The translations under genes and the position numbers were made by a program. From the NCBI GenBank assembly GCA_017616015.1, contig JAFZYY010000030.1, positions 1 through 64,000 on the forward strand: a stretch of 64,000 nucleotides of DNA, in the 5' to 3' direction. Each line of letters begins with the position of its first letter. Position 1 is the stretch's first letter. The DNA comes from Alphaproteobacteria bacterium (GTDB taxonomy: Bacteria > Pseudomonadota > Alphaproteobacteria > CAAGCB01 > CAG-977). This document shows, piece after piece, positions 1-64,000 of the stretch. The notes beneath the pieces are model-generated. The model worked only from the letters and a program-made list of their open reading frames with translations. It had not been told where the DNA came from and made no database searches.

Positions 1-222
1 CTCGTCAGGGTTCGGTGAGCCGAAAGGCGAACGTCGCACAGGGCGAAGCCCGAGCGACCGGCATGACCGGTGAGCAAAGCGAACTTTCCCTTCACCCGCT
101 CTATAATCGATGCGGTTGAGAACCCTCGTCAGGGTTCGGTGAGCCGAAAGGCGAACGTCGCACAGGGCGAAGCCCGAGCGACCGGCATGACCGGTGAGCA
201 AAGCGAACTTTCCCTTCACCCG
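1..222. repeat. Two copies of a 98-bp structured direct repeat
   Basis: Positions 1-98 and 125-222 are identical by eye over 98 bp, separated by a 26-bp spacer, so the period is 124 bp. The array may continue beyond the left edge. Each copy holds short inverted repeats: TTCGG/CCGAA (11-24), GTCGC...GCGAC enclosing GGGC-GAA-GCCC (33-58) and ACCGG/CCGGT (57-71), with equivalents in copy 2. Two internal segments, near GGTGAGCCGAAAGGCGAAC and GGTGAGCAAAGCGAAC, look like diverged sub-repeats. No further copy was noticed in the window. The function is unknown; it could be an extragenic palindromic-type repeat. Confidence 0.9.
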
Positions 223-328
223 TCGAAAAAAGGATTGAATATGATAAACAAAATTCCTTAATAAAAAACAAAAAGTTTCTCTGTCACAAATTGAAACATT
301 TTTTTACTTAAAACTAACGATTATATGC

Positions 329-357
329 TTGCATCACCTATGGGATTAGTATATAGT
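329..357 (+). promoter_or_regulatory. Candidate promoter of the outer-membrane protein gene
   Basis: TTGCAT (329-334) and TATAGT (352-357) are separated by exactly 17 bp, about 57 bp upstream of the start codon. The -10 matches the sigma-70 consensus at five of six positions; the -35 is weak apart from TTG. A strong ribosome-binding site (AGGAG, 404-408) precedes the ATG. Confidence 0.45.
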
Positions 358-414
358 CCTCTCATTCAATCTTTGATTGGTCATTCTTTTTTTTAACTCT
401 TACAGGAGAAAATA

Positions 415-1281
415 ATGAAAAAATTTTTGTTGGCGACTGCCGCTGTTTTAGCTTCCACTTCCGCTTACGCGGCTGACTACGCTGTTGTTCATCCCTTCTA
501 TACGCCGGCTCAGGGCAAGTTCCTTTCCACGACCGCGTTGAACTATGAACATGCCTCGATGAAAGCTAAAGATTTCGACGCGAAGCGCCGCGCGAGCGAC
601 ATCGCCGTTTCCGAAGAACTGAAATTCGGTGTTACCGATGATATTCAGGTCGGTGTGTTCGTTGCCAGAGATTGGGAAAAAATGAAAGAAAAAGACGCTT
701 TGGATCCGTTCCCTCGTGAAGCCAACCGCGAATTCACGAATACGCTGGGCTTCGGCGTCGGCTACAACATCATCAATGACGGCAAGGCTTTCCTGAATGC
801 CGCTTTGGAATACAGACGCGAATTCACAAGAGACGGCAATGAATTTGTTGATGACGACGAACATGACAGATACGTTAAACTGGGCGTAACCGGCGGTTAC
901 GACCTGGGTGAAGTCACCGTATTCGGCAGCGTCGCTTATGATCGTCAGATCGACAGCGAAAAAGAACTGAATGTTCCCGGATTTTTTGTTGAACACGAAT
1001 ACAAAGAAAAACTGTACACCTTGGAAGCCGGCGTGTTCAAAGCTTTCAACGATCAGATTTCCGCCCGTACGTCTTTGGAAATCAATATCGACAAGACCAA
1101 ACAGGACAAGGAAAGAACCTATACCTGGAAAGTCGGTACCGATTACTCCATTTCCAAGACAATGGCTGTCGGTCTGACCGCCGCGTATATGCTTGACAAC
1201 GATGTTAACAATCATCCGGAAGGAGATGTTGACGTTCATCGTCAGTATAACCTCGGTATTGATTTCAAGATCGCTTTCTAA
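415..1281 (+). CDS. Outer-membrane beta-barrel protein
   Basis: This 288-residue protein has a clear Sec signal peptide (residues 1-20, ending SAYA-A). The rest is made of alternating amphipathic segments of the kind that form barrel strands, and it ends in phenylalanine (FKIAF), the usual outer-membrane assembly signal. It is rich in charged residues and lacks hydrophobic helices. I infer an outer-membrane barrel, possibly a small porin or structural protein; no specific substrate is visible. The start is fixed by AGGAG seven bases upstream. The gene is monocistronic, with its own candidate promoter and a strong terminator. Confidence 0.75.
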   Translation: MKKFLLATAAVLASTSAYAADYAVVHPFYTPAQGKFLSTTALNYEHASMKAKDFDAKRRASDIAVSEELKFGVTDDIQVGVFVARDWEKMKEKDALDPFPREANREFTNTLGFGVGYNIINDGKAFLNAALEYRREFTRDGNEFVDDDEHDRYVKLGVTGGYDLGEVTVFGSVAYDRQIDSEKELNVPGFFVEHEYKEKLYTLEAGVFKAFNDQISARTSLEINIDKTKQDKERTYTWKVGTDYSISKTMAVGLTAAYMLDNDVNNHPEGDVDVHRQYNLGIDFKIAF

Positions 1282-1303
1282 TTCTCTTGAACGAGTCACA
1301 TTT

Positions 1304-1333
1304 AAAACGGCGGGAATTTCCCGCCGTTTTTTT
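1304..1333 (+). terminator. Rho-independent terminator
   Basis: A near-perfect inverted repeat (AAAACGGCGGGA paired with TCCCGCCGTTTT) is followed by a T run. It ends the outer-membrane protein gene. The A run on the other side means it may also serve the convergent reductase gene. Confidence 0.9.
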
Positions 1334-1379
1334 GTTTTCCTTTATGCTGCCCGTTTTGCAAACAGGCGGATTCGTTTTT

Positions 1380-1943
1380 TTATAAAAAGTTTTTTTCCGC
1401 CTCGCGCAAAACGCTTTCGGCATCGGTGCCGATCATATCAAGGTTTTCGACTTTAACGCACGAAACATTCCGTATGCCGTAAAAATTTTGTGCCAATGAC
1501 TTGATATAACCGAAACCGGCGGCTTCATTAAATATCGGCCCGCCCGCCGTCGTCACGTAAATCAGCTTTTTCGCCTTGCACAGCCCGTACGGCTGTCCCG
1601 CGTCGTTATACGCAAACGTCAGTCCGATCACACTGATCGCTTCGATATAGCACTTAAGCGACGCCGGAAAAGACAAATCCCAATACGGCGCGGCGATGAC
1701 AATCGTTTCCGCCGCCACAAAGTCCTTTGCCAAATCAAACATCGGATCGTCGAAAGCCTTTGCCGAAACCAGTTCCAACCGGCGCTCCAAAGTCGCTCTG
1801 TCCAAAGGTTGCAGTCTTTCCCGTTCAAGATTAACTTCTTTTACTTCTCCGCCGAGTTTATTCAAAACGTATCCGGCCAATTTTTTGGTTCTGGAATGAG
1901 AACGAACACACGCATTGACAAACAAAATCATTTTCTTACTCAC
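1380..1943 (-). CDS. Flavodoxin-fold NAD(P)H oxidoreductase (azoreductase/quinone reductase-like)
   Basis: This 187-residue cytoplasmic protein belongs to the flavodoxin_2 family of FMN-dependent NAD(P)H:quinone or azo reductases. The N-terminal beta strand and phosphate-binding region (ILFVNACVRSHSRTKKLA, from about residue 6) fit FMN binding. The segment IAAPYWDLSFPASLK (about residue 84) is the typical 'P.w...P..lK' motif, and YVTTAGGP (near residue 130) is the second flavin-contact loop. The length suits a short AzoR-like enzyme. It is convergent with the outer-membrane protein gene. The physiological acceptor cannot be told from sequence. Confidence 0.8.
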   Translation of the reverse strand: MSKKMILFVNACVRSHSRTKKLAGYVLNKLGGEVKEVNLERERLQPLDRATLERRLELVSAKAFDDPMFDLAKDFVAAETIVIAAPYWDLSFPASLKCYIEAISVIGLTFAYNDAGQPYGLCKAKKLIYVTTAGGPIFNEAAGFGYIKSLAQNFYGIRNVSCVKVENLDMIGTDAESVLREAEKNFL

Positions 1944-1970
1944 GCATTAAATCAATTTATTCAAACAAAC

Positions 1971-1998
1971 AAAAAAGGCGGGAAATATGATTCCCGCC
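1971..1998 (-). terminator. Terminator of tRNA-Lys
   Basis: On the minus strand GGCGGGAA and TTCCCGCC (1977-1984 and 1991-1998) form an 8-bp stem followed by a run of T (complement of 1971-1976), directly after the tRNA 3' end. Confidence 0.85.
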
Positions 1999-2003
1999 TA
2001 TAA

Positions 2004-2079
<76 letters not shown>

Positions 2080-2092
2080 GTAAACAAAAAAG

Positions 2093-2121
2093 GTTATAGT
2101 CTTTTCCGTTCCGTTTTGCAA
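2093..2121 (-). promoter_or_regulatory. Promoter of tRNA-Lys
   Basis: Read on the minus strand, TTGCAA (2116-2121) and TATAAC (2093-2098) have a 17-bp spacer and lie 14 bp upstream of the mature tRNA 5' end. Confidence 0.75.
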
Positions 2122-2191
2122 TAAAATTTTACATACCCTCTTTCTTTTTTATGGTATGGTAAAAAAACTTTTTCACACGGAGGATTTTGAA

Positions 2192-2779
2192 ATGCTGGCA
2201 GTTTTGGATTACGGCGGCGGCAATTTAAAAAGCATCGTCAACCGGCTTGAATCGTTCGGCGTTTCCTATTCCGTCACGGACAAAGCCGAGGACATCGCCC
2301 GCGCCGATAAAATAATCTTTCCCGGACAGGGACATTTCGGACAGGTCATGCAGGCTTTGACTTTCAAAGGATTGGCGGAACCGTTGATCGCCCGAATCAG
2401 ACAAGGCGCTCCTTTTCTGGGCATTTGCGTGGGATTGCAGGTGTTGTTCGACAGCTCGGAAGAAGCGCCCGGCGTGCGCGGTCTCGGACTGCTGAAAGGA
2501 AAAATCGTCCGCTTCACGCAAGGGAAAATCCCGCAAATAGGCTGGAACAAAATCAACGTCACCGCCGCAAACACTTTTTTGCGGGAAGATTACTTTTACT
2601 TCGTCAATTCGTATTACGCCGTTTGTGAAACCCCTGAAGTCGTCAGCGCGACGGCGGATTACCAAATTCCTTTCACCGCCGCGGTGCAGGCCGGCAACAT
2701 CGCCGCGACTCAGTTTCACCCCGAAAAAAGCGGACAAGCCGGCTATGACGCTTTGGCGCGCTGGGTTTCGGAAGAATAG
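2192..2779 (+). CDS. hisH: Imidazole glycerol phosphate synthase, glutaminase subunit HisH
   Basis: This is a class I glutamine amidotransferase subunit that releases ammonia from glutamine for HisF in histidine biosynthesis. The 195-residue form shows the oxyanion region (FPGQGHFG, about 43-50), nucleophile Cys79 in GICVGLQ, and the His176/Glu178 pair in FHPEK. An upstream ATG at 2156 is in frame, but GGAGG at 2179-2183 lies nine bases before the ATG at 2192 and the protein then begins MLAVLDYGGGN, as in the family, so I use the later start. hisF follows nine bases downstream. Other his genes are not in the window. Confidence 0.93.
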   Translation: MLAVLDYGGGNLKSIVNRLESFGVSYSVTDKAEDIARADKIIFPGQGHFGQVMQALTFKGLAEPLIARIRQGAPFLGICVGLQVLFDSSEEAPGVRGLGLLKGKIVRFTQGKIPQIGWNKINVTAANTFLREDYFYFVNSYYAVCETPEVVSATADYQIPFTAAVQAGNIAATQFHPEKSGQAGYDALARWVSEE

Positions 2780-2788
2780 GAGCCGATC

Positions 2789-3544
2789 ATGCTGACAAAA
2801 CGCATCATTCCCTGTCTGGACGTCAAAGACGGTCAAACCGTCAAAGGCGTAAACTTTAATAATCTGAGATACGCGGGCGATCCGGTTTCTCTGGCGAAAA
2901 AATATTCGCAGGAAGGCGCGGACGAGCTTGTCTTTTTAGACATCACGGCGACAAACGACGGCCGCAAAACCATGCTTGACGTGGTCGAGCGCGTCGCCAA
3001 AGAAGTCTTTATCCCCTTCACCGTCGGCGGAGGAATCCGCACGATCGAGGATATCCGCGCTTTATTACTGGCGGGAGCGGACAAAATTTCCCTCAACACC
3101 GCCGCCGTCGTCAATCCTTCTTTGATAAAGGAAGCCTCCTCGCATTTCGGCTCTCAATGCGTCGTCATCGCCGTGGACGCCAAGCGCATCGACGGCGATT
3201 TCTACGTCGTCACCAACGCGGGACAAAAGAAAACCGATAAAAAAGTGTCGGACTGGATCAAAGAAATCGAAGATCTCGGCGCGGGGGAAATCCTGCTGAC
3301 TTCCATGGACGCGGACGGCACGCAGAAAGGCTTTGATCTGGAGCTGACCGCCCTTGTGTCCGAAAACACGAACCTGCCCGTCATCGCGTCCGGCGGCGCG
3401 GGCCCCGATCCGCAGCACTTCGTCGACGTGTTCACAAAAGGCAAAGCGGACGCGGCTCTGGCCGCCTCCATTTTCCATTACGGGACATTGCCGGTCCCCG
3501 ATCTGAAAATCGCTTTGAAAAACCAAAACATTAATGTCCGATAA
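2789..3544 (+). CDS. hisF: Imidazole glycerol phosphate synthase, cyclase subunit HisF
   Basis: This (beta/alpha)8 barrel enzyme converts PRFAR plus ammonia to imidazole glycerol phosphate and AICAR. Its 251 residues are full length. The two catalytic aspartates are present: Asp11 ([10 protein letters not shown]) and Asp130 (IAVDAKR). Phosphate-binding glycines are visible in TVGGGIR (about 78-84) and in ASGGAG near residue 225. High similarity to the histidine-pathway type argues against an LPS-type HisF2. It is coupled to hisH and must form the heterodimer. Confidence 0.95.
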
Positions 3545-3570
3545 AAAAAAGAGCCTGAAAACTCAGGCTC
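3543..3570 (-). terminator. Terminator between hisF and the porin gene
   Basis: GAGCCTGA-AAAC-TCAGGCTC (3551-3570) forms a perfect 8-bp stem. On the minus strand it is followed by eight T, so it mainly serves the porin gene. In the plus direction the hairpin lacks a good T run but directly follows hisF. Confidence 0.85.
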
Positions 3571-3580
3571 TTCCGACACT

Positions 3581-4861
3581 TTAAAATGAAAACGTCCCCC
3601 GCAGGCTGAACACCGTCCCGAAATTCCTGCTCGTCTTTGAAGCCGGGTGGATATACAGCTGAACGTCCGGCGCGACCGAGAAAAACTGCGTTATCCCGAT
3701 GTTCCAAAAACCTTCGACGACCGATTCAAAACGGCGCATCGGCGTCGCCGCGTCAAAAAATGTTTTGCTGACTTTGTTATACGCCATTGCCAATCCGATC
3801 TGGTCAAGCGGATTGCGGTTCATCGGATCGTTCAAAACGCCGCCGACAACATAAGACTGGGAAATCGGCATCGCGTCCCCCGTCGCGGCGTTCGCCCGCA
3901 TGAAAACGCCCCACTTTTCCGTGATGTTCTGCGACATATTCACCGACCACCCGACCGAGTTTTCCGGCTGAGTCACCACATTCGGTTGGTTGTAAACCAT
4001 AACGGAATACTGTCCCGACTGCCCGTTGATCGTCGGTGTGTACGAAATCGACCCGAATGTCGTAAAGCGCTTATCCCCCCAACCTTTGCCGGAAAGAGTC
4101 TGCCCCGACACATTGCGCGCGTTCTGCATACCGACGGTAAACGACCATTCGCTGTTCGGATTGAATTGAATATACGCTCCCAAACCCGCAATCGGATACG
4201 TTTCGCTGGCGTTCTGCGACAAAGCGTAGTTGATAAAGTTCGTCTGCTGATTGGAATCGTACTGCGTCCCGTCGAAATCGTACAACGGAAACTGACCAAC
4301 CGTCACGGACAGTTTGTTATCAAACATCGTTTGCGTATAGCTCAACTGGTCGAACGAATTGGATTCCGTCGTAAAGTCGTTGATCGGATTGGCTACAAAC
4401 AACTTGTCGCCGATATTCGCCGCCGTATTGCCCCAATACCTCACGGCCGTATAAGACGCGTTGATCGTTCCCGATCCGAACGTGTCGTTATTAAACATCT
4501 GCCAGGAAATTGTCGGTGCGTAAATGCTTTGAGTCGCCGTTTTTCCGCCGTTCGGAACACCTTTCTGCCCCATCATTGAAACGTCCAGAGAAAACTGCAA
4601 TCCGTAATCTTTGGCCAACATCGATTTAAAATCGTTGTAGCTTTTTTCAACGTCGAGCGTCCCTTTTTCCAAGCGCGTCATCGCGTTTGACAAACGGGTA
4701 GACTGCCGACCTGTATTGGTCAGCTGCGGTTCGATTTCCATAACGGAAACCGTTTCTTCAACGATCACCGTCTGCGCCGAAGCCGGAAAAGAAAACACGG
4801 CCGCGCAAGCCAACGCTAAAGCCGGCGTCAATATCAAGTCTTTATTCTGTATCTTATTCAT
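3581..4861 (-). CDS. OprB-family porin, AaxA-like
   Basis: This 426-residue outer-membrane porin has a signal peptide (residues 1-29, ending SASAQ-like PASAQ). A short coiled segment comes next, then a beta-rich region with OprB-type features: the LDQIGLAMAYN segment, a following E...W.I...FF...PDVQLYIHP block, and a terminal RGTFSF. The start at 4861 is chosen because GAGGGG lies six bases upstream; the longer in-frame start at 4885 would place that site inside the gene. It is divergent from a pyruvoyl arginine decarboxylase and an APC antiporter. In Chlamydia the OprB-type porin AaxA works with these two proteins for arginine uptake, so I infer the same role here. Confidence 0.78.
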   Translation of the reverse strand: MNKIQNKDLILTPALALACAAVFSFPASAQTVIVEETVSVMEIEPQLTNTGRQSTRLSNAMTRLEKGTLDVEKSYNDFKSMLAKDYGLQFSLDVSMMGQKGVPNGGKTATQSIYAPTISWQMFNNDTFGSGTINASYTAVRYWGNTAANIGDKLFVANPINDFTTESNSFDQLSYTQTMFDNKLSVTVGQFPLYDFDGTQYDSNQQTNFINYALSQNASETYPIAGLGAYIQFNPNSEWSFTVGMQNARNVSGQTLSGKGWGDKRFTTFGSISYTPTINGQSGQYSVMVYNQPNVVTQPENSVGWSVNMSQNITEKWGVFMRANAATGDAMPISQSYVVGGVLNDPMNRNPLDQIGLAMAYNKVSKTFFDAATPMRRFESVVEGFWNIGITQFFSVAPDVQLYIHPASKTSRNFGTVFSLRGTFSF

Positions 4862-5074
4862 CGAAAGCCCCTCATAATAAAACAAATCAGAGCAAGAAAA
4901 ATAAATCAGTCCGAATAAAATAAAAATATGACAACCAGGACATATAACCCGTTGAATACGCTCGATTTATTATAAAAACCAAGTCTATCTGTAAAATATT
5001 TTCAATCTTCTTTAGCCTTCTTTTCCGAAAAGAAATCTTTTCTTTTTCGTATTCATTTTTCAGGAGGTAAAAAT

Positions 5075-5656
5075 ATGTTATTAGGTACTCGCTATCCGAC
5101 ATTGGCTTTTCACACGGGCGGCACGGGACAGGCTGACGACGGCATTCCGCCGCAGCCGTTTGAAACATTCTGCTACGATTCGGCTTTAACGCAGGCCAAA
5201 ATCGAAAACTTCAACGTCGTTCCGTACACGTCCGTTTTGCCGCCGGAGTTATACAACAACATCGTTCCGGTCGATAAAGTAACCAAATACTTCAAACACG
5301 GCGCCGTTCTGGAAGTCATCATCGCCGGCAACGGAGCCTGCATCAGCGAACATCGCGCAATCGCAACCGGCGTCGGCATCTGCTGGGGCAAAGACAAGGA
5401 CGGCAAGCTGATCGGCGGCTGGGCGGCGGAATACGTCGAATATTTCCCGACTTACATCGACGACGAAATCGCCAAAGGTCACGCGGAAATGTGGCTGAAC
5501 AAATCTCTGAACCACGAATTGGAATTGCGCGGCGTCGAAAAACACAGCGAATTCCAGATGTTCCACAACTACGTCAACATCACGCAGCAGTTTGCTTACT
5601 GCCTGACCGCTTTGGGATTTTTGAATTTCGAAACGGCAGATCCCGTAAAACTGTAA
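5075..5656 (+). CDS. aaxB: Pyruvoyl-dependent arginine decarboxylase (AaxB-like)
   Basis: This 193-residue enzyme decarboxylates arginine to agmatine with consumption of a proton. The family self-cleaves between Thr and Ser to form a pyruvoyl group. Here Thr52-Ser53 in [11 protein letters not shown] fits that site in both sequence and position. The downstream [22 protein letters not shown] region (about 89-110) matches the family core. AGGAGG sits eight bases before the ATG. A hairpin lies between this gene and the antiporter, suggesting partial read-through. Length and motif agree with chlamydial AaxB. The upstream 213-bp divergent region presumably holds the control signals. Confidence 0.9.
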
Positions 5657-5663
5657 TCAAATC

Positions 5664-5700
5664 AAAGCGGTGCCGTCTTTACGGTGCCGCTTTTTCTTTT
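5664..5700 (+). terminator. Terminator or attenuator between aaxB and the antiporter gene
   Basis: AAAGCGGTGCCGT (5664-5676) pairs with ACGGTGCCGCTTT (5681-5693) through a 13-bp stem with two G-U pairs, followed by TTTCTTTT. It lies between the decarboxylase and the antiporter on the same strand, so it may set their ratio. Confidence 0.7.
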
Positions 5701-5716
5701 GTGAGGATATAACCAA

Positions 5717-7174
5717 ATGGCACAACAACAAACTGCAACAAAAAAACTGGGACTAATCGCTCTGGCCAGCGTTGTCATCAGCTCCATGATCGGCGGCGGC
5801 ATTTACAGTCTGCCGCAAAACATGGCGGCGGGCGCATCGGTCGGCGCCGTCCTGATAGCCTGGCTGATCACAGGCGTCGGCATGTATTTTCTGGCCAATT
5901 CCTTCCGCATTCTATCAGATGTAAAACCCAACCTTACAGCGGGGATTTATATGTATGCCCGCGAAGGCTTCGGCCCTTTTATGGGCTTTACGATCGGGTG
6001 GGGATACTGGCTTTGCCAGATTTTCGGCAACGTCGGCTATGCCGTTATCACGATGGACGCGCTGAACTACTTTTTTCCGCCGTATTTTCAGGGCGGCAAC
6101 AACCTTTATTCCATCATCGGCGGTTCCGTTTTGATCTGGTTTTTTAACTTCATCGTCTTGCGCGGCGTTCAACAGGCCAGCTTTATCAACACGATCGCGA
6201 CCATATTCAAGATTATCCCCCTGTTCCTGTTCATTCTGATTTTGCTTTTCGTCTTTAAAGCGCACCTGTTCGAAACGGATTTCTGGGGCAATCTGATCAG
6301 TCACGGACACGCGTCTTTAGGTTCCGTACCCGATCAGATCAAAAGCACAATGCTGGTCACCTTGTGGTCGTTCATCGGTATCGAAGGCGCTGTCGTTTTG
6401 TCCGATAAAGCCGAAAACAAAGCCGAGGTCGGGCAAGCGACTTTCATCGGATTTTTAGGGTGTCTGCTGATTTACGTTTTGCTTTCCGTTCTGCCTTACG
6501 GATTTATGAGCCAGGCCGAACTGGCCGCCGTTCCCAATCCGTCCACGGCGGGCGTGTTGGAAGCCGTCGTCGGCAAATGGGGCAGTTGGCTGATGAACAC
6601 CGGATTACTGATCGCCGTTCTGGCCAGTTGGCTGGCGTGGACGATGATCACGGCGGAAATTCCTTTCGCCGCGGCTCAAAACGGCACGTTCCCGAAAGTT
6701 TTTGCCGAAGAGAACGAACATAAATCCCCCGCTGTTTCCCTGTGGGTGACCAGCGGATTGATGCAAGCGGCCATTTTAATGGTTTATTTTTCCAACAACG
6801 CGTGGAACACGATGCTGTCGATTACGGGCGTTATGGTACTGCCCGCTTATCTGTCCAGTATTGCTTATTTGTGGAAGCTGTGCGAAGACGGCGAATATCC
6901 GCAAAATGCGTCAGTACCCCGTTCGGCGGCTCTGATTTGCTCCATTCTGGGATCAATTTACGCTCTGTGGCTGATCTACGCGGCGGGATTGAAATACATG
7001 CTGATGGCTGTTTTGTTCCTGACCGTCGGCATTCCTGTTTTCATTTGGTCCAGACGGGAAAACAATCCGCAGGAAAAAGCTTTCACCCACCGAGAACTGT
7101 GGTTCGCGTGCCTAATGGTTGTAATATCTTTAATTACAATATTCCTTTTCTATCGGGGAATCCTATCGGCATAA
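5717..7174 (+). CDS. aaxC: Arginine/agmatine antiporter, APC family (AaxC-like)
   Basis: This 485-residue inner-membrane protein has about twelve hydrophobic helices. The N-terminal segment [16 protein letters not shown] (about 22-37) is the unwound helix-1 substrate motif of basic amino-acid antiporters (G[SG]G-type). [15 protein letters not shown] follows in helix 3. The length equals chlamydial AaxC and the ArcD/AdiC-type APA exchangers. Standing 60 bp after a pyruvoyl arginine decarboxylase, it most likely imports arginine in exchange for agmatine. Arginine/ornithine exchange is the main alternative. A strong terminator follows. Confidence 0.85.
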
Positions 7175-7188
7175 GAATCTCTCAAAAT

Positions 7189-7221
7189 AAAAAACGGCGA
7201 AGAAATCTTCGCCGTTTTTTT
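7189..7221 (+). terminator. Terminator after the antiporter gene
   Basis: ACGGCGAAGA and TCTTCGCCGT form a 10-bp stem with a two-base loop core, preceded by A and followed by seven T. Confidence 0.9.
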
Positions 7222-7283
7222 GCTTTACGATGCGGGGGCGGAAGTGATAACCTTAGTTAAGTATTTCATTTTCAGAGGATTTT

Positions 7284-8363
7284 ATGGCTCTTTTACTTTT
7301 TCTGGTCGCTATGACGGTGGGCATTTCTTTTTTATGCTCTCTTATGGAAGCGTCCCTGCTGTCGATTACCCCCAGTTATATCGCCCGTCTTGAAGAAGAT
7401 TCTCCGCAACTTTATAAAAAAATTTCTTACCTAAAGGCTCACATCGACAAGCCTTTGGCCGCGATTTTAATGCTGAACACGATTGCGAACACGGCCGGCG
7501 CGGCCTGCATCGGCGCACAGGTAGCCTCTGTTTTCGGATCGCAGTTCATCGCTCTGGCCTCCGCGATAATGACTGTTCTGATTCTGACGTGCAGCGAGAT
7601 CATTCCCAAGACGATCGGCGCGACCTACTGGCAAAAGCTGATCAGCTTTTTATGTTTTATGCTGAATCTCCTGCTGTTTGTTCTGAAGCCTTTTTTGAAA
7701 TTGCTTGAAATCATCACGGCTTTGATTACGCCTAAAAACACACCGAAAACGGATATTCGAGAAGAAATCAAGGCGCTGACCAAAATGGGACGCACGGAAA
7801 ATTTTCTGGACGACGATGAATACAACATGATCTGCAACACGCTGAATCTGGAAGAAATCAAAGTCAAAGATTTGCTGACGCCCCGTAACGTCTGCGCCAC
7901 GGTCATCGCCGGCATTTCCATCGGAGAATTTATCGAAACGGCAACTCAGCATTCTTTTTCGCGTTATCCCGTGATGAAAAACGAAGACGAAGAAGTCTTT
8001 ATCGGCTATATCCATAAGTCTGATATGTTAGGCAAAGATCCGACTTTGACGATTAATAATTCGATCCGCCCTTTATTAGAAATCGCTTCGACATCGAACG
8101 TCGACTATGTCTTTACGGAAATGTTGCGGACGCATAACCATATCGGCGTCGTTTACGACGAGCTCGGCACCTGGCTGGGCATTGTCACGATGGAGGACGT
8201 TCTGGAAACGATATTGGGACAGGAAATCCTTGACGAAACGGACAAAGTCATTGATATGCGCACTTACGCCAAGCTGATTTGGTCGAACAAAAAAGAAGCG
8301 GCGATGAAAGATAAAAAAGCAAAAATCAATATCGTCGCGCCGCAACAACCTACGGATAGCTGA
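7284..8363 (+). CDS. CNNM (DUF21) transmembrane protein with CBS-domain pair
   Basis: This 359-residue inner-membrane protein belongs to the CNNM/CorB family (formerly 'hemolysin'), linked to Mg2+ and other divalent-cation export. Hydrophobic helices lie near residues 3-23, 58-80, 85-105 and 113-140, with SEIIPKTIG (about 103-111) as the signature loop. Two CBS motifs follow (about 185-305), including FSRYPVMKN and GVVYDELGTWLGIVTMEDVLE. The C-terminal CorC/HlyC transporter-associated domain is missing; the protein ends with a short basic tail. It overlaps the convergent Sel1-SPOR gene by 14 bp. Confidence 0.85.
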   Translation: MALLLFLVAMTVGISFLCSLMEASLLSITPSYIARLEEDSPQLYKKISYLKAHIDKPLAAILMLNTIANTAGAACIGAQVASVFGSQFIALASAIMTVLILTCSEIIPKTIGATYWQKLISFLCFMLNLLLFVLKPFLKLLEIITALITPKNTPKTDIREEIKALTKMGRTENFLDDDEYNMICNTLNLEEIKVKDLLTPRNVCATVIAGISIGEFIETATQHSFSRYPVMKNEDEEVFIGYIHKSDMLGKDPTLTINNSIRPLLEIASTSNVDYVFTEMLRTHNHIGVVYDELGTWLGIVTMEDVLETILGQEILDETDKVIDMRTYAKLIWSNKKEAAMKDKKAKINIVAPQQPTDS

Positions 8364-9090
8364 TCAGACAGTATTGCTTCTTTTCGTTCAGCTGATCGCA
8401 GATGCGACGGACATTGTCGGCCGACCCTTTGATATACAGGCGGATATATTTTCCTTTTTCGGGCAACGTGACATGCGTTTCAACCGTTTTAAACGCCGTC
8501 AGTTCGGGAAACGTCTGCTTTAATTCCTGCCACCCTTTTTCCAATGTTTCCTGCGTATAATAAGAAGCCAAATGAGCATAAAGAGGCGGTTCTTTTTTAA
8601 CGGTCGTGGTCATTTTAACCGGTTTTTCCGGTTTGACTTTCTTTGATTTTGCCGGCTGAAGCAATTCGTCTTCCGTTGGCAGTTCGTGATCGATTTCGAC
8701 TTTCAGATGCGCTAATTTTTTTCTGGCTCGTTCATTATTCTGTTCAGCCGCGCGCTGAAGCCAGATAATGCCTTCGTCCTCGTTGCGGGGAACGCCTTCG
8801 CCGCGCAGATACATTACGCCCAAATTATATTGCGCCGTATCCAAGCCGCCTTTTGCCGCCGTATAATACCAGAATGCCGCCTGAGTTAAATCCTGTTTGA
8901 CGCCTTTTCCCCAACGGTACAGATGCGCAATATTGCGCTGAGCCGTTAAATCGCCTTCTTCCGCCGCCTGCCGCCAATAATCGAAAGCCCGGTCATAACT
9001 GCCCTGAGAAAAAGCCTTTTGCCCGTCTTCAAAAGAAGCCCGCGCCGGAAAAACGAAAAGCAACGAAATAAGAATCAAAAGAGTTTTCAT
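8350..9090 (-). CDS. Periplasmic Sel1-repeat protein with C-terminal SPOR-like domain
   Basis: This 246-residue secreted protein has a signal peptide (1-18, FPARAS). About three Sel1-type tetratricopeptide repeats follow (about 22-135; motifs A..G...AQ.NLG..Y..G.GV). A Lys/Pro-rich linker (140-165) leads to a SPOR-like domain (about 167-246). SPOR domains bind denuded glycan strands at the division septum. Its start codon overlaps the mltG stop (ATGA), so the two are translationally coupled and probably act together on septal peptidoglycan. The SPOR segment resembles that of the TolC-like protein at 37737-39719, including the shared C.LIS ending. Confidence 0.82.
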   Translation of the reverse strand: MKTLLILISLLFVFPARASFEDGQKAFSQGSYDRAFDYWRQAAEEGDLTAQRNIAHLYRWGKGVKQDLTQAAFWYYTAAKGGLDTAQYNLGVMYLRGEGVPRNEDEGIIWLQRAAEQNNERARKKLAHLKVEIDHELPTEDELLQPAKSKKVKPEKPVKMTTTVKKEPPLYAHLASYYTQETLEKGWQELKQTFPELTAFKTVETHVTLPEKGKYIRLYIKGSADNVRRICDQLNEKKQYCLISYP

Positions 9091-10343
9091 TTTTTCTTTT
9101 TCCCTGTTTTCTTTACGGAAACGGCTTTTTTAACCGGCGGCATTTTCTTTTCCGCTTTCTTTTCGACCTTCTTTTCCTCCGGCGGAACTTCCAATGTTTC
9201 TTCCGCTATATCTAACGACAAGTCCTGTTCTTCCAATTCTCTGAGCAATTCTTCCTGTTTTTCCGCCTCGGTCTGTACTTGAACAAGTACGGGAGCTTCC
9301 TTCACCGCCTCAGATTTTACGGTTTGTTTTTTCTGAATTGCTCTGTTTTTTCTTGCGGCCAGACGTTTCTGCTGGCGCGCTTTTTTCCAATTCAGAATAT
9401 TGCGGCGATGTTCGTCAAAAGAACGGGAAAAAACGTGCCCGCCCGTTCCGTCGGCGACAAAATAAATTTCATTTGTTTTCTGAGGCTTCAAAACCGCCTG
9501 AATGGATTCCCGCCCCGGATTGCAAATCGGCGCGGGAGGCAATCCTTTGTTCATGTATGTATTAAAGGGGTGAGGCGCCTTCAAATCTTTATGCGTCAAT
9601 CGGCGACGCAGTTCCATTGTTCCGTCCGTCACAGCGTAAATCACCGTCGGATCGGTCTGAAGTCGCATTCCCTTGCGCAGACGGTTGATGAAAACGCCGG
9701 CAATACGAGGACGCTCGGAAGCGACCGACGTTTCCTTCTCTATAATGGACGCTAAAACAAGTGCTTCCTCTTTCGTCGTATACGGCAAATCGTCATCGCG
9801 GCCAGGCCACAACTCATCTATCGTTTTCTGCATACCGGACAACATTCGTTCAACGATGATTTTACGCGGAGAACCGTAACTGAACACATATGTTTCGGGC
9901 AACAGCATTCCGTTCGGCGGCAACTCCGGCAGTTCTCCGGTCAATCCCGGCGTTTGAGCCAAAATATCAAAGATCTGACGGCTGGTTTTGCCTTCCGGAA
10001 TAGTTACGCGGCGCACAACCGTCTGTCCGGAAACCAAAATATCCAGAATTTCCTTTGCGCTGGCATGCGCCGGAATACGATACTCGCCCGCCCTTAAAGA
10101 AGTTGTTTTTCCGGAAAGTCTTGCCGCCGCTTTAAAAACGGCGATACTGCTTAACAGGTTTTCCTGTTTCAGCCGTCGGGCGATTTGATTCAGGTTCTCG
10201 CCTTTTTCAACCAAAACAACTGTAGATTCGGAAACATCGTTTTGTTCATACAGCAACGAATAAAAGCTGAACACGCTGCCGCCAAGAAAAAAAATCAGCG
10301 ATAATACAAACAATCGAAAGATTAATCGCCCGCCGGCTGCCAT
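9087..10343 (-). CDS. mltG: Endolytic murein transglycosylase MltG
   Basis: This inner-membrane lytic transglycosylase of the YceG family cuts nascent glycan strands and helps set their length. In its 418 residues I see an N-terminal membrane anchor (about 8-28) and a LysM-like region (EKGENLNQIARRLKQ, about 47-61). The YceG catalytic domain follows, with Glu in ASIIEKET (about 213-220) and the motif LQTDPTVIYA. After about residue 335 comes a long Lys/Glu-rich tail ending in KKTGKKKK, which is not part of the family core. It lies 12 bp downstream of fabF, the common fab-mltG neighbourhood in proteobacteria. Confidence 0.93.
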   Translation of the reverse strand: MAAGGRLIFRLFVLSLIFFLGGSVFSFYSLLYEQNDVSESTVVLVEKGENLNQIARRLKQENLLSSIAVFKAAARLSGKTTSLRAGEYRIPAHASAKEILDILVSGQTVVRRVTIPEGKTSRQIFDILAQTPGLTGELPELPPNGMLLPETYVFSYGSPRKIIVERMLSGMQKTIDELWPGRDDDLPYTTKEEALVLASIIEKETSVASERPRIAGVFINRLRKGMRLQTDPTVIYAVTDGTMELRRRLTHKDLKAPHPFNTYMNKGLPPAPICNPGRESIQAVLKPQKTNEIYFVADGTGGHVFSRSFDEHRRNILNWKKARQQKRLAARKNRAIQKKQTVKSEAVKEAPVLVQVQTEAEKQEELLRELEEQDLSLDIAEETLEVPPEEKKVEKKAEKKMPPVKKAVSVKKTGKKKK

Positions 10344-10355
10344 AGATTTAAAACC

Positions 10356-11615
10356 TTAAACGGCTTTGAATATGACGGAAGCGTTCGTTCCGCCGAAACC
10401 GAACGAATTGGACATAACGGCCGTCACTTTGCGTTCTTTGGCTTTCAAAGCAACCAAATCCATATCTTCCGCGCCTTCGATCGGATCTTCCAGATTTAAA
10501 GTCGGCGGCAAAATGCCTTCCTGCAATGCTTTCAGACAGAAGATCGCTTCAACCGCGCCGGCCGCGCCCAACAAATGCCCGATACTGGATTTTGTCGAAG
10601 ACATTGACACTTTGGTCGCATACGCGCCGAATACATCTTTAACGGCGTTGACTTCCAGAATGTCGCCCGCCGGCGTGGACGTCCCGTGCGCGTTGATATA
10701 TCCGATTTCTTCGGGATTCATGCCGCCGTTTTTCAACGCCATGCGCATCGCATGCTTTGAGCCGCGGCTGTCCGCCGCAGGAGCCGTCACGTGATAACCG
10801 TCGCCCGACAAACCGTAACCGACGATTTCGCCGTAAATTTTTGCGCCGCGCTTTTTGGCATGTTCGTATTCTTCCAAAACAACGACACCGGAGCCTTCGC
10901 CCATAACGAAGCCGTCGTGACCTTTATCCCACGGACGGGAAGCTTTTTCCGGCGTATCATTGTAATGCGTGGACAGAGCCTTGGCCTGAGCAAAGCCGGC
11001 CATTGCCAAGGGGTGTACGGCCGCTTCGGCACCGCCGGCGACCATGACGTCGGCATCGCCCCACATAATCAGGCGGGCGGCATCGCCGATGGCGTGTGTT
11101 CCCGTCGCGCAAGCCGTCACGCAGGCGTGATTGGGGCCGTAAAAACCGTATTTAATTGATAAATGACCGGAAACAAGGTTAATCAGACAGGACGGAATAA
11201 AGAACGGACTGACGCGGCGGGGCCCGTGTTCTTTCAAAGTGACCGAGCTGTCATAAATCGAACCGATGCCGCCTATTCCGGCGCCGACCATAACGCCGGT
11301 GCGAAAATGGTCTTCTTCCGTTTCGGGTTTCCAACCGGAATCCTCAATAGCGTCTGTTCCGGCGCTGATACCGTACAAAATAAACGGATCGACGCGGCGC
11401 TGATCTTTCGGAGCCATAACGGTATCGGGATCAAACTGCCCCGGTTCCGTGCCGTAAAAAATCTGTCCCGCTATTTTTGCAGGAGATTCCGAAACGTCAT
11501 ACTTTGTTACAGCGGAAATGGCCGACTTTCCATGGATCAATCCCTGCCAAGTCGTCTCCACGCCGCGCCCCATCGGCGACAGCATACCCATTCCCGTGAC
11601 AACAACTCTTCTCAT
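10356..11615 (-). CDS. fabF: Beta-ketoacyl-ACP synthase II FabF
   Basis: This thiolase-fold condensing enzyme extends acyl-ACP with malonyl-ACP in fatty-acid elongation. The protein is full length at 419 residues. The active-site Cys169 lies in VTACATGTH, and the two histidines are in NAHGTSTPAGD and SSIGHLLGAAG. The N-terminus RRVVVTGMGMLSPMG matches the family. It follows acpP in the same direction with a structured 106-bp gap, and forms the cluster fabD-fabG-acpP-fabF-mltG. Confidence 0.96.
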   Translation of the reverse strand: MRRVVVTGMGMLSPMGRGVETTWQGLIHGKSAISAVTKYDVSESPAKIAGQIFYGTEPGQFDPDTVMAPKDQRRVDPFILYGISAGTDAIEDSGWKPETEEDHFRTGVMVGAGIGGIGSIYDSSVTLKEHGPRRVSPFFIPSCLINLVSGHLSIKYGFYGPNHACVTACATGTHAIGDAARLIMWGDADVMVAGGAEAAVHPLAMAGFAQAKALSTHYNDTPEKASRPWDKGHDGFVMGEGSGVVVLEEYEHAKKRGAKIYGEIVGYGLSGDGYHVTAPAADSRGSKHAMRMALKNGGMNPEEIGYINAHGTSTPAGDILEVNAVKDVFGAYATKVSMSSTKSSIGHLLGAAGAVEAIFCLKALQEGILPPTLNLEDPIEGAEDMDLVALKAKERKVTAVMSNSFGFGGTNASVIFKAV

Positions 11616-11665
11616 GGCGCCCCCTGCAAAAGTGTAGGTAAAATTTTACTGCATTTAATGCAAGA

Positions 11666-11706
11666 CGTGCCGACCTTCCGATCGCGTCGGAAAAAAAATC
11701 GGCACG
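11666..11706. other. Nested inverted repeats between acpP and fabF
   Basis: An outer 8-bp arm pair (CGTGCCGA 11666-11673, TCGGCACG 11699-11706) encloses an inner hairpin (TTCCGA 11676-11681, TCGGAA 11687-11692) next to a run of eight A. Because the T run on the minus strand precedes the inner stem, it is not a standard terminator. It could be a processing or attenuation structure that sets acpP against fabF expression. Confidence 0.6.
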
Positions 11707-11721
11707 GATATTTCAACGTTA

Positions 11722-11955
11722 TTAAGCGTTCTTGCTGATGTAGTCGATAGCGTCCTGAACGGTCAGGATTTTTTCGGCGGCATCATCGGGAATTTCAACA
11801 GAAAATTCTTCTTCAAATGCCATAACCAATTCAACCGTATCCAAACTATCTGCGTTCAAGTCGTCGATGAAGCTGGAGGAATCGGTCACCTTGGAGGGTT
11901 CGACTCCCAAATGTTCTACGACAATTTTCTTTACGCGTTCGGCAATATCACTCAT
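11722..11955 (-). CDS. acpP: Acyl carrier protein
   Basis: This is a 77-residue acidic four-helix protein that carries acyl chains on 4'-phosphopantetheine. The attachment serine is Ser37 in the invariant [10 protein letters not shown] motif. Length and acidity fit the family exactly. It has its own promoter with an inverted repeat about 80 bp upstream, so it can be expressed independently of fabD and fabG. fabF follows downstream. Confidence 0.97.
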
Positions 11956-12026
11956 TTTATATTCCTCTTGTTAAACACGGCGTTCCTGTCTGAAAGACAA
12001 CAACGCTTATGAAAGCAACATTCTTT

Positions 12027-12058
12027 ACCATACTTTTTTGACCTTTACCAGTCAAAAA
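12027..12058 (-). promoter_or_regulatory. acpP promoter overlapped by an inverted repeat
   Basis: On the minus strand TTGACT (12050-12055) and TATGGT (12027-12032) have a 17-bp spacer. The palindrome TTTTTGAC-N8-GTCAAAAA (12035-12058) covers the -35 and part of the spacer, which is where a repressor would bind. The regulator is not identified. Confidence 0.65.
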
Positions 12059-12103
12059 CGACAACAACGATTCAAACACCCTCTTTTTTAAGGGAAAAAC
12101 CGT

Positions 12104-12838
12104 TTAAATCATTGCCATTCCGCCGTTAACGTGAATCGTCTGTCCGGTAATGTAAGACGCTTCATCACTGGCCAGGAAAACAACGGCGTTTGCAACGTCT
12201 TCCGGCAAGCCCAAACGAGCCATCGGAATAGTTTTCGCCAATTTTTCCTTTGCTTCCTCGGGCAAAGCGTCCGTCATCGCTGTCTTGATAAAGCCCGGAG
12301 CGACACAATTCGCCGTAATCCCTCTGGAAGCGACTTCCGCGGCCAGGCATTTCGTCATCGCGATCATGCCCGCTTTGGAAGCGGAATAGTTCGCCTGTCC
12401 CGGATTACCCGTCACGCCGACGATCGAAGCCATGGAAACGATGCGGCCGTAACGGCGTTTCATCATTCCGCGAATGGTTGCGCGCGCCAAACGAAAACCG
12501 GCGGTCAGGTTCACATTTAAAACCAAATTCCAATCTTCGTCTTTCATTCGCATGAACAGATTGTCTTTGGTCAATCCGGCGTTGTTGACCAGAATGTCAA
12601 TCGCACCGGCCGCTTTTTCCGCTTTGGCGACCAGCTCGTCAATATCGGCCGGATCGCCTAAATTGCAGGCAAAAGCGAAAACTCTTTCTTTCAATTCGGC
12701 GGCAAATTCGTCAAGCGCTTCCTGACGCATATCCGTTAAGATGACCGTCGCCCCGGCATCGTGCAGTTTTTTAACGATGACGCGGCCAATTCCGCCTGTT
12801 GCTCCGGTGACCAGAGCGCATTTTCCCGTAAAATCCAT
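12104..12838 (-). CDS. fabG: 3-oxoacyl-ACP reductase FabG
   Basis: This is a classical short-chain dehydrogenase of 244 residues that reduces beta-ketoacyl-ACP with NADPH. The cofactor motif TGATGGIG lies at 11-18, NNAG at about 85-88, and the catalytic Ser138, Tyr151 and Lys155 are in place (SIVGVTGNPGQANYSASK). The C-terminus has the usual VNGGMAM ending. GAGGTG before the ATG supports the start. It lies 30 bp after fabD and upstream of acpP. Confidence 0.96.
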   Translation of the reverse strand: MDFTGKCALVTGATGGIGRVIVKKLHDAGATVILTDMRQEALDEFAAELKERVFAFACNLGDPADIDELVAKAEKAAGAIDILVNNAGLTKDNLFMRMKDEDWNLVLNVNLTAGFRLARATIRGMMKRRYGRIVSMASIVGVTGNPGQANYSASKAGMIAMTKCLAAEVASRGITANCVAPGFIKTAMTDALPEEAKEKLAKTIPMARLGLPEDVANAVVFLASDEASYITGQTIHVNGGMAMI

Positions 12839-12868
12839 TTTTCACCTCAAAAGTTGTTCCGAGTTACT

Positions 12869-13810
12869 CTAAAGCGTTTTTAAAAAATCTTCAATATCCC
12901 GCGGCGTATTCAAAGCTATCCCCTTTAGTTCAGGGTGAATGCGCTTTGCCATGCCTGTTAAAACCTTGCCGGATCCGGCTTCGGCTAACGTATCGACGCC
13001 GTTTTCTACCGCGAACAGCACGCTTTCGCGCCACCGCACCGATCCGGTCACCTGTTCGACCAAAAGCTTCCGGATTTCCGCCGGATCTGTCACGGGACGC
13101 GCCGTTACGTTCGCAATCACCGGAAAACGCGGTTCTTTGATTTCGACTTCGGCCAGCGCCTGCGCCATCACATCGGCGGCGGGCTTCATCAAAGGACTGT
13201 GAAACGGCGCGCTGACGGCCAGTTTGACCGCCCGCTTAATTTCTTTTTTAGCGGCGATTTCAACGGCGCGATCGATGGCGGCCATCGTTCCGCTTAAGAC
13301 AACCTGTCCCGGCGCGTTGTCGTTCGCCGCGACGCAAACATCACCCTGAGCCGCTTCTTCGGCTATCGCTTTAGCCTGTTCCAAATCGGCGCCAATCAAC
13401 GCGGCCATACCGCCTTTTCCGACGGGAACCGCCTGCTGCATCGCTTTGCCGCGCGTGCGCAACAGTTTTGCCGTCATCGTAATATCAAAAGCGCCTGCGG
13501 CGCATAAAGCGGAATATTCGCCCAAGGAATGTCCCGCCGCATATTTGAACGTCTTCGAAAGAGAAATTTTTCCTTCCTGCTGCAAAATGCGGACAACGGC
13601 CATACTGACCGCCATCAAAGCCGGCTGAGCGTTTTCCGTCAGCAACAAGTCCTCCGCCGGTCCTTCAAACATTTTTTTGCTTAAATGTTCGGATAAAGCG
13701 TCGTCGACCTCCAAAAAGACCTCTTTGGCAACGGTAAATGCGTCCGCCAACTCTTTTCCCATGCCGACCGCCTGCGATCCCTGACCGGGAAAAACAAGAG
13801 CCTGAGCCAT
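12869..13810 (-). CDS. fabD: Malonyl-CoA:ACP transacylase FabD
   Basis: This 313-residue acyltransferase moves malonyl from CoA to ACP, the first committed elongation step. It shows FPGQGSQ near the N-terminus, the nucleophile serine in AGHSLGEYSAL (about 93-103), and the catalytic histidine in SAPFHSPLM (about 199-207). I use the ATG at 13810 with GGAG nine bases upstream, rather than an in-frame GTG three codons earlier that sits almost on that site. It is first in the fab cluster. Confidence 0.95.
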   Translation of the reverse strand: MAQALVFPGQGSQAVGMGKELADAFTVAKEVFLEVDDALSEHLSKKMFEGPAEDLLLTENAQPALMAVSMAVVRILQQEGKISLSKTFKYAAGHSLGEYSALCAAGAFDITMTAKLLRTRGKAMQQAVPVGKGGMAALIGADLEQAKAIAEEAAQGDVCVAANDNAPGQVVLSGTMAAIDRAVEIAAKKEIKRAVKLAVSAPFHSPLMKPAADVMAQALAEVEIKEPRFPVIANVTARPVTDPAEIRKLLVEQVTGSVRWRESVLFAVENGVDTLAEAGSGKVLTGMAKRIHPELKGIALNTPRDIEDFLKTL

Positions 13811-13847
13811 AAAATCCACTCCATAATAAAATTATCGAATTACGCTC

Positions 13848-13876
13848 AGAAAAGACGGAAAATCGCCTCTTGTCAA
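13848..13876 (-). promoter_or_regulatory. Candidate fabD promoter
   Basis: A perfect TTGACA (13871-13876, minus strand) with a 17-bp spacer to a weak TTTTCT (13848-13853), about 38 bp upstream of the fabD start. Confidence 0.45.
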
Positions 13877-13944
13877 GCGTTGTTCAAAAAATCGGCTGAA
13901 ATCAAAGGTTTTTAAACTATTTTTCAAAATCGGAAAAGTTCTGC

Positions 13945-13974
13945 TTGCACTTAAAACAAAAATATCCCTAAATA
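13945..13974 (+). promoter_or_regulatory. Candidate promoter of SRP RNA
   Basis: TTGCAC (13945-13950) is followed after 18 bp by TAAATA (13969-13974). A start about seven bases later agrees with the predicted RNA 5' end near 13980. Confidence 0.45.
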
Positions 13975-13978
13975 GAGA

Positions 13979-14076
13979 GCGGAAGCCGGCGCGGACGTTC
14001 TGGCCGCCAACCCGGTCAGGTTCGGAAGAAAGCAGCCGTAACGGTTTAAGGCGGGTCGCTGTCCGGTTTCCTTTTT
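13979..14076 (+). ncRNA. ffs: Signal recognition particle RNA (4.5S, small bacterial type)
   Basis: The apical domain is nearly identical to the conserved SRP loop: GGTCAGGTTCGGAAGAAAGC (14014-14033) followed by AGCC, with the GGAA-type tetraloop and symmetric loop. Flanking arms pair: GGAAGCC (13981-13987) with GGTTTCC (14065-14071), and GGAC with GTCC. A T run (14072-14077) ends it. Length near 95 nt fits the alphaproteobacterial form. It sits directly upstream of dnaX. Confidence 0.93.
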
Positions 14077-14102
14077 TATTTTTCAAATGTTTCCGAATAC
14101 TC

Positions 14103-15833
14103 ATGAACGACAAAACAGAATACCGCGTCCTTGCCCGTAAATACCGTCCGACGACGTTTGCCGATTTGGTCGGTCAGGAAGCTTTGGTTCGGACGCTGAA
14201 AAATGCCATTGAAACAAATCGCATCGCGCAAGCCTATATTCTGACAGGCATTCGCGGCATCGGGAAAACGACTTCCGCCCGCATCATCGCCCGCGCGTTA
14301 AACTGCATCGGCCCCGACGGCAAAGGCGGCATGACGACCGAGCCTTGCGGCGTCTGCGAACACTGCCGCGCGATCGCGGAAGACCGCCATGTCGACGTCA
14401 TCGAAATCGACGCGGCCAGCAATACCGGCGTCGCCAACGTGCGCGAAATCATCGAAACGACGCGCTACAATCCGACTTCCGCGCGGTTTAAAATCTATAT
14501 CATCGACGAAGTGCACATGCTTTCGACGGCCGCGTTCAACGCTTTATTAAAGACACTGGAAGAACCGCCCGAACGCGTCAAATTCATCTTTGCGACGACG
14601 GAAATCCGCAAAGTGCCAACCACGGTTTTATCCCGTTGTCAACGCTTTGATCTGCGCCGCGTCGAACCGGATTTATTAACGGCGCACTTTAAAAACATTG
14701 TCGCAAAAGAAAACGTTTCCGCCGAAGACGAAGCGTTAAAATTGATTGCCCGCGCCGCGGACGGTTCCGTGCGCGACGGATTGTCTTTACTGGATCAGGC
14801 GATTGCTCACGGCGGCGGCACAGTCACCGCGGAATTCGTGCGCGCGATGATCGGATTGGCCGATCGCGCCGCCGTTGTCGATTTATACAAACAGCTGATG
14901 AGCGGCGATATTAAAGCGGCCTTAGGTTCGTTCGAAAAGCAATATGCCGCCGGAGCCGATCCCGTCGTTGTTTTGCAGGATTTATTGGAACTGACGCATT
15001 GGCTGACGCGCGTCAAAATCGCGCCGGAGCTGGCCGAGGACGGCTCTATGGCCGCGGAAGAACGAGGTCGTTGCGTCGAAATGGCGCAAAAGTTGCCGAT
15101 GTCCGTTCTGACAAGAACGTGGCAAATGCTGTTGAAAGGCGTTGACGAAACACTTAAAGCGCCTTCGGAAAAACAGGCGGCCGAAATGGTCTTAATCCGA
15201 TTGGCGTATGCCGCGGAATTGCCTTCGCCGACGGATATTATCAAAGGGTTGAAAAGCGGAAACTCTCCCGCTTTAACCGCGCCGGCGGCTTCCGTTGCTC
15301 CGGCTTCGGCTCAAAGCGAATGGAGCGGCATTCGCGTTCAGGGAAATACGGCGCCTGTCTTACAGGCTCAGCCGCAGGAAAACGCCGTTTTTAATTCTTT
15401 GGCGGACGTTGTCGCTTATGCTTACAAACAAAACGACATGATGTTTGCCTATAATGTCGAACGCTATGTCAGCCTGGTTTCTTTCGAACAGGGAAAAATC
15501 GAGTTTTTCCCGCTGGAAAACACGCCTCATAATCTGGCGGGCGACATGGTTGACCATCTGCGCCGCTGGACGGGAAAACAATGGATAGTCTCCGTCGTCA
15601 GTCAGCAGGGCGGACAGACTTTATTGCAACAGGCGCGCGCCAATACGGAAAATTTGCGCAGGAAAATGTCTCAAAATCCTTTTGTTTCCGCAGTATTACT
15701 GGCTTTCCCGAACGCAAAAATAGAAACTATCCGACCGCAGAAAAGCGCTGAAAACGAAACAGAAAGCTTCAATTACGGCTCAGGAGCCTTTACAGGAAAC
15801 GTTTCCGAAGCAAACGAAGAGGAGGACGAATGA
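14103..15833 (+). CDS. dnaX: DNA polymerase III subunit gamma/tau
   Basis: This AAA+ clamp-loader subunit has 576 residues. Walker A lies at GIRGIGKTTSARI (about 49-61) and the zinc site at C-x9-C-x2-C-x2-C (NC...CGVCEHC, about 65-85). Walker B/DExH is in IYIIDEVHML and sensor 1 in FIFATTE. The C-terminal third is a divergent tau-like region. I saw no obvious A6G-type slippery site for a gamma frameshift. It begins the conserved dnaX-ybaB-recR cluster and overlaps ybaB by four bases. Confidence 0.95.
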   Translation: MNDKTEYRVLARKYRPTTFADLVGQEALVRTLKNAIETNRIAQAYILTGIRGIGKTTSARIIARALNCIGPDGKGGMTTEPCGVCEHCRAIAEDRHVDVIEIDAASNTGVANVREIIETTRYNPTSARFKIYIIDEVHMLSTAAFNALLKTLEEPPERVKFIFATTEIRKVPTTVLSRCQRFDLRRVEPDLLTAHFKNIVAKENVSAEDEALKLIARAADGSVRDGLSLLDQAIAHGGGTVTAEFVRAMIGLADRAAVVDLYKQLMSGDIKAALGSFEKQYAAGADPVVVLQDLLELTHWLTRVKIAPELAEDGSMAAEERGRCVEMAQKLPMSVLTRTWQMLLKGVDETLKAPSEKQAAEMVLIRLAYAAELPSPTDIIKGLKSGNSPALTAPAASVAPASAQSEWSGIRVQGNTAPVLQAQPQENAVFNSLADVVAYAYKQNDMMFAYNVERYVSLVSFEQGKIEFFPLENTPHNLAGDMVDHLRRWTGKQWIVSVVSQQGGQTLLQQARANTENLRRKMSQNPFVSAVLLAFPNAKIETIRPQKSAENETESFNYGSGAFTGNVSEANEEEDE

Positions 15834-16129
15834 CAGATATTGGTCAAATGTTCCAACAAATGCAAAACAAAATTCTGGCGGAACAGGAAAAGCTGAACCA
15901 AACAGAGATTACGGGATCCGCGGGCGGCGGACTGGTGGAAGTGACAATCACGGGCAAAAACATTGTCAAACGCGTGAAAATCGATCCGTCATTAATCGTT
16001 GCCGATGAAACCGCTATTCTTGAAGATTTGCTGGTCGCCGCGGTCAATGATGCCCTGCGCAAAACGGAAGCCGAAATGGCAAAAGGCGTCGCCGATTTGT
16101 TGCCTCCGGGAATGAAACTGCCGTTTTAA
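15830..16129 (+). CDS. YbaB/EbfC nucleoid-associated protein
   Basis: This small dimeric DNA-binding protein (99 residues) has the typical MFQQMQNKILAEQEKL start helix, a central VEVTITGK strand pair, and the C-terminal LLPPGMKLPF. It is expected to coat DNA and is nearly always encoded between dnaX and recR, as here. Its ATG overlaps the dnaX stop (ATGA) and recR follows after ten bases. Confidence 0.94.
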   Translation: MTDIGQMFQQMQNKILAEQEKLNQTEITGSAGGGLVEVTITGKNIVKRVKIDPSLIVADETAILEDLLVAAVNDALRKTEAEMAKGVADLLPPGMKLPF

Positions 16130-16139
16130 ACGAGGAAAA

Positions 16140-16727
16140 ATGCCGGAAACGGAAATAGACACGCTGATCAGACTGTTTTCACGTTTGCCGGGATTCGGCG
16201 TCCGGTCGGCGCGTCGAGCCGTTTTGCATCTAATCAAAAAGAAAGAAACACAGCTGTTGCCTTTGTCCGCCGCGATTCAAAACGTGATCGACAATATCTG
16301 CGTTTGTTCCGTCTGCGGCAATCTGGATTCCGGTGATCCTTGCCATATTTGCCGGGATCAGCGCCGTGACGAAGGCGTTTTATGTATCGTGCAGGACGTC
16401 GCCGATTTGTGGGCGATCGAACGCAGTGCCGCATTTAAAGGCCGCTATCACGTACTGGGCGGCCTGCTTTCCGCGATTGAAGGCACAGGTCCCGAAGAAT
16501 TGCGCCTGCCCGCTTTGGAAAAACGCGTCCGCGAACATAATATTTCCGAATTGATTTTAGCTTTGCCGGCAACGGTTGACGGACAAACAACGGGACACTA
16601 TATCGCGGAACGTTTCAAAAATCTGCCTGTTCGCATCTCTTCTTTAGCGCAGGGAATTCCCATCGGCGGCGAATTAGACTATCTGGACGACGGAACGATC
16701 CAGACCGCGCTGAAAGCCAGAAAATAG
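16140..16727 (+). CDS. recR: Recombination mediator RecR
   Basis: RecR is a ring-forming recombination protein of the RecFOR gap-repair pathway (195 residues). The helix-hairpin-helix LPGFGVRSARRAVLHL (about 15-30) is followed by a four-cysteine zinc finger (CSVCGNLDSGDPCHIC, about 59-74). The Toprim domain begins at LCIVQDVADLWAIE and includes LGGLLSAIEG. Length and domain order are normal. It ends the dnaX cluster and is convergent with murD2. Confidence 0.96.
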   Translation: MPETEIDTLIRLFSRLPGFGVRSARRAVLHLIKKKETQLLPLSAAIQNVIDNICVCSVCGNLDSGDPCHICRDQRRDEGVLCIVQDVADLWAIERSAAFKGRYHVLGGLLSAIEGTGPEELRLPALEKRVREHNISELILALPATVDGQTTGHYIAERFKNLPVRISSLAQGIPIGGELDYLDDGTIQTALKARK

Positions 16728-16731
16728 CTTT

Positions 16732-18006
16732 TTATTCGATCTCGTTCACCAACTTGGCAAAATCGGCGCCGCGCTCCTGAAAATTCTTGTAGACGCCGTA
16801 ACTCGGCGCGGCGGGAGACAATAAAACAATATCTCCGAACCTGGCCATGGAAGAAGCTTTCGCAACGGCTTCCTGCATGGTTCTAGCCAAAACGGCTTCT
16901 CCGCCGGCCATGGAAATATCGTCCGCCATGCGAACGCCCGTTTGCGGCAAAGCGATGACTTTTACCTCTTTCTTCGCAACAAACTTCGCGAATTCCGTAT
17001 AATCCTGTTCCCGGTCAAATCCGCCGGCAATCAAAATAATACGGGAATAGCCGAAAGAACTCATTGCCGCCATCGCCGTTTCGGGCGTCGTCGAAATACT
17101 GTCGTCAACATACGTCACGCCGTTTTTAATCGCTACCGTCTGCAACCGATGCGGCAACGGCTGAAACGTTTTCAACGCCTCTTCACATAAAGAGAGATCT
17201 CCGCCGATTTGGTCGACAACCGTCAGCGCGGCGCAAACATTTGACAAATTGTGTTCTCCCCGCAAAGGAACAACGTTCGTTTTAAACAGTTTTTGAGTCC
17301 CTTTATAGAAATATTCTCCCATGACGTGAATCGTATTCAAGGCGTCAAAGTAAATCGCGTTTTGCGGATTCTTGACATACATCGCCGTCAAAGCGTCGCG
17401 CGAATTTAAAATAACAGATTGTTCCGGATTGCGATGCGCAAGGATATTCAGTTTATCGTGAAAATACTGTTCGTGCGTTTTATGCCAATCAATATGTTCC
17501 GGATAAAGATTCAAAATAACGGAAATATCAAAGCTATACTGCAAATCCGCGCACTGATAACTGGACATTTCGACAACAACAATATCGTATTCGCCCAAAT
17601 GATTCGCGTACGCGATCGCCGGATCGCCGATATTTCCGCATAACGCGACATTGTTTCCCTGCGCGCGCAACAAATGCGCGGTCAAAGCGGAAGTGGTTGA
17701 TTTTCCCTTTGTTCCGGTAATTCCAACCAGCAACGGTCTGAAATCCGGCAAAAGAAGAGCGGCTTCCATAAACAAATTCGTGCCGGAAGTAAAAACGGCG
17801 CCGTACTGTCTCGCGACCTTAATGTCATTTCGATAAAGGCTGATACCCGGAGATTTTACAATTATACCCGAAAAAGGAATCTGCTCAGGATCTTCGACGA
17901 CGGTAACGGTGCAGTTCCGTCCTTCCAAAAAAAGCGTAGCCGCCTGACCTTCTATTCCGTTACCCCAAACCGTTACTGGTCTGTTCTTTAAACCTTCTAA
18001 TAACAT
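16732..18006 (-). CDS. murD2: UDP-N-acetylmuramoyl-L-alanine--L-glutamate ligase (MurD2 type)
   Basis: This Mur-ligase is 424 residues, shorter than most MurD proteins. It shows an N-terminal Rossmann-like domain, the ATP loop GITGTKGKST (95-104), a central NLYPEHIDWH segment (family NLxxDHLDxH) and a C-terminal domain with GGFDREQDYTEF. Normal MurD adds D-Glu to UDP-MurNAc-L-Ala. Here the gene overlaps by 47 bp the gene for MurL, the epimerase that acts on the L-Glu product in Xanthomonas, so I infer the MurD2 type that adds L-Glu. Ordinary MurD is the alternative if murL is not functional. The ribosome site is weak, suggesting coupling. Confidence 0.82.
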   Translation of the reverse strand: MLLEGLKNRPVTVWGNGIEGQAATLFLEGRNCTVTVVEDPEQIPFSGIIVKSPGISLYRNDIKVARQYGAVFTSGTNLFMEAALLLPDFRPLLVGITGTKGKSTTSALTAHLLRAQGNNVALCGNIGDPAIAYANHLGEYDIVVVEMSSYQCADLQYSFDISVILNLYPEHIDWHKTHEQYFHDKLNILAHRNPEQSVILNSRDALTAMYVKNPQNAIYFDALNTIHVMGEYFYKGTQKLFKTNVVPLRGEHNLSNVCAALTVVDQIGGDLSLCEEALKTFQPLPHRLQTVAIKNGVTYVDDSISTTPETAMAAMSSFGYSRIILIAGGFDREQDYTEFAKFVAKKEVKVIALPQTGVRMADDISMAGGEAVLARTMQEAVAKASSMARFGDIVLLSPAAPSYGVYKNFQERGADFAKLVNEIE

Positions 18007-19342
18007 CTGCGTAATCCCGTGGTATCAAATGATTTTCCGTTAAAGCAAAAACGTTTTGAAACAGTGAGTCCCGTTTTTTTCCGTATTTTTGCAAAACCCG
18101 TTCTTTTAAAGTACGACAAACGACGTCCTGTTTCCACTGATCTTTTTCTATCAGCATCAAAAAAGCCAGCGCCGATTCTTCAATCTCGCCGACGCATTCG
18201 AACGGCTTGAAAGCGGACAGCCCCAACAATTCCTCATATCCTTTAATCTGCGACGCGTCATCAAGCATATTCTTTGAAAAAATTTTAATCAGCCTTTCCC
18301 TGTCCGTAAAAGGCGCTAAAGCCAGAAAAACGAACCGGCACTTATCGCAGTCCGCGCACCACCGATCCAGTCTTTTATTTTCGTCAAGCCGGAAGGCTTT
18401 GTTACAGCTGGTAAAAACGGAATCGTATTTTTCGGTTCCGGCAAACAAAGAAGCTATTGCCAGTTCGGACAAAGGACGCAGTAAAGAAAAATAACGGAAA
18501 TCCGGCAAAACGTCCGCCGTTAAGGCGTGAAAAGCCTTTTCAAATTCCAACGACTTGCTCCACTGGTGATTAACGATGCGACCGTCTTTTTCCGTATTGC
18601 CGACGTTTGCGGATCGTTCGTTTGACATGGCGACGTCCGAAAAATCGTACAAAACGGCCGCCAGCATTAAAATAAACGCGATAATGCCCGTGACGGGGAT
18701 ATGCCCGTTTAACGCGCCTGTTTCCGAAGCTTTTTCGTTAAACGCTTTTAAATCGGCGGACAGCGTGCGGGTGACCGAAACGGATTCCAGACCGGAAACA
18801 GCTATCGTTTCCTTAATCGGCCGCGGACACCCGACGGAAAACAAAAGGGGCGTATAACCGGCGGCTTTCAGCGTTTCAATGGAAACGACGGAATCTTTTC
18901 CGCCGCCGACGGGCACGACGATTTTTTTCTTCAGCCGAAGAGAAAGCTTTTCCGTTTCCGCCGTTTCGGAAAAAGGAAAATCAATATGCAAAGAAACGTC
19001 GTTTCTGTATGAAAATTCTCCCAATCCCGCTGTATAGAATAAATTAAAAAAATCCGCTTCTTTTTTTGTCAGGCAGGTGCAGTCCACCCGAATTTCATCG
19101 GGAATATAAAGCTTGTAGTAACTGACTCCCGCCGCCAGATGCAGCAGACGCAAACACGCGTCAATCGCCCGGCGCCGCTTCGGATCGATTGCGTCCGGCG
19201 CCTGATTAAACCGGATTTTTTCTTCAAAAGAAACGGCGCCGTCGTTAAACGCGTATTGAAGATGCGCCGTCTTTTCGGCTTCGTCAAAAAAGCAACGTGT
19301 AAAATGAAAAGATTTTACCTGATCGCGGTGCAAAAAATTCAT
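17960..19342 (-). CDS. murL: UDP-MurNAc-L-Ala-L-Glu epimerase MurL
   Basis: The 460-residue protein fits MurL, which inverts the terminal L-Glu of UDP-MurNAc-L-Ala-L-Glu to D-Glu and so replaces glutamate racemase. Visible features are a PP-loop-like PVGGGKDS (144-151), an FSVGCP segment and the cysteine cluster CADCDKCRFVFLALAPF (329-345). The start at 19342 is set by AGGAGGG seven bases upstream; an upstream in-frame codon at 19420 would include this site. It overlaps the following ligase gene, as expected for a MurD2-MurL pair. The call rests on family recognition plus context. Confidence 0.82.
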   Translation of the reverse strand: MNFLHRDQVKSFHFTRCFFDEAEKTAHLQYAFNDGAVSFEEKIRFNQAPDAIDPKRRRAIDACLRLLHLAAGVSYYKLYIPDEIRVDCTCLTKKEADFFNLFYTAGLGEFSYRNDVSLHIDFPFSETAETEKLSLRLKKKIVVPVGGGKDSVVSIETLKAAGYTPLLFSVGCPRPIKETIAVSGLESVSVTRTLSADLKAFNEKASETGALNGHIPVTGIIAFILMLAAVLYDFSDVAMSNERSANVGNTEKDGRIVNHQWSKSLEFEKAFHALTADVLPDFRYFSLLRPLSELAIASLFAGTEKYDSVFTSCNKAFRLDENKRLDRWCADCDKCRFVFLALAPFTDRERLIKIFSKNMLDDASQIKGYEELLGLSAFKPFECVGEIEESALAFLMLIEKDQWKQDVVCRTLKERVLQKYGKKRDSLFQNVFALTENHLIPRDYADVIRRFKEQTSNGLG

Positions 19343-19472
19343 CTGCCGGCCCTCCTGCCGATACGCAACAACGTAGCAATAAACTTTGTTTTTTTCAATC
19401 TTTTTACTTTTTAAAAACAAAAGATCCTTTATACTTTAGAATTCAATGAAAGCCCGAAAAAAGGATTTAAGC

Positions 19473-20159
19473 ATGGAAAAAAAAGAACGGATTTCTCTTT
19501 ATATTGCCTTAGTCGCTATCGGCGTTGTTTTGACGATGATTTTATTTCCGGGCTTCAAACCGAAAAAACAATATCTTTTGCCGATGGAAAAGGCTTTGTC
19601 TTTTTATCAGCAAGGCGATTATCAACAAGCCATGATTTATTTCGCGCAAGCGGACAACGCCGACATTCCCGAAGCTTCTTTCGCTTTGGGCGCCATGCAT
19701 TTTTCCGGACGAGGCACGCGCATAAACATTCCTAAAGCTTTAAATTACTATAAAAAAGCGGCCGAAAACGGCTACGCGCCCGCGCAAACAACGCTGGCTT
19801 TGCTTTATATGGAAGGAACGTCCGTCGATCGCGACACGGAAAAAGCGGTCGAGTGGGCAAAAAAAGCAGCCGAAAACAACGATACAGAAGCGCAAATCAT
19901 GCTGGCGCGGTGGTTTGAAAACGGAGAACATATCGAACGCGATATAAAACAAGCCGTTCATTTTTACGAAATGGCCGCCAAAAACGGTGATATTAACGCC
20001 AAAATGGCATTATCCGTTATCTACAAAAAAGGCAACGGCTCCGTTTTGTCCAATCCTTATGCTGCCAAAAGATGGGAAGACAGCATTCAGGGTCAAAAGA
20101 AATACGAAAATATTTTTCAAAATCGGCCGGCTGATTATATAGAAAAAGCTCTTCCATGA
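19473..20159 (+). CDS. Membrane-anchored Sel1-repeat protein
   Basis: This 228-residue protein has one N-terminal transmembrane helix (about 7-26) and then four to five Sel1-like repeats (about 45-200; e.g. ALNYYKKAAENGYAPAQTTLALLYMEGT). It likely faces the periplasm as a scaffold for protein interactions. The start at 19473 has AAGGA upstream; an earlier in-frame ATG at 19446 is possible. Its stop overlaps the start of the next Sel1 gene (ATGA), so the two form an operon. No specific partner is known. Confidence 0.8.
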   Translation: MEKKERISLYIALVAIGVVLTMILFPGFKPKKQYLLPMEKALSFYQQGDYQQAMIYFAQADNADIPEASFALGAMHFSGRGTRINIPKALNYYKKAAENGYAPAQTTLALLYMEGTSVDRDTEKAVEWAKKAAENNDTEAQIMLARWFENGEHIERDIKQAVHFYEMAAKNGDINAKMALSVIYKKGNGSVLSNPYAAKRWEDSIQGQKKYENIFQNRPADYIEKALP

Positions 20160-21619
20160 ATTTTTCCGGGATCTTATTCTTCTTTCTCATCTGTCTGAGC
20201 GGTTCCGCAATCGCGCAAACCGTCGACCGGGATTCTTTTGAAGTCGGCGTAGAAGCTTTCAATGCCGGCAACTGCGAAGAAGCTTTGCGCATCATGAAAC
20301 AGTACGAAAAAGAGCAGCCGAGCGCCGCTTACGTCGTCAACGCGTGTTCTTTAATGCTTTCTTCCGAAAAGAAAGAAGGAAAAATCTCTTACGACATCTT
20401 TTTGCGCGATTTAAACAAAGGCGATTTAAGTAAATTCGATCAGTTGGGAATGATTGTCCGCTTTAAAGAAGAAATCAGCGGCATTTCCGGCGCGCAGTAC
20501 GTCAACGCTTTGATAGCCAACGCCAAACGAAACGATACGGCCGCGCTTTTTCAATTAGGACTGCTTTTTCAGGAAGGCATCGGCGCAGAGCAAAATTTCA
20601 AACAAGCCGCTTTCTATTTCGAAGCCGCCGCTAAAAACGGGCATACAGACGCCATGAATTCCATAGGTTTGTATAACAGATTCGGAATCGGTGTTGAAGA
20701 AAACAAAGAAAAAGCAGAAGAATGGTGGCAGAAGGCCTTATTAAACAAGAATGCTTACGCGCCTTATAATCTGGGACAAATGTATATGGAAGACAAAAAC
20801 TTCCTGCGCGCCTGGTTGCTGGCGGATCTGGCCGTTAAAAGAATAAGCCCCGGAAAAGAAAAAAAATATCATCTGCGCGCCCAAAGCTTGTTAAAAAAAG
20901 TGCAAAAACAGCTTTCCGTTTTTCATTCCGCTTATTTGAAAAAATTTCGCCCGTTCTGGTTAAAACCGGCTTTATCACCCGATGAAACGAAAGACTTTGT
21001 CATTACACAGAATTTACCGGAACCGCCGGAAAAAATGATCGAGGAGACCTCTTTCCTGCGGTTTATCCGGAAAGACGCCTTTGATAACAAATATAAAACT
21101 TTTTTCCCTTTAATGCCTTCATGGGTTTCTTTCGATCCGGACAGTCCCGTTAATCCCGATTTAACCGGAAAAACGCCGCCCGCACCGTTCCCGCAAGACA
21201 AAGAAGTCATTTCCGCGCTTTATTTCCGCCCGTCCGATCCGCGATATGTCAATCTGACTTTATCCGCCCGGGAAAGCGCTATTCCCGTCATGATCGGCGA
21301 CGTGCTGACTTTGTCTGTCTACACGCCTTTGCACGAGACAACGACGACAAAAAAAGGCGGACATATGTATATCAAAAACACAGGCTATAAAATCATTGTT
21401 CAGGATCCCTCGAACATCATTACCGGCGATACCGGCGTCGCTTTAACGCCTTTATCCCCGCAAACCGCCAGAAAAGAAGCCTGGTTAAGCCGTTCTTTTG
21501 TCATTCGCGGAGAAGGTTCCGCCTTAATTAAATTCGTTCCTCAAAAGGTTCCCGACGGAAAAACTGTTTTTCCGCACACGGCGCACATTGTTTCTTTTAA
21601 AGGAAAACCGCCGAAATAA
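20156..21619 (+). CDS. Secreted Sel1-repeat protein with a unique C-terminal domain
   Basis: This 487-residue protein has a signal peptide (about 1-21, SGSAIAQ). An alpha-helical TPR/Sel1 region follows (about 25-225; e.g. AALFQLGLLFQEGIGAEQNF), and then a mainly beta C-terminal part (about 300-487) that I do not recognise. That part contains the VMIGDVLTLSVYTPLHE region and ends in a basic GKPPK tail. It is coupled to the preceding membrane-anchored Sel1 gene. I infer a periplasmic adaptor or envelope-sensing protein and assign no function. It abuts the convergent dsbD-like gene. Confidence 0.72.
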   Translation: MNFSGILFFFLICLSGSAIAQTVDRDSFEVGVEAFNAGNCEEALRIMKQYEKEQPSAAYVVNACSLMLSSEKKEGKISYDIFLRDLNKGDLSKFDQLGMIVRFKEEISGISGAQYVNALIANAKRNDTAALFQLGLLFQEGIGAEQNFKQAAFYFEAAAKNGHTDAMNSIGLYNRFGIGVEENKEKAEEWWQKALLNKNAYAPYNLGQMYMEDKNFLRAWLLADLAVKRISPGKEKKYHLRAQSLLKKVQKQLSVFHSAYLKKFRPFWLKPALSPDETKDFVITQNLPEPPEKMIEETSFLRFIRKDAFDNKYKTFFPLMPSWVSFDPDSPVNPDLTGKTPPAPFPQDKEVISALYFRPSDPRYVNLTLSARESAIPVMIGDVLTLSVYTPLHETTTTKKGGHMYIKNTGYKIIVQDPSNIITGDTGVALTPLSPQTARKEAWLSRSFVIRGEGSALIKFVPQKVPDGKTVFPHTAHIVSFKGKPPK

Positions 21620-23659
21620 TTATAAATCCTTCAGGAAAGAAAGGATTGTCTGATCCGTAATCAGCTGAGGTAAAATCTGAGGCTGTTTGGCATGAGGCGC
21701 ATAATACACATATAACGGTATCCCGCCGCGTCCGAAACTTTCCAAAGCGGCCGTGATTTCATCGCTGCGGTTTGTCCAGTCCGCCGCAAAAGCCGCAACG
21801 CCTTTTCGCCTGAACGTTTCCGCCAGCTCCGCGGAAGAAAAGGCCGTTTTTTCATTCACAAGACAAGTCAGGCACCATTTCGCGGAAAACTTGATAAAGA
21901 CGGGAACGCCGGCCTGCCTGTATTCCTGAATTTTGTCCGTGTCATACGGTTGCCATTCAATACCGGTCTGTTTTTGCGCTTCCAGATAAGAGGGCGAAAG
22001 AACCGCGAAACCGTATCCGACAGTAATGATTGTTACCAAAAGAACGATCAGGCTGATTTTTTTCAAAGAATCCGTATTAACGGCCGCCTGAAAGACCCAG
22101 CAACAAAAAGAAATCGTAACAATGCCGATTAAACCGACGCCGAGCGCCGCGTTTCCTTCCTGAGCCGCCAACACCCACAACAGCCAGGCGGCCGCACCGT
22201 ACAGAGGGAATGCCAGGAATTGGCGCAACAGCGCTGTCCACGCTCCGGCTTTCGGCAAAAACCGTCCCAAAGAAGGATAAAAATCCAACAATAAAAACGG
22301 AAAAGCCAATCCCAATCCCATCACCACAAAGACACAGATCGTTACCGGCGCCGGGTTCATCAACCCGTATCCCAACGCCGTCCCCATAAACGGCGCTGCG
22401 CAAGGCGTCGCGACGACAACCGCTAAAACGCCCGTTCCGAAATCGCCCCAATTCCGTCCCAAATTCAAACCGAACGCCGAAATTTTTTCTCCGACGCTGA
22501 CAACATCGGAAAAGACCAGCCCCAAAAAGAACATAAACAAACACAGACCGTAAACAAACGGCGGATACTGCAGTTGAAAACCCCACCCCAATTCCGCGCC
22601 GGCTTTTCTGAGACCGATCAGAACCAAACTGATCAAAACAAAAGACAAGACTACGCCGGCGGTATAACAAAGTCCGGCTTTACGACGAGCGGCCGGATCA
22701 GAAGATTTATCGACATTCAGCAACCGAAACGCCTTTAACGACAGCACCGGGAAAACGCACGGCATCAGATTTAACAAAACGCCGCCGACAAAAGCAAAGA
22801 ACAAAGCCGATAAAAAGTCATATAAAACCAGCGGCTCTTCGAAAACGGGCAAACCGTCTTCCGTTTTTGAAGCTTCGATATCCCACGCTTTAAGCGTTTC
22901 CCCCTGAACATTATAAAAAACAAGCGTTCCTTTCAGTTTTTCGGAAGGAACAAAATCTTCTGCCGGAACTTTTTGCATAAACAGAAAAGCTTTATTATCC
23001 GAGACCTTCATTCTTTGCGGCGCGGAATGAATTATGGTCTTCGAATTTTCGGGGAAAAAGTAAGCGGATACGGCCTGATCCGGCAAAGAATGTGACAAAA
23101 TCAGAGAATCCGGCGTTTCAAAAAACACCGCCCGATCCGTTTTTTCGGGCAACTCGGCAACGACCGCGGCGAGTTCTTCGTTTTCAGCGCTTTTTGTTTC
23201 CCGGTCAAAAACGATCAGCGTCGCAACGTCCTGCGCCATAGGCACGCACTCGTCATGACAAGCCAGCCATACGGCTCGTCCCGAAATTTCCAAAACTTCC
23301 TTTTCTCCGAATTTATCAGGCGCGCGCACGCCGACTAACAGCCAGGCGTCCCGATCATAACCGTATTCTGTCAAAGAACTGACTTTAAATCGCCGCGGCG
23401 TCGGCCAAAACCGACCTGTTTCTGCAAATCCTTCAGGCAAAGTAAGCTTCAGATCTATTGCTTCTCCGGCGTCGCCGGCATTTTTCCAATAGACGTGCCA
23501 ACCTCTGGGCAATTTTAATTTTAACGCTAAAAAGAACTCCTCTCCGGCAGAAACGGTTTCTTTTTGGGGCAGTATTTCCGCCGGAACGGTCACCTGAGAA
23601 CGAGCCGAAAAACTTCCTAACAAAAGAAAAAAATAAAAAATATATAAAATCCGTTTCAT
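21620..23659 (-). CDS. DsbD/ScsB-family protein-disulfide reductase
   Basis: This 679-residue inner-membrane protein carries reducing power from cytoplasmic thioredoxin to the periplasm. Domains in order: signal peptide (1-21), a DsbD-alpha/ScsB-like immunoglobulin domain (to about 270), a membrane domain of about eight helices, and a C-terminal thioredoxin domain. The two redox cysteines of the membrane domain are in LMPCVFPVLS and ATPCAAPFMG. The thioredoxin domain has CLTC in SAKWCLTCLVNEK. The start at 23659 gives the signal peptide directly; the upstream in-frame codon adds 14 residues with no support. Its substrate may be a periplasmic DsbA-like protein. Confidence 0.88.
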   Translation of the reverse strand: MKRILYIFYFFLLLGSFSARSQVTVPAEILPQKETVSAGEEFFLALKLKLPRGWHVYWKNAGDAGEAIDLKLTLPEGFAETGRFWPTPRRFKVSSLTEYGYDRDAWLLVGVRAPDKFGEKEVLEISGRAVWLACHDECVPMAQDVATLIVFDRETKSAENEELAAVVAELPEKTDRAVFFETPDSLILSHSLPDQAVSAYFFPENSKTIIHSAPQRMKVSDNKAFLFMQKVPAEDFVPSEKLKGTLVFYNVQGETLKAWDIEASKTEDGLPVFEEPLVLYDFLSALFFAFVGGVLLNLMPCVFPVLSLKAFRLLNVDKSSDPAARRKAGLCYTAGVVLSFVLISLVLIGLRKAGAELGWGFQLQYPPFVYGLCLFMFFLGLVFSDVVSVGEKISAFGLNLGRNWGDFGTGVLAVVVATPCAAPFMGTALGYGLMNPAPVTICVFVVMGLGLAFPFLLLDFYPSLGRFLPKAGAWTALLRQFLAFPLYGAAAWLLWVLAAQEGNAALGVGLIGIVTISFCCWVFQAAVNTDSLKKISLIVLLVTIITVGYGFAVLSPSYLEAQKQTGIEWQPYDTDKIQEYRQAGVPVFIKFSAKWCLTCLVNEKTAFSSAELAETFRRKGVAAFAADWTNRSDEITAALESFGRGGIPLYVYYAPHAKQPQILPQLITDQTILSFLKDL

Positions 23660-23742
23660 TTTTTGCCTATTTAGCTTAAAATTTTGAAAATGTAACGTCA
23701 CGCTACATTCTGATGAAACTTATTATTTAAGGATAAAGTCCC

Positions 23743-24435
23743 GTGTTCAAGGTATTTTTTCTTTTTTCTTTCTTTTTTATCCACATTGGCAACGCTTATG
23801 CGCAGACCAGCTTCAGCGCGTCCAAAGACGATCAGGAAAAAGCTCTGTCTCAATATATCAATGCCAGTGCCGTCTGCGCCAAAATGACGGATATCGAAGC
23901 TTTATACGAACGCGGCATGTTATTAATCAGCGATGCGAATGACGAAGCGTTTCTGGCCGCCGCAGACTGTTTTACTTCGGCCGCGATGAAAAACCACACG
24001 CCATCTCAGTTGGAATTAGGGAAATTATATGAATTCGGGAAAGGCGTCACTCAAAGCAACATCTTTGCTTACAAGTGGTATCAAACTGCCGTTTTATTAG
24101 GAAATCAGGACGCGATACCTTTTCGCAACAGATTGGAAGCGCGCATGAGTCTTGACGAAATATCTTCGGCAAATCCGATGATTAAGACTACGTTAGATCT
24201 GATTGACTCCTTTAACCAGCGCGAACAGGAAGACCTTGAGGCGTTGGAAAAAGATATCGCTCAAGAATATTTAAAATTCGGCGTTGATATTTCTAAATAT
24301 GACATAAAAGACGATGATGAATCTTCTTCCTATGACAATCCGTTGATCGACTCTTTGATCCAAGAACAAAAAAAGAAGGGCGAAAATAATAAAGAAGAAG
24401 ACGATTCTCCTCAGAAATCCCGCAGAAGAAGATAA
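23743..24435 (+). CDS. Secreted Sel1-like protein with acidic/basic tail
   Basis: This 230-residue protein has a signal peptide (1-20, GNAYAQ), a helical Sel1-like region (about 45-130; LELGKLYEFGKGVTQSNIFAYKWY) and a long charged tail that ends KSRRRR. The tail is probably disordered. It is the fourth Sel1-type gene in the window and the third within 5 kb. It is convergent with the phage-derived operon and has no visible terminator. Function unknown. Confidence 0.75.
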   Translation: MFKVFFLFSFFFIHIGNAYAQTSFSASKDDQEKALSQYINASAVCAKMTDIEALYERGMLLISDANDEAFLAAADCFTSAAMKNHTPSQLELGKLYEFGKGVTQSNIFAYKWYQTAVLLGNQDAIPFRNRLEARMSLDEISSANPMIKTTLDLIDSFNQREQEDLEALEKDIAQEYLKFGVDISKYDIKDDDESSSYDNPLIDSLIQEQKKKGENNKEEDDSPQKSRRRR

Positions 24436-24451
24436 CGTAACCGCTTATATG

Positions 24452-24661
24452 CTACAAACACTTCCGGTAAACAATATTGTTTTTATCGATTTGCCGGATT
24501 GTTTCCGGCGTATCCCGATCATAATCAGGATACACCGGTAAATAAATGTCGCAAAAATCACCGTTTAAACGTATCGTGCAACCTCCTGACAACAGCAGGA
24601 TCGTCCAAACAAGTCCGAAGCAAACGCGCCTGCGCTGTCGCATTTGATTTTTGTCTTTCAT
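24452..24661 (-). CDS. Outer-membrane spanin-like lipoprotein (Rz1-like)
   Basis: This 69-residue protein has a hydrophobic N-terminal segment followed by cysteine in LLLSGGCTIRLN (about 22-33), which resembles a lipobox, though with GG before the Cys. Its frame overlaps the 3' part of the preceding gene out of register by about 100 bp. That is the classic nested arrangement of Rz/Rz1 spanins, which fuse inner and outer membranes at the end of lysis. It is last in the phage-derived operon. An internal ATG at 24643 is a possible start. Confidence 0.62.
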   Translation of the reverse strand: MKDKNQMRQRRRVCFGLVWTILLLSGGCTIRLNGDFCDIYLPVYPDYDRDTPETIRQIDKNNIVYRKCL

Positions 24662-24767
24662 GTTCTATTTTTTCCTTTGCCCGCCCCAAATCGTACGCCG
24701 TGTAAAAAATCACCGCGATTAAGCTGACGCCGATAATGCCCGCAAAAATCAATGTACTAACCGGCAT
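24558..24767 (-). CDS. Inner-membrane spanin-like protein (Rz-like)
   Basis: This 69-residue protein begins with a transmembrane helix (about 4-25), followed by a charged helical stretch (DLGRAKEKIEHERQKSNATA) and a short C-terminus with one cysteine. The size is small for an inner spanin, but the anchor plus periplasmic coiled coil plus overlapping lipoprotein gene fit. I use the ATG at 24767, which overlaps the end of the preceding membrane-protein gene and has AGGA upstream. A start at 24806 is in frame. Confidence 0.62.
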   Translation of the reverse strand: MPVSTLIFAGIIGVSLIAVIFYTAYDLGRAKEKIEHERQKSNATAQARLLRTCLDDPAVVRRLHDTFKR

Positions 24768-24966
24768 TATCGGTTTTATCCTGTTTGTTTTCCTGAATTT
24801 TGGCATTTACGATTGAAACAAAATCCAACACTTTCATGATTTTTGCCAAAAAAGCGTCATCTTTTTGCGTAGGCGTCGCCTTTACGATAATCGAAGCCGC
24901 CGCCACAATCGTACCAAACCAAAAAACAGCTTGCTCGATATAATTTGTAAAAACTTCCAATGTCAT
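24757..24966 (-). CDS. Holin-like small membrane protein
   Basis: This 69-residue protein has one clear hydrophobic helix (about 13-30, AVFWFGTIVAAASIIVKA). An amphipathic segment and a charged tail (QENKQDKTDN) follow. Its ATG overlaps the endolysin stop (ATGA). Position in the lysis cassette and topology suggest a holin or holin-like protein; the family is not certain. A terminator-like hairpin sits just upstream, inside the endolysin 3' end. Confidence 0.6.
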   Translation of the reverse strand: MTLEVFTNYIEQAVFWFGTIVAAASIIVKATPTQKDDAFLAKIMKVLDFVSIVNAKIQENKQDKTDNAG

Positions 24967-25436
24967 TTTTTCTTCCTTTCATAAAAAAAGGAGCGTTTCC
25001 GCTCCCTCTTGTTTTCAAACAACGCCGCTTCAGCCTGCCTGCGCCGCGATAATCCGTAACACGGTTTGCCATTGACATATATCCAACGCATCAGTTGTTT
25101 CGGCACCTGCTCATAATTGCCCGCATTCAACTCCTTCAGCAAAGTCGAGCGCTGAAAAGCATAAGCGCCGATGTTATACGCAAAACTGACTAAAGCGTCC
25201 CGCTGATATTCCTTCAAAGGTACTTTAACCAGCATGTCGACAGCCGTTTCTACTGTTTTCAGGTCTTGTATCAACAATTCTTCGGCTTGTTCTTCACTGA
25301 CGCCGCAGACATAGCTTTCATTCGGTTTTAAAACATGGCCAAAGCCTATTGTCCGTTTTCCGGCAACGCACGTATATTCCAACGGGGAATATCCTTCAAA
25401 CGTTTTTATTGCCTTCAGACCTTTTTCGGAAATCAT
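24963..25436 (-). CDS. Phage endolysin, GH24 lysozyme
   Basis: This 157-residue muramidase of the T4-lysozyme family shows catalytic Glu14 (TFEGY). Cys23 replaces the usual Asp, and Thr29 follows in KRTIGFGH, so the spacing E-8-C-5-T is that of the family; Cys variants of this site are common. NIGAYAFQRSTLLK and RRRQAEAALF lie further on. The C-terminus is a basic tail (KRERKRSFFYERKKK). There is no signal peptide. The start at 25436 overlaps the stop of the preceding 54-codon gene. It degrades host peptidoglycan for release. Confidence 0.9.
   Translation of the reverse strand: MISEKGLKAIKTFEGYSPLEYTCVAGKRTIGFGHVLKPNESYVCGVSEEQAEELLIQDLKTVETAVDMLVKVPLKEYQRDALVSFAYNIGAYAFQRSTLLKELNAGNYEQVPKQLMRWIYVNGKPCYGLSRRRQAEAALFENKRERKRSFFYERKKK
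24983..25005 (-). terminator. Terminator-like hairpin inside the endolysin 3' end
   Basis: On the minus strand GGAGCG-GAAA-CGCTCC (25005-24990) is followed by seven T. It lies within the last codons of the endolysin gene, upstream of the holin-like and spanin genes. Confidence 0.7.
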
Positions 25437-25597
25437 TTGATATTCCCCGGCCGAGACAACAACAAATAAATTTTCAGACACATGTAAATCAGCGTTGCGA
25501 TTCCGATCAGACAACCGACCCATTCGTTCAGAATCGGCAGCCATGCGGGCGCGGTCAATCCGGCGGAAATAGTTACGCCTTCTTTGACGTTATTCAT
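25433..25597 (-). CDS. Small phage membrane protein (54 aa, holin candidate)
   Basis: This 54-residue open frame starts at an ATG preceded by a strong AGGAGG site (complement of about 25603-25610). It has one transmembrane helix (about 27-47, VGCLIGIATLIYMCLKIYLLL) and a short polar C-terminus. Its TGA overlaps the endolysin ATG, giving tight coupling. Size, single helix and position just before the endolysin suggest a holin or a related lysis-control protein. No family is assigned. Confidence 0.72.
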   Translation of the reverse strand: MNNVKEGVTISAGLTAPAWLPILNEWVGCLIGIATLIYMCLKIYLLLSRPGNIK

Positions 25598-25610
25598 CTT
25601 TTCCTCCTCT

Positions 25611-26021
25611 TTAAAGCCCTAAGTTCATCAGATCCGAAAACAGCCCGACAGAATAGGAAAAAGCCTTATCACGCCTGTTTTTTCGTTCGTTTGCGGCTTG
25701 TTTTCTTAATGCCTGCGCGCTTTCCTGGGCTTGTTTTTGTTTGTCGTATATGTCCCGGATATTTTTCAAATCTTCGGAGAGAAATGCGTCATTAAACGAA
25801 GAAAGATCTATTCCCGAAGCCCCGGCTTTTGACAAAATTTTACCGGCATCTTCCGCATTCTGACGCTTCATCTGGCGAATTTCATCATCACTTTCCCGCA
25901 AAAGAGAATTCGCCTGATGAAAATATGCTTTTTGCGCTTCTTTGGAATCGCGCCACTCCTTCAGTAAATTAAAAGAGTTTTTTGAAGCCGATAAAGCTGC
26001 GTTTGATTGATTATTAGCCAT
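25611..26021 (-). CDS. Putative internal virion protein (coiled-coil, gp14-like)
   Basis: This 136-residue, mostly helical, Gln/Lys/Ala-rich protein starts ANNQSNAALSASKNSFNLL. It has extended heptad-like stretches and ends in a weakly hydrophobic SVGLFSDLMNLGL segment. In short-tailed phages a protein of this type and size lies after the tail tube genes and serves as an internal core or ejection protein. I infer that role from position and composition; sequence similarity cannot be checked here. Confidence 0.55.
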   Translation of the reverse strand: MANNQSNAALSASKNSFNLLKEWRDSKEAQKAYFHQANSLLRESDDEIRQMKRQNAEDAGKILSKAGASGIDLSSFNDAFLSEDLKNIRDIYDKQKQAQESAQALRKQAANERKNRRDKAFSYSVGLFSDLMNLGL

Positions 26022-26038
26022 TTTAGTTCTCCTTAACC

Positions 26039-28042
26039 TTACACTTTGTTTGCTGACACCACGGGAAAAATTCCCAACACCGTTAACGGCAGAGGTTGAT
26101 TTTGCTCAATCCGGATCGAAGACACCCGATCCCATTTTCCGCGAAAAGCCACTTTTTTATCGCCGGAAAACAAAGCCGGCGGAGTGTTCATCACATCGCC
26201 CGTATTGCGGAAACTTTGCGCTTCCACGTCGTTATCGCAGCCGATTGAAAAGCCGAGCGTTTTATACAGACGCAACACCAATCCGGAAACGCGCTTTTTA
26301 GCTTCTTCGGAAACGCCGTTTTGCCCGATGCCTGTTAAAGGCATCGTTTGCATCACCGATGAAAACGGTAATCCGACATGAATGACGCTTGCCGGCGTAT
26401 CCAACAAAATCTGACCGTTAGTCACGACTTTTTCCGTTTGAACGGCTCCGTCGGCCAAAACGGCAACCGTTTGCCCTTCCAGATGATCCAAACCGGCCAC
26501 CCCCGAAACAGCCGTTCCGTGATAAGATAATCCGCTGTCCACAAAGAAGCATTCCTTTGTATCCTCGGATTCTTCATCAATGCCTTTCTCCATAACCTCG
26601 ATATAACGCTTTGTTATTCCATTAATTTCCCGACGAACCAATAAAAACAATTCGTCATATCCGCCGTTTTCGGACGGAACCGTAGCAACGCTTTCAACGA
26701 AGCCTTCGGCCAATTCGTGACAATGCCACGCCTGAACGGATTCCGCGGCTTCATACGTCAATCCGACCAATCCGCCGTTATTCAAAGCGCACCAAACAAT
26801 CGACGAAGGCTCCTGCTGCAACGCCATTTCTTTAATACCGCTGTATGTCATATGCGGAGCCAACATCGTTAAATCTTTTGCGATGTAATCATCGGTATTA
26901 CTTTCATACATGAAAGCACGCAGTTTTCGGCCATAATGCTGCACGAACAAAGTCGTACTGCCGACTTTAAGCGGAGCCACGTTTTCACTGCCGTACGTTG
27001 AATGCCGTTGCGCTTTGATGCTCATCGGAATTGATCCTTCGCCGCCGACCGTTTCCAAAGTAAAATCCGCGCCGACAGTCCCGATTGCCAAAGCTCTGCC
27101 GGAAGACAGCCAACACACGTCGTTGATTTGATCCGACGATAACTCGTAACCGTAACCGCACTCTGCCGTTACGGAAGCGTCCGTCGCCGACGGAGAAAAA
27201 ATCTCATATTGTCCTGTTTTAGATCCGTAAACGCCGTTTCCTTTTCCCAAAATTAATCTTTGTTCGAAAAACGTTACGGCGGACGGATATCCGGTTGTTC
27301 CGGAAAAAACGCCCAAACGCCATGCTTTGGAGGCCGTCGTATTCATGAAAGGATAGTTTGCCAATACCGTCGCCTGCACATTTGTCGAACTGGTATAAGC
27401 CGTAATTTTTGCCGCGCCCCACTGCACATTCGGATTAGAAGCCTGCATAATACGCACTTGTCTGCCAACATCGGTCGCGGAAAACACGGCTGCTGAAGCC
27501 GTAATCGTAATATTTCCCTGCGTTGCGGAAGGCGTTAAAGAAATATCGCCGGTATGTATCGGCAAATAAGGTCCGTCAACCAACTCAACCTCCGCCGTAC
27601 GCCAATCCGTTTGCCCGTAACGAGTAATCGTTCTTAAAGGATAAGACGGGTGAGCGATATAAACGACATCTCCCGACTGGGAAAAATACAGCTTATCCAA
27701 ATCTTCCGCCGCATACGGAACGGTTATTTCGATCGGATCGTCATTTTGATCAACGATAGGATTGCGATGATAGAAAAAACGCACATAATGATCGCCAAAT
27801 TCCAGTAAATAAGACAATACGGTCGAATATTGAAAAGCAAACAGCCTTGTTTTCTTGGCGGAATTTTTAACTTCCGCGACAAAACGCGTTCCGCCGCGCC
27901 GCGACACGGGCCCCTGCACGGAAGGAATGAAATTCTTTAAAACCTTGCACGCGCCTTTATATTCTTCCGTATCGATACGCCCGCTCATTAATTCGGAAAT
28001 TTCGCCGACGTTAAATCGAACTAAACCGGTTGTGTATGACAT
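26039..28042 (-). CDS. Large phage tail/stabilisation protein (tail tubular B position)
   Basis: This 667-residue protein of a family common in podoviruses begins SYTTGLVRFNVGEIS. The conserved block SGRIDTEEYKGACKVL (about 20-35) continues into NFIPSVQGPVSRRGGTRFV, followed by a beta-rich propeller-like body. It lies directly after tail tubular A, so it likely forms the nozzle or stabilises the portal complex. The ATG at 28042 overlaps the upstream stop (TAATG); an in-frame codon seven residues earlier is less likely. The frame is intact over 2 kb with no sign of decay. Confidence 0.8.
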   Translation of the reverse strand: MSYTTGLVRFNVGEISELMSGRIDTEEYKGACKVLKNFIPSVQGPVSRRGGTRFVAEVKNSAKKTRLFAFQYSTVLSYLLEFGDHYVRFFYHRNPIVDQNDDPIEITVPYAAEDLDKLYFSQSGDVVYIAHPSYPLRTITRYGQTDWRTAEVELVDGPYLPIHTGDISLTPSATQGNITITASAAVFSATDVGRQVRIMQASNPNVQWGAAKITAYTSSTNVQATVLANYPFMNTTASKAWRLGVFSGTTGYPSAVTFFEQRLILGKGNGVYGSKTGQYEIFSPSATDASVTAECGYGYELSSDQINDVCWLSSGRALAIGTVGADFTLETVGGEGSIPMSIKAQRHSTYGSENVAPLKVGSTTLFVQHYGRKLRAFMYESNTDDYIAKDLTMLAPHMTYSGIKEMALQQEPSSIVWCALNNGGLVGLTYEAAESVQAWHCHELAEGFVESVATVPSENGGYDELFLLVRREINGITKRYIEVMEKGIDEESEDTKECFFVDSGLSYHGTAVSGVAGLDHLEGQTVAVLADGAVQTEKVVTNGQILLDTPASVIHVGLPFSSVMQTMPLTGIGQNGVSEEAKKRVSGLVLRLYKTLGFSIGCDNDVEAQSFRNTGDVMNTPPALFSGDKKVAFRGKWDRVSSIRIEQNQPLPLTVLGIFPVVSANKV

Positions 28043-28599
28043 TACGCTCTGGCCTCCACCCACCCTTGCGGCACGAAAACGTCCTGCGCACCTTCCATTG
28101 CGGAAGCCGTTTTTGCCTGTTGAACAAACTGTTGATATTCTTTCATCAAACTGTCGCGCAAAGAAACGGAAGCCGTTAAAGGAACCGCCAGCTCCGCCGC
28201 CAGGCGCAGAGCAAACGCTTCGACAAACATCGGATCAAACACGCTTGAATCTTCCACGCGGGCGATGCCAATAAAACGGCAAACGTTCGAATCCGTCAAA
28301 AGACATTGACCTTCGACCTGATAACGCTGATTTTCTTCCATTTTCCAAACGCGCAGACAGTCGGAAGGCAAAGAAAACTGGTATTCGTATCCGAACAAAG
28401 GCTTGTCCCGCAAAGGCGCGAGGACATAACGCTTCAAAGCAAACCTCCACGGATAGGAACGCAAGACAAAATCGCGCGTGTCGGCATACAAAGCTTTGCA
28501 GTATCGGGCGGATTTTGTGTTATCGTCCAAAGACAGAATTATCAGCTCGTCTCCGATTTTGGATAAAGCGCGATTACAAACGGCAACAATCGATGTCAT
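28042..28599 (-). CDS. Tail tubular protein A (T7 gp11-like)
   Basis: This 185-residue head-tail connector of short-tailed phages starts TSIVAVCNRALSKIGDE, as in the family. Conserved RSYPWRFALKRY (about 47-58) and YQFSLPSDCLRVW (about 72-84) follow. The protein forms the gatekeeper ring under the portal. It is preceded by a hairpin after the capsid gene and by AAGGAG before its ATG, and is coupled to the large tail protein gene. Confidence 0.87.
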   Translation of the reverse strand: MTSIVAVCNRALSKIGDELIILSLDDNTKSARYCKALYADTRDFVLRSYPWRFALKRYVLAPLRDKPLFGYEYQFSLPSDCLRVWKMEENQRYQVEGQCLLTDSNVCRFIGIARVEDSSVFDPMFVEAFALRLAAELAVPLTASVSLRDSLMKEYQQFVQQAKTASAMEGAQDVFVPQGWVEARA

Positions 28600-28613
28600 T
28601 TTTTTCTCCTTTT

Positions 28614-28648
28614 AAAAGGAAAGCGGCGGAAGAACTTTTCCGCCGCTT
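28614..28648 (-). terminator. Hairpin after the capsid gene
   Basis: AAGCGGCGGAA (28621-28631) pairs perfectly with TTCCGCCGCTT (28638-28648), an 11-bp stem. On the minus strand it is followed by TCCTTTT, a weak U tract, so it may be a leaky terminator or 3' stabiliser of capsid mRNA. In the plus direction it is followed by CCGTTTTTTTT, which would stop antisense transcripts. Confidence 0.7.
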
Positions 28649-28657
28649 CCGTTTTTT

Positions 28658-29557
28658 TTAAGATTCTTTACAGTTGATTTTAACGACCAGTTCTTCCTGC
28701 ATACGCACGGCGCCGATAGACATTTCGTAATAGACCTGCGTCGCGAAACACTTATCGTCACGTTCTGTGATTTTGCCGATAATATCCTGACCGATACCCA
28801 ATTTGATGCCGTCGGTCTGGAAAGCCAGACAGGAACGACCGATGACCGTATTATTGGAAGTAACGTCGGGCAGAATCAAATTACCGTTTCCGTCTTTGGC
28901 GTTCAGCTGAATGAACTTGAAGCCCATAAAGGTATCCAGCTCTCCCTGCACCAAAGCTTTGGCGGAAGCATAATCAGACGAAGTCACTTTTGTTTCGCTC
29001 AACAAATCGTCCAACTGCTGCGCGGACAGAACGATAACGCGGCCTTCGGAAGGCACATCACACGCATCAAACATGCGCTTGACTTCGCGCAATTTGTCAA
29101 AAGTGAATTTATACGTGCAGCTGCTGTCAACGACCTGGGTCGCGGGCAGCGCCACCGAAGTCGCGCCGGTTTCGCCCGTGTACGCCGTTCCGAAAGCGGC
29201 GGTTACGATCGCTTCGTCAATTGCACGTCCCATTGCCCAAGCGGCAGCATTCGCGTAATCGCTGGTCGGATCGATCAACATTCTGACCTTATCGTCGTTA
29301 TCGATCAAATCCGCCCAATGATAAGTGTCCAACGTCAGACGGCGACGTTTATGCGGCGTATCGTAACGCGGCGTATCGGCATGGCGCGTCGTTTTCTTGA
29401 CGGCAGCGACCTGCCCGATCTGATCAATGAACATATTTTTGCCACGCACGCTTTCATAGCCGACAAAGTCGCGCAGTTTGGAACCTTTCTGCTGAACCAG
29501 AGCCTGAATATTGGCGCTGTACTGATTGACAAACGAAGTTGTAATTTGTGTACTCAT
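28658..29557 (-). CDS. Major capsid protein
   Basis: This 299-residue protein matches podovirus-type HK97-fold capsids in organisation. An N-terminal region (STQITTSFVNQYSANIQALVQQKG) leads to DTPHKRRRLTLDTYHWADLIDNDDKVRM (about 65-92), a strong signature of this family. MGRAIDEAIVTAAFG follows, and the C-terminal half contains QTDGIKLGIGQDI. There is no N-terminal prohead protease signature, and scaffolding is encoded separately upstream. The gene is flanked on both sides by terminator-like hairpins. AGAGGAAA precedes the ATG. Confidence 0.88.
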   Translation of the reverse strand: MSTQITTSFVNQYSANIQALVQQKGSKLRDFVGYESVRGKNMFIDQIGQVAAVKKTTRHADTPRYDTPHKRRRLTLDTYHWADLIDNDDKVRMLIDPTSDYANAAAWAMGRAIDEAIVTAAFGTAYTGETGATSVALPATQVVDSSCTYKFTFDKLREVKRMFDACDVPSEGRVIVLSAQQLDDLLSETKVTSSDYASAKALVQGELDTFMGFKFIQLNAKDGNGNLILPDVTSNNTVIGRSCLAFQTDGIKLGIGQDIIGKITERDDKCFATQVYYEMSIGAVRMQEELVVKINCKES

Positions 29558-29586
29558 TTATTTTCCTCTTTAAGTTATTAAGACAT

Positions 29587-29616
29587 AAAAAAAAGCCCCG
29601 TTTATCAAAACGGAGC
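29587..29616 (-). terminator. Strong intrinsic terminator between scaffold and capsid genes
   Basis: On the minus strand GCTCCGTTT-TGAT-AAACGGGGC (29616-29595) forms a 9-bp stem followed by eight T (29594-29587). It stands 30 bp before the capsid start, so capsid expression needs read-through or antitermination. Confidence 0.85.
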
Positions 29617-29643
29617 ACCGAAACACGCTTGAAAAAAGCGGGC

Positions 29644-30216
29644 TTATTCTTCGCCGAACAGATGTTTTCTCAAACGGTATACCTGCTGAACGGTCGCGTC
29701 GTGTTCGGGGTGTCTGGCCTGCATATACGCCGGCTCTGCCATCAAACGGGCGATTTCAGCCTTGATTTTTTCTTCCGAAGAAAGAACGGAAGCTTTTTCG
29801 CCGATCAAGCCTCTGTCTTCGCTTGCGGCGTCCGCCAAATTCATCAGGAAAGAAAGGATTTCGCGGCAATTTCCGATTCCGCTTTTTTTCAGGAAAGCGA
29901 CCAACTCGTCGCCGCCGTATTTCAGAATCAGATCATTTGCGGCTTTTTTACGAGCTTCAAGACTGTTTCCGTAAACGCCGCGCAAATACTCTTCGGTTTC
30001 CGAACAATACTCCGCCGCGTCCCGATTCAAATCTTCAACGAAACTCATTGCGCCCTGAACCAACCAATTCCAAATGCCCTGCGCCTGTTCTTCGGACAAC
30101 GCCAAATCAGACGCCAGAGTCTGAAATTCGCCGACGGTTTCCTCGTCAATGATTTTGTTGATTAAATCCTGCGCCATTTCTTCTTTTAACGGCACAGACT
30201 CTGTGTTGTTATTCAT
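29644..30216 (-). CDS. Putative capsid scaffolding protein
   Basis: This acidic, helix-rich 190-residue protein lies immediately upstream of the capsid gene, the usual position of phage scaffolds. Glu/Ala-rich helices dominate, and the C-terminal part is MAEPAYMQARHPEHDATVQQVYRLRKHLFGEE-like with basic residues that could bind capsid subunits. That 'paYmd..hP.H...v..v..ly' ending is typical of scaffold proteins in this phage group. The ATG at 30216 overlaps the previous gene by eight bases and has AAGGAA upstream; the longer frame to 30267 is not supported. Confidence 0.75.
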   Translation of the reverse strand: MNNNTESVPLKEEMAQDLINKIIDEETVGEFQTLASDLALSEEQAQGIWNWLVQGAMSFVEDLNRDAAEYCSETEEYLRGVYGNSLEARKKAANDLILKYGGDELVAFLKKSGIGNCREILSFLMNLADAASEDRGLIGEKASVLSSEEKIKAEIARLMAEPAYMQARHPEHDATVQQVYRLRKHLFGEE

Positions 30217-30499
30217 CTTTGTTCCTTTCAGTTTCTTGCAACAACTCGACAAGCTTGCGCTCATCACACGCGGACATTTTTACAATGTCCAAAAAAGCCG
30301 CCCGCTTTCCGTCATAGAAAGCGCTGGCGGCGGAAAACCCGTTTGGATTTGAAACGTCCGTCACGGGCGACAGCATATGGCATTTTCCAGCCAGATCCTG
30401 TAAGATTAAAAGCCCGTCTTCCGATGAAAAAACGGTTTTATAGGCTTGAATCAGCTGAAGAGCTTTGCCTGCTTTTTTTCTTTTAAACGCGTCAAGCAT
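30209..30499 (-). CDS. Bbp19-like small phage protein
   Basis: This 96-residue protein resembles the phage Bbp19 domain family of BPP-1-like podoviruses. It has YKTVFSSEDGLLILQDLAGKCHM (about 19-41), then FYDGKRAAFLDIVKM (about 61-75). Members are encoded between portal and scaffold or capsid genes; the exact role is unknown. The start at 30499 has GGAGG six bases upstream and lies inside the end of the portal gene. The longer open frame to 30697 is a shadow of the portal gene. Confidence 0.75.
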   Translation of the reverse strand: MLDAFKRKKAGKALQLIQAYKTVFSSEDGLLILQDLAGKCHMLSPVTDVSNPNGFSAASAFYDGKRAAFLDIVKMSACDERKLVELLQETERNKDE

Positions 30500-31985
30500 T
30501 TGTTTCCTCCGCCGTTTTTTCTTTGAAAAACAGAGCGCTGACACCGTACATTTCGCCGATTTTCCGGATTGCTTCAGGCGCATTAAACACAGCGGCGGCT
30601 TCGGGCTGAATCTGCAAAAACCCTCCGGCCAATTCCAAAGTCCGCATAACGGCCTGCGCCTGCAAATGCTTCTGTGCCAAAGAAAGCGGAGAAACATACT
30701 CTACGCGCACGTCCTGAAAATCCAAATCCGGCGGCAAAACCATTTTGCCGTGCCGCACCAACAGCCCGAAAACGCGAGTCATCATCGGTCCCAACAGTTC
30801 AGTCTGAAGCCTGCCGAACACGGGCCCCATCAGCCGCATTTTTTCTTCCGCACGCTGTAAAACCTCGGTTGCCGTCATCTGAACATTTTCCGTATTCATC
30901 AAACGATCGTTATAGAAGGCGGCGCGAATTCGCTGACGAATTTCGTTCATAATTTCCAATCCGATACTGGAATTCGCTCCGCTGACAAAAGTTTTCGGAG
31001 CCTCGCCCGTATAACGGATAATTCCGCCCGGAACAGTCGCCGCCGGAGAAAACTGGTCATCGTCTCTGACCAGTAAAGGCGGTCTGTTTGCCAGCTGCGC
31101 GGCAATGATTGTTTCTTTCATCATTTCCTGCAGCATTTTAATGTCGGGCAAAACTGAAATCGCCGGAGAACGCCCGTACACCTCGGCGCAGGCTTTACTC
31201 CACCGCGTAACGAACAAAGGCATTTCCTCAAACCCGCCGGAAAACAGAATCGTTCTTTCGTCTTTCAGAATATAAACGGAAGAAACAGGCTTTTGAAAAG
31301 CGCTGCCGTTTTCAAACAAATCGTTCGGAAAGACGGCATGAATGATTTCAAATTCTCTCTGTGCCTGCGTTCCCGATTCATAAGCGGCCAGCATATTCTC
31401 GGAAACGGCGGATTTTCCCCATGTCTGAACTATTTTTTCCAAAGACATCTTAAAGACGCGATAGATCCTATCGACCTGCCCCGCCGCATTTTCTTCTAAA
31501 AACAACTCGCCCAGGAAACGCGACTGAAAAAGCAGGGAATCTTTTTTCTCGTCCCAACCGACATACAATCCGGCCGTGCCTAAAACGGCCAAATCCAAAT
31601 ACACTTCATGAATATTTGTCGCAAAACCGGCATTCGGACGAACAATTTCGTCGGCGAGGATTTGCTCCGCTTCAACCAACCATTCGGCTGTCTGCGGCGT
31701 TTTTTTAGAATCGGCCACTGTCAAAGAAAACCATTTGCCGGCCGGATTTGTCATCAACCCGTGCAAACCGGAAGCTAAAAGTTCGGCCGCATTGACGGCG
31801 GTTGTTTCAAACAACTTACGCCCCCGCTTTGCCCCCTGAGCCTGCGCGACTGTAAAATCGGCTTTACGCGGCAGAACCAATTCGGAAACTTCCTGCCATA
31901 ATTGCTCGAAATTCATACGCCGCGATTTCAGTTCGTCCGTTCTTTGAATGATTCTGTCGGCCAAAGAATAAACATTTGCTCTCAT
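30492..31985 (-). CDS. Portal (head-tail connector) protein
   Basis: This 497-residue podovirus-type portal has characteristic blocks: RRMNFEQLWQEVSELVLPRKADF (about 22-44), ASGLHGLMTNPAGKWFSL (about 71-88), the YGRSPAISVLPDIKMLQEM region (about 270), and NVQMTATEVLQRAEEKMRLMGPVFGRLQ (about 370-397). It forms the dodecameric DNA gate. The start ATG at 31985 shares a base with the stop of the upstream gene (TGATG). It is full length and undisrupted. No terminase gene precedes it, which is unusual because terminase-portal linkage is the norm. Confidence 0.9.
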   Translation of the reverse strand: MRANVYSLADRIIQRTDELKSRRMNFEQLWQEVSELVLPRKADFTVAQAQGAKRGRKLFETTAVNAAELLASGLHGLMTNPAGKWFSLTVADSKKTPQTAEWLVEAEQILADEIVRPNAGFATNIHEVYLDLAVLGTAGLYVGWDEKKDSLLFQSRFLGELFLEENAAGQVDRIYRVFKMSLEKIVQTWGKSAVSENMLAAYESGTQAQREFEIIHAVFPNDLFENGSAFQKPVSSVYILKDERTILFSGGFEEMPLFVTRWSKACAEVYGRSPAISVLPDIKMLQEMMKETIIAAQLANRPPLLVRDDDQFSPAATVPGGIIRYTGEAPKTFVSGANSSIGLEIMNEIRQRIRAAFYNDRLMNTENVQMTATEVLQRAEEKMRLMGPVFGRLQTELLGPMMTRVFGLLVRHGKMVLPPDLDFQDVRVEYVSPLSLAQKHLQAQAVMRTLELAGGFLQIQPEAAAVFNAPEAIRKIGEMYGVSALFFKEKTAEETNA

Positions 31986-32308
31986 CACAACCCCAACAGA
32001 TTTTTCTGACCGCCCAATCCGATTTCGTCATTGTTGCCCAAAAGCCCCGCAAAAATGACGTTAGTCCGCTTTGATACTCTGCGTTTATGATCCAATTCGT
32101 TTTGAAAATCCTGTTCCGCCGTATTAATTTCAGCCTGTTGAGCGGCTTCTTTTCTTGCTGCGGATTCAGCTTTGGACTGCTGATGACTTTTCTCCACATT
32201 TTTGCCCAACGCATATGCGGAATACATCATATTAACCGCATTCATCGGGTCGCTTAGGGCTTTGCCTATTTGATTAGTTGCTTTTTCAACTTCTTTTATA
32301 AATCCCAT
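31985..32308 (-). CDS. Small phage protein with C-terminal LLG motif
   Basis: This 107-residue protein is mainly helical and rich in Ala, Glu and Lys. It ends in an Arg-rich to glycine-rich tail (VSKRTNVIFAGLLG...QKNLLGL) of the type seen in many small phage proteins encoded beside portal genes. Function unknown. It is the first gene of the operon, 70-80 bp after the predicted transcription start. A terminator-like hairpin lies in the leader between. Confidence 0.6.
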   Translation of the reverse strand: MGFIKEVEKATNQIGKALSDPMNAVNMMYSAYALGKNVEKSHQQSKAESAARKEAAQQAEINTAEQDFQNELDHKRRVSKRTNVIFAGLLGNNDEIGLGGQKNLLGL

Positions 32309-32325
32309 TTTTTCCTCCCGTTAAT

Positions 32326-32352
32326 AAAAAAAGCGCTCCTCGACGGGAACGC
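32326..32352 (-). terminator. Leader terminator of the phage-derived operon
   Basis: On the minus strand GCGTTCC-CGTCGA-GGAGCGC (32352-32333) forms a 7-bp stem with one G-U pair, followed by seven T. It lies between the promoter and the first gene, which suggests attenuation or antitermination. Confidence 0.72.
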
Positions 32353-32381
32353 CTTCATTTTCAAGACACAAAACCAAGTGT

Positions 32382-32430
32382 AATAACAATATGTCATAAT
32401 ATTTTTTAAATGTCAACACATTTTGTTATT
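32382..32430 (-). promoter_or_regulatory. Promoter and candidate operator of the phage-derived operon
   Basis: On the minus strand a perfect TTGACA (32411-32416) and CATATT (32388-32393) are 17 bp apart. The inverted repeat AATAACAA (32382-32389) and TTGTTATT (32423-32430) brackets the whole promoter, as an operator pair might. No repressor gene is adjacent. Confidence 0.65.
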
Positions 32431-32501
32431 TTTTTAACTAAAAATCTTGACTTTTAGATATAAAGCCGTTTATCTCCCTTTCAGATCAACGGAGAAGATA
32501 A

Positions 32502-34105
<1,604 letters not shown>

Positions 34106-34166
34106 CAGCTTTCCTTTTTTCGTTTATAAAGGAAGGAAAACAGCTCTTTTTAAAGGAGAATCATTG

Positions 34167-34961
34167 ATGAAAATCGGTACAAAAGCGTTTCTTTTCGGCT
34201 TTTTGTTTTTAACTGCGGCGTCCTCTCCCGTTTTGGCGCAGGAAAACGCGTCCTGGATTCAAAAAATGAAAAGTTTTTTCAAAAAACCGGAGGTTGAACA
34301 AACACAGACCGTCAGCAAAGCCGAAAAGAAAACAGAAGCCCCGCTACCGGCAAAGAAAAAACCTGTTTTTGATTTTTCCGAAAAAACAATCGGAAACAGA
34401 GAAGCTCCTTTAAAAATCAATATCTTCACTTCGCTGACCTGCCCGCACTGCACGGGAGTGCATACACAGTTATTGCCGTATTTAAAAGAAAAATACGTTG
34501 ATAAAAACGAAGCCCTGATTATTTTAACCGACTTCCCCTTGGAACAGCGGGCGATGACGGCGTCCATGATTTCGCGCTGTTTAACGGGTGACGGCTATTT
34601 TGCTTTTATGGATACTTTGTTTGAAAACCAACGGACGTGGGCTACCGCTCCGGAAATACAGGAAGCTCTGCTGCCTTACGCGAAATTAGCCGGTCTGACG
34701 GAAGAAGAAATGGTCGCCTGTGCGACAGATGAAGCAGCGTCAAAAGAGCTGGTTCGCCAGCGTAATTTAGCCATCATGCGCTATAAAATTCATGCGACGC
34801 CGACTCTTGTTCTGCAAATAGGAAAAGAAAAGGAACGCCTGGAAGGCGCTCCCAGCCGCGCGGAATTGGATCAAGTGATAGAAAAATTGAAAAAAACGTA
34901 CAAGGGTTCCTGGCCTGGTGTTACAGAACCGGTTGAAAAACAAGCACCTTCCGCACCTTAG
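34167..34961 (+). CDS. DsbA-family thiol:disulfide oxidoreductase
   Basis: This 264-residue periplasmic protein has a signal peptide (about 1-23, SPVLAQ), a Lys-rich linker (30-65) and a thioredoxin-like DsbA domain. The active site is CPHC in TSLTCPHCTGVH (about 92-103), and the cis-proline loop is HATPTLVLQ (about 210). It probably introduces or isomerises disulfides and may receive electrons from the DsbD-like protein at 21620-23659. The ATG at 34167 has GGAG eight bases upstream; an adjacent TTG is not needed. Confidence 0.87.
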   Translation: MKIGTKAFLFGFLFLTAASSPVLAQENASWIQKMKSFFKKPEVEQTQTVSKAEKKTEAPLPAKKKPVFDFSEKTIGNREAPLKINIFTSLTCPHCTGVHTQLLPYLKEKYVDKNEALIILTDFPLEQRAMTASMISRCLTGDGYFAFMDTLFENQRTWATAPEIQEALLPYAKLAGLTEEEMVACATDEAASKELVRQRNLAIMRYKIHATPTLVLQIGKEKERLEGAPSRAELDQVIEKLKKTYKGSWPGVTEPVEKQAPSAP

Positions 34962-34972
34962 CATAGAAATCC

Positions 34973-35001
34973 TTGACATTTTCGATTTGAATTCGTAGCA
35001 T
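34973..35001 (+). promoter_or_regulatory. Promoter of the F0 ATP synthase operon
   Basis: TTGACA (34973-34978) and TAGCAT (34996-35001) are 17 bp apart. The predicted start lies only about 15 bases before the GTG of atpI. Confidence 0.72.
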
Positions 35002-35022
35002 ACGCAAGCTTACGGTAAACCA

Positions 35023-35370
35023 GTGACGGAACAGCAAAAAACACCGCCCGAACAAGCTTTGAAGGATATAGAAAAACGCCTTAACGCTTTGCGTCGGGAA
35101 ACGGATACCGGTCAGGCTCATTCTTCCGGCGGTTCGCATTCTGTCGGACGGCTGATGTGGTTGGCCTTTAATGTTATTTCCGATCTGATTGCCGGGGTTA
35201 TATGCGGTTTTGGAATAGGATACGGAATAGATCATTGGTTGGGAACGCGTCCTGTTTTTATTGCCGTTTTTTTGATATTAGGGTGTGCGGCCGGCGTTCT
35301 GAACGTTGTTCGTTTTTTGCGTCAGTATGAAGAAAGACAGCGTGAAAAACCCGCAGACTCTGAAGAATAA
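35023..35370 (+). CDS. atpI: AtpI/AtpZ-like F0F1 assembly protein
   Basis: This 115-residue small membrane protein starts at GTG. A charged N-terminal helix is followed by two transmembrane helices (about 47-67 and 75-95). The glycine-rich GVICGFGIGYGIDHWLGTRPVF between and within them is typical of AtpI/AtpZ. These proteins help assemble the c-ring and may aid Mg2+ supply. First gene of the F0 operon, ten bases before atpB. Confidence 0.88.
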   Translation: MTEQQKTPPEQALKDIEKRLNALRRETDTGQAHSSGGSHSVGRLMWLAFNVISDLIAGVICGFGIGYGIDHWLGTRPVFIAVFLILGCAAGVLNVVRFLRQYEERQREKPADSEE

Positions 35371-35380
35371 GGAATAAACC

Positions 35381-36109
35381 GTGTCCGGTCCGATAGAACA
35401 GTTTGAGATTAAACCCGTTATTTCTTTGCCAAAGATTGACGGTATAGATTTATCTTTTACCAACTCCTCTTTGTTTATGGCGTTAGCGGTCGGTACAGCT
35501 TCCGTTTTTTTCATTACGGCGATGCGCAAACGCCTGCTAATACCGACAAAGCTTCAATCCGTTGCGGAAATCGTTTACGAACTTGTATCCGGTATGATTA
35601 ATGAGATGGTGGGGCCCGAGGGACGCAAGTTTATTCCGTTTATATTTTCGCTGTTCACCTTTGTTGTTTTAGGGAATCTGTTAGGGCTTTTACCGTATAG
35701 CTTTACCTATACCAGTCATTTTGCCGCTGTCGGCACGCTTTCTGTTTTTTCGATTTTAGTCACGGTTATCGCCGGATTGAAAAAGCGCGGCCTTAACTGG
35801 TTTACGAACTTTTTCCCGAAAGGAACGCCCGTAGCGATCGCACCGATCCTGGTACCGATTGAAATTATTTCGTTTTGTTCGAAACCGTTCAGTCTGACGG
35901 TTCGTCTGACCGTAAACATGATGGTGGGTCACATTATGCTCAAAGTGATCGCCGGATTTATTTATGGTTTAAGTTTTTGGGGCGGATGGTTACCGCTTGC
36001 GTTTATTTCCATTTTAACGGTTTTTGAAATGGGGATTGCAGTCTTGCAAGCGTATGTTTATACTATTCTGACCTGTGTTTATTTGAGCGATGCGCTCCAT
36101 GCGCATTAG
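35381..36109 (+). CDS. atpB: ATP synthase F0 subunit a
   Basis: This 242-residue proton-channel subunit has five to six membrane helices. The essential arginine lies in the FSLTVRLTVNMMVGH segment (about 168-182), followed by the C-terminal ILTVFEMGIAVLQAYVYTILTCVYL helix with Glu and Gln. The start is GTG with AAGGAATAAACC upstream. The order atpI-atpB-atpE-atpF'-atpF, separate from F1, is alphaproteobacterial. Confidence 0.95.
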   Translation: MSGPIEQFEIKPVISLPKIDGIDLSFTNSSLFMALAVGTASVFFITAMRKRLLIPTKLQSVAEIVYELVSGMINEMVGPEGRKFIPFIFSLFTFVVLGNLLGLLPYSFTYTSHFAAVGTLSVFSILVTVIAGLKKRGLNWFTNFFPKGTPVAIAPILVPIEIISFCSKPFSLTVRLTVNMMVGHIMLKVIAGFIYGLSFWGGWLPLAFISILTVFEMGIAVLQAYVYTILTCVYLSDALHAH

Positions 36110-36148
36110 TTCTTTTTTTGTAAAGTGCTTTTTAGGAAGGATAAAAAT

Positions 36149-36394
36149 ATGGAAGCCGAATACGCAAAATACATCGCGGACGCCGCAAAATTTTTCGCAG
36201 CCGCATTGTGCGCTTTAAGTATGAAAACAGCCGCTGAAGGCGTGTCCAAGATCTGGATTACGATGATTGACACGGTTGGCCGCAACCCGACGGTAAAAAA
36301 TGACGTCAACGCGTTCGGTCTGATCGGCTTTGCCGCGACCGAAGCTATCGCGTTGTACGCGTTGGTTATTGCGTTAGTTATGCTGTTTCTGTAA
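36149..36394 (+). CDS. atpE: ATP synthase F0 subunit c (atypical first helix)
   Basis: This 81-residue hairpin subunit of the rotor ring keeps the polar loop Arg45-Asn46-Pro47 (GRNPTVKND) and the ion-binding Glu65 in AATEAIALY. Helix 1 is unusual: the glycine repeat normally found there is replaced by AAALCALSMKTAAEGVS (17-33). That removes most glycines and adds Lys26 and Glu30 inside the expected membrane span. Altered ring packing or size is possible. The start at 36149 has GGAAGG upstream; an in-frame ATG eight codons earlier precedes that site and is rejected. Confidence 0.93.
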   Translation: MEAEYAKYIADAAKFFAAALCALSMKTAAEGVSKIWITMIDTVGRNPTVKNDVNAFGLIGFAATEAIALYALVIALVMLFL

Positions 36395-36427
36395 TTTTTT
36401 ACCATTCAAGATAAGGACTGACGAGCC

Positions 36428-36922
36428 ATGCTGCCGCAGATGGATCCGACATGGTATGCATCGCAAAGTTTTTGGATGCTTGCGACGTTTTGCGCGACAT
36501 TTTTGATGATGTGGCTGTTTGTCATGCCGTCCATGCGCGCGACAGTGGACGCTCGCCGGTCCAGAATTGAAGGTGATTTACAGAAAACGGAAGAGTTGAA
36601 AAACGAAGCCTCCCGGTTGCTCAAAGAGTTAACCGAAGCGCAGGAAAACGTAAAAAGAGAAACGCAATCCCTTTTTGCACAGGCGCAAGCCGAAGCGCAG
36701 ACTTTGACGCAGCAGATGGAAGCTGATTTTAACACTCGTTTGGCCACATGTATCGCCGAAAAGGAGCAGACGCTCGAAGCCGCGAAAAAGGCAGCTTTGC
36801 AGGATATAGCCCGTATTTCCGGCGACTTGACCGAACAAATCATTAAAAAGACGACAGGCATAACCGTGTCGGCAGAGGAAATCAATAAAACGACAGCCTC
36901 TGTGATGGAGAAACGCGCATGA
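36428..36922 (+). CDS. atpG: ATP synthase F0 subunit b'
   Basis: This 164-residue peripheral-stalk subunit has one N-terminal helix (about 14-34, FWMLATFCATFLMMWLFVMP) followed by a long charged coiled coil. Two adjacent b-type genes, b' then b, are typical of alphaproteobacteria and photosynthetic bacteria. It overlaps atpF by four bases. Which of the two is called b' follows from the order and the short N-terminus. Confidence 0.9.
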   Translation: MLPQMDPTWYASQSFWMLATFCATFLMMWLFVMPSMRATVDARRSRIEGDLQKTEELKNEASRLLKELTEAQENVKRETQSLFAQAQAEAQTLTQQMEADFNTRLATCIAEKEQTLEAAKKAALQDIARISGDLTEQIIKKTTGITVSAEEINKTTASVMEKRA

Positions 36923-37470
36923 TTATCTCTCAGGCTTTAGCGTCAACAGCCGAACATGCCGGCGAACACAACATGTTTCAGGATCCTACTTTTTGGGTGG
37001 GAATTGCTTTCTGCATCACGGTTTTAGCCATTATCAAATTAGCCGGCAAGACAATCTCCGGCGTTTTACAGGCACGCGCGGACAAGATTGCTTCCAAGCT
37101 TGAAGAATCCGCAAAATTACGCGCGGAAGCCGAACAGTTGCTGGCGGAATACACAACCCGTCACGCCACAATCGAGCAAACGACAAAGAACGCTTTGGCA
37201 GAGGCGGAAGCGAAAGCGCAAAAGCTCAAAGAAAACATTCAGAAAGAATTTGAAGAAAAGCTTAAAAATCGGGAAGAAGCCGCTTATCAACGTTTAGATC
37301 GCGCCGGAGAAGAAGCCTCCGAAGAGGTGCGCAATCTTGCCGTAACGATAGCGATGCAAGCGGTTGAACAACTTCTGTCTGAAAAGCTGTCTCAGGAAGA
37401 CGGACAACGCCTGATCGACAACGCCATCGATTCTTTACCGCAGCTTTTTTCAAAAGAAACGGCAGCCTAG
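36919..37470 (+). CDS. atpF: ATP synthase F0 subunit b
   Basis: This 183-residue peripheral-stalk subunit has a short periplasmic N-terminus (MIISQALASTAEHAGEHNMF), one helix (about 25-45) and a Glu/Lys/Ala-rich coiled coil that reaches F1. ADKIASKLEESAKLRAEAEQLLAEY is characteristic. Last gene of the F0 operon; the F1 genes are not in the window. Confidence 0.92.
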   Translation: MIISQALASTAEHAGEHNMFQDPTFWVGIAFCITVLAIIKLAGKTISGVLQARADKIASKLEESAKLRAEAEQLLAEYTTRHATIEQTTKNALAEAEAKAQKLKENIQKEFEEKLKNREEAAYQRLDRAGEEASEEVRNLAVTIAMQAVEQLLSEKLSQEDGQRLIDNAIDSLPQLFSKETAA

Positions 37471-37507
37471 CCTGGCCTAGTCTGTTCCTCTCCGTCATCG
37501 GAATACA

Positions 37508-37536
37508 TTGACAATCCGTTATTTTTAATTGATACT
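37508..37536 (+). promoter_or_regulatory. Promoter of the 54-codon gene
   Basis: TTGACA (37508-37513) and GATACT (37531-37536) have a 17-bp spacer, placed 26 bp before the start codon of the small gene. Confidence 0.7.
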
Positions 37537-37561
37537 TTCAGTTGTCTCTGAAAGGAATCAA

Positions 37562-37726
37562 ATGGCAGCGACTTTATACGAACAGTTTTTGGCCGTCGGA
37601 TCCGTCAAAAGTCTTTTGACGGGAAAAGAAATATCGGCGCCTCAATCTTTTGAAAAAAAAGCTCCGGCCATAGACAAAACATCTGACACGACACGCCTGA
37701 AAGACACGTCGGAAAACCAACGATAA
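37562..37726 (+). CDS. Orphan small protein, 54 aa
   Basis: This short open frame has its own good promoter and a ribosome site (AAAGGAATC, ATG at 37562). The predicted 54-residue protein begins AATLYEQFLAVGSVKSLLTGKE and ends in a polar, Lys/Asp/Thr-rich, probably disordered tail. It has no signal peptide or membrane helix and I recognise no family. It lies between the F0 operon and the convergent TolC-SPOR gene. The in-frame upstream start at 37529 overlaps the -10 and is unlikely. Confidence 0.6.
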   Translation: MAATLYEQFLAVGSVKSLLTGKEISAPQSFEKKAPAIDKTSDTTRLKDTSENQR

Positions 37727-37736
37727 AGCCGCGTTT

Positions 37737-39719
37737 TTATTGCTTTGAAATCAAACAGGATTGCAACTCTGCCACCAAATGCCGGCAGATTGTTCTTAAA
37801 TTGCCTTCCGTATCCGCGATAAACGTTCTGAATCGCATTCCTTTGCCAGCAACATTTACTTCTCTGAAAATCGGAGAATACGCCTTCAACTCAGGAGCTT
37901 TTGCCGTCAATTCACGCCAATACGCCTGAGCGCTTTCCAGTTTTTCAAAAGAAGACAGCTGTAACAGCTGAAAAGCTTCCGCAGAACGTTTTTTCTTAGC
38001 GACCGGAGCATTGATGATTTTCACCTCAGGCGTTTTAACTGCCTTTGCCGTAGAAGCAACCGCGCCTTGAAGCGCCAAAGGCTCATTAACGGCGCGATCG
38101 GCAAATATATTGTCCTTTCCGGAACGGCGCAAATTGGACCATTCCAACAGTTTGGCACGTTGATCGCTTCTTAATGCCGTCAGATGCGCTTTATCCGAAG
38201 GCGGACGATCGTAAGAAACTTCTTTAAAGCCGCGCGGTGCGTTTCTGGACAAGTTGTCTTCCAGCATTTCGGCAATGGATTGAATTCTGGCCTGTGCCAT
38301 AAACTTAGGCAAAGGATCAACCCCCAACGCCACGAACAGATTGCTTTCGGCGCCTTTATATTCTGCAAAAGCGAAATCGCGCTTCAGATGAGTAACCAAC
38401 CGTTCTACGGCCATCATCAAAGTTTTGCGTTGTTCCTGAACGGTTTTGTTTTTGCCCGCGAACGCTTTCTGCCACAACCCTTCGTCCACTTTATCCAAAG
38501 AATCCGCGATTTCGAAATCCTCCGCGGCCTGCCGCAGTTGCAGGAAAGAAACATTTACCTGCGTTGTCACGGCCATTGTCATAGCCAACCGGCGCAAACG
38601 TTCCAATTCTTCCTTATCTTTAGCCAAACGGATAGCCTTCGGCTGAGTAAACAGCTTCATTAAATTCCAGGTAATACCGATACCGGCGTTTGCCCAACTT
38701 TTATTTTTCAAATAAGAATTTGAATTATAATTGACACCCGCTTCAAACTCTATGCCGGGGAACATGCGCAGGATTTCTTTCTGCGCTTCAGATTTAGCGA
38801 TTCTGGCTTCATAGTCGCCAATTCTTAATTCCGGCCGATTAACCAGAGCGAAATGCTCCAAATCTATTTGCCCGAAATCTTTAACAACTTTCACATTGTC
38901 CATTTCTGACGGAATATCCAGAATAAACTCGGCATTTGGCGGCAGATTCATCAGCGCGCCCAATTCGGCTTTTGCCGTCAGAATATCATTGCGCAAATCC
39001 ATCAGGCTTTGCAGAGCCGTCAGCAATTTTTTCTGTTCTTCCAGCTGTTCCTGCGTTTTTTCGGCATTTTTCGTATTGACGCGCACCAATTCGTCCTGAA
39101 CGGCGCCGATAAGAACCGCCATATCTTCAATGACGCGCTGAGCGGCGGCGGCTTTCCAGAAAGCGACGCGGACTTCATGAATGACCTGATGAATAGACTT
39201 GCGACGCAATTCTTCACTGATATAACGCCGATCGGAAGCCTGTTTTGCATTAACATAGCTGATCCCGAAATCCAGAACATTATAAACCACTTGCAGTTGA
39301 GCGCCGTGCACCGCCTTGTCTTCGACATATGAATCCGGCAACGTTTCCACACCTATCCGGGCAGCTTTTGCGGAAAGGGCTTTTTTATTGGAACGCACGG
39401 AAAAACCGCCGTCAGCGGCGACCTGCGGCAATAAATCCATAGAAGCGAAATCCGCGATGCCGTACGCCACCGCCTGTTCCATCAAAGCGACGCGCTGATC
39501 GGAGTTATATTTAATTGCCCGAGCCATTGCTTCATAAAGCGTAATCGGCTTAATGATTTCTTCCTGTCCGCCGAACAAAGCGGCTTTATCGACGGCGGCG
39601 CGAGCCGATCTTTCCCCTAAAGTTGTCGGATTTGTCTGCACGGCGCAAGATGCTGTCAGCGCGGAAAGCGACAAAAGCAGAAAGGCTTTTTTAAAAAAAT
39701 TTTGCCGAAAGAAACACAT
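37737..39719 (-). CDS. TolC-family outer-membrane lipoprotein fused to a SPOR-like domain
   Basis: This 660-residue protein starts at 39719, with GAGG seven bases upstream. Residues 5-25 form a lipoprotein signal with lipobox LTASC. The TolC/OEP body follows (about 50-480), with two helical-hairpin halves and barrel stretches such as QLQVVYNVLDFGISYVNAKQ and GIGITWNLMKLFTQPKA. After a linker (about 530-585), residues about 587-660 form a SPOR-like domain (FQLLQLSSFEKLESAQAYW...ICRHL...CLIS). The combination suggests an efflux or secretion duct recruited to the septum or to denuded peptidoglycan. No membrane-fusion protein or pump gene is adjacent. Confidence 0.83.
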   Translation of the reverse strand: MCFFRQNFFKKAFLLLSLSALTASCAVQTNPTTLGERSARAAVDKAALFGGQEEIIKPITLYEAMARAIKYNSDQRVALMEQAVAYGIADFASMDLLPQVAADGGFSVRSNKKALSAKAARIGVETLPDSYVEDKAVHGAQLQVVYNVLDFGISYVNAKQASDRRYISEELRRKSIHQVIHEVRVAFWKAAAAQRVIEDMAVLIGAVQDELVRVNTKNAEKTQEQLEEQKKLLTALQSLMDLRNDILTAKAELGALMNLPPNAEFILDIPSEMDNVKVVKDFGQIDLEHFALVNRPELRIGDYEARIAKSEAQKEILRMFPGIEFEAGVNYNSNSYLKNKSWANAGIGITWNLMKLFTQPKAIRLAKDKEELERLRRLAMTMAVTTQVNVSFLQLRQAAEDFEIADSLDKVDEGLWQKAFAGKNKTVQEQRKTLMMAVERLVTHLKRDFAFAEYKGAESNLFVALGVDPLPKFMAQARIQSIAEMLEDNLSRNAPRGFKEVSYDRPPSDKAHLTALRSDQRAKLLEWSNLRRSGKDNIFADRAVNEPLALQGAVASTAKAVKTPEVKIINAPVAKKKRSAEAFQLLQLSSFEKLESAQAYWRELTAKAPELKAYSPIFREVNVAGKGMRFRTFIADTEGNLRTICRHLVAELQSCLISKQ

Positions 39720-39961
39720 TAGCGAGCCTCTTATGGATAAACAAAAACGGTTATTTATCCAAGATACTATATATTGAATCTCGTTCAATACATTTTTTAT
39801 CAATTATTCAATTTTTTTGCCGAGTCGCATCAAACGAAAGCGAAAAGACGGAAACGAAGATATTGTTATTTGACGCGCCTGCATAAAATATGTCCGAACA
39901 GCGAACGGAATCAAACCGCGCTTTTTTATTGCGGCTTTTTCTGTTTTGCGACGTAAACAAT

Positions 39962-39990
39962 TTGCGAATACGGAACAGTCCTGATATACT
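39962..39990 (+). promoter_or_regulatory. Promoter of the structured RNA
   Basis: TTGCGA (39962-39967) and TATACT (39985-39990) are 17 bp apart. Initiation seven bases later would start the RNA exactly at the GGACAT arm (39997). Confidence 0.75.
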
Positions 39991-39996
39991 TGTATC

Positions 39997-40278
39997 GGAC
40001 ATTTACAGATTGTTGTGAATGTTAAGTGCTCGAAAAAGGGGCGCGGAGCCGTGAGAAAGCTCTTACAAAGCCGGCGCGTGATTGCGTCGTAGCCGTATTG
40101 GCAGATTGCGATACGGAAAAAGTCCCCGAACATCTGACGATGGATCGGGGAGCGTAGGTTATGTCCAGAAGATCGTCCTTTTATTTTAATATCAGGATGT
40201 CTTTAAAAGCCCTCGGGTCATTGCTTTGTATGATTTTCTCAACTCCCCGAGCCGCCTTTGAGGGCGGTTTTTGTTTTT
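39997..40278 (+). ncRNA. Unidentified ~280-nt structured RNA or riboswitch-like leader
   Basis: This non-coding stretch starts at a good promoter and ends at an intrinsic terminator. A closing helix GGACAT (39997-40002) with ATGTCC (40161-40166) encloses hairpins CCGTAT/ATACGG (40093-40116) and CCCCGA/TCGGGG (40124-40150), plus a GCGC-closed arm near 40041-40078. Downstream, CTCGGG (40212-40217) can pair with CCCGAG (40246-40251), while the overlapping GCCCTC (40209-40214) can pair with GAGGGC (40260-40265), which would break the terminator. This is switch-like. It does not match SRP RNA, RNase P, tmRNA, or riboswitch cores known to me. It could be a 6S-like RNA or a regulator of the gene at 40301. 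Confidence 0.6.
40252..40278 (+). terminator. Terminator at the end of the structured RNA
   Basis: CCGCC-loop-GGCGG (40252-40267) is followed by TTTTTGTTTTT, 23 bases before the next gene start. The upstream GCCCTC could act as an antiterminator arm. Confidence 0.8.
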
Positions 40279-40300
40279 GAAAAATTAGGAGAACATACAA

Positions 40301-41128
40301 ATGACCGATGAAAAAGAAACTTATACAAAAGAATCATTAGGAAGAAATGAAGATAACACCGGAACGGATTTTTTGCTTAAATTCGGCGACAGTGAAATCC
40401 GATATACTATTATGGATAAAGATGAACGCGGAAGAGAGGAAATAGGCATATATAAGAAAAATCCAATACTTTTTTCGCCTAATGATATGACTCCGGAAGA
40501 AAAAGCTCTTTTTGAAAGCGGCCGAATAGATCAGGCGGCTTTGTCCAGAGTCCGTACGATTGAACGAGCAGAAAGAGAAAAAACAAAAGAGCAAACGGAA
40601 CAGAAAGAACCCGCAAATAAAACAACCTTTATAGAGTTGAACGGACGAAAGGCTGCGGTAACATCAGTCGGTAAAGACGCGGATGGAAATGATCAGTATG
40701 TATTCCTAACAGAAGACGGAAAGAACTTCATACCTTTCACAAAAACGGCTGATGGAAAGATTAAACTTGATGTCGATCAAAGAGACTTCCAATGGGATGA
40801 ATCAATGGTGCCTGATGGTCTCAACTTACAAGCAATGATGGGAATTGCTGTGGATAAAGCTATTGCGGCTCAGCTTAAAGCGAACCTGAAAACAACGACG
40901 ATGGAAACAACGAAACCGTCTGACGCCAGAGCTTCCGAACCGCAACAGCCGGTTCAAAACGGAAACGCGGTGGAGCAAGTACAAAATCAAAGCCGCGCGA
41001 ACGAAGTATCCGCAAGGAACACAATGGAAGCAGCTCAATCGGCAAGAACCGCGCCGAACAATTCCAATGCTCAGGCAAACACTCAGGTCAACAACGCGCT
41101 GATGTCCCGGGATAACGGCGGCAGATAA
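40301..41128 (+). CDS. Orphan hydrophilic protein with disordered tail
   Basis: This 275-residue protein has no signal peptide or membrane helix. The N-terminal part (about 20-60) is charged. A central small beta-rich module (about 105-160; FIELNGRKAAVTSVGKD...YVFLTEDGKNFIPFT) could be a compact domain. From about residue 200 the sequence is Gln/Asn/Ala-rich and probably disordered. I do not recognise it. TTAGGAGAA gives a good ribosome site. Because it follows the structured RNA and its terminator directly, it may be controlled by that element. Confidence 0.7.
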   Translation: MTDEKETYTKESLGRNEDNTGTDFLLKFGDSEIRYTIMDKDERGREEIGIYKKNPILFSPNDMTPEEKALFESGRIDQAALSRVRTIERAEREKTKEQTEQKEPANKTTFIELNGRKAAVTSVGKDADGNDQYVFLTEDGKNFIPFTKTADGKIKLDVDQRDFQWDESMVPDGLNLQAMMGIAVDKAIAAQLKANLKTTTMETTKPSDARASEPQQPVQNGNAVEQVQNQSRANEVSARNTMEAAQSARTAPNNSNAQANTQVNNALMSRDNGGR

Positions 41129-41147
41129 CCTTTTTATTCTTATTATA

Positions 41148-41176
41148 AAAAAAGAGGGCTTTCGCCCTCTTTTTTC
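41148..41176. terminator. Bidirectional terminator between convergent genes
   Basis: AAGAGGGC-TTTC-GCCCTCTT is flanked by seven A and by a T run, and lies between the orphan gene and the convergent carD. Confidence 0.9.
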
Positions 41177-41187
41177 GAAATTCGTTG

Positions 41188-41688
41188 TTAACCCGCCAAC
41201 TGCAAAATATCACATAATTTTGTGGTGGCGTCCTGTGTATTGATTTTTTCCAATGCAGCCAATTCATTTGCCAAACGACCCAAAGCCTGTTCATAGATCT
41301 GGCGTTCGCTGTACGACTGATCCGACTGGGATTGGGAACGATACAAATCACGTACGACTTCGGCAATGGAAATCGGATCGCCGGAATTGATTTTCGCTTC
41401 ATACTCCTGAGCGCGGCGGCTCCACATTGTGCGTTTGGCTTTTGATTTTCCGCGCAATGTTTCCAAAGCCGTATCCATAATGTTTTTATTGGAAAGTTTT
41501 CTTAACCCCGATTTTTTGGCTTTTGTCATCGGAACGCGTAAAGTCATGCGATCTTTATCGAATCGGACGGCTATCAATTCTAATTCTTGTCCCGCGACAG
41601 TATCTTTTGTAATACTTAAAACCTTTCCTACGCCGTGTGTGGGATAAACGACGAAATCACCGGTCGAAAAAGAAATTTCTTTCACCAT
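41188..41688 (-). CDS. carD: CarD/CdnL-family transcription regulator
   Basis: This 166-residue RNA-polymerase-binding protein stabilises open promoter complexes. The N-terminal RNAP-interacting Tudor-like domain is clear (FSTGDFVVYPTHGVGKVLSI, about 7-26, and LRVPMTKAKKSGLRKLS). The helical C-terminal DNA-binding domain carries TMWSRRAQEYEAKINSGD (about 87-104). Length and motifs are those of alphaproteobacterial CdnL. It is a single gene with a 400-bp non-coding region upstream. Confidence 0.93.
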   Translation of the reverse strand: MVKEISFSTGDFVVYPTHGVGKVLSITKDTVAGQELELIAVRFDKDRMTLRVPMTKAKKSGLRKLSNKNIMDTALETLRGKSKAKRTMWSRRAQEYEAKINSGDPISIAEVVRDLYRSQSQSDQSYSERQIYEQALGRLANELAALEKINTQDATTKLCDILQLAG

Positions 41689-42044
41689 GTTCTAATATCC
41701 TGTATCTCCAAAAGTTTACGCCCGTAAAAACATATTCAGACTTTCTGTCCGGACATGCGCTTTCAGCAGAGCGCTACGAAACCACGAAAGTTGCCAGCTG
41801 TTTTTAACTTTTTCAACTATCTGTGGGAGAAATAATGTATCACAAAATATGGTTTAAAGGAAACACTTAAGTTATAAATTCTTAATCCTTTTTTAATACT
41901 TTTTTCGATTCTTCAAGCAAACGCTTATCTTTCAAGGAACCGACGAATTATCCGGAATCAAATGCTTTTCTCGATCATATTAAGACCAAAATTACCCTGT
42001 CCGACAGCGAATCGATTTTTTCCCTGGCTATACATGCGGAATAT
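41689..42044. other. Non-coding region between carD and gdh
   Basis: No gene with a start codon was found here. It should hold the carD promoter, but I could not choose a convincing one. Seen: a GCGCT/AGCGC hairpin and the palindrome TGTCCGGACA near 41750-41785. An open plus-strand frame over about 41890-42140 has no start codon and runs through the gdh terminator, so it may be a gene remnant or chance. Confidence 0.5.
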
Positions 42045-42077
42045 AAAAACCGCCTGCCTTTGTTCCGAGGCAGGCGG
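42045..42077 (-). terminator. Terminator of gdh
   Basis: CCGCCTGCCT (42050-42059) and AGGCAGGCGG (42068-42077) form a perfect 10-bp stem; on the minus strand five T follow. Confidence 0.9.
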
Positions 42078-42096
42078 CGATCGTTTTATTCAAACC

Positions 42097-44412
42097 TTAA
42101 ACGGAAAAGCTTTTTTTCAACTCTGAAAATTTGTTGTCTTCATGCCCTTTCCAGTTTTTGATTTCCGCGGCTATATCGTTTTCCATACCGTTCCGCCAAA
42201 TCGTCAGAGTCATATTTTCTATTTCGGCAATCAGCTGACGCCTCATATCCTGCTGTTTTTCAGCGGGTATGACACCGTCTTTAGCCTCAATCAACGAAAA
42301 CAGCTCTTCCGTTTCATAAGCGGCCGCAACAATCAGATATGCCTTAACGACATCGACGACCGAAGCGTCGCCTTCGCTACGGATTTTTCCGATGAAGTTC
42401 ACGCCGACGCGATTGATCAGATTGTTTGCAATCATTGTCGCGCTGATTTCGCGATGCAGCTGATGGTTAAAGACGTATTCCGGCCACTTTTTCCGCAGAA
42501 CTTCCGGGAAATAGAACGGCAGCCAGTTTTCCCGCACATACGGATCGTCGGGCAGGTCGCTGTTTAATACGCTGTCATACAGGTACATCTTGGCATACGC
42601 CATCAGCACGGCCAAAGCCGGACGCGTTAAGCCTAATCCCTGATTGAAGCCGGCGTCCATTTCCGCGTCTGTCGGCAAAGATTCCAAAGCTCTGTTTAAG
42701 CCCTCCGACTTTTCCAAAGAATGAAGCAGTTTTTTATTGCCGGGAATGCTTTTTGCGCCGCGATGCTGCATATAGGACAAAATCTGCGTTTGCAGATAAT
42801 TGTCGCGCAGAACCAAAACGGAAACTTCGTCCTGCATGGACTTCAGCAAAGCGTTACGTTCTTCCATTGTCATCTTTTTATCGGCGACGATGGCGTTGAG
42901 CATGATTTTGATATTGACTTCATGATCCGAACAATCGACACCGCCGGAGTTATCGACAGCGTCCGTATTCAATCTGCCGCCGCGCGAAGCGTATTCAATG
43001 CGCGCTTTTTGCGTCAGTCCGAGGTTTGCGCCTTCCGCGATGACTTTTGCCCTGATTTGAGGCGCGTCGATACGGCAGGGGTCGTTTGATCCGTCTTTAG
43101 CGTCCATCTGCGTTTCGACGGAAGATTTCACATATGTGCCGATGCCGCCGAAATATAATAAATCGACCGGAGCGGATAAAATAGCTTTCATCAATTCATC
43201 AGGCGTCAGTACCGTTTGAGACAACCCCAAAGCGGAGCAGGCTTCCTTTGAAATGGTAATCATTTTTTCTTTTCGGCTGTATATGCCGCCGCCTGCGGAC
43301 AGAACGGAACGGTCATAATCAGCCCAACCGGCTTCCAAATCGAACAAACGTTTGCGTTCTTTAAAAGAAGCTTCCGGATCCGGATTGGGATCGATAAAAA
43401 TAGCCGAAGAACTGAAAGCCGCGATTAATTTGCTGTGTTTTGAGCACAATAACGCGTTTCCGAACACATCGCCGGCCATACTGCCGACGCCGACCATCGT
43501 GAAATCCTGTGTCTGACTGTCGCGGCCCATTTCGCGGAAATGACGTTTAACGCTTTCCCACGAACCTTTGGCCGTGATCGCCATACCTTTGTGACTGAAT
43601 CCGGTGGAACCGCCGGAAGCGAAAGCGTCACCCAGCCAGAAACCGTATTCGGCGGAAAGCGCGTTCGCGATATTCGAGAAATCCGCCGTTCCTTTATCCG
43701 CAGCAACGACCAGATACGGGTCGTCATTGTCATAGCGAACCACGTCTTTCGGAGCAACGATCTTGCCGTTGACGATATTGTCCGTAATATCCAGCAATCC
43801 GCGGATCAACGTTTTATAAGCATTAATCGCATATTCCCGGATTTCCTCTTTTTCTTTCGGCGGATTTTTCGGGAAGAATCCGCCTTTTGCACCGACCGGA
43901 ACGATAACGACGTTTTTAACCTGCTGTGTTTTAACCAAACTCAGAATTTCCGTTCTGAAGTCTTCTTTTCTGTTTGACCAGCGAATACCGCCGCGGGCGA
44001 TTTTACCGAAACGCAGATGCACGGCGTCGACATGTTCCGAAAAAACGAAAATTTCCGCCATAGGCGTCGGTTTCGGCAGATTTTGAATTTCCCCCGAAAT
44101 CATTTTAAAGGAAACATATTCCTTTTCGCCCTGATAGAAATTCGTTCTGACCATTGCTTTCAGAACGGAAAATACGGCTTTTAAAGCCGTATTTTTCGGC
44201 AATTCGGCGTCAATTTCTTTTTCCAATTCGACATAAGCTTTCTTTTCGGCCAAAGCCGGATTAAACTTCAAATCGAAATAACGCAAAAACTTTTCCGCAA
44301 TTTCGGGATAATCTTCATACGCCTGCAAAACAGCCCGTTTTGTCGCAATGGTTGTTTGACGGATATAAGAAGCAAAAGCGCTTAACAAAAACTCTTGTCG
44401 TTTTGAAAACAT
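42097..44412 (-). CDS. NAD-glutamate dehydrogenase, short form of the large (180-kDa) family
   Basis: This enzyme deaminates glutamate to 2-oxoglutarate. The catalytic core is complete: KIARGGIRWSNRKEDFRTE, the lysine motif VPVGAKGGFFP (about 170-180), the NAD-domain MVGVGSMAGDVFGN and NTDAVDNSGGVDCSDHEVNIK. The C-terminal helical domain follows. Homologues of this family are about 1,600 residues. Here the gene encodes 771 residues, starting roughly where the regulatory N-terminal half should end, and upstream DNA is promoter, not coding. It appears to be a genuine half-length enzyme. Loss of the ACT-like N-terminal domains should change allosteric control. Confidence 0.88.
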   Translation of the reverse strand: MFSKRQEFLLSAFASYIRQTTIATKRAVLQAYEDYPEIAEKFLRYFDLKFNPALAEKKAYVELEKEIDAELPKNTALKAVFSVLKAMVRTNFYQGEKEYVSFKMISGEIQNLPKPTPMAEIFVFSEHVDAVHLRFGKIARGGIRWSNRKEDFRTEILSLVKTQQVKNVVIVPVGAKGGFFPKNPPKEKEEIREYAINAYKTLIRGLLDITDNIVNGKIVAPKDVVRYDNDDPYLVVAADKGTADFSNIANALSAEYGFWLGDAFASGGSTGFSHKGMAITAKGSWESVKRHFREMGRDSQTQDFTMVGVGSMAGDVFGNALLCSKHSKLIAAFSSSAIFIDPNPDPEASFKERKRLFDLEAGWADYDRSVLSAGGGIYSRKEKMITISKEACSALGLSQTVLTPDELMKAILSAPVDLLYFGGIGTYVKSSVETQMDAKDGSNDPCRIDAPQIRAKVIAEGANLGLTQKARIEYASRGGRLNTDAVDNSGGVDCSDHEVNIKIMLNAIVADKKMTMEERNALLKSMQDEVSVLVLRDNYLQTQILSYMQHRGAKSIPGNKKLLHSLEKSEGLNRALESLPTDAEMDAGFNQGLGLTRPALAVLMAYAKMYLYDSVLNSDLPDDPYVRENWLPFYFPEVLRKKWPEYVFNHQLHREISATMIANNLINRVGVNFIGKIRSEGDASVVDVVKAYLIVAAAYETEELFSLIEAKDGVIPAEKQQDMRRQLIAEIENMTLTIWRNGMENDIAAEIKNWKGHEDNKFSELKKSFSV

Positions 44413-44450
44413 GTGTATTCTCTCTAATTAAAGTTTAAAACTTTTCACAC

Positions 44451-44479
44451 AGAATATACTCGCCGATTGCAAACAACAA
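44451..44479 (-). promoter_or_regulatory. Promoter of gdh
   Basis: Minus-strand TTGTTG (44474-44479) and TATTCT (44451-44456) are 17 bp apart, about 40 bp upstream of the start codon. This supports the short protein start. Confidence 0.6.
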
Positions 44480-44556
44480 GCATTTTTAGATACTGAAAAT
44501 TCTTTTCTTTTATCGATAAAACAGATACAAAAGAAGCTCGGGTAAAGGGATTGAAA

Positions 44557-45348
44557 ATGAGCTTTCATTTTTTTTCGCATTTAAGAAAATACGGCATCCT
44601 TGCCGTTAAATATTCTTTTTTTGTGTTTAATCTGGCCTTACTGGTCTGTTTAAGCATTAAAACCGTTAATTTGTGGATTGCGGATCCTTTTGATTTTGCC
44701 GACACGCTGGCCGCTTTTCCTCAGGAACCCGAATTGGAAAATAAAAGATTGGCCGAAAATCAATTCTGGGTGGCGTCTTCTTTTGAAACGCTTCTTTTTA
44801 TTATCGGCGGATTTTTATGTTACGAATTGCTGATCAAGCAAAAAACATTTCGCCGCAATTTAATCGCGCCGATTATGATAGCTTTTTTATGGGCAACGGG
44901 AGAAAGCATTGTTTTATTTTTGCCTGCGACAGAAAAAGTCCATACGATTAAAGCCTGCCAGGCAATGAATATTTCATGGGATATAAAAAACCACAAATGC
45001 CGCCTGATGGATTTGGAATTAAAACGTTTTGAGGCTCTAAAAAACAGGAAAAAGCGTTTAACGCCCCGCTCTGCGCCGAAAGAAACGGTTTCGGTTAAAA
45101 CGGAAACTCCGGCCGAAAATCTGCCGCCGGCCGCCGACACGAAACCGACGGAGGAAAAACAGCTGAAAAAAACAGAGTCCGTTCATCACTCTTTGGCGGA
45201 AAAAACGGATATAAAACCGGAAACAAAACCTTCCGTCCGCCCCCAAAAGACAGAACGGAAAGCTTCTTTGCCTAAAACGGAAAAAGCGCCCTTACAGAAG
45301 CTTCCGGCAAATAAAAACAAATCAAAAACAAAGAAACAAGACCTTTAG
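44557..45348 (+). CDS. Membrane protein with Lys/Pro-rich tail
   Basis: This 263-residue protein has about three hydrophobic helices (about 13-37, 72-92 and 103-122). After about residue 160 it has a long Lys/Pro/Thr/Glu-rich tail ending KSKTKKQDL. It is unrecognised. The tail resembles a periplasm-spanning or ribosome/nucleic-acid-binding disordered region, but neither is proven. The start at 44557 has AAGGGA upstream. It is divergent from gdh and upstream of a methyltransferase-like gene. Confidence 0.65.
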   Translation: MSFHFFSHLRKYGILAVKYSFFVFNLALLVCLSIKTVNLWIADPFDFADTLAAFPQEPELENKRLAENQFWVASSFETLLFIIGGFLCYELLIKQKTFRRNLIAPIMIAFLWATGESIVLFLPATEKVHTIKACQAMNISWDIKNHKCRLMDLELKRFEALKNRKKRLTPRSAPKETVSVKTETPAENLPPAADTKPTEEKQLKKTESVHHSLAEKTDIKPETKPSVRPQKTERKASLPKTEKAPLQKLPANKNKSKTKKQDL

Positions 45349-45429
45349 TTCTCTTTTTTTCTTATTTTTAAAATGCTATAATTAATAAAAGTAAAATTCA
45401 TCTGAATACTCTTGAAGGACTTTCAAAGA

Positions 45430-46083
45430 ATGCAGCTGTTTTACCGGACTTCAGGCGCTTTTTTTGTTTCTGCTGTCGGACGACGATTACAAAAGCAGAT
45501 TAAAACCTTTTTTGCCGATGATATTCTGGAAAAACTTCCTGTTATTTTTATTGGTTCTGTTTCGCCTTTTTTAGCTGTTTTTGAACAAAACAATCCGGAT
45601 ATTGTATGGGAAAGCGAAACGCTGAATGAAAGCGAACTTCTGCCGACTTTTTCATCGTTTCGGGAAATCAGCGCTGTCTTTATGGTCGTATCGAATGATT
45701 CCGTAGCGGACAATATGCCTTTTTTACTCAAAGAGGCTTACCGACTGCTTAAACCTCAGGGACGGTTACATCTCCTCATTAAAAACAAACTGCCCGTTAC
45801 TTTTATAAAAATCAAAGACATGCCGGAAATGCAGCCTTCATCTCTTTTAGCACAATCGGAAGAATCCGGTTTTTCTTTGGAAAAGAAGAAAGGGTTGCTT
45901 TATTTGCCTTACAACTTCAAATTTTTTGAAACGGCTGATAACTGTTTATCCGAAAGATTTTCCGGCGGCGGCAGCTTTTCTTTGCTAACTCTGAAAAAGA
46001 ATCCGGTTATTGCGGAAACGACGGAAAATTACAGCTCGATTCGCATGACGAAAGCGTCCGTTTTAACATCGCCGCGCACATAA
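45430..46083 (+). CDS. Degenerate methyltransferase-like protein
   Basis: This 217-residue protein has the C-terminal half of a class I methyltransferase fold: FLLKEAYRLLKPQGRLHLLI (about 102-121) matches the post-motif 'LkPGGrl' strand. The N-terminal SAM-binding glycine motif is not recognisable (LPVIFIGSVSPFLAVFE instead), so activity is doubtful. The start at 45430 follows GAAGGA; a TTG at 45412 is possible. Its 3' end overlaps the convergent rimI gene by 55 bp. Confidence 0.6.
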   Translation: MQLFYRTSGAFFVSAVGRRLQKQIKTFFADDILEKLPVIFIGSVSPFLAVFEQNNPDIVWESETLNESELLPTFSSFREISAVFMVVSNDSVADNMPFLLKEAYRLLKPQGRLHLLIKNKLPVTFIKIKDMPEMQPSSLLAQSEESGFSLEKKKGLLYLPYNFKFFETADNCLSERFSGGGSFSLLTLKKNPVIAETTENYSSIRMTKASVLTSPRT

Positions 46084-46472
46084 TAATCGGGACGCCGCCC
46101 CACTTCTTTAAAGCCGTGCCGCTGATACAAAGCAATCGCATGTTCGTTATCGACCGCAACTTCCAGAAACACCTCCTTAATGCCTTTTTCCGCCAGAAAA
46201 CGAAAAGATTCCTCTATCAGTTCATCGGACACATGCTTGCCGCGATAAGGGGGTAAAACGCCGAAAGTGACAATATCCGCCTGCTCGGGACTGTAAGCAT
46301 ACATGACAATACCGACAGGTTCGTCCCGATTATACGCGATCAGCCCGACAGCGCCCGGCATTAACAACATCTGCCGCATAGTAGATTCATTCCACCCATG
46401 CGAAAAACAGGCGCTGTGAATATCCGCGTATGTTCTGGCAAAAGCCGCGTCCCTGATTTTTATTTCCGACAT
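46029..46472 (-). CDS. rimI: Ribosomal protein S18-alanine N-acetyltransferase RimI-like
   Basis: This 147-residue GNAT acetyltransferase has acetyl-CoA binding in the FGVLPPYRGKHVSDELIEE segment (about 71-89; family R/Q-x-x-G-x-G/A, here with YRGKHV). The RimI-type ending LEVAVDNEHAIALYQRHGFKEVGRRPDYY (about 102-130) follows. It probably acetylates the N-terminus of S18. It is the last gene of the alaS-rimI operon and overlaps tsaB by 13 bp, a pairing that is widespread. Confidence 0.9.
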   Translation of the reverse strand: MSEIKIRDAAFARTYADIHSACFSHGWNESTMRQMLLMPGAVGLIAYNRDEPVGIVMYAYSPEQADIVTFGVLPPYRGKHVSDELIEESFRFLAEKGIKEVFLEVAVDNEHAIALYQRHGFKEVGRRPDYYVRGDVKTDAFVMRIEL

Positions 46473-47095
46473 AACGTCACCTCGGCTTCATGCAGATAAA
46501 GCGGTTCCGGATATTTTTTTTGCGCCGGTTCGTTCGCCGCGAACAAAGCGACATCGGCAGCCGTCGGCATAGACACTTCCAGGACGGATCGGGATCCGAT
46601 CTCTTCAATTAATCGTTTTGCCGCATTGCCGGCAAAAACATATCCGTCCAGCCCAACCAAGTCCGACGCGGACAAAACGGCGGGTTCTGTTTCGGGTTTT
46701 CCCGCTTTAAACCGCTGAACATAAAAATCGTCGCGCTTTGTTTCCAAAACCAGACATATTTTTTCAATGTCCGGATATTCTTTATAAATTTTGCGAGCCA
46801 GCACATCAAAAACGCAAACGCCGACCATCGGCAGATCGGCTGCCAAAGAGATTCCGTCTGCGGTAGCCAGCCCGATACGAACGCCGGTAAAAGACCCCGG
46901 CCCCGTCGTTACGGCAACGGCGTCCACATCTATAAAACCGACGTGGGCTACGGCCAACACCTCCTGAATCATAGGCATCAGCCGTTCCGCCTGCCCCCGA
47001 TTCATTTTTTCAACGATTTCGGAAACAACTTTTTCTCCGTCAAAGAAAGCCGCGGAACACGTTTCGTGCACACAGTCAATCGCTAAAAACTTCAT
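46460..47095 (-). CDS. tsaB: tRNA threonylcarbamoyladenosine protein TsaB
   Basis: This 211-residue ASKHA-fold partner of TsaD and TsaE makes t6A37 on tRNAs. The N-terminal AIDCVHETCSAAFFDG is followed by the signature TTGPGSFTGVRIGLATADGISLA (about 64-86). Length is normal. It overlaps the preceding cvpA-like gene by four bases and precedes rimI. TsaD is not in the window. Confidence 0.93.
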   Translation of the reverse strand: MKFLAIDCVHETCSAAFFDGEKVVSEIVEKMNRGQAERLMPMIQEVLAVAHVGFIDVDAVAVTTGPGSFTGVRIGLATADGISLAADLPMVGVCVFDVLARKIYKEYPDIEKICLVLETKRDDFYVQRFKAGKPETEPAVLSASDLVGLDGYVFAGNAAKRLIEEIGSRSVLEVSMPTAADVALFAANEPAQKKYPEPLYLHEAEVTLCRK

Positions 47096-47943
47096 TTTGA
47101 GGCACCCTTTTCCTTTGACTCCAGAAGTAATTTTTTTCGCATCGCACCCAGAGCCTCTTCCTCATTTTGCGACGAATCAACCGCTTCTCCCTTCAGCATT
47201 GAGATCATTCTTCTTTCAAATTCCTGTGCGGAAACGCGGTTTATTTCGGGATCTTTTTTCAAATCCGAAAGACCGGTTTTCTTTTGTTCTTCAGAAGATG
47301 CTTTTTCTCCGGCGCCTGACAATTTTTCTTCAGACGCTTCCTTTACGGCCTTTGAAGCGATGTAAGAAAGCAAAGTTGTTTTTTCTTTTCCTTCTCCGAC
47401 GGTCGTATTCTGCAGATAATACAGCAATCTTTTTTTCCAATCCCATTCCTGCGCTTCCGCCGTTTTGATTTTTTTCGGCTTAAAATTTTCAAATTCCGGA
47501 AAAGCGTCAAAGACATAAGAAGTCCCCGCGCCGGAAAGGCTCAGAATCTTGCTTGATTCAACCACGCGAGGCGATAAAATCTCAAATACGAAATTAAGCG
47601 CAATCAAAGCCGCAAAGATGCGCACTCCGCCAAAGACGCTTCCCAACGATTTATCCAGCTTTTGAAATCGGCTTTCTTTTACTTTTTGCTTTAACGAGGT
47701 CGTTACTACTTTTAATGCGAACCAAACGACAACCGTTCCTAAAAAAAGCGCCAGACTTCTTTGTGCGGCCTCTCCGGGAACAATGGAAAAAATCGGTTGA
47801 AAAACGGGGATCAGGAAACACCCTAAAATGCCGGACAAAACATAAGAGATAAAACGCAAAATTTCATCAGACAAACCCCGGACATATCCCACTAAAACGG
47901 ATAGTCCCGCTAAAAGAAAAAGAAATAAATCCATTTGTTCCAT
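47092..47943 (-). CDS. CvpA-family membrane protein, second paralogue
   Basis: This 283-residue protein has four hydrophobic segments (about 5-22, 26-50, 65-85, 108-128) typical of CvpA, with the GYVRGLSDEILRFISYV motif. A long charged cytoplasmic or periplasmic tail follows (about 160-283). CvpA proteins affect colicin V production, envelope stability and purine-operon expression; the exact activity is unknown. It lies seven bases after another cvpA gene, and the two share little beyond the membrane part. An in-frame ATG three codons on is possible. Confidence 0.82.
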   Translation of the reverse strand: MEQMDLFLFLLAGLSVLVGYVRGLSDEILRFISYVLSGILGCFLIPVFQPIFSIVPGEAAQRSLALFLGTVVVWFALKVVTTSLKQKVKESRFQKLDKSLGSVFGGVRIFAALIALNFVFEILSPRVVESSKILSLSGAGTSYVFDAFPEFENFKPKKIKTAEAQEWDWKKRLLYYLQNTTVGEGKEKTTLLSYIASKAVKEASEEKLSGAGEKASSEEQKKTGLSDLKKDPEINRVSAQEFERRMISMLKGEAVDSSQNEEEALGAMRKKLLLESKEKGASK

Positions 47944-47950
47944 TTACTTG

Positions 47951-48721
47951 TCAATCCACAACAGAATCCGCCTCTTCCACGCTTTCCAAAAACAGCTTGT
48001 CCAATTCTTCGCGTTCTTTTTTATTATAGCCCTGCTTTTCGGGATCCACGGGTTTTTCTTCCACCTGCGGATTATTCAAAGCGTCAAACAAGTCATTGTC
48101 TTTTTTGGATTTTTCTTCCTGTTTTTGGTCAGGCTTTTTCTCTTCTTTTTTCGTTTTCTTTTCCGGCGCGGTGTTTAATTTTTCGATCAAGCCTTCAATT
48201 TCATCGGTTTCCTTATCTTTCGGCTTAGTCGGATTATCGAACAAAGATTCGGGCAGATGTTCTTTAACGCTTTCGGTTACGCGTTCCAAATAAGGGAAAG
48301 CCTTGCTTTTTTTCTGCATTTGTTCCAGATTTTTCGGCGCGATCGTCATCAGCAGGAAATAAATCAGAACCAAAATGACGACGCCGCGCAGACCGCCGAA
48401 AATAAAACCTAAGAAATGATCCAAACGGTTAAGAACGCTTTTACGGACTTTTCCGGTAATTTTGGAACAAACGATCGTCAGAACGACAAGAGTTACAATG
48501 GCGACGACCGTTAAAGAAATCAGATTGGCAAACAACGGCTTATGCACGTACTTCAGCATAAACGGTTCCAGATACGGCATTGCGTAAAAACCTGCGATTC
48601 CGGCGACGAACCACGATCCGATTCCCAACATTTCGCTGACAAAGCCGCGGAAAAAAGACAACAGCGCGGAAGTAATCAATACAATCGCGATAAATATGTC
48701 AATGCCGCAGATACCGTCCAT
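47951..48721 (-). CDS. cvpA: CvpA family protein
   Basis: This 256-residue protein has four membrane helices (about 8-28, 32-52, 65-87, 105-127) and the CvpA signatures SFFRGFVSEMLGIGSWFVAG and NRLDHFLGFIFGGLRG. After about residue 150 it has a Lys/Glu/Asp/Pro-rich tail. It abuts radA. It is the closer match to the canonical family of the two tandem copies. Confidence 0.88.
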   Translation of the reverse strand: MDGICGIDIFIAIVLITSALLSFFRGFVSEMLGIGSWFVAGIAGFYAMPYLEPFMLKYVHKPLFANLISLTVVAIVTLVVLTIVCSKITGKVRKSVLNRLDHFLGFIFGGLRGVVILVLIYFLLMTIAPKNLEQMQKKSKAFPYLERVTESVKEHLPESLFDNPTKPKDKETDEIEGLIEKLNTAPEKKTKKEEKKPDQKQEEKSKKDNDLFDALNNPQVEEKPVDPEKQGYNKKEREELDKLFLESVEEADSVVD

Positions 48722-50131
48722 TTACAAATCCTGTTTATCCGACAATCCGAACATTTCAAGCAAAGTCTTTAAATGCCCGATTTCACTTAATCTCAGAACA
48801 GTATCCGCCTCTTTTACTGATTTTTTATTAACGTGACGCGGCGGAATCAAAGCGCGGGCAAAGCCCAGCTTTGACGCCTCCTTCAACCTTAAATCCGGCT
48901 GAGGAACGGCGCGGATCTCGCCCGACAAGCCGACCTCGCCGAAAACGACCGCGTCCGCCGGAACGGGAATCTGCGACACCGACGACAATAATGCCGCCGC
49001 AACCGCCAGATCCGCCGCAGGCTCGGTAATCCTCAAACCGCCCGCCACGTTCAGGTAAATATCCTTTGTCGACATCGGCAGACCGCACCTTGCTTCCAAA
49101 ACGGCCAACACCATCGCCAGACGCGACGAATCCCAACCGACCACCGCGCGCCGCGGAGAAGTGCCCGCAGGCGCAACCAACGCCTGAATTTCGACCAGCA
49201 TCGGCCGCGACCCTTCTATGCCTGCGTAAACGCAACTGCCCGTTACGTTGCCGCGCCGTTCCGCCAGAAATAAAGCGGACGGGTTCGGAACCTCGATCAA
49301 TCCCCGCTCGGTCATTTCAAAGACGCCGATTTCGTCCGTCGCGCCGAAACGGTTTTTCACGCCGCGCAAAATGCGGAAGTGATGCCCTCTGTCGCCTTCA
49401 AAGTAAAGCACCGTATCGACCATATGCTCCAAAACGCGCGGCCCCGCCAAAGTGCCTTCTTTCGTCACGTGGCTGACCAGAAACAGCGCGAAACCGCGCC
49501 TTTTAGCCAACCGGATCAATTCATTGCCGCAAGCCCGAACCTGCCCGACCGTGCCGGGGGCGGAATCCATCGTGTCGACGAACATCGTCTGAATCGAGTC
49601 AATCACAACGACGTCGGGCGCTTCTCCCGAATCCAAAGTCGCGACAATATCGCGCACGTTCATCGCCGTCGCCAGTTCGACGTTCGCTTTCGCCAATCCC
49701 AGCCGCGCGGCACGCAACCGCACCTGATCGACGGATTCTTCACCCGAAATGTAGACGCACCTGACCGGCGCGCCCTTGATATTGCAGACGGCCGACAAAG
49801 CTGCCGTCACTTGCAATAAAAGCGTCGATTTGCCTATCCCGGGGTCTCCACCGATCAGTAAAACGGAGCCGGCGACCAATCCGCCGCCGCATACGCGGTC
49901 AAGCTCTTTAATGCCCGATTTCAGTCGGAAAGTCGTTTCCGGCACGCCGTCCAGACTGACAAAGTCGATTTTGCGTCCGCCTTTGCCGCCGGTCGCTTTC
50001 GGAGCGGCGGCAGATGCCGTCTCTTCCTCGATGATCGTGTTCCATTCGCCGCAGGCTTCGCAACGTCCTGCCCAGCGCGGAAATACCGCGCCGCAGCTCT
50101 GACAGACAAATCTGGTCGTACTTTTTGCCAT
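48722..50131 (-). CDS. radA: DNA repair protein RadA/Sms
   Basis: This 469-residue RecA-like branch-migration helicase has a four-cysteine zinc finger (CQSCG...CEACGEW, about 10-29), Walker A GGDPGIGKST (about 93-102), the RadA-specific VKNRFGATDE motif (about 255) and a C-terminal Lon-like domain with VFGEVGLSGEIRAVPQ. All hallmarks are present. Its ATG shares one base with the mlaF stop (TAATG). Confidence 0.96.
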   Translation of the reverse strand: MAKSTTRFVCQSCGAVFPRWAGRCEACGEWNTIIEEETASAAAPKATGGKGGRKIDFVSLDGVPETTFRLKSGIKELDRVCGGGLVAGSVLLIGGDPGIGKSTLLLQVTAALSAVCNIKGAPVRCVYISGEESVDQVRLRAARLGLAKANVELATAMNVRDIVATLDSGEAPDVVVIDSIQTMFVDTMDSAPGTVGQVRACGNELIRLAKRRGFALFLVSHVTKEGTLAGPRVLEHMVDTVLYFEGDRGHHFRILRGVKNRFGATDEIGVFEMTERGLIEVPNPSALFLAERRGNVTGSCVYAGIEGSRPMLVEIQALVAPAGTSPRRAVVGWDSSRLAMVLAVLEARCGLPMSTKDIYLNVAGGLRITEPAADLAVAAALLSSVSQIPVPADAVVFGEVGLSGEIRAVPQPDLRLKEASKLGFARALIPPRHVNKKSVKEADTVLRLSEIGHLKTLLEMFGLSDKQDL

Positions 50132-50904
50132 TATCCCCTGATTTCCATTTGAATCGGTCCGTCCGCCCGACCGTTGACAAACTGCTCGATATACGGGTTA
50201 TGAGAACGGTCAATATCGGAAACGTCCCCGTACCAGATGATTTTCCCTTTATACAGCATCGCGACTTTATCGGCGATCTTACGCACCGAAGACATATCGT
50301 GCGTGATCGTGATGCCCGTTGCGCCCAGATCTTTGACGCAGGAACGGATCAGGTCGTTAATCACGTCCGACATGATCGGGTCAAGTCCTGTCGTCGGCTC
50401 GTCAAAGAAAATCAGCTCGGGATCGGCCGCTATTGCCCGCGCCAGCCCGACGCGTTTTTTCATACCGCCGGACAGCTCGTCGGGAAACAGTGACGCGACG
50501 TCGGCGCTCAGACCGACCTGCGCCAGCTTTTTGATTGCGATCTCCTTGGCTTCGGCGCGTTTCATCTTTTTGCCCTGAATCAAGCCGAACGCCACATTTT
50601 CCCAGATATTCAGACTGTCGAACAGCGCCGCACCCTGAAACAACATTCCCGTTTGCGCGTTCACGCGTTCCAACTCTTTCGCGTTCATTCCGACGATTTC
50701 TTCTCCGTCTATCTGAATCGAGCCGGAATCAGGCGTCAACAAGCCCTGAATACACTTAATCGTTACGGATTTTCCCGTGCCGGAACCGCCGATAATGACA
50801 AGGGATTCGCCTTTTCTGACTTCCAGATTGACACCGTCCAGAACGACTTTTTTTCCAAAAGCCTTGTGCACGTCCGTCATTTTGACTTTGATTTCGTCAG
50901 CCAT
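50131..50904 (-). CDS. mlaF: Phospholipid-transport ABC ATPase MlaF-like
   Basis: This 257-residue ATPase is of the Mla/Ttg2A type, which powers phospholipid movement between membranes. Motifs: Walker A GGSGTGKSVTIKCI (38-51, with Ser-Val after the lysine, typical of Mla), signature LSGGMKKRVGLARA (about 143-156), Walker B LIFFDEPTTGLDP (about 163-175), and the C-terminal extension. It is nine bases after mlaE. The substrate-binding MlaD and MlaC are not next to it. Confidence 0.92.
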   Translation of the reverse strand: MADEIKVKMTDVHKAFGKKVVLDGVNLEVRKGESLVIIGGSGTGKSVTIKCIQGLLTPDSGSIQIDGEEIVGMNAKELERVNAQTGMLFQGAALFDSLNIWENVAFGLIQGKKMKRAEAKEIAIKKLAQVGLSADVASLFPDELSGGMKKRVGLARAIAADPELIFFDEPTTGLDPIMSDVINDLIRSCVKDLGATGITITHDMSSVRKIADKVAMLYKGKIIWYGDVSDIDRSHNPYIEQFVNGRADGPIQMEIRG

Positions 50905-50913
50905 CTCCGCCTC

Positions 50914-51687
50914 CTATTTCGAAAAGAACAGTTCGGTCAGCATATAGTTGCTGATCAAAATCAAAATCGAAGAAGAGACAACAGCGTTTGTCGTCGCCTT
51001 ACCGACGCCTTCCGCGCCGCCTTTGGAATAAAAGCCGTTATAGCACCCCATCAGCGTCACGATAAAGCCGAACACCGCCGCTTTGGTCATACCGGAGATA
51101 ATGTCAACAGACTGCATGAAATTCCACGTATTGCGCAGATAGTTCGTCATATTGAAGTCCAGCTTGTAGATACAAATCAGATAGCCGCCGTAAATCCCTA
51201 TCACGTCACCGATCAGCACCAGAATCGGCAGCATGATGATACCTGCAAGAATCCTGGGAACGACCAGATATTTAAACGGATTGGTCGACAGCGTCGTCAA
51301 CGCGTCGATCTGTTCGGTCACGCGCATCGTGCCCAGTTCCGCCGCCATCGCCGCGCCGACGCGTCCGGCGACCATCAAAGCTGCCAGAACAGGCCCCAAT
51401 TCACGGGTGACGGTCAACTCGACGACGGAAGCAACGACGCCTTCGGAAGATAAAGTCGACAATCCCGAATAACTCTGCAAAGCGATGACCATACCGGAAA
51501 ACATCGTCGTCAGAGCGACGACCGGCAGGGAATAAAAGCCGATTTCGACCATTTGAGAAAAAAGCGTTCTGAAATAAAAAGGCGGTCTGACGCAAAACGA
51601 CAGCGATTTCAGCGTGAAAATCGTCAATCGTCCGACCGAACGCAAAAAGTTTAAAAACACCCGTCCGACGGGAGCAAAAATATTCAT
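50914..51687 (-). CDS. mlaE: Phospholipid-transport permease MlaE-like
   Basis: This 257-residue MlaE-type permease has about five to six helices. Signature segments are MVEIGFYSLPVVALTTMFSGMVIALQS (about 46-72), RELGPVLAALMVAGRVGAAMAAELGTM (about 95-121), and EQIDALTTLSTNPFKYLVVPRI. It forms the MlaFE core with the downstream ATPase. I use the ATG at 51687 with GGCGG just upstream; an in-frame TTG at 51702 overlaps the alr stop. Confidence 0.93.
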   Translation of the reverse strand: MNIFAPVGRVFLNFLRSVGRLTIFTLKSLSFCVRPPFYFRTLFSQMVEIGFYSLPVVALTTMFSGMVIALQSYSGLSTLSSEGVVASVVELTVTRELGPVLAALMVAGRVGAAMAAELGTMRVTEQIDALTTLSTNPFKYLVVPRILAGIIMLPILVLIGDVIGIYGGYLICIYKLDFNMTNYLRNTWNFMQSVDIISGMTKAAVFGFIVTLMGCYNGFYSKGGAEGVGKATTNAVVSSSILILISNYMLTELFFSK

Positions 51688-51698
51688 TTGACCGCCTT

Positions 51699-52778
51699 TC
51701 AATCCAGATAAATGCGGTAGAACCGCTTGCTTAAATTCGTCAATACTTCATAGTCTATCGTTCCGGCGATGTTTGCAACGTCTTTCAACGGCAGTTCGTT
51801 TCCGAAAATTTCCGCCGTCGGTGATTGCTGCAATTCTTCGACATCAATATCCGTCACGTCAACCGTCGTTAAATCCATGGAAATACGCCCGACAATCGGC
51901 GCCGGGTGTCCCGCGATTAAGACATAGCCTTTGTTTGACAGATTGCGGGGCAATCCGTCGCCGTATCCGATTCCCAGCGTCGCGACGCGGGATTTCTTCA
52001 TAAAGACGTGCGTCGCGCCGTACCCGATGCTCTGCCACGCGGGAACGTCCTGAATTTGCAGGATTTTGGCTTCCAGAGAAACGGCGCCGTCATACAAAGC
52101 GATGCCCGGCCGGACAATATCCCTGTAAAACCTCTCGTCCTCCAGACGATAACCGTCCGTTGCGGACAGACTTTCCTTAAAATCGTCCGGCAGAATCCGG
52201 CGCAAAACGGCGCAGGCGTCCTCAAACTTTTTAAGCTGTTCTCCGCTCATCTTGTTGTCGGGATTATCCGCGCACGCCAAATGACTGACAGCCAGCCTGA
52301 CGTTCAGATATTTGCACTGTTCGGGATTTTTTTCCAAAGACGCGATCTGCCCCGCCGTCAGCCCCAGACGCGTCATGCCCGTGTCAACGTGCAAAGCGGC
52401 GGGAAGAACGATATCCTCCTTGTGCCCCAGATGATTCCAGTCGACGACTTGCCGCGGCGTGGAAAGCACGGGTATCAGATTGTGTTTAAGAAAATCCAAT
52501 TCCGTATGCGGCAAAACGCCGTGCAAGACGTAAATATCGGCATCGGGCGCGACTTCTCTCAACGCAATCCCTTCAAAGACGTACGCCGTGAAAAACACGC
52601 GGCACCCCGCCCGATACAAAGCCTCTCCGACTTTTTCGGCGCCCAGACCGTAAGCGTCCGTTTTCAGAACCGCCGCAACCTGTCGTTTATCGCCGACTTT
52701 AGCCTGAATTTTCCGCCAGTTGTCGGCAATTTTGTTCAAATCAATCGTTAAAAACGCGCCCGCCTGTTCAGGTGTCAT
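51699..52778 (-). CDS. alr: Alanine racemase
   Basis: This PLP enzyme makes D-alanine for peptidoglycan. Its 359 residues show the PLP lysine Lys39 in AAVLKTDAYGLG, HVDTGMTRLG (about 129-138) and the catalytic tyrosine region GIGYGDGLPR (about 272-281), with SMDLTTVDVTD after it. It lies three bases after alaS. With murD2/murL in the same window, the cell has a complete D-Ala route and a non-racemase D-Glu route. Confidence 0.94.
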   Translation of the reverse strand: MTPEQAGAFLTIDLNKIADNWRKIQAKVGDKRQVAAVLKTDAYGLGAEKVGEALYRAGCRVFFTAYVFEGIALREVAPDADIYVLHGVLPHTELDFLKHNLIPVLSTPRQVVDWNHLGHKEDIVLPAALHVDTGMTRLGLTAGQIASLEKNPEQCKYLNVRLAVSHLACADNPDNKMSGEQLKKFEDACAVLRRILPDDFKESLSATDGYRLEDERFYRDIVRPGIALYDGAVSLEAKILQIQDVPAWQSIGYGATHVFMKKSRVATLGIGYGDGLPRNLSNKGYVLIAGHPAPIVGRISMDLTTVDVTDIDVEELQQSPTAEIFGNELPLKDVANIAGTIDYEVLTNLSKRFYRIYLD

Positions 52779-52781
52779 TGA

Positions 52782-55418
52782 CTAAGCTCCCAACGCTTTT
52801 TCGATTTCAGCCAACACTTCCGCCGTTTTACTTGCGTCGGAACCGCCCGCCTGCGCCATGTCGGGACGACCGCCGCCACCTTTGCCGCCGGCCGCCGCCG
52901 CGCCAATGCGCACCAAATCGACCGCATTGATTTTCGTCGTCAGGTCATTCGTTACGCCGACCACGACGGACACTTTCCCGTCCGCAACGCAAGTCAATGC
53001 GACAACGCCCGAACCGATCTGCTTTTTCATTTCGTCCGCCATGCCTTTTAATTCTTTGGCGGGAACGTCCGTCAACTCGCGTCCGATAAAAGAAACGCCG
53101 TTGATCTGTTTAGTCGCTTGTGCGCCCGAAGCGCCGCCGACAGCCAGTTTCTTGCGCGTATCGGACAACTCGCGCTCCAGTTTTTTGCGCTCGTCAATCA
53201 CACCCTGAACGCGCGCGGGAATGTCCGCAACAGACGCTTTCAGCAATTCCGCTGTCTGCGCCAATAAATCATCGCGTTTCTGCGTATATTCCAACGCCGC
53301 CATACCCGTTAAAGCTTCGATACGACGAACGCCCGCCGCCAACGCGCTTTCGGAAACAATGCGGAAAGAACCAATGTCGCCCGTGCGTCTGACGTGCGTA
53401 CCGCCGCACAGTTCGACGGACACGCGGTTTTCACCCGCCCCCATCGACACGACGCGGACTTCGTCGCCGTACTTTTCACCGAACAGAGCCATCGCGCCGT
53501 CCTTGACCGCCGTTTCGGGCGACATGATGCGGGTCGTCACTTCCAGATTCTTCAAAATGTTGCGGTTGACTTCGTTTTCCACCTGCCGCAGTTCCTCAAA
53601 CGTGATCTGCCGCGGTTGCGAAAAGTCGAAACGCATGCCGTCCGGACGCACGGAAGAGCCTTTCTGCGTGACGTGCTCTCCCAAAATCTTACGCAAAGCC
53701 GCCTGCAACAAGTGCGTGACCGAATGGTGACGCGCCGTTGCCGCCCGACGTTCTTCATCAACGGTCATCAGAACGTTCTGACCGACCTTCAAAGAACCTT
53801 TTTTCAAAGTTCCCAGATGAATGAACAAGTCGCCGACTTTCTTCTGCGTGTCTTCGACATCAAACAGAACGGAATCGGCAATCGCGATTGTTCCCGTATC
53901 GCCGACCTGACCGCCGGATTCGCCGTAGAAGGGCGTTTGGTTCGTAATCACCGCCGCTTTCTGCCCTTCGGCAACGGCGTCAACCACTTTGCCTTCAATC
54001 AGCAGGGAAACGATCTGCCCTTCCGCCTGCGTCATGTCATAGCCCAGAAATTCAGTGCCGCGGACTTTTTCCTTAACCTCGAACCAAACAGCATCGGTCG
54101 CCGCCTCGCCCGACCCGGCCCACGCTTTGCGCGCTTCGGCTTTCTGACGCTCCATAGCAGCTTCAAAGCCTTTCGTATCAACCGTCATGTGCTTGCCGCG
54201 TAAAACGTCCTGTGTCAGATCCAACGGAAAACCGTACGTATCATACAAACGGAAAGCGACATCGCCCGACAACACGCCGTTTTCAGAGAGCTTGCCCGTT
54301 TCCGTATCCAACAGCTTCAAACCGCGTCCCAGTGTTTCCTTAAAGCGCGTTTCTTCCAGACGCAGAGTTTCGGTCATCAGCGCTTCGGCGCGGATCAGTT
54401 CGGGGAAAGTGTCGCCCATATACCGCACCAAAGCCGGCACCAACTGCCACATCAGAGGTTCCTGACACCCCATCATGTGCGCATGACGCATCGCGCGGCG
54501 CATAATGCGGCGCAGAACATAGCCGCGCCCTTCGTTTGACGGCAGAACGCCGTCCGCGATCAGGAAACAGGAAGAACGCAAATGGTCGGCAATAATTCTC
54601 AGCGACGTTTTAAATTCTCCATAGGGTTCGACGCCCGCCGTTCCCGCCGCCGAGTTAATCAGACCTTTCAAAACGTCGGTTTCATAGTTATCGTTCGTGC
54701 CGAGCATAACGGCGGCCATACGCTCCAACCCCATACCGGTATCGATACACGGGTGGGGCAAATCAATCAGACTACCGTCCGCCAACTGTTCGTTCTGCAT
54801 AAACACCAGATTCCAGATTTCGACGAACCGGTCGCCGTCTTCGTCGGGAGATCCCGGAGGACCGCCCTGAATATGCTCGCCGTGATCGTAAAAGATTTCG
54901 GAGCAAGGCCCGCACGGTCCCGTATCGCCCATCGACCAGAAGTTGTCCTTTGTCGGAATGCGGATAATGCGCTCGTCGGGCAGACCGGCGATTTTCTTCC
55001 ACAGGTTAAAAGCCTCGTCGTCGGTGTGATAAACCGTCGTCGTCAGCTTTTCTTTCGGCAGACCGAATTCTTTTGTCACCAGATTCCACGCATAATAAAT
55101 CGCCTTTTCCTTGAAATAGTCGCCGAAGCTCCAGTTTCCGAGCATTTCAAAAAAGGTGTGATGGCGCACGGTATAGCCGACGTTATCCAAATCATTGTGC
55201 TTTCCGCCGGCGCGCACGCATTTCTGGTCGGAAGCGGCGCGGACGTAAGGTCTTTTTTCCATGCCCGTAAAGATGTTTTTAAACTGCACCATGCCTGAAT
55301 TGGTAAACATCAGCGTCGGGTCGTTGTGGGGTACCAAAGAGCTGGACGGCACGATTTCGTGGTCGTTTTTGCGGAAATAGTCCAAGAAAATGCGCCGAAT
55401 TTCGCCGGTAGTCATCAT
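52782..55418 (-). CDS. alaS: Alanyl-tRNA synthetase
   Basis: This class II synthetase is full length at 878 residues. Motif 1 region: [20 protein letters not shown] (about 84-103). Editing domain zinc ligands: [14 protein letters not shown] (HxxxH, about 565) and [13 protein letters not shown] (about 668). The C-Ala domain ends [12 protein letters not shown]...L. It is the first gene of the long minus-strand operon to rimI. No SOS box is visible upstream. Confidence 0.97.
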
Positions 55419-55585
55419 AAGCGTTGTATCCTGTGGTTAAAAGTTAATCCTGTCAGGCTTGAGTTATAGCGCAAAATTCGTCCGGAAACACCTTTTTTTA
55501 CACTTTAAAGTAAAATATTTATACGAAGTGTTGACCTGCCCTTTCAAAAACCGTATTTAAAAGAAAGACGCAGAGAGGAAAAAAC

Positions 55586-56116
55586 ATGGCTTTATTGAAA
55601 ATTTTAGAGGTTCCGAACCCGCTTTTGAAAAAGAAATGCGAACCCGTCGCCGAAGTGACGGACGAAGTGCGCAAACTGATGGACGACATGCTGGAAACAA
55701 TGTACGACGCGCCCGGCGTCGGATTGGCCGCGCCGCAGGTGGGCATTTTGCAACGCATCGTGGTTATTGACGTTACGCGCGACAACGAACCGAAACACCC
55801 ATATAAAATGGTCAATCCGGTCATTACCGCCCATTCCGAAGAAACGCTGATGCACGACGAAGGTTGCCTGTCCGTTCCCGAACAGTACGCCCCTGTCGAA
55901 CGGTTTGAAACCGTCACGGCCGAATACACGGACGAAAACGGCCAAAAACAAACACTGTCCGCCGACGGCCTTTTAGCGATTTGCATTCAGCACGAACTGG
56001 AGCATCTGGAAGGAACGCTGTTTATCGACCACCTCTCCAAAGTCAAACGCGACATGATCGTGCGCCGCGTCGAAAAAGAACGCCGCTGGAAAAATTCTCA
56101 CACGGAAGAAGAATGA
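55586..56116 (+). CDS. def: Peptide deformylase
   Basis: This metalloenzyme removes the formyl group from new proteins. The three motifs are present: GVGLAAPQVG (about 45-54), DEGCLSVPEQY with the metal cysteine (about 92-102) and the metal helix QHELEHLEGTLFID (about 134-147). Its 176 residues are standard. AGAGGAAA precedes the ATG. The stop overlaps the next start (ATGA). It heads def-PEA transferase-fmt-truA. Confidence 0.96.
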   Translation: MALLKILEVPNPLLKKKCEPVAEVTDEVRKLMDDMLETMYDAPGVGLAAPQVGILQRIVVIDVTRDNEPKHPYKMVNPVITAHSEETLMHDEGCLSVPEQYAPVERFETVTAEYTDENGQKQTLSADGLLAICIQHELEHLEGTLFIDHLSKVKRDMIVRRVEKERRWKNSHTEEE

Positions 56117-57600
56117 AATTAATAAAATATCTTCAAAAAGCCAACATACCGCTTGTTCTGATTTATGCTTTGCCCGTCATTATCGTCACGGCTTTACGCA
56201 TTAAAACGGATCAGATGAACGACGGTTCGCTGAATTTTTCATTTCTACTGAAATTTTATTTAACCGCCGTCATTGCCGATTTCGGCGCAGGTTATTATTT
56301 TTCCCGTTTTGCTTCCCGATTTTTCAAACCGGCCGTTTTTGTTTGTTCTTTTATTTTTTGGTTTATCGCTTTTGCCAATATTTTATCGTTTGTTTTAACA
56401 TACAACCTGCCGACAGAGAGCATTTTTATCACGGTTTTTGATACGACTTATCATCATACGATGGACTTTTTTCAAACCGTTCCTTTTGTCGTATATATCG
56501 GTATTTTCCTTTATTGGAGTCTTTGGTTTTATTTGGGAAAAGCCGTTAAAAAGCCTCCTTTTGAAAAGGGAGACGGTCTGTTTTACGGATTTTTGTTTAT
56601 CGCTTTCGGCGCTTTATGCTTTTTCACGCAATGGGAAAGAAGTTTTTTTTATAATGCCCGCCAGGCATGGCAGGCTTATTCCGATTTAAAGCAAGAAATA
56701 TCCTCTTTGCTACAAAACGAAAAGCAGGCCGACTTTAAGCTGAATTCTCCGGAAACCCCAAGAACAATCATTATTGCCGTCGGAGAATCCTCTAACCGTC
56801 GGGTGTTCAACGAAAATATAAAAGACTTTAAGGAAAAAACGGCTTTTCTCAAAAATCCCCCTTTAATCATCAACGACGCGACGGCGACAAGCGTTTCAAC
56901 GGCCTATACTCTGAAAAACGTCCTGCTCCCGCATAACATTTCGTTGATTTCTGTTTATAAAGAGGCTGGCTTTAAGACTTTCTGGTTTTCAAACCATTTT
57001 AAAAGCGGAAAGGACGATAATTTAATCTACGCTTTAACCCGCAACATTGACGACCGCCGCTATTTCAATCATACGAAATCCGACGTGGACTACGAATACA
57101 CCAGCCAATATTACGACGAAATTCTGCTTTCCCCGTTAAAAGACGCTTTAGCAGATCCCGCTCCCAGAAAAATAATTTTTCTGCATTTGTTCGGTTCTCA
57201 TTTTCCTTACGTCAACCGCTATCCGAATGCGACGGAAACACTGATAACGGAGCAATACGCCGGTTCCGTCCGCTACACAAGCACCGTTTTGGCGGAAGCG
57301 TTAAAGCTGATTGAAAACAGCGGTCAAAACTCGGCTTTTCTTTATTTTTCGGATCACGGCACTATTCCGGCGAACCCGTTTTCCCGACCGTCCAAAGGGG
57401 ACGATATGTTAAACATTCCCATGTTTTTCTGGGTTTCGGATCGCTATCAAAAGCAAGACAAAGATATAAATCGATATTTGGCTTGCTTATCGGATTTAAA
57501 CACCGCCAAAATACCTTTCATAATTAATCTGCTGTCGGAACTGAAAATAAAGGATTTACCGATTCCGGCGGATATGCAAAAATGTTTTTCGGCGCAATAG
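56113..57600 (+). CDS. Phosphoethanolamine transferase-like membrane protein
   Basis: This 495-residue protein has about five N-terminal membrane helices (about 10-190) and a periplasmic sulfatase-fold domain. AVGESSNRRVFN (about 220-231) stands in place of the usual GESAR; HLFGSHFPYVNRYP (about 359-372) and LYFSDHGT (about 413-420) supply metal ligands. A threonine nucleophile probably lies in NDATATSVSTAYT (about 254-266). It most likely adds phosphoethanolamine to lipid A or another envelope glycan. The true start overlaps the def stop; the long frame from 55981 is a shadow of def. Its insertion between def and fmt is unusual. Confidence 0.8.
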   Translation: MKLIKYLQKANIPLVLIYALPVIIVTALRIKTDQMNDGSLNFSFLLKFYLTAVIADFGAGYYFSRFASRFFKPAVFVCSFIFWFIAFANILSFVLTYNLPTESIFITVFDTTYHHTMDFFQTVPFVVYIGIFLYWSLWFYLGKAVKKPPFEKGDGLFYGFLFIAFGALCFFTQWERSFFYNARQAWQAYSDLKQEISSLLQNEKQADFKLNSPETPRTIIIAVGESSNRRVFNENIKDFKEKTAFLKNPPLIINDATATSVSTAYTLKNVLLPHNISLISVYKEAGFKTFWFSNHFKSGKDDNLIYALTRNIDDRRYFNHTKSDVDYEYTSQYYDEILLSPLKDALADPAPRKIIFLHLFGSHFPYVNRYPNATETLITEQYAGSVRYTSTVLAEALKLIENSGQNSAFLYFSDHGTIPANPFSRPSKGDDMLNIPMFFWVSDRYQKQDKDINRYLACLSDLNTAKIPFIINLLSELKIKDLPIPADMQKCFSAQ

Positions 57601-57609
57601 GAAAAAACG

Positions 57610-58533
57610 ATGAAAACCGTATTTATGGGAACCCCCGATTTCGCACTGGAAACCTTAAAAGCCCTGCACCGGCGTCACGAAGTCGTCTGCGTTTACACGC
57701 AACCGCCCAGACCGTCGGGACGCGGGCACAAACTGACGCCATCGCCCGTCCAACAGTACGCCGAGGAAAACGGTATCCCCGTGCGTTGTCCGCCGACGCT
57801 GAAACCGCAGGAGGAAAAGGACGCCTTTTGCGCTCTTGAAGCCGACATCGCCGTTGTCGCGGCTTACGGACTTTTGCTGCCGAAAGTTTGTCTGGAAGCC
57901 TTTAAATATGGCTGCATTAACATTCACGGTTCGTTATTGCCGCGCTGGCGGGGAGCCGCCCCGATCCAACGCGCGATCATGGCGGGCGACAAAGAAACGG
58001 GCGTCACGCTGATGAAAATGGACGTCGGCATGGATACGGGCGATATGCTGTTGCAAAGAAGCTTTCCGATTGAACCGAAAGACACCTCCGAAACCGTTTT
58101 CAATAAAATGGCTGCTTTGGGGACGCAAACGATGCTGGAAGGATTGGATCTGCTGGAACAAGGCAAACTGTCCCCCACACCTCAGCCGGCGGAAGGAGTG
58201 ACTCATGCGGCGAAAGTGATGAAAGAGGAAGGATTGATTTCCTTTGACATGCCCGCCAAAGAATTGGACTGCAAAATCAGAGGGCTTCTGCCGTGGCCGG
58301 GAGCTTGGTTTTTCTATAACGGAGAACGGATTTCCGTTCTGGACGCCGACCCCGTGGAAAAAGCGATGAACGCTCCCGCCGGAACGGTTTGTGAAGAACT
58401 GACGGTCGCCTGCAAAACGGGCGGATTAAAACTGAACGTTCTGCGCCGCGACGGAAAAAAAGCCCTGCCCGCCGCCGAGTTTTTGAGGGGATTTGATTTG
58501 CCGCAGGGAGCTGTCCTCAATGCCTCGCTATAA
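57610..58533 (+). CDS. fmt: Methionyl-tRNA formyltransferase
   Basis: This enzyme formylates initiator Met-tRNA using 10-formyl-THF. It has 307 residues, with the N-terminal KTVFMGTPDFALETLKAL segment. The active-site block INIHGSLLPRWRGAAPIQRAI (about 104-124) carries the catalytic Asn/His, with Asp later in GVTLMKMDVGMDTGDML. The C-terminal domain begins near KIRGLLPWPGAWF. It overlaps truA by 14 bp. Confidence 0.96.
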   Translation: MKTVFMGTPDFALETLKALHRRHEVVCVYTQPPRPSGRGHKLTPSPVQQYAEENGIPVRCPPTLKPQEEKDAFCALEADIAVVAAYGLLLPKVCLEAFKYGCINIHGSLLPRWRGAAPIQRAIMAGDKETGVTLMKMDVGMDTGDMLLQRSFPIEPKDTSETVFNKMAALGTQTMLEGLDLLEQGKLSPTPQPAEGVTHAAKVMKEEGLISFDMPAKELDCKIRGLLPWPGAWFFYNGERISVLDADPVEKAMNAPAGTVCEELTVACKTGGLKLNVLRRDGKKALPAAEFLRGFDLPQGAVLNASL

Positions 58534-59257
58534 AATCACGATTGAATACGACGGCACGGATTATGCGGGCTGGCAACAGCAAAAAGACGCCCCCTCCGTT
58601 CAGGAGGAGTTGCAAAAAGCGGCTTTTAAATTTTTAGCCGAAGACGTTGTTATCACCGGCGCGGGACGGACGGACGCCGGCGTTCACGCTCTGGGACAGG
58701 TTGCGCATTTCGACACGGCAAAGACGCTTGAGCCTTTCAAACTCTGCCAGGCGTTCAACGCGCATTTGCGCCCTCAGCCGATTTCCGTTTTAAATGCCGA
58801 AATCGTCAATGATAGCTTTCACGCTCGCTTCGATGCGAAAAAGCGCTTTTATATATATAAAATTTTGAATCGCCGCTCCCGTCCCGCCTTATATGTCAAC
58901 AGAATGTGGTGGGTGCATCAGCCGCTTGACGTCGAAAAAATGCAAGACGCGGCGCAAGTCCTCATCGGCAAGCACGACTTTTCGACCTTCCGCGCCGCCG
59001 CCTGTCAGGCCAAATCCCCGATTAAGACGCTGGACGAAATCAGAATCGAACGCTATGGCGATTTTATTTTCTTTTATTTCGGCGCGCGTTCTTTCCTGCA
59101 CCACCAGGTTCGCAACATCGTCGGCACGTTAAAACTGGTCGGCGAAGGCGTCTGGACAAAGCAGAATGTCATTGACGCTTTAAACGCCAAAGACCGCAAA
59201 GCGGGAGGGCCCACCGCGGCGGCGGAAGGTCTTTATTTCGAAAAAGTCGTCTATTAA
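58520..59257 (+). CDS. truA: tRNA pseudouridine(38-40) synthase TruA
   Basis: This 245-residue pseudouridine synthase modifies the anticodon arm. The N-terminal YKITIEYDGTDYAGWQQQ is followed by the catalytic aspartate in GAGRTDAGVHALGQ (about 49-62) and later FLHHQVRNIVGTL. The ATG at 58520 lies inside the end of fmt with GGGAG upstream; the earlier in-frame codon at 58493 is rejected. It ends two bases before the convergent ABC gene. Confidence 0.95.
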   Translation: MPRYKITIEYDGTDYAGWQQQKDAPSVQEELQKAAFKFLAEDVVITGAGRTDAGVHALGQVAHFDTAKTLEPFKLCQAFNAHLRPQPISVLNAEIVNDSFHARFDAKKRFYIYKILNRRSRPALYVNRMWWVHQPLDVEKMQDAAQVLIGKHDFSTFRAAACQAKSPIKTLDEIRIERYGDFIFFYFGARSFLHHQVRNIVGTLKLVGEGVWTKQNVIDALNAKDRKAGGPTAAAEGLYFEKVVY

Positions 59258-59258
59258 A

Positions 59259-60995
59259 TCAAACGGCGAACTGAGAATTGTATAAATTGGCGTAAAAGCC
59301 TTTTTTCGCCAACAGTTCCTCATGCTTTCCCTGTTCGATGATATGTCCCGAATCCATTACCAGAATCAAGTCAGCACGCCGGATCGTCGACAAACGGTGC
59401 GCGACGATAAAGCTCGTCCGCCCCTGCATCATCGCGTCAAAAGCTTTTTGGATCCGCGCTTCCGTTCGAGTGTCGATAGAACTTGTCGCCTCGTCCAGAA
59501 TCAACATGGAAGGCAAAGAAAGCATGGCGCGGGCGATACACAACAGCTGTTTCTGCCCCTGCGAGATATTGCCGCCGTCCTCGGTGATTTCCGTGTCATA
59601 TCCTTTCGGCAGGCGCTTGATAAAGCTGTCGGCATGAGCGGCGACGGCGGCGGAAACGATTTCATAATCGGAAGCGTTCGGTTTGCCGTAAGCAATGTTT
59701 TCCCTGACCGTTCCGGCTTTCAGCCATGTATCCTGCAACACCATGCCGAATGAAGACCGCAGACTGTCGCGCGTGATATTCCGAACATCGTGACCGCTGA
59801 CGACGATTTGCCCCTTATTCACATCATAAAAGCGCATCAGCAGGTTGATCAAAGTCGTTTTGCCGCACCCTGTCGTGCCGACGATTGCGATTTTTTGTCC
59901 CGCCCGAACGGACAGGCTCAAGCCTTCGATCAATTTGATTTCGGGCACATAGGAAAAAGAAACGTCTTTCACTTCAACCGAACCGTCCGCCTTGCCCAAA
60001 ACAAAGGCGTCCGCGGAATCCGGCGTTTGCGGTGTCGCGTCGATAACATCGAACAACCGTTTCGCCGAAGCCAAAGCGCTTTGCAATTCGGCAATCACGC
60101 CGGAAATCTCGTTGAACGGTTTCGTGTACTGATTGGCGTAACTTAAAAAGCACGACAACTGTCCGACCGTCAGGGCGCCCGCCACCGCCGTCAAAGCGCC
60201 GACAATGCCGACAAGCGTATAGACGACACCGTTCACAAAACGCGTGCAGGGATTGGTCATCGACGAAAAGAACAACGCCTTCACACCGCATTTTTTCAGC
60301 CGGCCGTTGATTTCCTCGAAGCGGGTTGAAGCCTCCCCCTCATACCCGAACGCCTTGACCAGCTTCATATTACCGATGGTTTCCTCAATTAACGCCGTCA
60401 TTTCGCCGCGCGTTTCGGATTGGATTTTAAAGAATTTGAACGAATGTTTTGCGATGAAATTCGCGACAAACAAGGATAAAGGCGTGACAAAAACGACCAA
60501 CAGCGTGATTTTCACGTTAATCGCCAGCATAAATCCGATTGTGCCGAAAATCGTCACCAATCCCGTAAACAGCTGCGTAAAACCCATCAGCAACCCGTCA
60601 GCGATTTGCTCGGCATCGACGATCACGCGGCTTAAAATATCGCCGTGCGGCGTGGAATCAATAAATTTCAGCGGCACGTTTTGCAGTTTCGCAAAGGCTT
60701 TTTCCCGAATGTCGCGCACGGTCAGATAAGCGATTTTATTCGTGCAAAGCCCCATCAGCCATTGAGCGACGGACGCCCCTGCAGTCACCGCCGCAAACCA
60801 TATCAGCAGCCGCTTCAAAACCGCAAAATCGACATTTCCCCTGCCGATGATTTTGTCGATCGCCTGCCCGGTCAACACAGGCGCGTACAGCGTCAGACAA
60901 ACACTGACGACGGCGAAAACCAAAGCCAACGCCAAATAAAACAGATGCGGCCTCGTAAAGAAAAGCAGACGCTTCAGCAAACCCGAATTTTTCAT
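59259..60995 (-). CDS. ABC exporter subunit, canonical site partner (TM288-like)
   Basis: This 578-residue half-transporter has six membrane helices (to about 310) fused to an ATPase domain. Walker A is GTTGCGKTTLINLLMRF, the signature ISQGQKQLLCIARAML, and Walker B LILDEATSSID with the catalytic glutamate. 'SQGQ' signatures with an intact glutamate are typical of the active-half subunit in heterodimeric multidrug exporters (TM287/288, LmrCD). The ATG at 60995 overlaps the partner stop and has AGGAGG upstream. Substrate unknown. Confidence 0.88.
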   Translation of the reverse strand: MKNSGLLKRLLFFTRPHLFYLALALVFAVVSVCLTLYAPVLTGQAIDKIIGRGNVDFAVLKRLLIWFAAVTAGASVAQWLMGLCTNKIAYLTVRDIREKAFAKLQNVPLKFIDSTPHGDILSRVIVDAEQIADGLLMGFTQLFTGLVTIFGTIGFMLAINVKITLLVVFVTPLSLFVANFIAKHSFKFFKIQSETRGEMTALIEETIGNMKLVKAFGYEGEASTRFEEINGRLKKCGVKALFFSSMTNPCTRFVNGVVYTLVGIVGALTAVAGALTVGQLSCFLSYANQYTKPFNEISGVIAELQSALASAKRLFDVIDATPQTPDSADAFVLGKADGSVEVKDVSFSYVPEIKLIEGLSLSVRAGQKIAIVGTTGCGKTTLINLLMRFYDVNKGQIVVSGHDVRNITRDSLRSSFGMVLQDTWLKAGTVRENIAYGKPNASDYEIVSAAVAAHADSFIKRLPKGYDTEITEDGGNISQGQKQLLCIARAMLSLPSMLILDEATSSIDTRTEARIQKAFDAMMQGRTSFIVAHRLSTIRRADLILVMDSGHIIEQGKHEELLAKKGFYANLYNSQFAV

Positions 60996-62719
60996 GCGGC
61001 GTCCTCCTTTTCCGACTGAGAAAGACAGATTTCGCGATAAACCGGACAATTTTCCGTCAATTCTTCATGCGTGCCGATACCAACCGCCTTACCGTCGTCC
61101 AACACGACGATGAAATCCGCGTTTTTAATCGTCGACACGCGCTGAGAAACCAGAAAAACCGTCATTCCCTGCGTTTCCTGCTTAATCGCTTTGCGTAATT
61201 TTGCGTCCGTCGCGAAATCCAACGCCGAAGCGCTGTCGTCCAAAATCAATATTTCCGGCCTTCCGACCAAAGCGCGAGCGATCGTTAATCGCTGTCTTTG
61301 CCCGCCCGAAAGGTTTTTGCCGCCTTGCTCAATCATCGTATCAAGCCCGTCCGGCTTGGATTTGACGAATTCCTCGCCCTGTGCGATTTTCAGCGCCTGC
61401 CATATTTCCCCGTCCGAAGCGTCTTTTTTGCGCCAGCGCAGATTGTCGCGGATAGAACCTTTAAACAAAACGGCTTTCTGCGGCACGACGCCGATTTTCC
61501 GACGTAATAAAGCAAAGGGCAAATCCCGCACGTCCGCGCCGTCAATCAGCACTTTGCCCCGCGTCACGTCATAAAATCGCGCGATTAGGTTCACCAAAGT
61601 CGATTTTCCCGCGCCCGTACCGCCGATAACGCCGACCGTAGCGCCGACGGGAACTGAAAAAGAAATATCCGTCAGCGCGTCCGTTTCCGATTTCTGATAA
61701 GCAAAAGAAACGCTTTCAAAGCCGATACGCGGTTTATCCGTCTGAAAGACAACCTCTCCTGCCTTTTCGGTTAAAGACGGCAACAATTTAAAAACCTCGT
61801 TGATTCTGACGGCGGAAGCGGAAGCCTTCGTAAACGCAACGATCAAATTTGCCAAAGCGACCAAAGCCAACAGGATTTGCGACATATAGTTCACCAACGC
61901 GATCACTTCGCCCTGCGTTAAATTCCCGATATCGACCTGACAGCCTCCGCCCCAGATCAAAGCAACGATTGCGGCGTTGACGACGACATACGTGGCGGGA
62001 TTTAACAAAGCTCCGATCTTTCCCGCCGCAACCTGTCCGTTCATCAAAGAATCGCATGTTTTATTAAAATCTTCGACCTCGCTTTTCTGTTTTGAAAAAG
62101 CGCGGATAACGCGCACTCCCGCCAGATTTTCGCGGGTCAGCAAAGAAACGCGGTCCAAAATCGCCTGTATGCGGCGGTAATACGGAATCGAACGTGACAT
62201 CACGAAATAAATCACCGCGCCGATGACGGGCGTGGCAATCAGAAAAATCAAAGCCAACCTGACGTTAACGAAAAACGCCATAATCACGGCACCGACCACG
62301 ATGAACGGCGAGCGCAGAAAAAGCCTTAAAACCAGATTGACTCCGGACTGCGCCTGATTGATATCGCCGGTCAACCTTGTCATCAAAGACGGCGCGCCGA
62401 TTTCGTCGATTTCCGTATAAGATAAAGAACAAACGTGCTTAAAAAGCGCCGTTCTCAACGCCGTGCCGAATCCCATGGACGCCTTTGCCGCAAAGAATTG
62501 AGCGGTCAGAGAGCAAACCAGCCCCGCCAATCCGAAAAAGACCATCACGCCGCCCATTTTGTAAATATAGGCAATATCGTGGTTTTTAATTCCCGTATCA
62601 ATAATACTTGCCGTTATCAACGGCACGATCAGTTCGAAACAAGCCTCCAGAAATTTAAACGAAGGCCCGATTACACATTCCTTTTTGTACTCTTTCAGAA
62701 AGCGAATCAGCTTCAGCAT
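60992..62719 (-). CDS. ABC exporter subunit, degenerate site partner (TM287-like)
   Basis: This 575-residue half-transporter has six helices and an ATPase domain. Walker A is GGTGAGKSTLVNLIARF and the signature LSGGQRQRLTIARAL. In Walker B the catalytic glutamate is replaced by Asp (LILDDSASALD), the mark of the degenerate site in heterodimeric exporters. It is translationally coupled to the active-site partner. The N-terminal sequence (LIRFLKEYKKECVIGP) resembles Gram-positive multidrug pairs, which suggests transfer from Firmicutes. Confidence 0.88.
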   Translation of the reverse strand: MLKLIRFLKEYKKECVIGPSFKFLEACFELIVPLITASIIDTGIKNHDIAYIYKMGGVMVFFGLAGLVCSLTAQFFAAKASMGFGTALRTALFKHVCSLSYTEIDEIGAPSLMTRLTGDINQAQSGVNLVLRLFLRSPFIVVGAVIMAFFVNVRLALIFLIATPVIGAVIYFVMSRSIPYYRRIQAILDRVSLLTRENLAGVRVIRAFSKQKSEVEDFNKTCDSLMNGQVAAGKIGALLNPATYVVVNAAIVALIWGGGCQVDIGNLTQGEVIALVNYMSQILLALVALANLIVAFTKASASAVRINEVFKLLPSLTEKAGEVVFQTDKPRIGFESVSFAYQKSETDALTDISFSVPVGATVGVIGGTGAGKSTLVNLIARFYDVTRGKVLIDGADVRDLPFALLRRKIGVVPQKAVLFKGSIRDNLRWRKKDASDGEIWQALKIAQGEEFVKSKPDGLDTMIEQGGKNLSGGQRQRLTIARALVGRPEILILDDSASALDFATDAKLRKAIKQETQGMTVFLVSQRVSTIKNADFIVVLDDGKAVGIGTHEELTENCPVYREICLSQSEKEDAA

Positions 62720-62784
62720 TTGTCTTTATCCTGCAAAACAAAAGTTTTTTCTATTTGGTACACGTTAAGTGTTTAAATAACAAT

Positions 62785-62813
62785 AAAAAAGCGGAGATTT
62801 TTTCTCCGCTTTT
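62785..62813 (-). terminator. Terminator of the HAD phosphatase gene
   Basis: AAAAGCGGAGA and TCTCCGCTTTT (62787-62813) form an 11-bp stem with a six-base loop. On the minus strand it ends in a T run, five bases after the gene. Confidence 0.9.
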
Positions 62814-62817
62814 CCTT

Positions 62818-63933
62818 TTACCGACCCGAGCGGGTCTTCAATACCGATTGCGTTAAAATCGCTTCCTTGCTCGTTTCTTTTTCAGCGCGGGAACGGGAAT
62901 GCCCGGCGACCATTTTCATGATTTGCCCCAATTCGTCGGGATCTTTGACGGTAATTGTCGGGAAACATTTATCCGTTTTATCCGTAATCCTGTTTTTTTC
63001 TCCGTTTGCCACATGAATGACAAACACCCGATCTGCGGCGCCTCTTTCTTCAAAATAATCACGGACAGCTTCAACCATATCGCGGTCCGTGCCGTTTTTT
63101 GCCAGACTGTCGCCTAAAACCAGAACGGGCCCGCCCTGCTCAAAAGCTTTTTCCAAAAAACCCGACTTTTCGACACCGTTGCGCTTGCTCTGACTTTTGG
63201 AACGAACCTCCATCGACCCCGTCGGTTCCACCGTATAGAACAAAGCGCCGTTCGGATTTTCGGGAGCATTTTTATTAATCGACCCGTCCGGATTTTTGCC
63301 TTCCATGATATATTTCATGCGCTGATCGACAAAGGCAAACATTTCTTTGCCTTTTTCGGGAGACGACTCCATAAATTCCGCCAAATTCAAATAGCTCAAG
63401 TGCTTTTTGTACTCGGCCAGAATATGCCCGCGGGCTTCCGGCCAACGTTCGAAAATTTCCTCTTTCAGCGCCAACACGTTTTCGCCGACATAGCGCTCGA
63501 ATTTTTGTTCCTTAAAGGCGTCCTCTTCCGACGCGGAACGGCGCAAAACCGTTGTTTTTCCGTTTTCAACCAGCAAACGCCCGTGCCCCGCCACGGCGGA
63601 AGCGTTTTCAAACTCTTTGACTCCGCCCAGCAAATCATGAAAAGCGCCGTCCGGAATTTTTTCACCCGTTACGTCATTAACGCGCACGTCTGCCCAATGC
63701 CGGCCGGTAACGATATAAAAACAGCTGCCCGTTTGCGGCAAATCCGTCAAAGCGCGGCGAATATCCGGCTGCATATAACAAGCCGGCTGTCCGGTTTCCG
63801 CTTTGTTTTCAGCGGCATACTCCGCGTTTCCTTCCAGACACGACGTCTTGTCCAGATCGGTAAAAACGCAGACAGGTTGCTGATCTGCCTGTTTAAGCAA
63901 ACGCGTTAAATTTTGACGGGATAAAGAATCCAT
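62818..63933 (-). CDS. HAD-superfamily hydrolase
   Basis: This 371-residue cytoplasmic protein shows HAD motif I DLDKT with Asp26 and Asp28 (VCVFTDLDKTSC), motif II around IVTGRHW (about 74-80) and motif IV LGDSLAKNGTDRDM (about 277-290). The lysine of motif III is probably in KSQSKRNGVEKSGFLEKAF. This layout is that of sugar-phosphatases of the trehalose-6-phosphate phosphatase/Cof type, but a long insertion (about 130-240) is unlike known members. The ribosome site GGGGGCG is strong. Substrate unknown. Confidence 0.72.
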   Translation of the reverse strand: MDSLSRQNLTRLLKQADQQPVCVFTDLDKTSCLEGNAEYAAENKAETGQPACYMQPDIRRALTDLPQTGSCFYIVTGRHWADVRVNDVTGEKIPDGAFHDLLGGVKEFENASAVAGHGRLLVENGKTTVLRRSASEEDAFKEQKFERYVGENVLALKEEIFERWPEARGHILAEYKKHLSYLNLAEFMESSPEKGKEMFAFVDQRMKYIMEGKNPDGSINKNAPENPNGALFYTVEPTGSMEVRSKSQSKRNGVEKSGFLEKAFEQGGPVLVLGDSLAKNGTDRDMVEAVRDYFEERGAADRVFVIHVANGEKNRITDKTDKCFPTITVKDPDELGQIMKMVAGHSRSRAEKETSKEAILTQSVLKTRSGR

Positions 63934-64000
63934 AACGCCCCCTTTTTAATTTTGTCCAATTTTCTCACAAAAGACTCATTTTATCAACGTTAAATTTTTT

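Follow-up and report, generated by a model that had tools for sequence, protein, structure and literature searches.

The window analysed here, a 64,000-nucleotide stretch of a rumen alphaproteobacterial genome, contains a compact block of phage-derived genes, and the question that it raises is whether this block is the remnant of a prophage or part of a gene transfer agent (GTA). The operon is not a decaying prophage. We consider it very probable that it belongs to a podovirus-derived GTA, a possibility that the sequence-only reading had put forward, and that this GTA is vertically inherited in one rumen alphaproteobacterial family; particle production, random packaging and the transfer of host DNA have not been shown.

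Gene content and conservation of the operon

We found thirteen intact, co-directional genes at 24452-32308 on the minus strand, comprising the head, tail and lysis genes of a short-tailed phage:

31985..32308, minus strand: operon gene 1, T7 gp7.3-like adsorption/tail assembly protein, 107 aa, C-terminal GLGGQKNLLGL (phrog_1320, weak, 0.0053; same position in 8 relatives)
30492..31988, minus strand: portal (head-tail connector; PF12236 1.8e-120; dN/dS 0.077)
30209..30499, minus strand: Bbp19-like protein (PF25181 4.6e-11)
29644..30216, minus strand: scaffold-like protein, HTVC010P gp07 homologue (phrog_3742 3.3e-18)
28658..29557, minus strand: major capsid protein (PF19821 4e-82; 82-96% identity in 8 relatives; dN/dS 0.026)
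28042..28599, minus strand: tail tubular protein A (TTPA; phrog_394 2e-57)
26039..28042, minus strand: tail tubular protein B, the large tail/nozzle protein (phrog_376 4.6e-195)
25611..26021, minus strand: internal-virion-like protein (phrog_418 4e-7)
25433..25597, minus strand: conserved protein of 54 aa, possibly a holin or membrane protein (the G010 prophage has a homologue)
24963..25436, minus strand: endolysin (phage lysozyme; PF00959 5.5e-41)
24757..24966, minus strand: holin-like small protein, conserved (phrog_9685 3.1e-11, function of family unknown)
24558..24764, minus strand: Rz-like inner-membrane spanin, conserved (phrog_1026 0.0028)
24452..24661, minus strand: Rz1-like spanin in another frame, overlapping Rz, conserved (phrog_1275 1.8e-4)

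The likely starts were revised for lysozyme (25436), Rz (24764), tail tubular B (28042), Bbp19 (30499) and scaffold (30216). These profile matches bear out the intact particle and lysis operon described from the letters alone, and, as also described, terminase, integrase, polymerase and fibre were absent among the matches listed. We found no replication or integration genes beside the operon, and no large T7-type ejection proteins (gp15/gp16) within it. The predicted flanks, a Sel1-repeat gene and tgt, were confirmed, together with a dsbD-like gene. The GC content of the operon equals that of the surrounding DNA, and the sole tRNA in the window lies 22 kb away.

The same operon was found in 8 further related species, spanning three genera of the family, adjoining tgt and dsbD/sel1 on its two sides wherever the flanks were assembled. 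These genomes are metagenome-assembled, and the hosts are apparently uncultured as far as seen. The main operon proteins share 65-97% amino acid identity across the 8 relatives. For G000-G006 (G000 being the genome that holds the window), dN/dS was 0.026 for capsid, 0.043 for TTPA and 0.077 for portal, as compared with 0.034 for tgt and 0.037 for an RND pump; the operon genes are under purifying selection at a housekeeping-like level, with frames intact in all species. Apparent stops in TerL (G006) and lysozyme (G003) were artefacts of over-extended reading frames. Several relatives have an additional gene inserted between operon and tgt, a DUF6782 metallopeptidase; it was excluded from the system, since this gene family has 17-35 copies per genome in these bacteria.

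Since every protein is a phage homologue, and true podovirus-type prophages occur in the same family (G001, G003, G010), the operon might be taken for a podovirus prophage, decaying or cryptic, from which rearrangement had scattered the genes for terminase and fibre. However, conservation over three genera already contradicts this explanation, as do the intact frames, the housekeeping-like dN/dS, the identical flanks across genera, the absence of integrase and replication genes beside the operon, and an operator common to loci on separate contigs (see below). What would mark a prophage, namely an integrase or att ends, replication genes and a variable location, was not met, att sites not having been searched as such. 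We regard this explanation as very improbable. Decay, frameshifts in sister genomes and a split by assembly error, any of which would have spoken against the sequence-only reading, were tested at the species level and not met. Variable presence among close strains, likewise named as a refutation, was not seen at that level either, with one exception: the operon is kept in 8 relatives, but G009 and G010, both from a sister genus, have no operon at tgt. In G009, TerL, capsid and fibre are all absent together.

Terminase and tail-fibre genes at other loci

A search of the genome for an orphan large terminase and for tail fibres, as had been suggested, recovered both. TerL, found with phrog_2, is located at 33.6 kb on contig C25 of G000, unlinked to the operon. 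The terminase model PF03237 gave zero matches in the genome, and the inference from this model alone that the genome has no terminase was rejected as a false negative, because the same model also misses the TerL of the nearest phage. Across 9 species the identity of TerL is 77-94% and its Walker and nuclease motifs are intact; its neighbours are the same RND-efflux operon and/or ybaK gene in every species except G011. Distances for the operon and for TerL are correlated (r=0.95, Mantel p=0.0002), and dN/dS for G000-G006 was 0.041 for TerL and 0.091 for TerS. In a FastTree phylogeny the GTA capsids group as a single clade (support 0.98), whose branches are short as compared with the long ones of neighbouring phages. 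The general property of a GTA, phage-derived structural genes that are kept in the host genome, co-diverge and are under purifying selection, is met.

TerS, reached in the relatives through the shared operator, is a 103-aa protein encoded apart from the head operon. In hhalign it matched the TerS of Salmonella phage PMBT28 (96%, E 4e-9), the match being confined to residues 113-191 of the 202-aa phage protein, and it lacks the N-terminal DNA-binding part. The loss of this part is a hallmark of GTA-type small terminases, and the present protein satisfies it with moderate strength, there being one remote homologue. The assignment rests on that match and the annotation of weaker matches; a search of solved structures with the TerS profile gave nothing convincing.

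The third operator copy in the own genome leads to a T7-type tail-fibre gene (PF03906; phrog_1640 2.9e-36). The relatives carry 1-6 dispersed fibre genes each, with a constant N-terminus and a variable C-terminus. The system loci in the genome lie on C15 (0.02-0.03 and 0.22 Mb) and C25 (33.6 and 62.3 kb), and the system is best read as a GTA split over at least four loci. Dispersal over the host genome with no autonomous replication or integration module (beside the operon) is again as in a GTA. Two readings had been offered from the letters alone, a domesticated podovirus-like GTA and an operon relying on packaging functions encoded elsewhere; they hold together. The operon has stayed at a single locus in different genera, with purifying selection acting on it, and the genes for TerL, TerS and fibres, which have control sequences in common with it, are found at other loci, conserved or dispersed.

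Lysis genes and diverse fibres would also fit a domesticated particle with another purpose, such as a podovirus-type bacteriocin that kills competitors, or lysate release, DNA packaging being incidental; GTA-like transfer, moreover, has not been shown. However, a packaging motor is unnecessary for killing, and here both TerL, its ATPase and nuclease motifs intact, and TerS have been conserved under a common operator, with portal, scaffold and capsid all retained. We consider such a purpose improbable. A particle operon without adjacent terminase also recalls the logic of phage satellites, and related prophages in some species might aid a helper-dependent element that packages itself in its own capsids. 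Against this stand its own TerL and TerS, conserved also in species in which a second related portal or capsid was not detected, and a fixed chromosomal place, with parts on different contigs and no integrase or primase alongside. The composition of a cfPICI-type satellite (integrase, primase/replication genes, terminase beside portal) is not met, and this explanation appears barely credible. The GTA remains our preferred reading, in which assembly, random packaging and transfer are inferred.

A shared operator and leader terminators

The following control elements were found at and within the operon:

32383..32429, minus strand: operon promoter, with distal operator ATAACAAAATGTGTT at 32415-32429, -35 TTGACA at 32411-32416, and operator TGACATATTGTTAT at 32383-32396 over the predicted -10
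32326..32353, minus strand: leader terminator, hairpin plus 7 T, between promoter and gene 1 (9/9 genomes)
29587..29616, minus strand: internal terminator-like hairpin plus T8, preceding the capsid gene (similar hairpins in relatives)
28614..28650, minus strand: internal hairpin plus T-run, preceding the tail tubular A gene (similar hairpins in relatives)

The promoter is nearly invariant in 9 genomes, and its elements are common to the terL, terS and fibre genes. The palindromic operator pattern occurs three times in the 2.1 Mb of the own genome, at the operon, TerL and a fibre gene; a composite pattern of operator plus -35 box selects the same three sites, and in relatives the operator pattern also marks terS. 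Two kinds of match to the pattern were discounted, conserved ones within coding sequence (ACAACAGGTTGTGAT and others, 7/34) and a further one in G008.

Operon, TerL and fibre genes have a common leader order of promoter, intrinsic-terminator hairpin and gene. By a strict rule, leader terminators were detected at the operon in 9/9, at TerL in 7/9 and at fibres in 21/25 cases; on sampled DNA the rule gave 15 matches among 169 ORFs, 11 of the 15 being system genes. The operon hairpin shows compensatory changes in 5/8 pairs, with 98.6% of cells paired. RNAalifold returned no structure for 21 fibre leaders, because hairpins of different length were misaligned, and the fibre hairpins were taken from single-sequence folds.

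The shared leader order suggests control by antitermination, a step that is inferred. It is nearly as credible that the hairpins are 5' stabilisers or constitutive attenuators and that the operator alone switches, for example through a Cro/CI-type repressor near the 77-aa gene. In accordance with this, the shared palindrome overlies the predicted -10, and in G001, G003 and G005 a gene for an XRE-type repressor (PF12844 4e-15) is found at a distance of 1.5-1.9 kb from a 77-81-aa gene that bears the operator. However, stems followed directly by 5-9 T, kept by compensatory change, recur at operon, TerL and fibre loci and inside the operon, and antitermination is a known mechanism in the GTA of Caulobacter (PMC11150451). 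Operator-only switching competes with the antitermination step alone, not with the GTA reading.

With moderate confidence, we favour an independently domesticated podovirus GTA with scattered core, TerL, TerS and swappable fibre cassettes, held in one regulon by the common operator and promoter-terminator leaders with antitermination, and exporting DNA in particles with a variable, multi-fibre recipient range. The window operon would supply head, short tail and lysis proteins; the unlinked TerL and the small TerS without its DNA-binding N-terminus may load host DNA into heads irrespective of its sequence. The recipients would be set by one or more fibre cassettes, with a constant, putatively particle-binding N-terminus, a variable, putatively receptor-binding C-terminus and a companion gene. 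The common palindromic operator may co-ordinate the loci, no activator or repressor having been shown to bind it. Since the operon, terL and fibre leaders carry terminators, full expression probably requires antitermination or regulated read-through. Release of the particles would fall to the lysis genes within the operon itself.

Comparison with known systems

GTAs are thought to have arisen few times, and nearly all well-studied ones are long-tailed; a podovirus-like one, from a Gram-positive bacterium of the gut, was reportedly not described until 2026. A second short-tailed GTA, in rumen Alphaproteobacteria, would, if true, argue that domestication follows repeatable rules, with solutions also seen elsewhere: a TerS stripped of DNA recognition, and terminators that stand in the way of GTA transcripts. 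With fibre cassettes dispersed in this manner, it becomes a new and directly testable question whether the range of GTA recipients is diversified, and the operator result indicates that split GTA parts can be found genome-wide through a shared control sequence.

The nearest relatives found are phages, and the system probably arose independently of the GTA families known from Alphaproteobacteria, the comparison having included no sequence from RcGTA or BaGTA. Pelagibacter phages of the HTVC010P kind have a capsid about 55% identical and a similar order of portal, Bbp19-like, scaffold, capsid and tail tubular A and B genes; in contrast to the present system, they are phages of 35 kb in which terL adjoins the portal gene, and they have a fibre of their own and numerous other genes. 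The linked podovirus prophage of G010 (C54, 86-110 kb; L130, L131) is similar in TerL (57%), capsid (52-54%) and fibre N-terminus (38-44%), and has Rz/Rz1 and 54-aa homologues, whereas all its genes are linked, a replication-helicase-like gene lies just upstream, and the shared leader is missing from its fibre gene.

RcGTA-like GTAs (Rhodogtaviriformidae) and CcGTA are likewise alphaproteobacterial and multi-locus. They form long-tailed, siphovirus-like particles, whereas the present system has a PF19821-type capsid and a T7-type tail. The RcGTA-like TerS is short, without a DNA-binding domain, and encoded immediately upstream of terL (PMC6854486), and CcGTA uses an activator and an antiterminator to pass terminators (PMC11150451). 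BaGTA (Bartogtaviriformidae), also alphaproteobacterial, was phage-derived separately from RcGTA, co-evolved with its hosts, has long tails and occupies one ~79 kb region near a virus-derived replication origin (PMC9662315); such clustering is not seen here.

FpGTA, similarly, distributes its structural and packaging genes of phage origin over at least two operons, includes genes for lysis and fibres, and is conserved within a lineage; its particles were seen. It differs in its Gram-positive host and in the linkage of terS, terL, portal, scaffold and capsid in one operon, a property not met here, where both terminase genes lie apart from the head operon. As compared with FpGTA, the present system has terL, terS and fibres each at separate loci, a shared operator and leader, and several fibre copies.

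The particle operon and its conservation

The 7.9-kb stretch at 24452-32308 on the minus strand of the window contains 13 intact, compactly arranged genes, whose products, as judged from matches, are in order a gp7.3-like protein, portal, Bbp19-like protein, scaffold, capsid, tail tubular proteins A and B, an internal-virion-like protein, a 54-aa protein, lysozyme, a holin-like protein and nested Rz/Rz1 spanins. The GC content of this operon is that of its neighbourhood, and the sole tRNA of the window lies 22 kb away. Within the phage collection, the capsid is closest to those of Pelagibacter podoviruses (HTVC010P, for example), at approximately 55% identity. Matching contigs are named as uncultured Alphaproteobacteria, with sheep rumen given as the source of one and Rhodospirillales as the name of another; we infer from isolate names alone that the remaining ones are also rumen MAGs.

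Among the 12 genomes of the family sample, the operon is present, with gene order kept, in the window genome (G000) and in G001, G002, G003, G005, G006, G007, G008 and G011, across which the main structural proteins share 65-97% identity. It lies between tgt and sel1/dsbD wherever the contig is long enough. Between G000 and G006, dN/dS was 0.026 (capsid), 0.043 (tubular A) and 0.077 (portal); the values for comparison were 0.034 (tgt) and 0.037 (an RND pump). A decaying prophage, the main alternative of the sequence-only reading, is contradicted by the conservation in eight relatives and by dN/dS near housekeeping values. We did not find the operon in the G004 assembly; since tgt is also missing there, the absence probably has a technical cause. 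In G009 and G010 tgt is present but the operon is not, and in G009 large terminase (TerL), capsid and fibre are all absent together.

The DUF6782 (PF20573) putative metallopeptidases are expanded in this bacterial family to 17-35 copies per genome (G000-G008, G013), one of which lies between tgt and the operon in several relatives, not in the window genome. Loci, by extracted stretch of DNA (L), are:
L032:6146-7309, DUF6782
L031:13552-14637, DUF6782
L038:10187-11203, DUF6782

Terminase and fibre genes outside the operon

That packaging functions might be encoded elsewhere, as the sequence-only reading had suggested, was borne out by an orphan TerL gene of the window genome, found by phrog_2:
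C25 at 33.6 kb (L100:9614-10924), TerL

Its neighbours are a YbaK-like gene and an RND-efflux operon, with mraZ-mraW-ftsL-ftsI nearby. TerL identity is 77-94% in nine further species, in eight of which the gene adjoins the RND operon or ybaK; in G011 it has another location, with the leader (a promoter, then a hairpin and T-run before the gene) still present. The ATPase and nuclease motifs (HRRAGKDS, GVVFSEY, WDLG, IFPHD, HAADAFRY) are kept, only the G007 contig ending before the first. The dN/dS of TerL was 0.041, and its distances correlated with those of the operon (r=0.95, Mantel p=0.0002).

The nearest linked relative found is a prophage of G010 (TerL 57%, capsid 52-54% identity); the nearest TerL in the phage collection shows 51%. 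Linked podovirus-type prophages were seen at G010:C54, 86-110 kb (L130 and L131), G001:C8, 76-83 kb (L041) and G003:C60 (L042). Of the 116 alphaproteobacterial genomes in the sample, 40 encode PF12236-type portals, and several of these 40 are small, at 0.9-1.9 Mb (listed for G012-G115).

The operon promoters of nine genomes have in common ATAACAAAATGTG-TTGACA-N-TGACATATTGTTAT, and the TerL promoters TTGAC-N-TAACAWAWTGTGAT. In the 2.09-Mb genome, the pattern TRACAWAWTGTKAT has three matches: one at the operon, one at TerL and one in the promoter of a 316-aa gene, the N-terminus of which is a T7-type tail-fibre domain (PF03906, 8.5e-6; phrog_1640, 2.9e-36). Thus, the missing fibre was predicted by a sequence defined on two loci:
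L140:7288-8238, minus, fibre gene, 316 aa
L140:6919-7287, minus, companion gene after the fibre gene, 122 aa

A stricter composite pattern of this palindromic operator gave the same three sites; across the 12 genomes, 26 of its 34 matches by our count fell on genes of the system, and seven of the other eight within two conserved coding sequences.

Ten genomes contain 1-6 fibre-like matches each at scattered places, excluding the G010 prophage. Mean pairwise identity is 70-83% over residues 1-120 and drops to 18-39% in the remainder, a pattern that would fit a constant domain for attachment and exchangeable ones for receptor binding. A gene of approximately 91-129 aa comes a few tens of bases or less after most of the fibre genes, and nearly all fibre genes have the same leader. 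A few copies are broken (G002c, L191/L157 on G002:C9; G004c, L186/L162 on G004:C37), leaving 56-aa and 130-aa remnants with the shared leader, which suggests that fibre cassettes turn over.

The operator is also found in relatives ahead of a conserved gene of approximately 100 aa, which in most genomes lies at a distance of 2.5 to 28 kb from TerL. The counterpart in G000, where the operator is paired and a terminator hairpin is absent, is:
C25:62349-62660 (L249:18349-18660), candidate small terminase (TerS), operator upstream

Searched by tblastn against phages, the protein gave eight weak matches, six annotated as terminase small subunit, the best being Salmonella phage PMBT28 (E 8e-4). Profile comparison with the 202-aa PMBT28 TerS matched only residues 113-191 (96% probability, E 4e-9). 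The candidate is without the N-terminal half of phage TerS, where phage small terminases have a DNA-binding helix-turn-helix. Its identification as a putative TerS is well supported, albeit by remote homology only. Loss of the DNA-binding N-terminus has been proposed by Sherlock et al. as defining GTA-type small terminases (PMC6854486).

Probable leader terminators and a candidate regulator

A hairpin and T-run follow the promoter at operon, TerL and fibre loci, mostly approximately 17-27 bases before the start codon. When a strict rule was applied, the hairpin was detected at 9/9 operons, 7/9 TerL and 21/25 fibre genes; the same rule gave 15 matches among 169 ORFs of sampled DNA, 11 of them genes of the system, including those for capsid and tubular A inside the operon. 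In the operon hairpin, five of eight pairs show compensatory change and 98.6% of cells are paired, a level reached in 0 of 500 shuffles. A promoter firing into a terminator makes sense if transcription would need an antiterminator or conditional read-through. This logic has a precedent in the Caulobacter GTA, controlled through antitermination by GafY and GafZ (PMC11150451).

In G001, G003 and G005 the operator also precedes a 77-81-aa gene, with an XRE-type repressor gene 1.5-1.9 kb off, and G007 has a similar small operator-bearing gene. We regard this gene as a candidate regulator; it was not located in the window genome.
L243:4018-4254, operator-bearing small gene (69-81 aa in this set)
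L244, ~7092-7325, minus, the same
L245, ~6150-6395, minus, the same
L247:788-1000, the same

A conserved membrane-protein gene adjoins it in all four, and an outer-membrane-protein-like gene as well as the XRE repressor-like gene is near in L243-L245.

Comparison with gene transfer agents

The system is most likely a gene transfer agent (GTA), which it resembles in all defining features short of experiment; no particle, packaged DNA or transfer has been observed. We prefer this reading because particle genes, a packaging motor, a TerS without recognition domain, fibres and lysis genes have been kept across a three-genera divergence while scattered on the chromosome. The capsids form a single clade (support 0.98) with short internal branches beside long phage branches, a tree shape that has also been described in recognised GTA families (PMC9662315). 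A contig listed as viral in IMG/VR, L045 (IMGVR_UViG_3300012344_000385), has the Bbp19-scaffold-capsid-tubular A-B order of this type with 78% capsid identity, and its capsid is placed inside the clade; it is probably a GTA fragment of such a bacterium, misfiled as a virus. Our search, limited to open-licence literature, found no paper on GTAs in rumen Alphaproteobacteria or on GTAs with dispersed fibre cassettes. The present system belongs to Alphaproteobacteria, and its terL, terS and fibre genes lie apart from the head operon.
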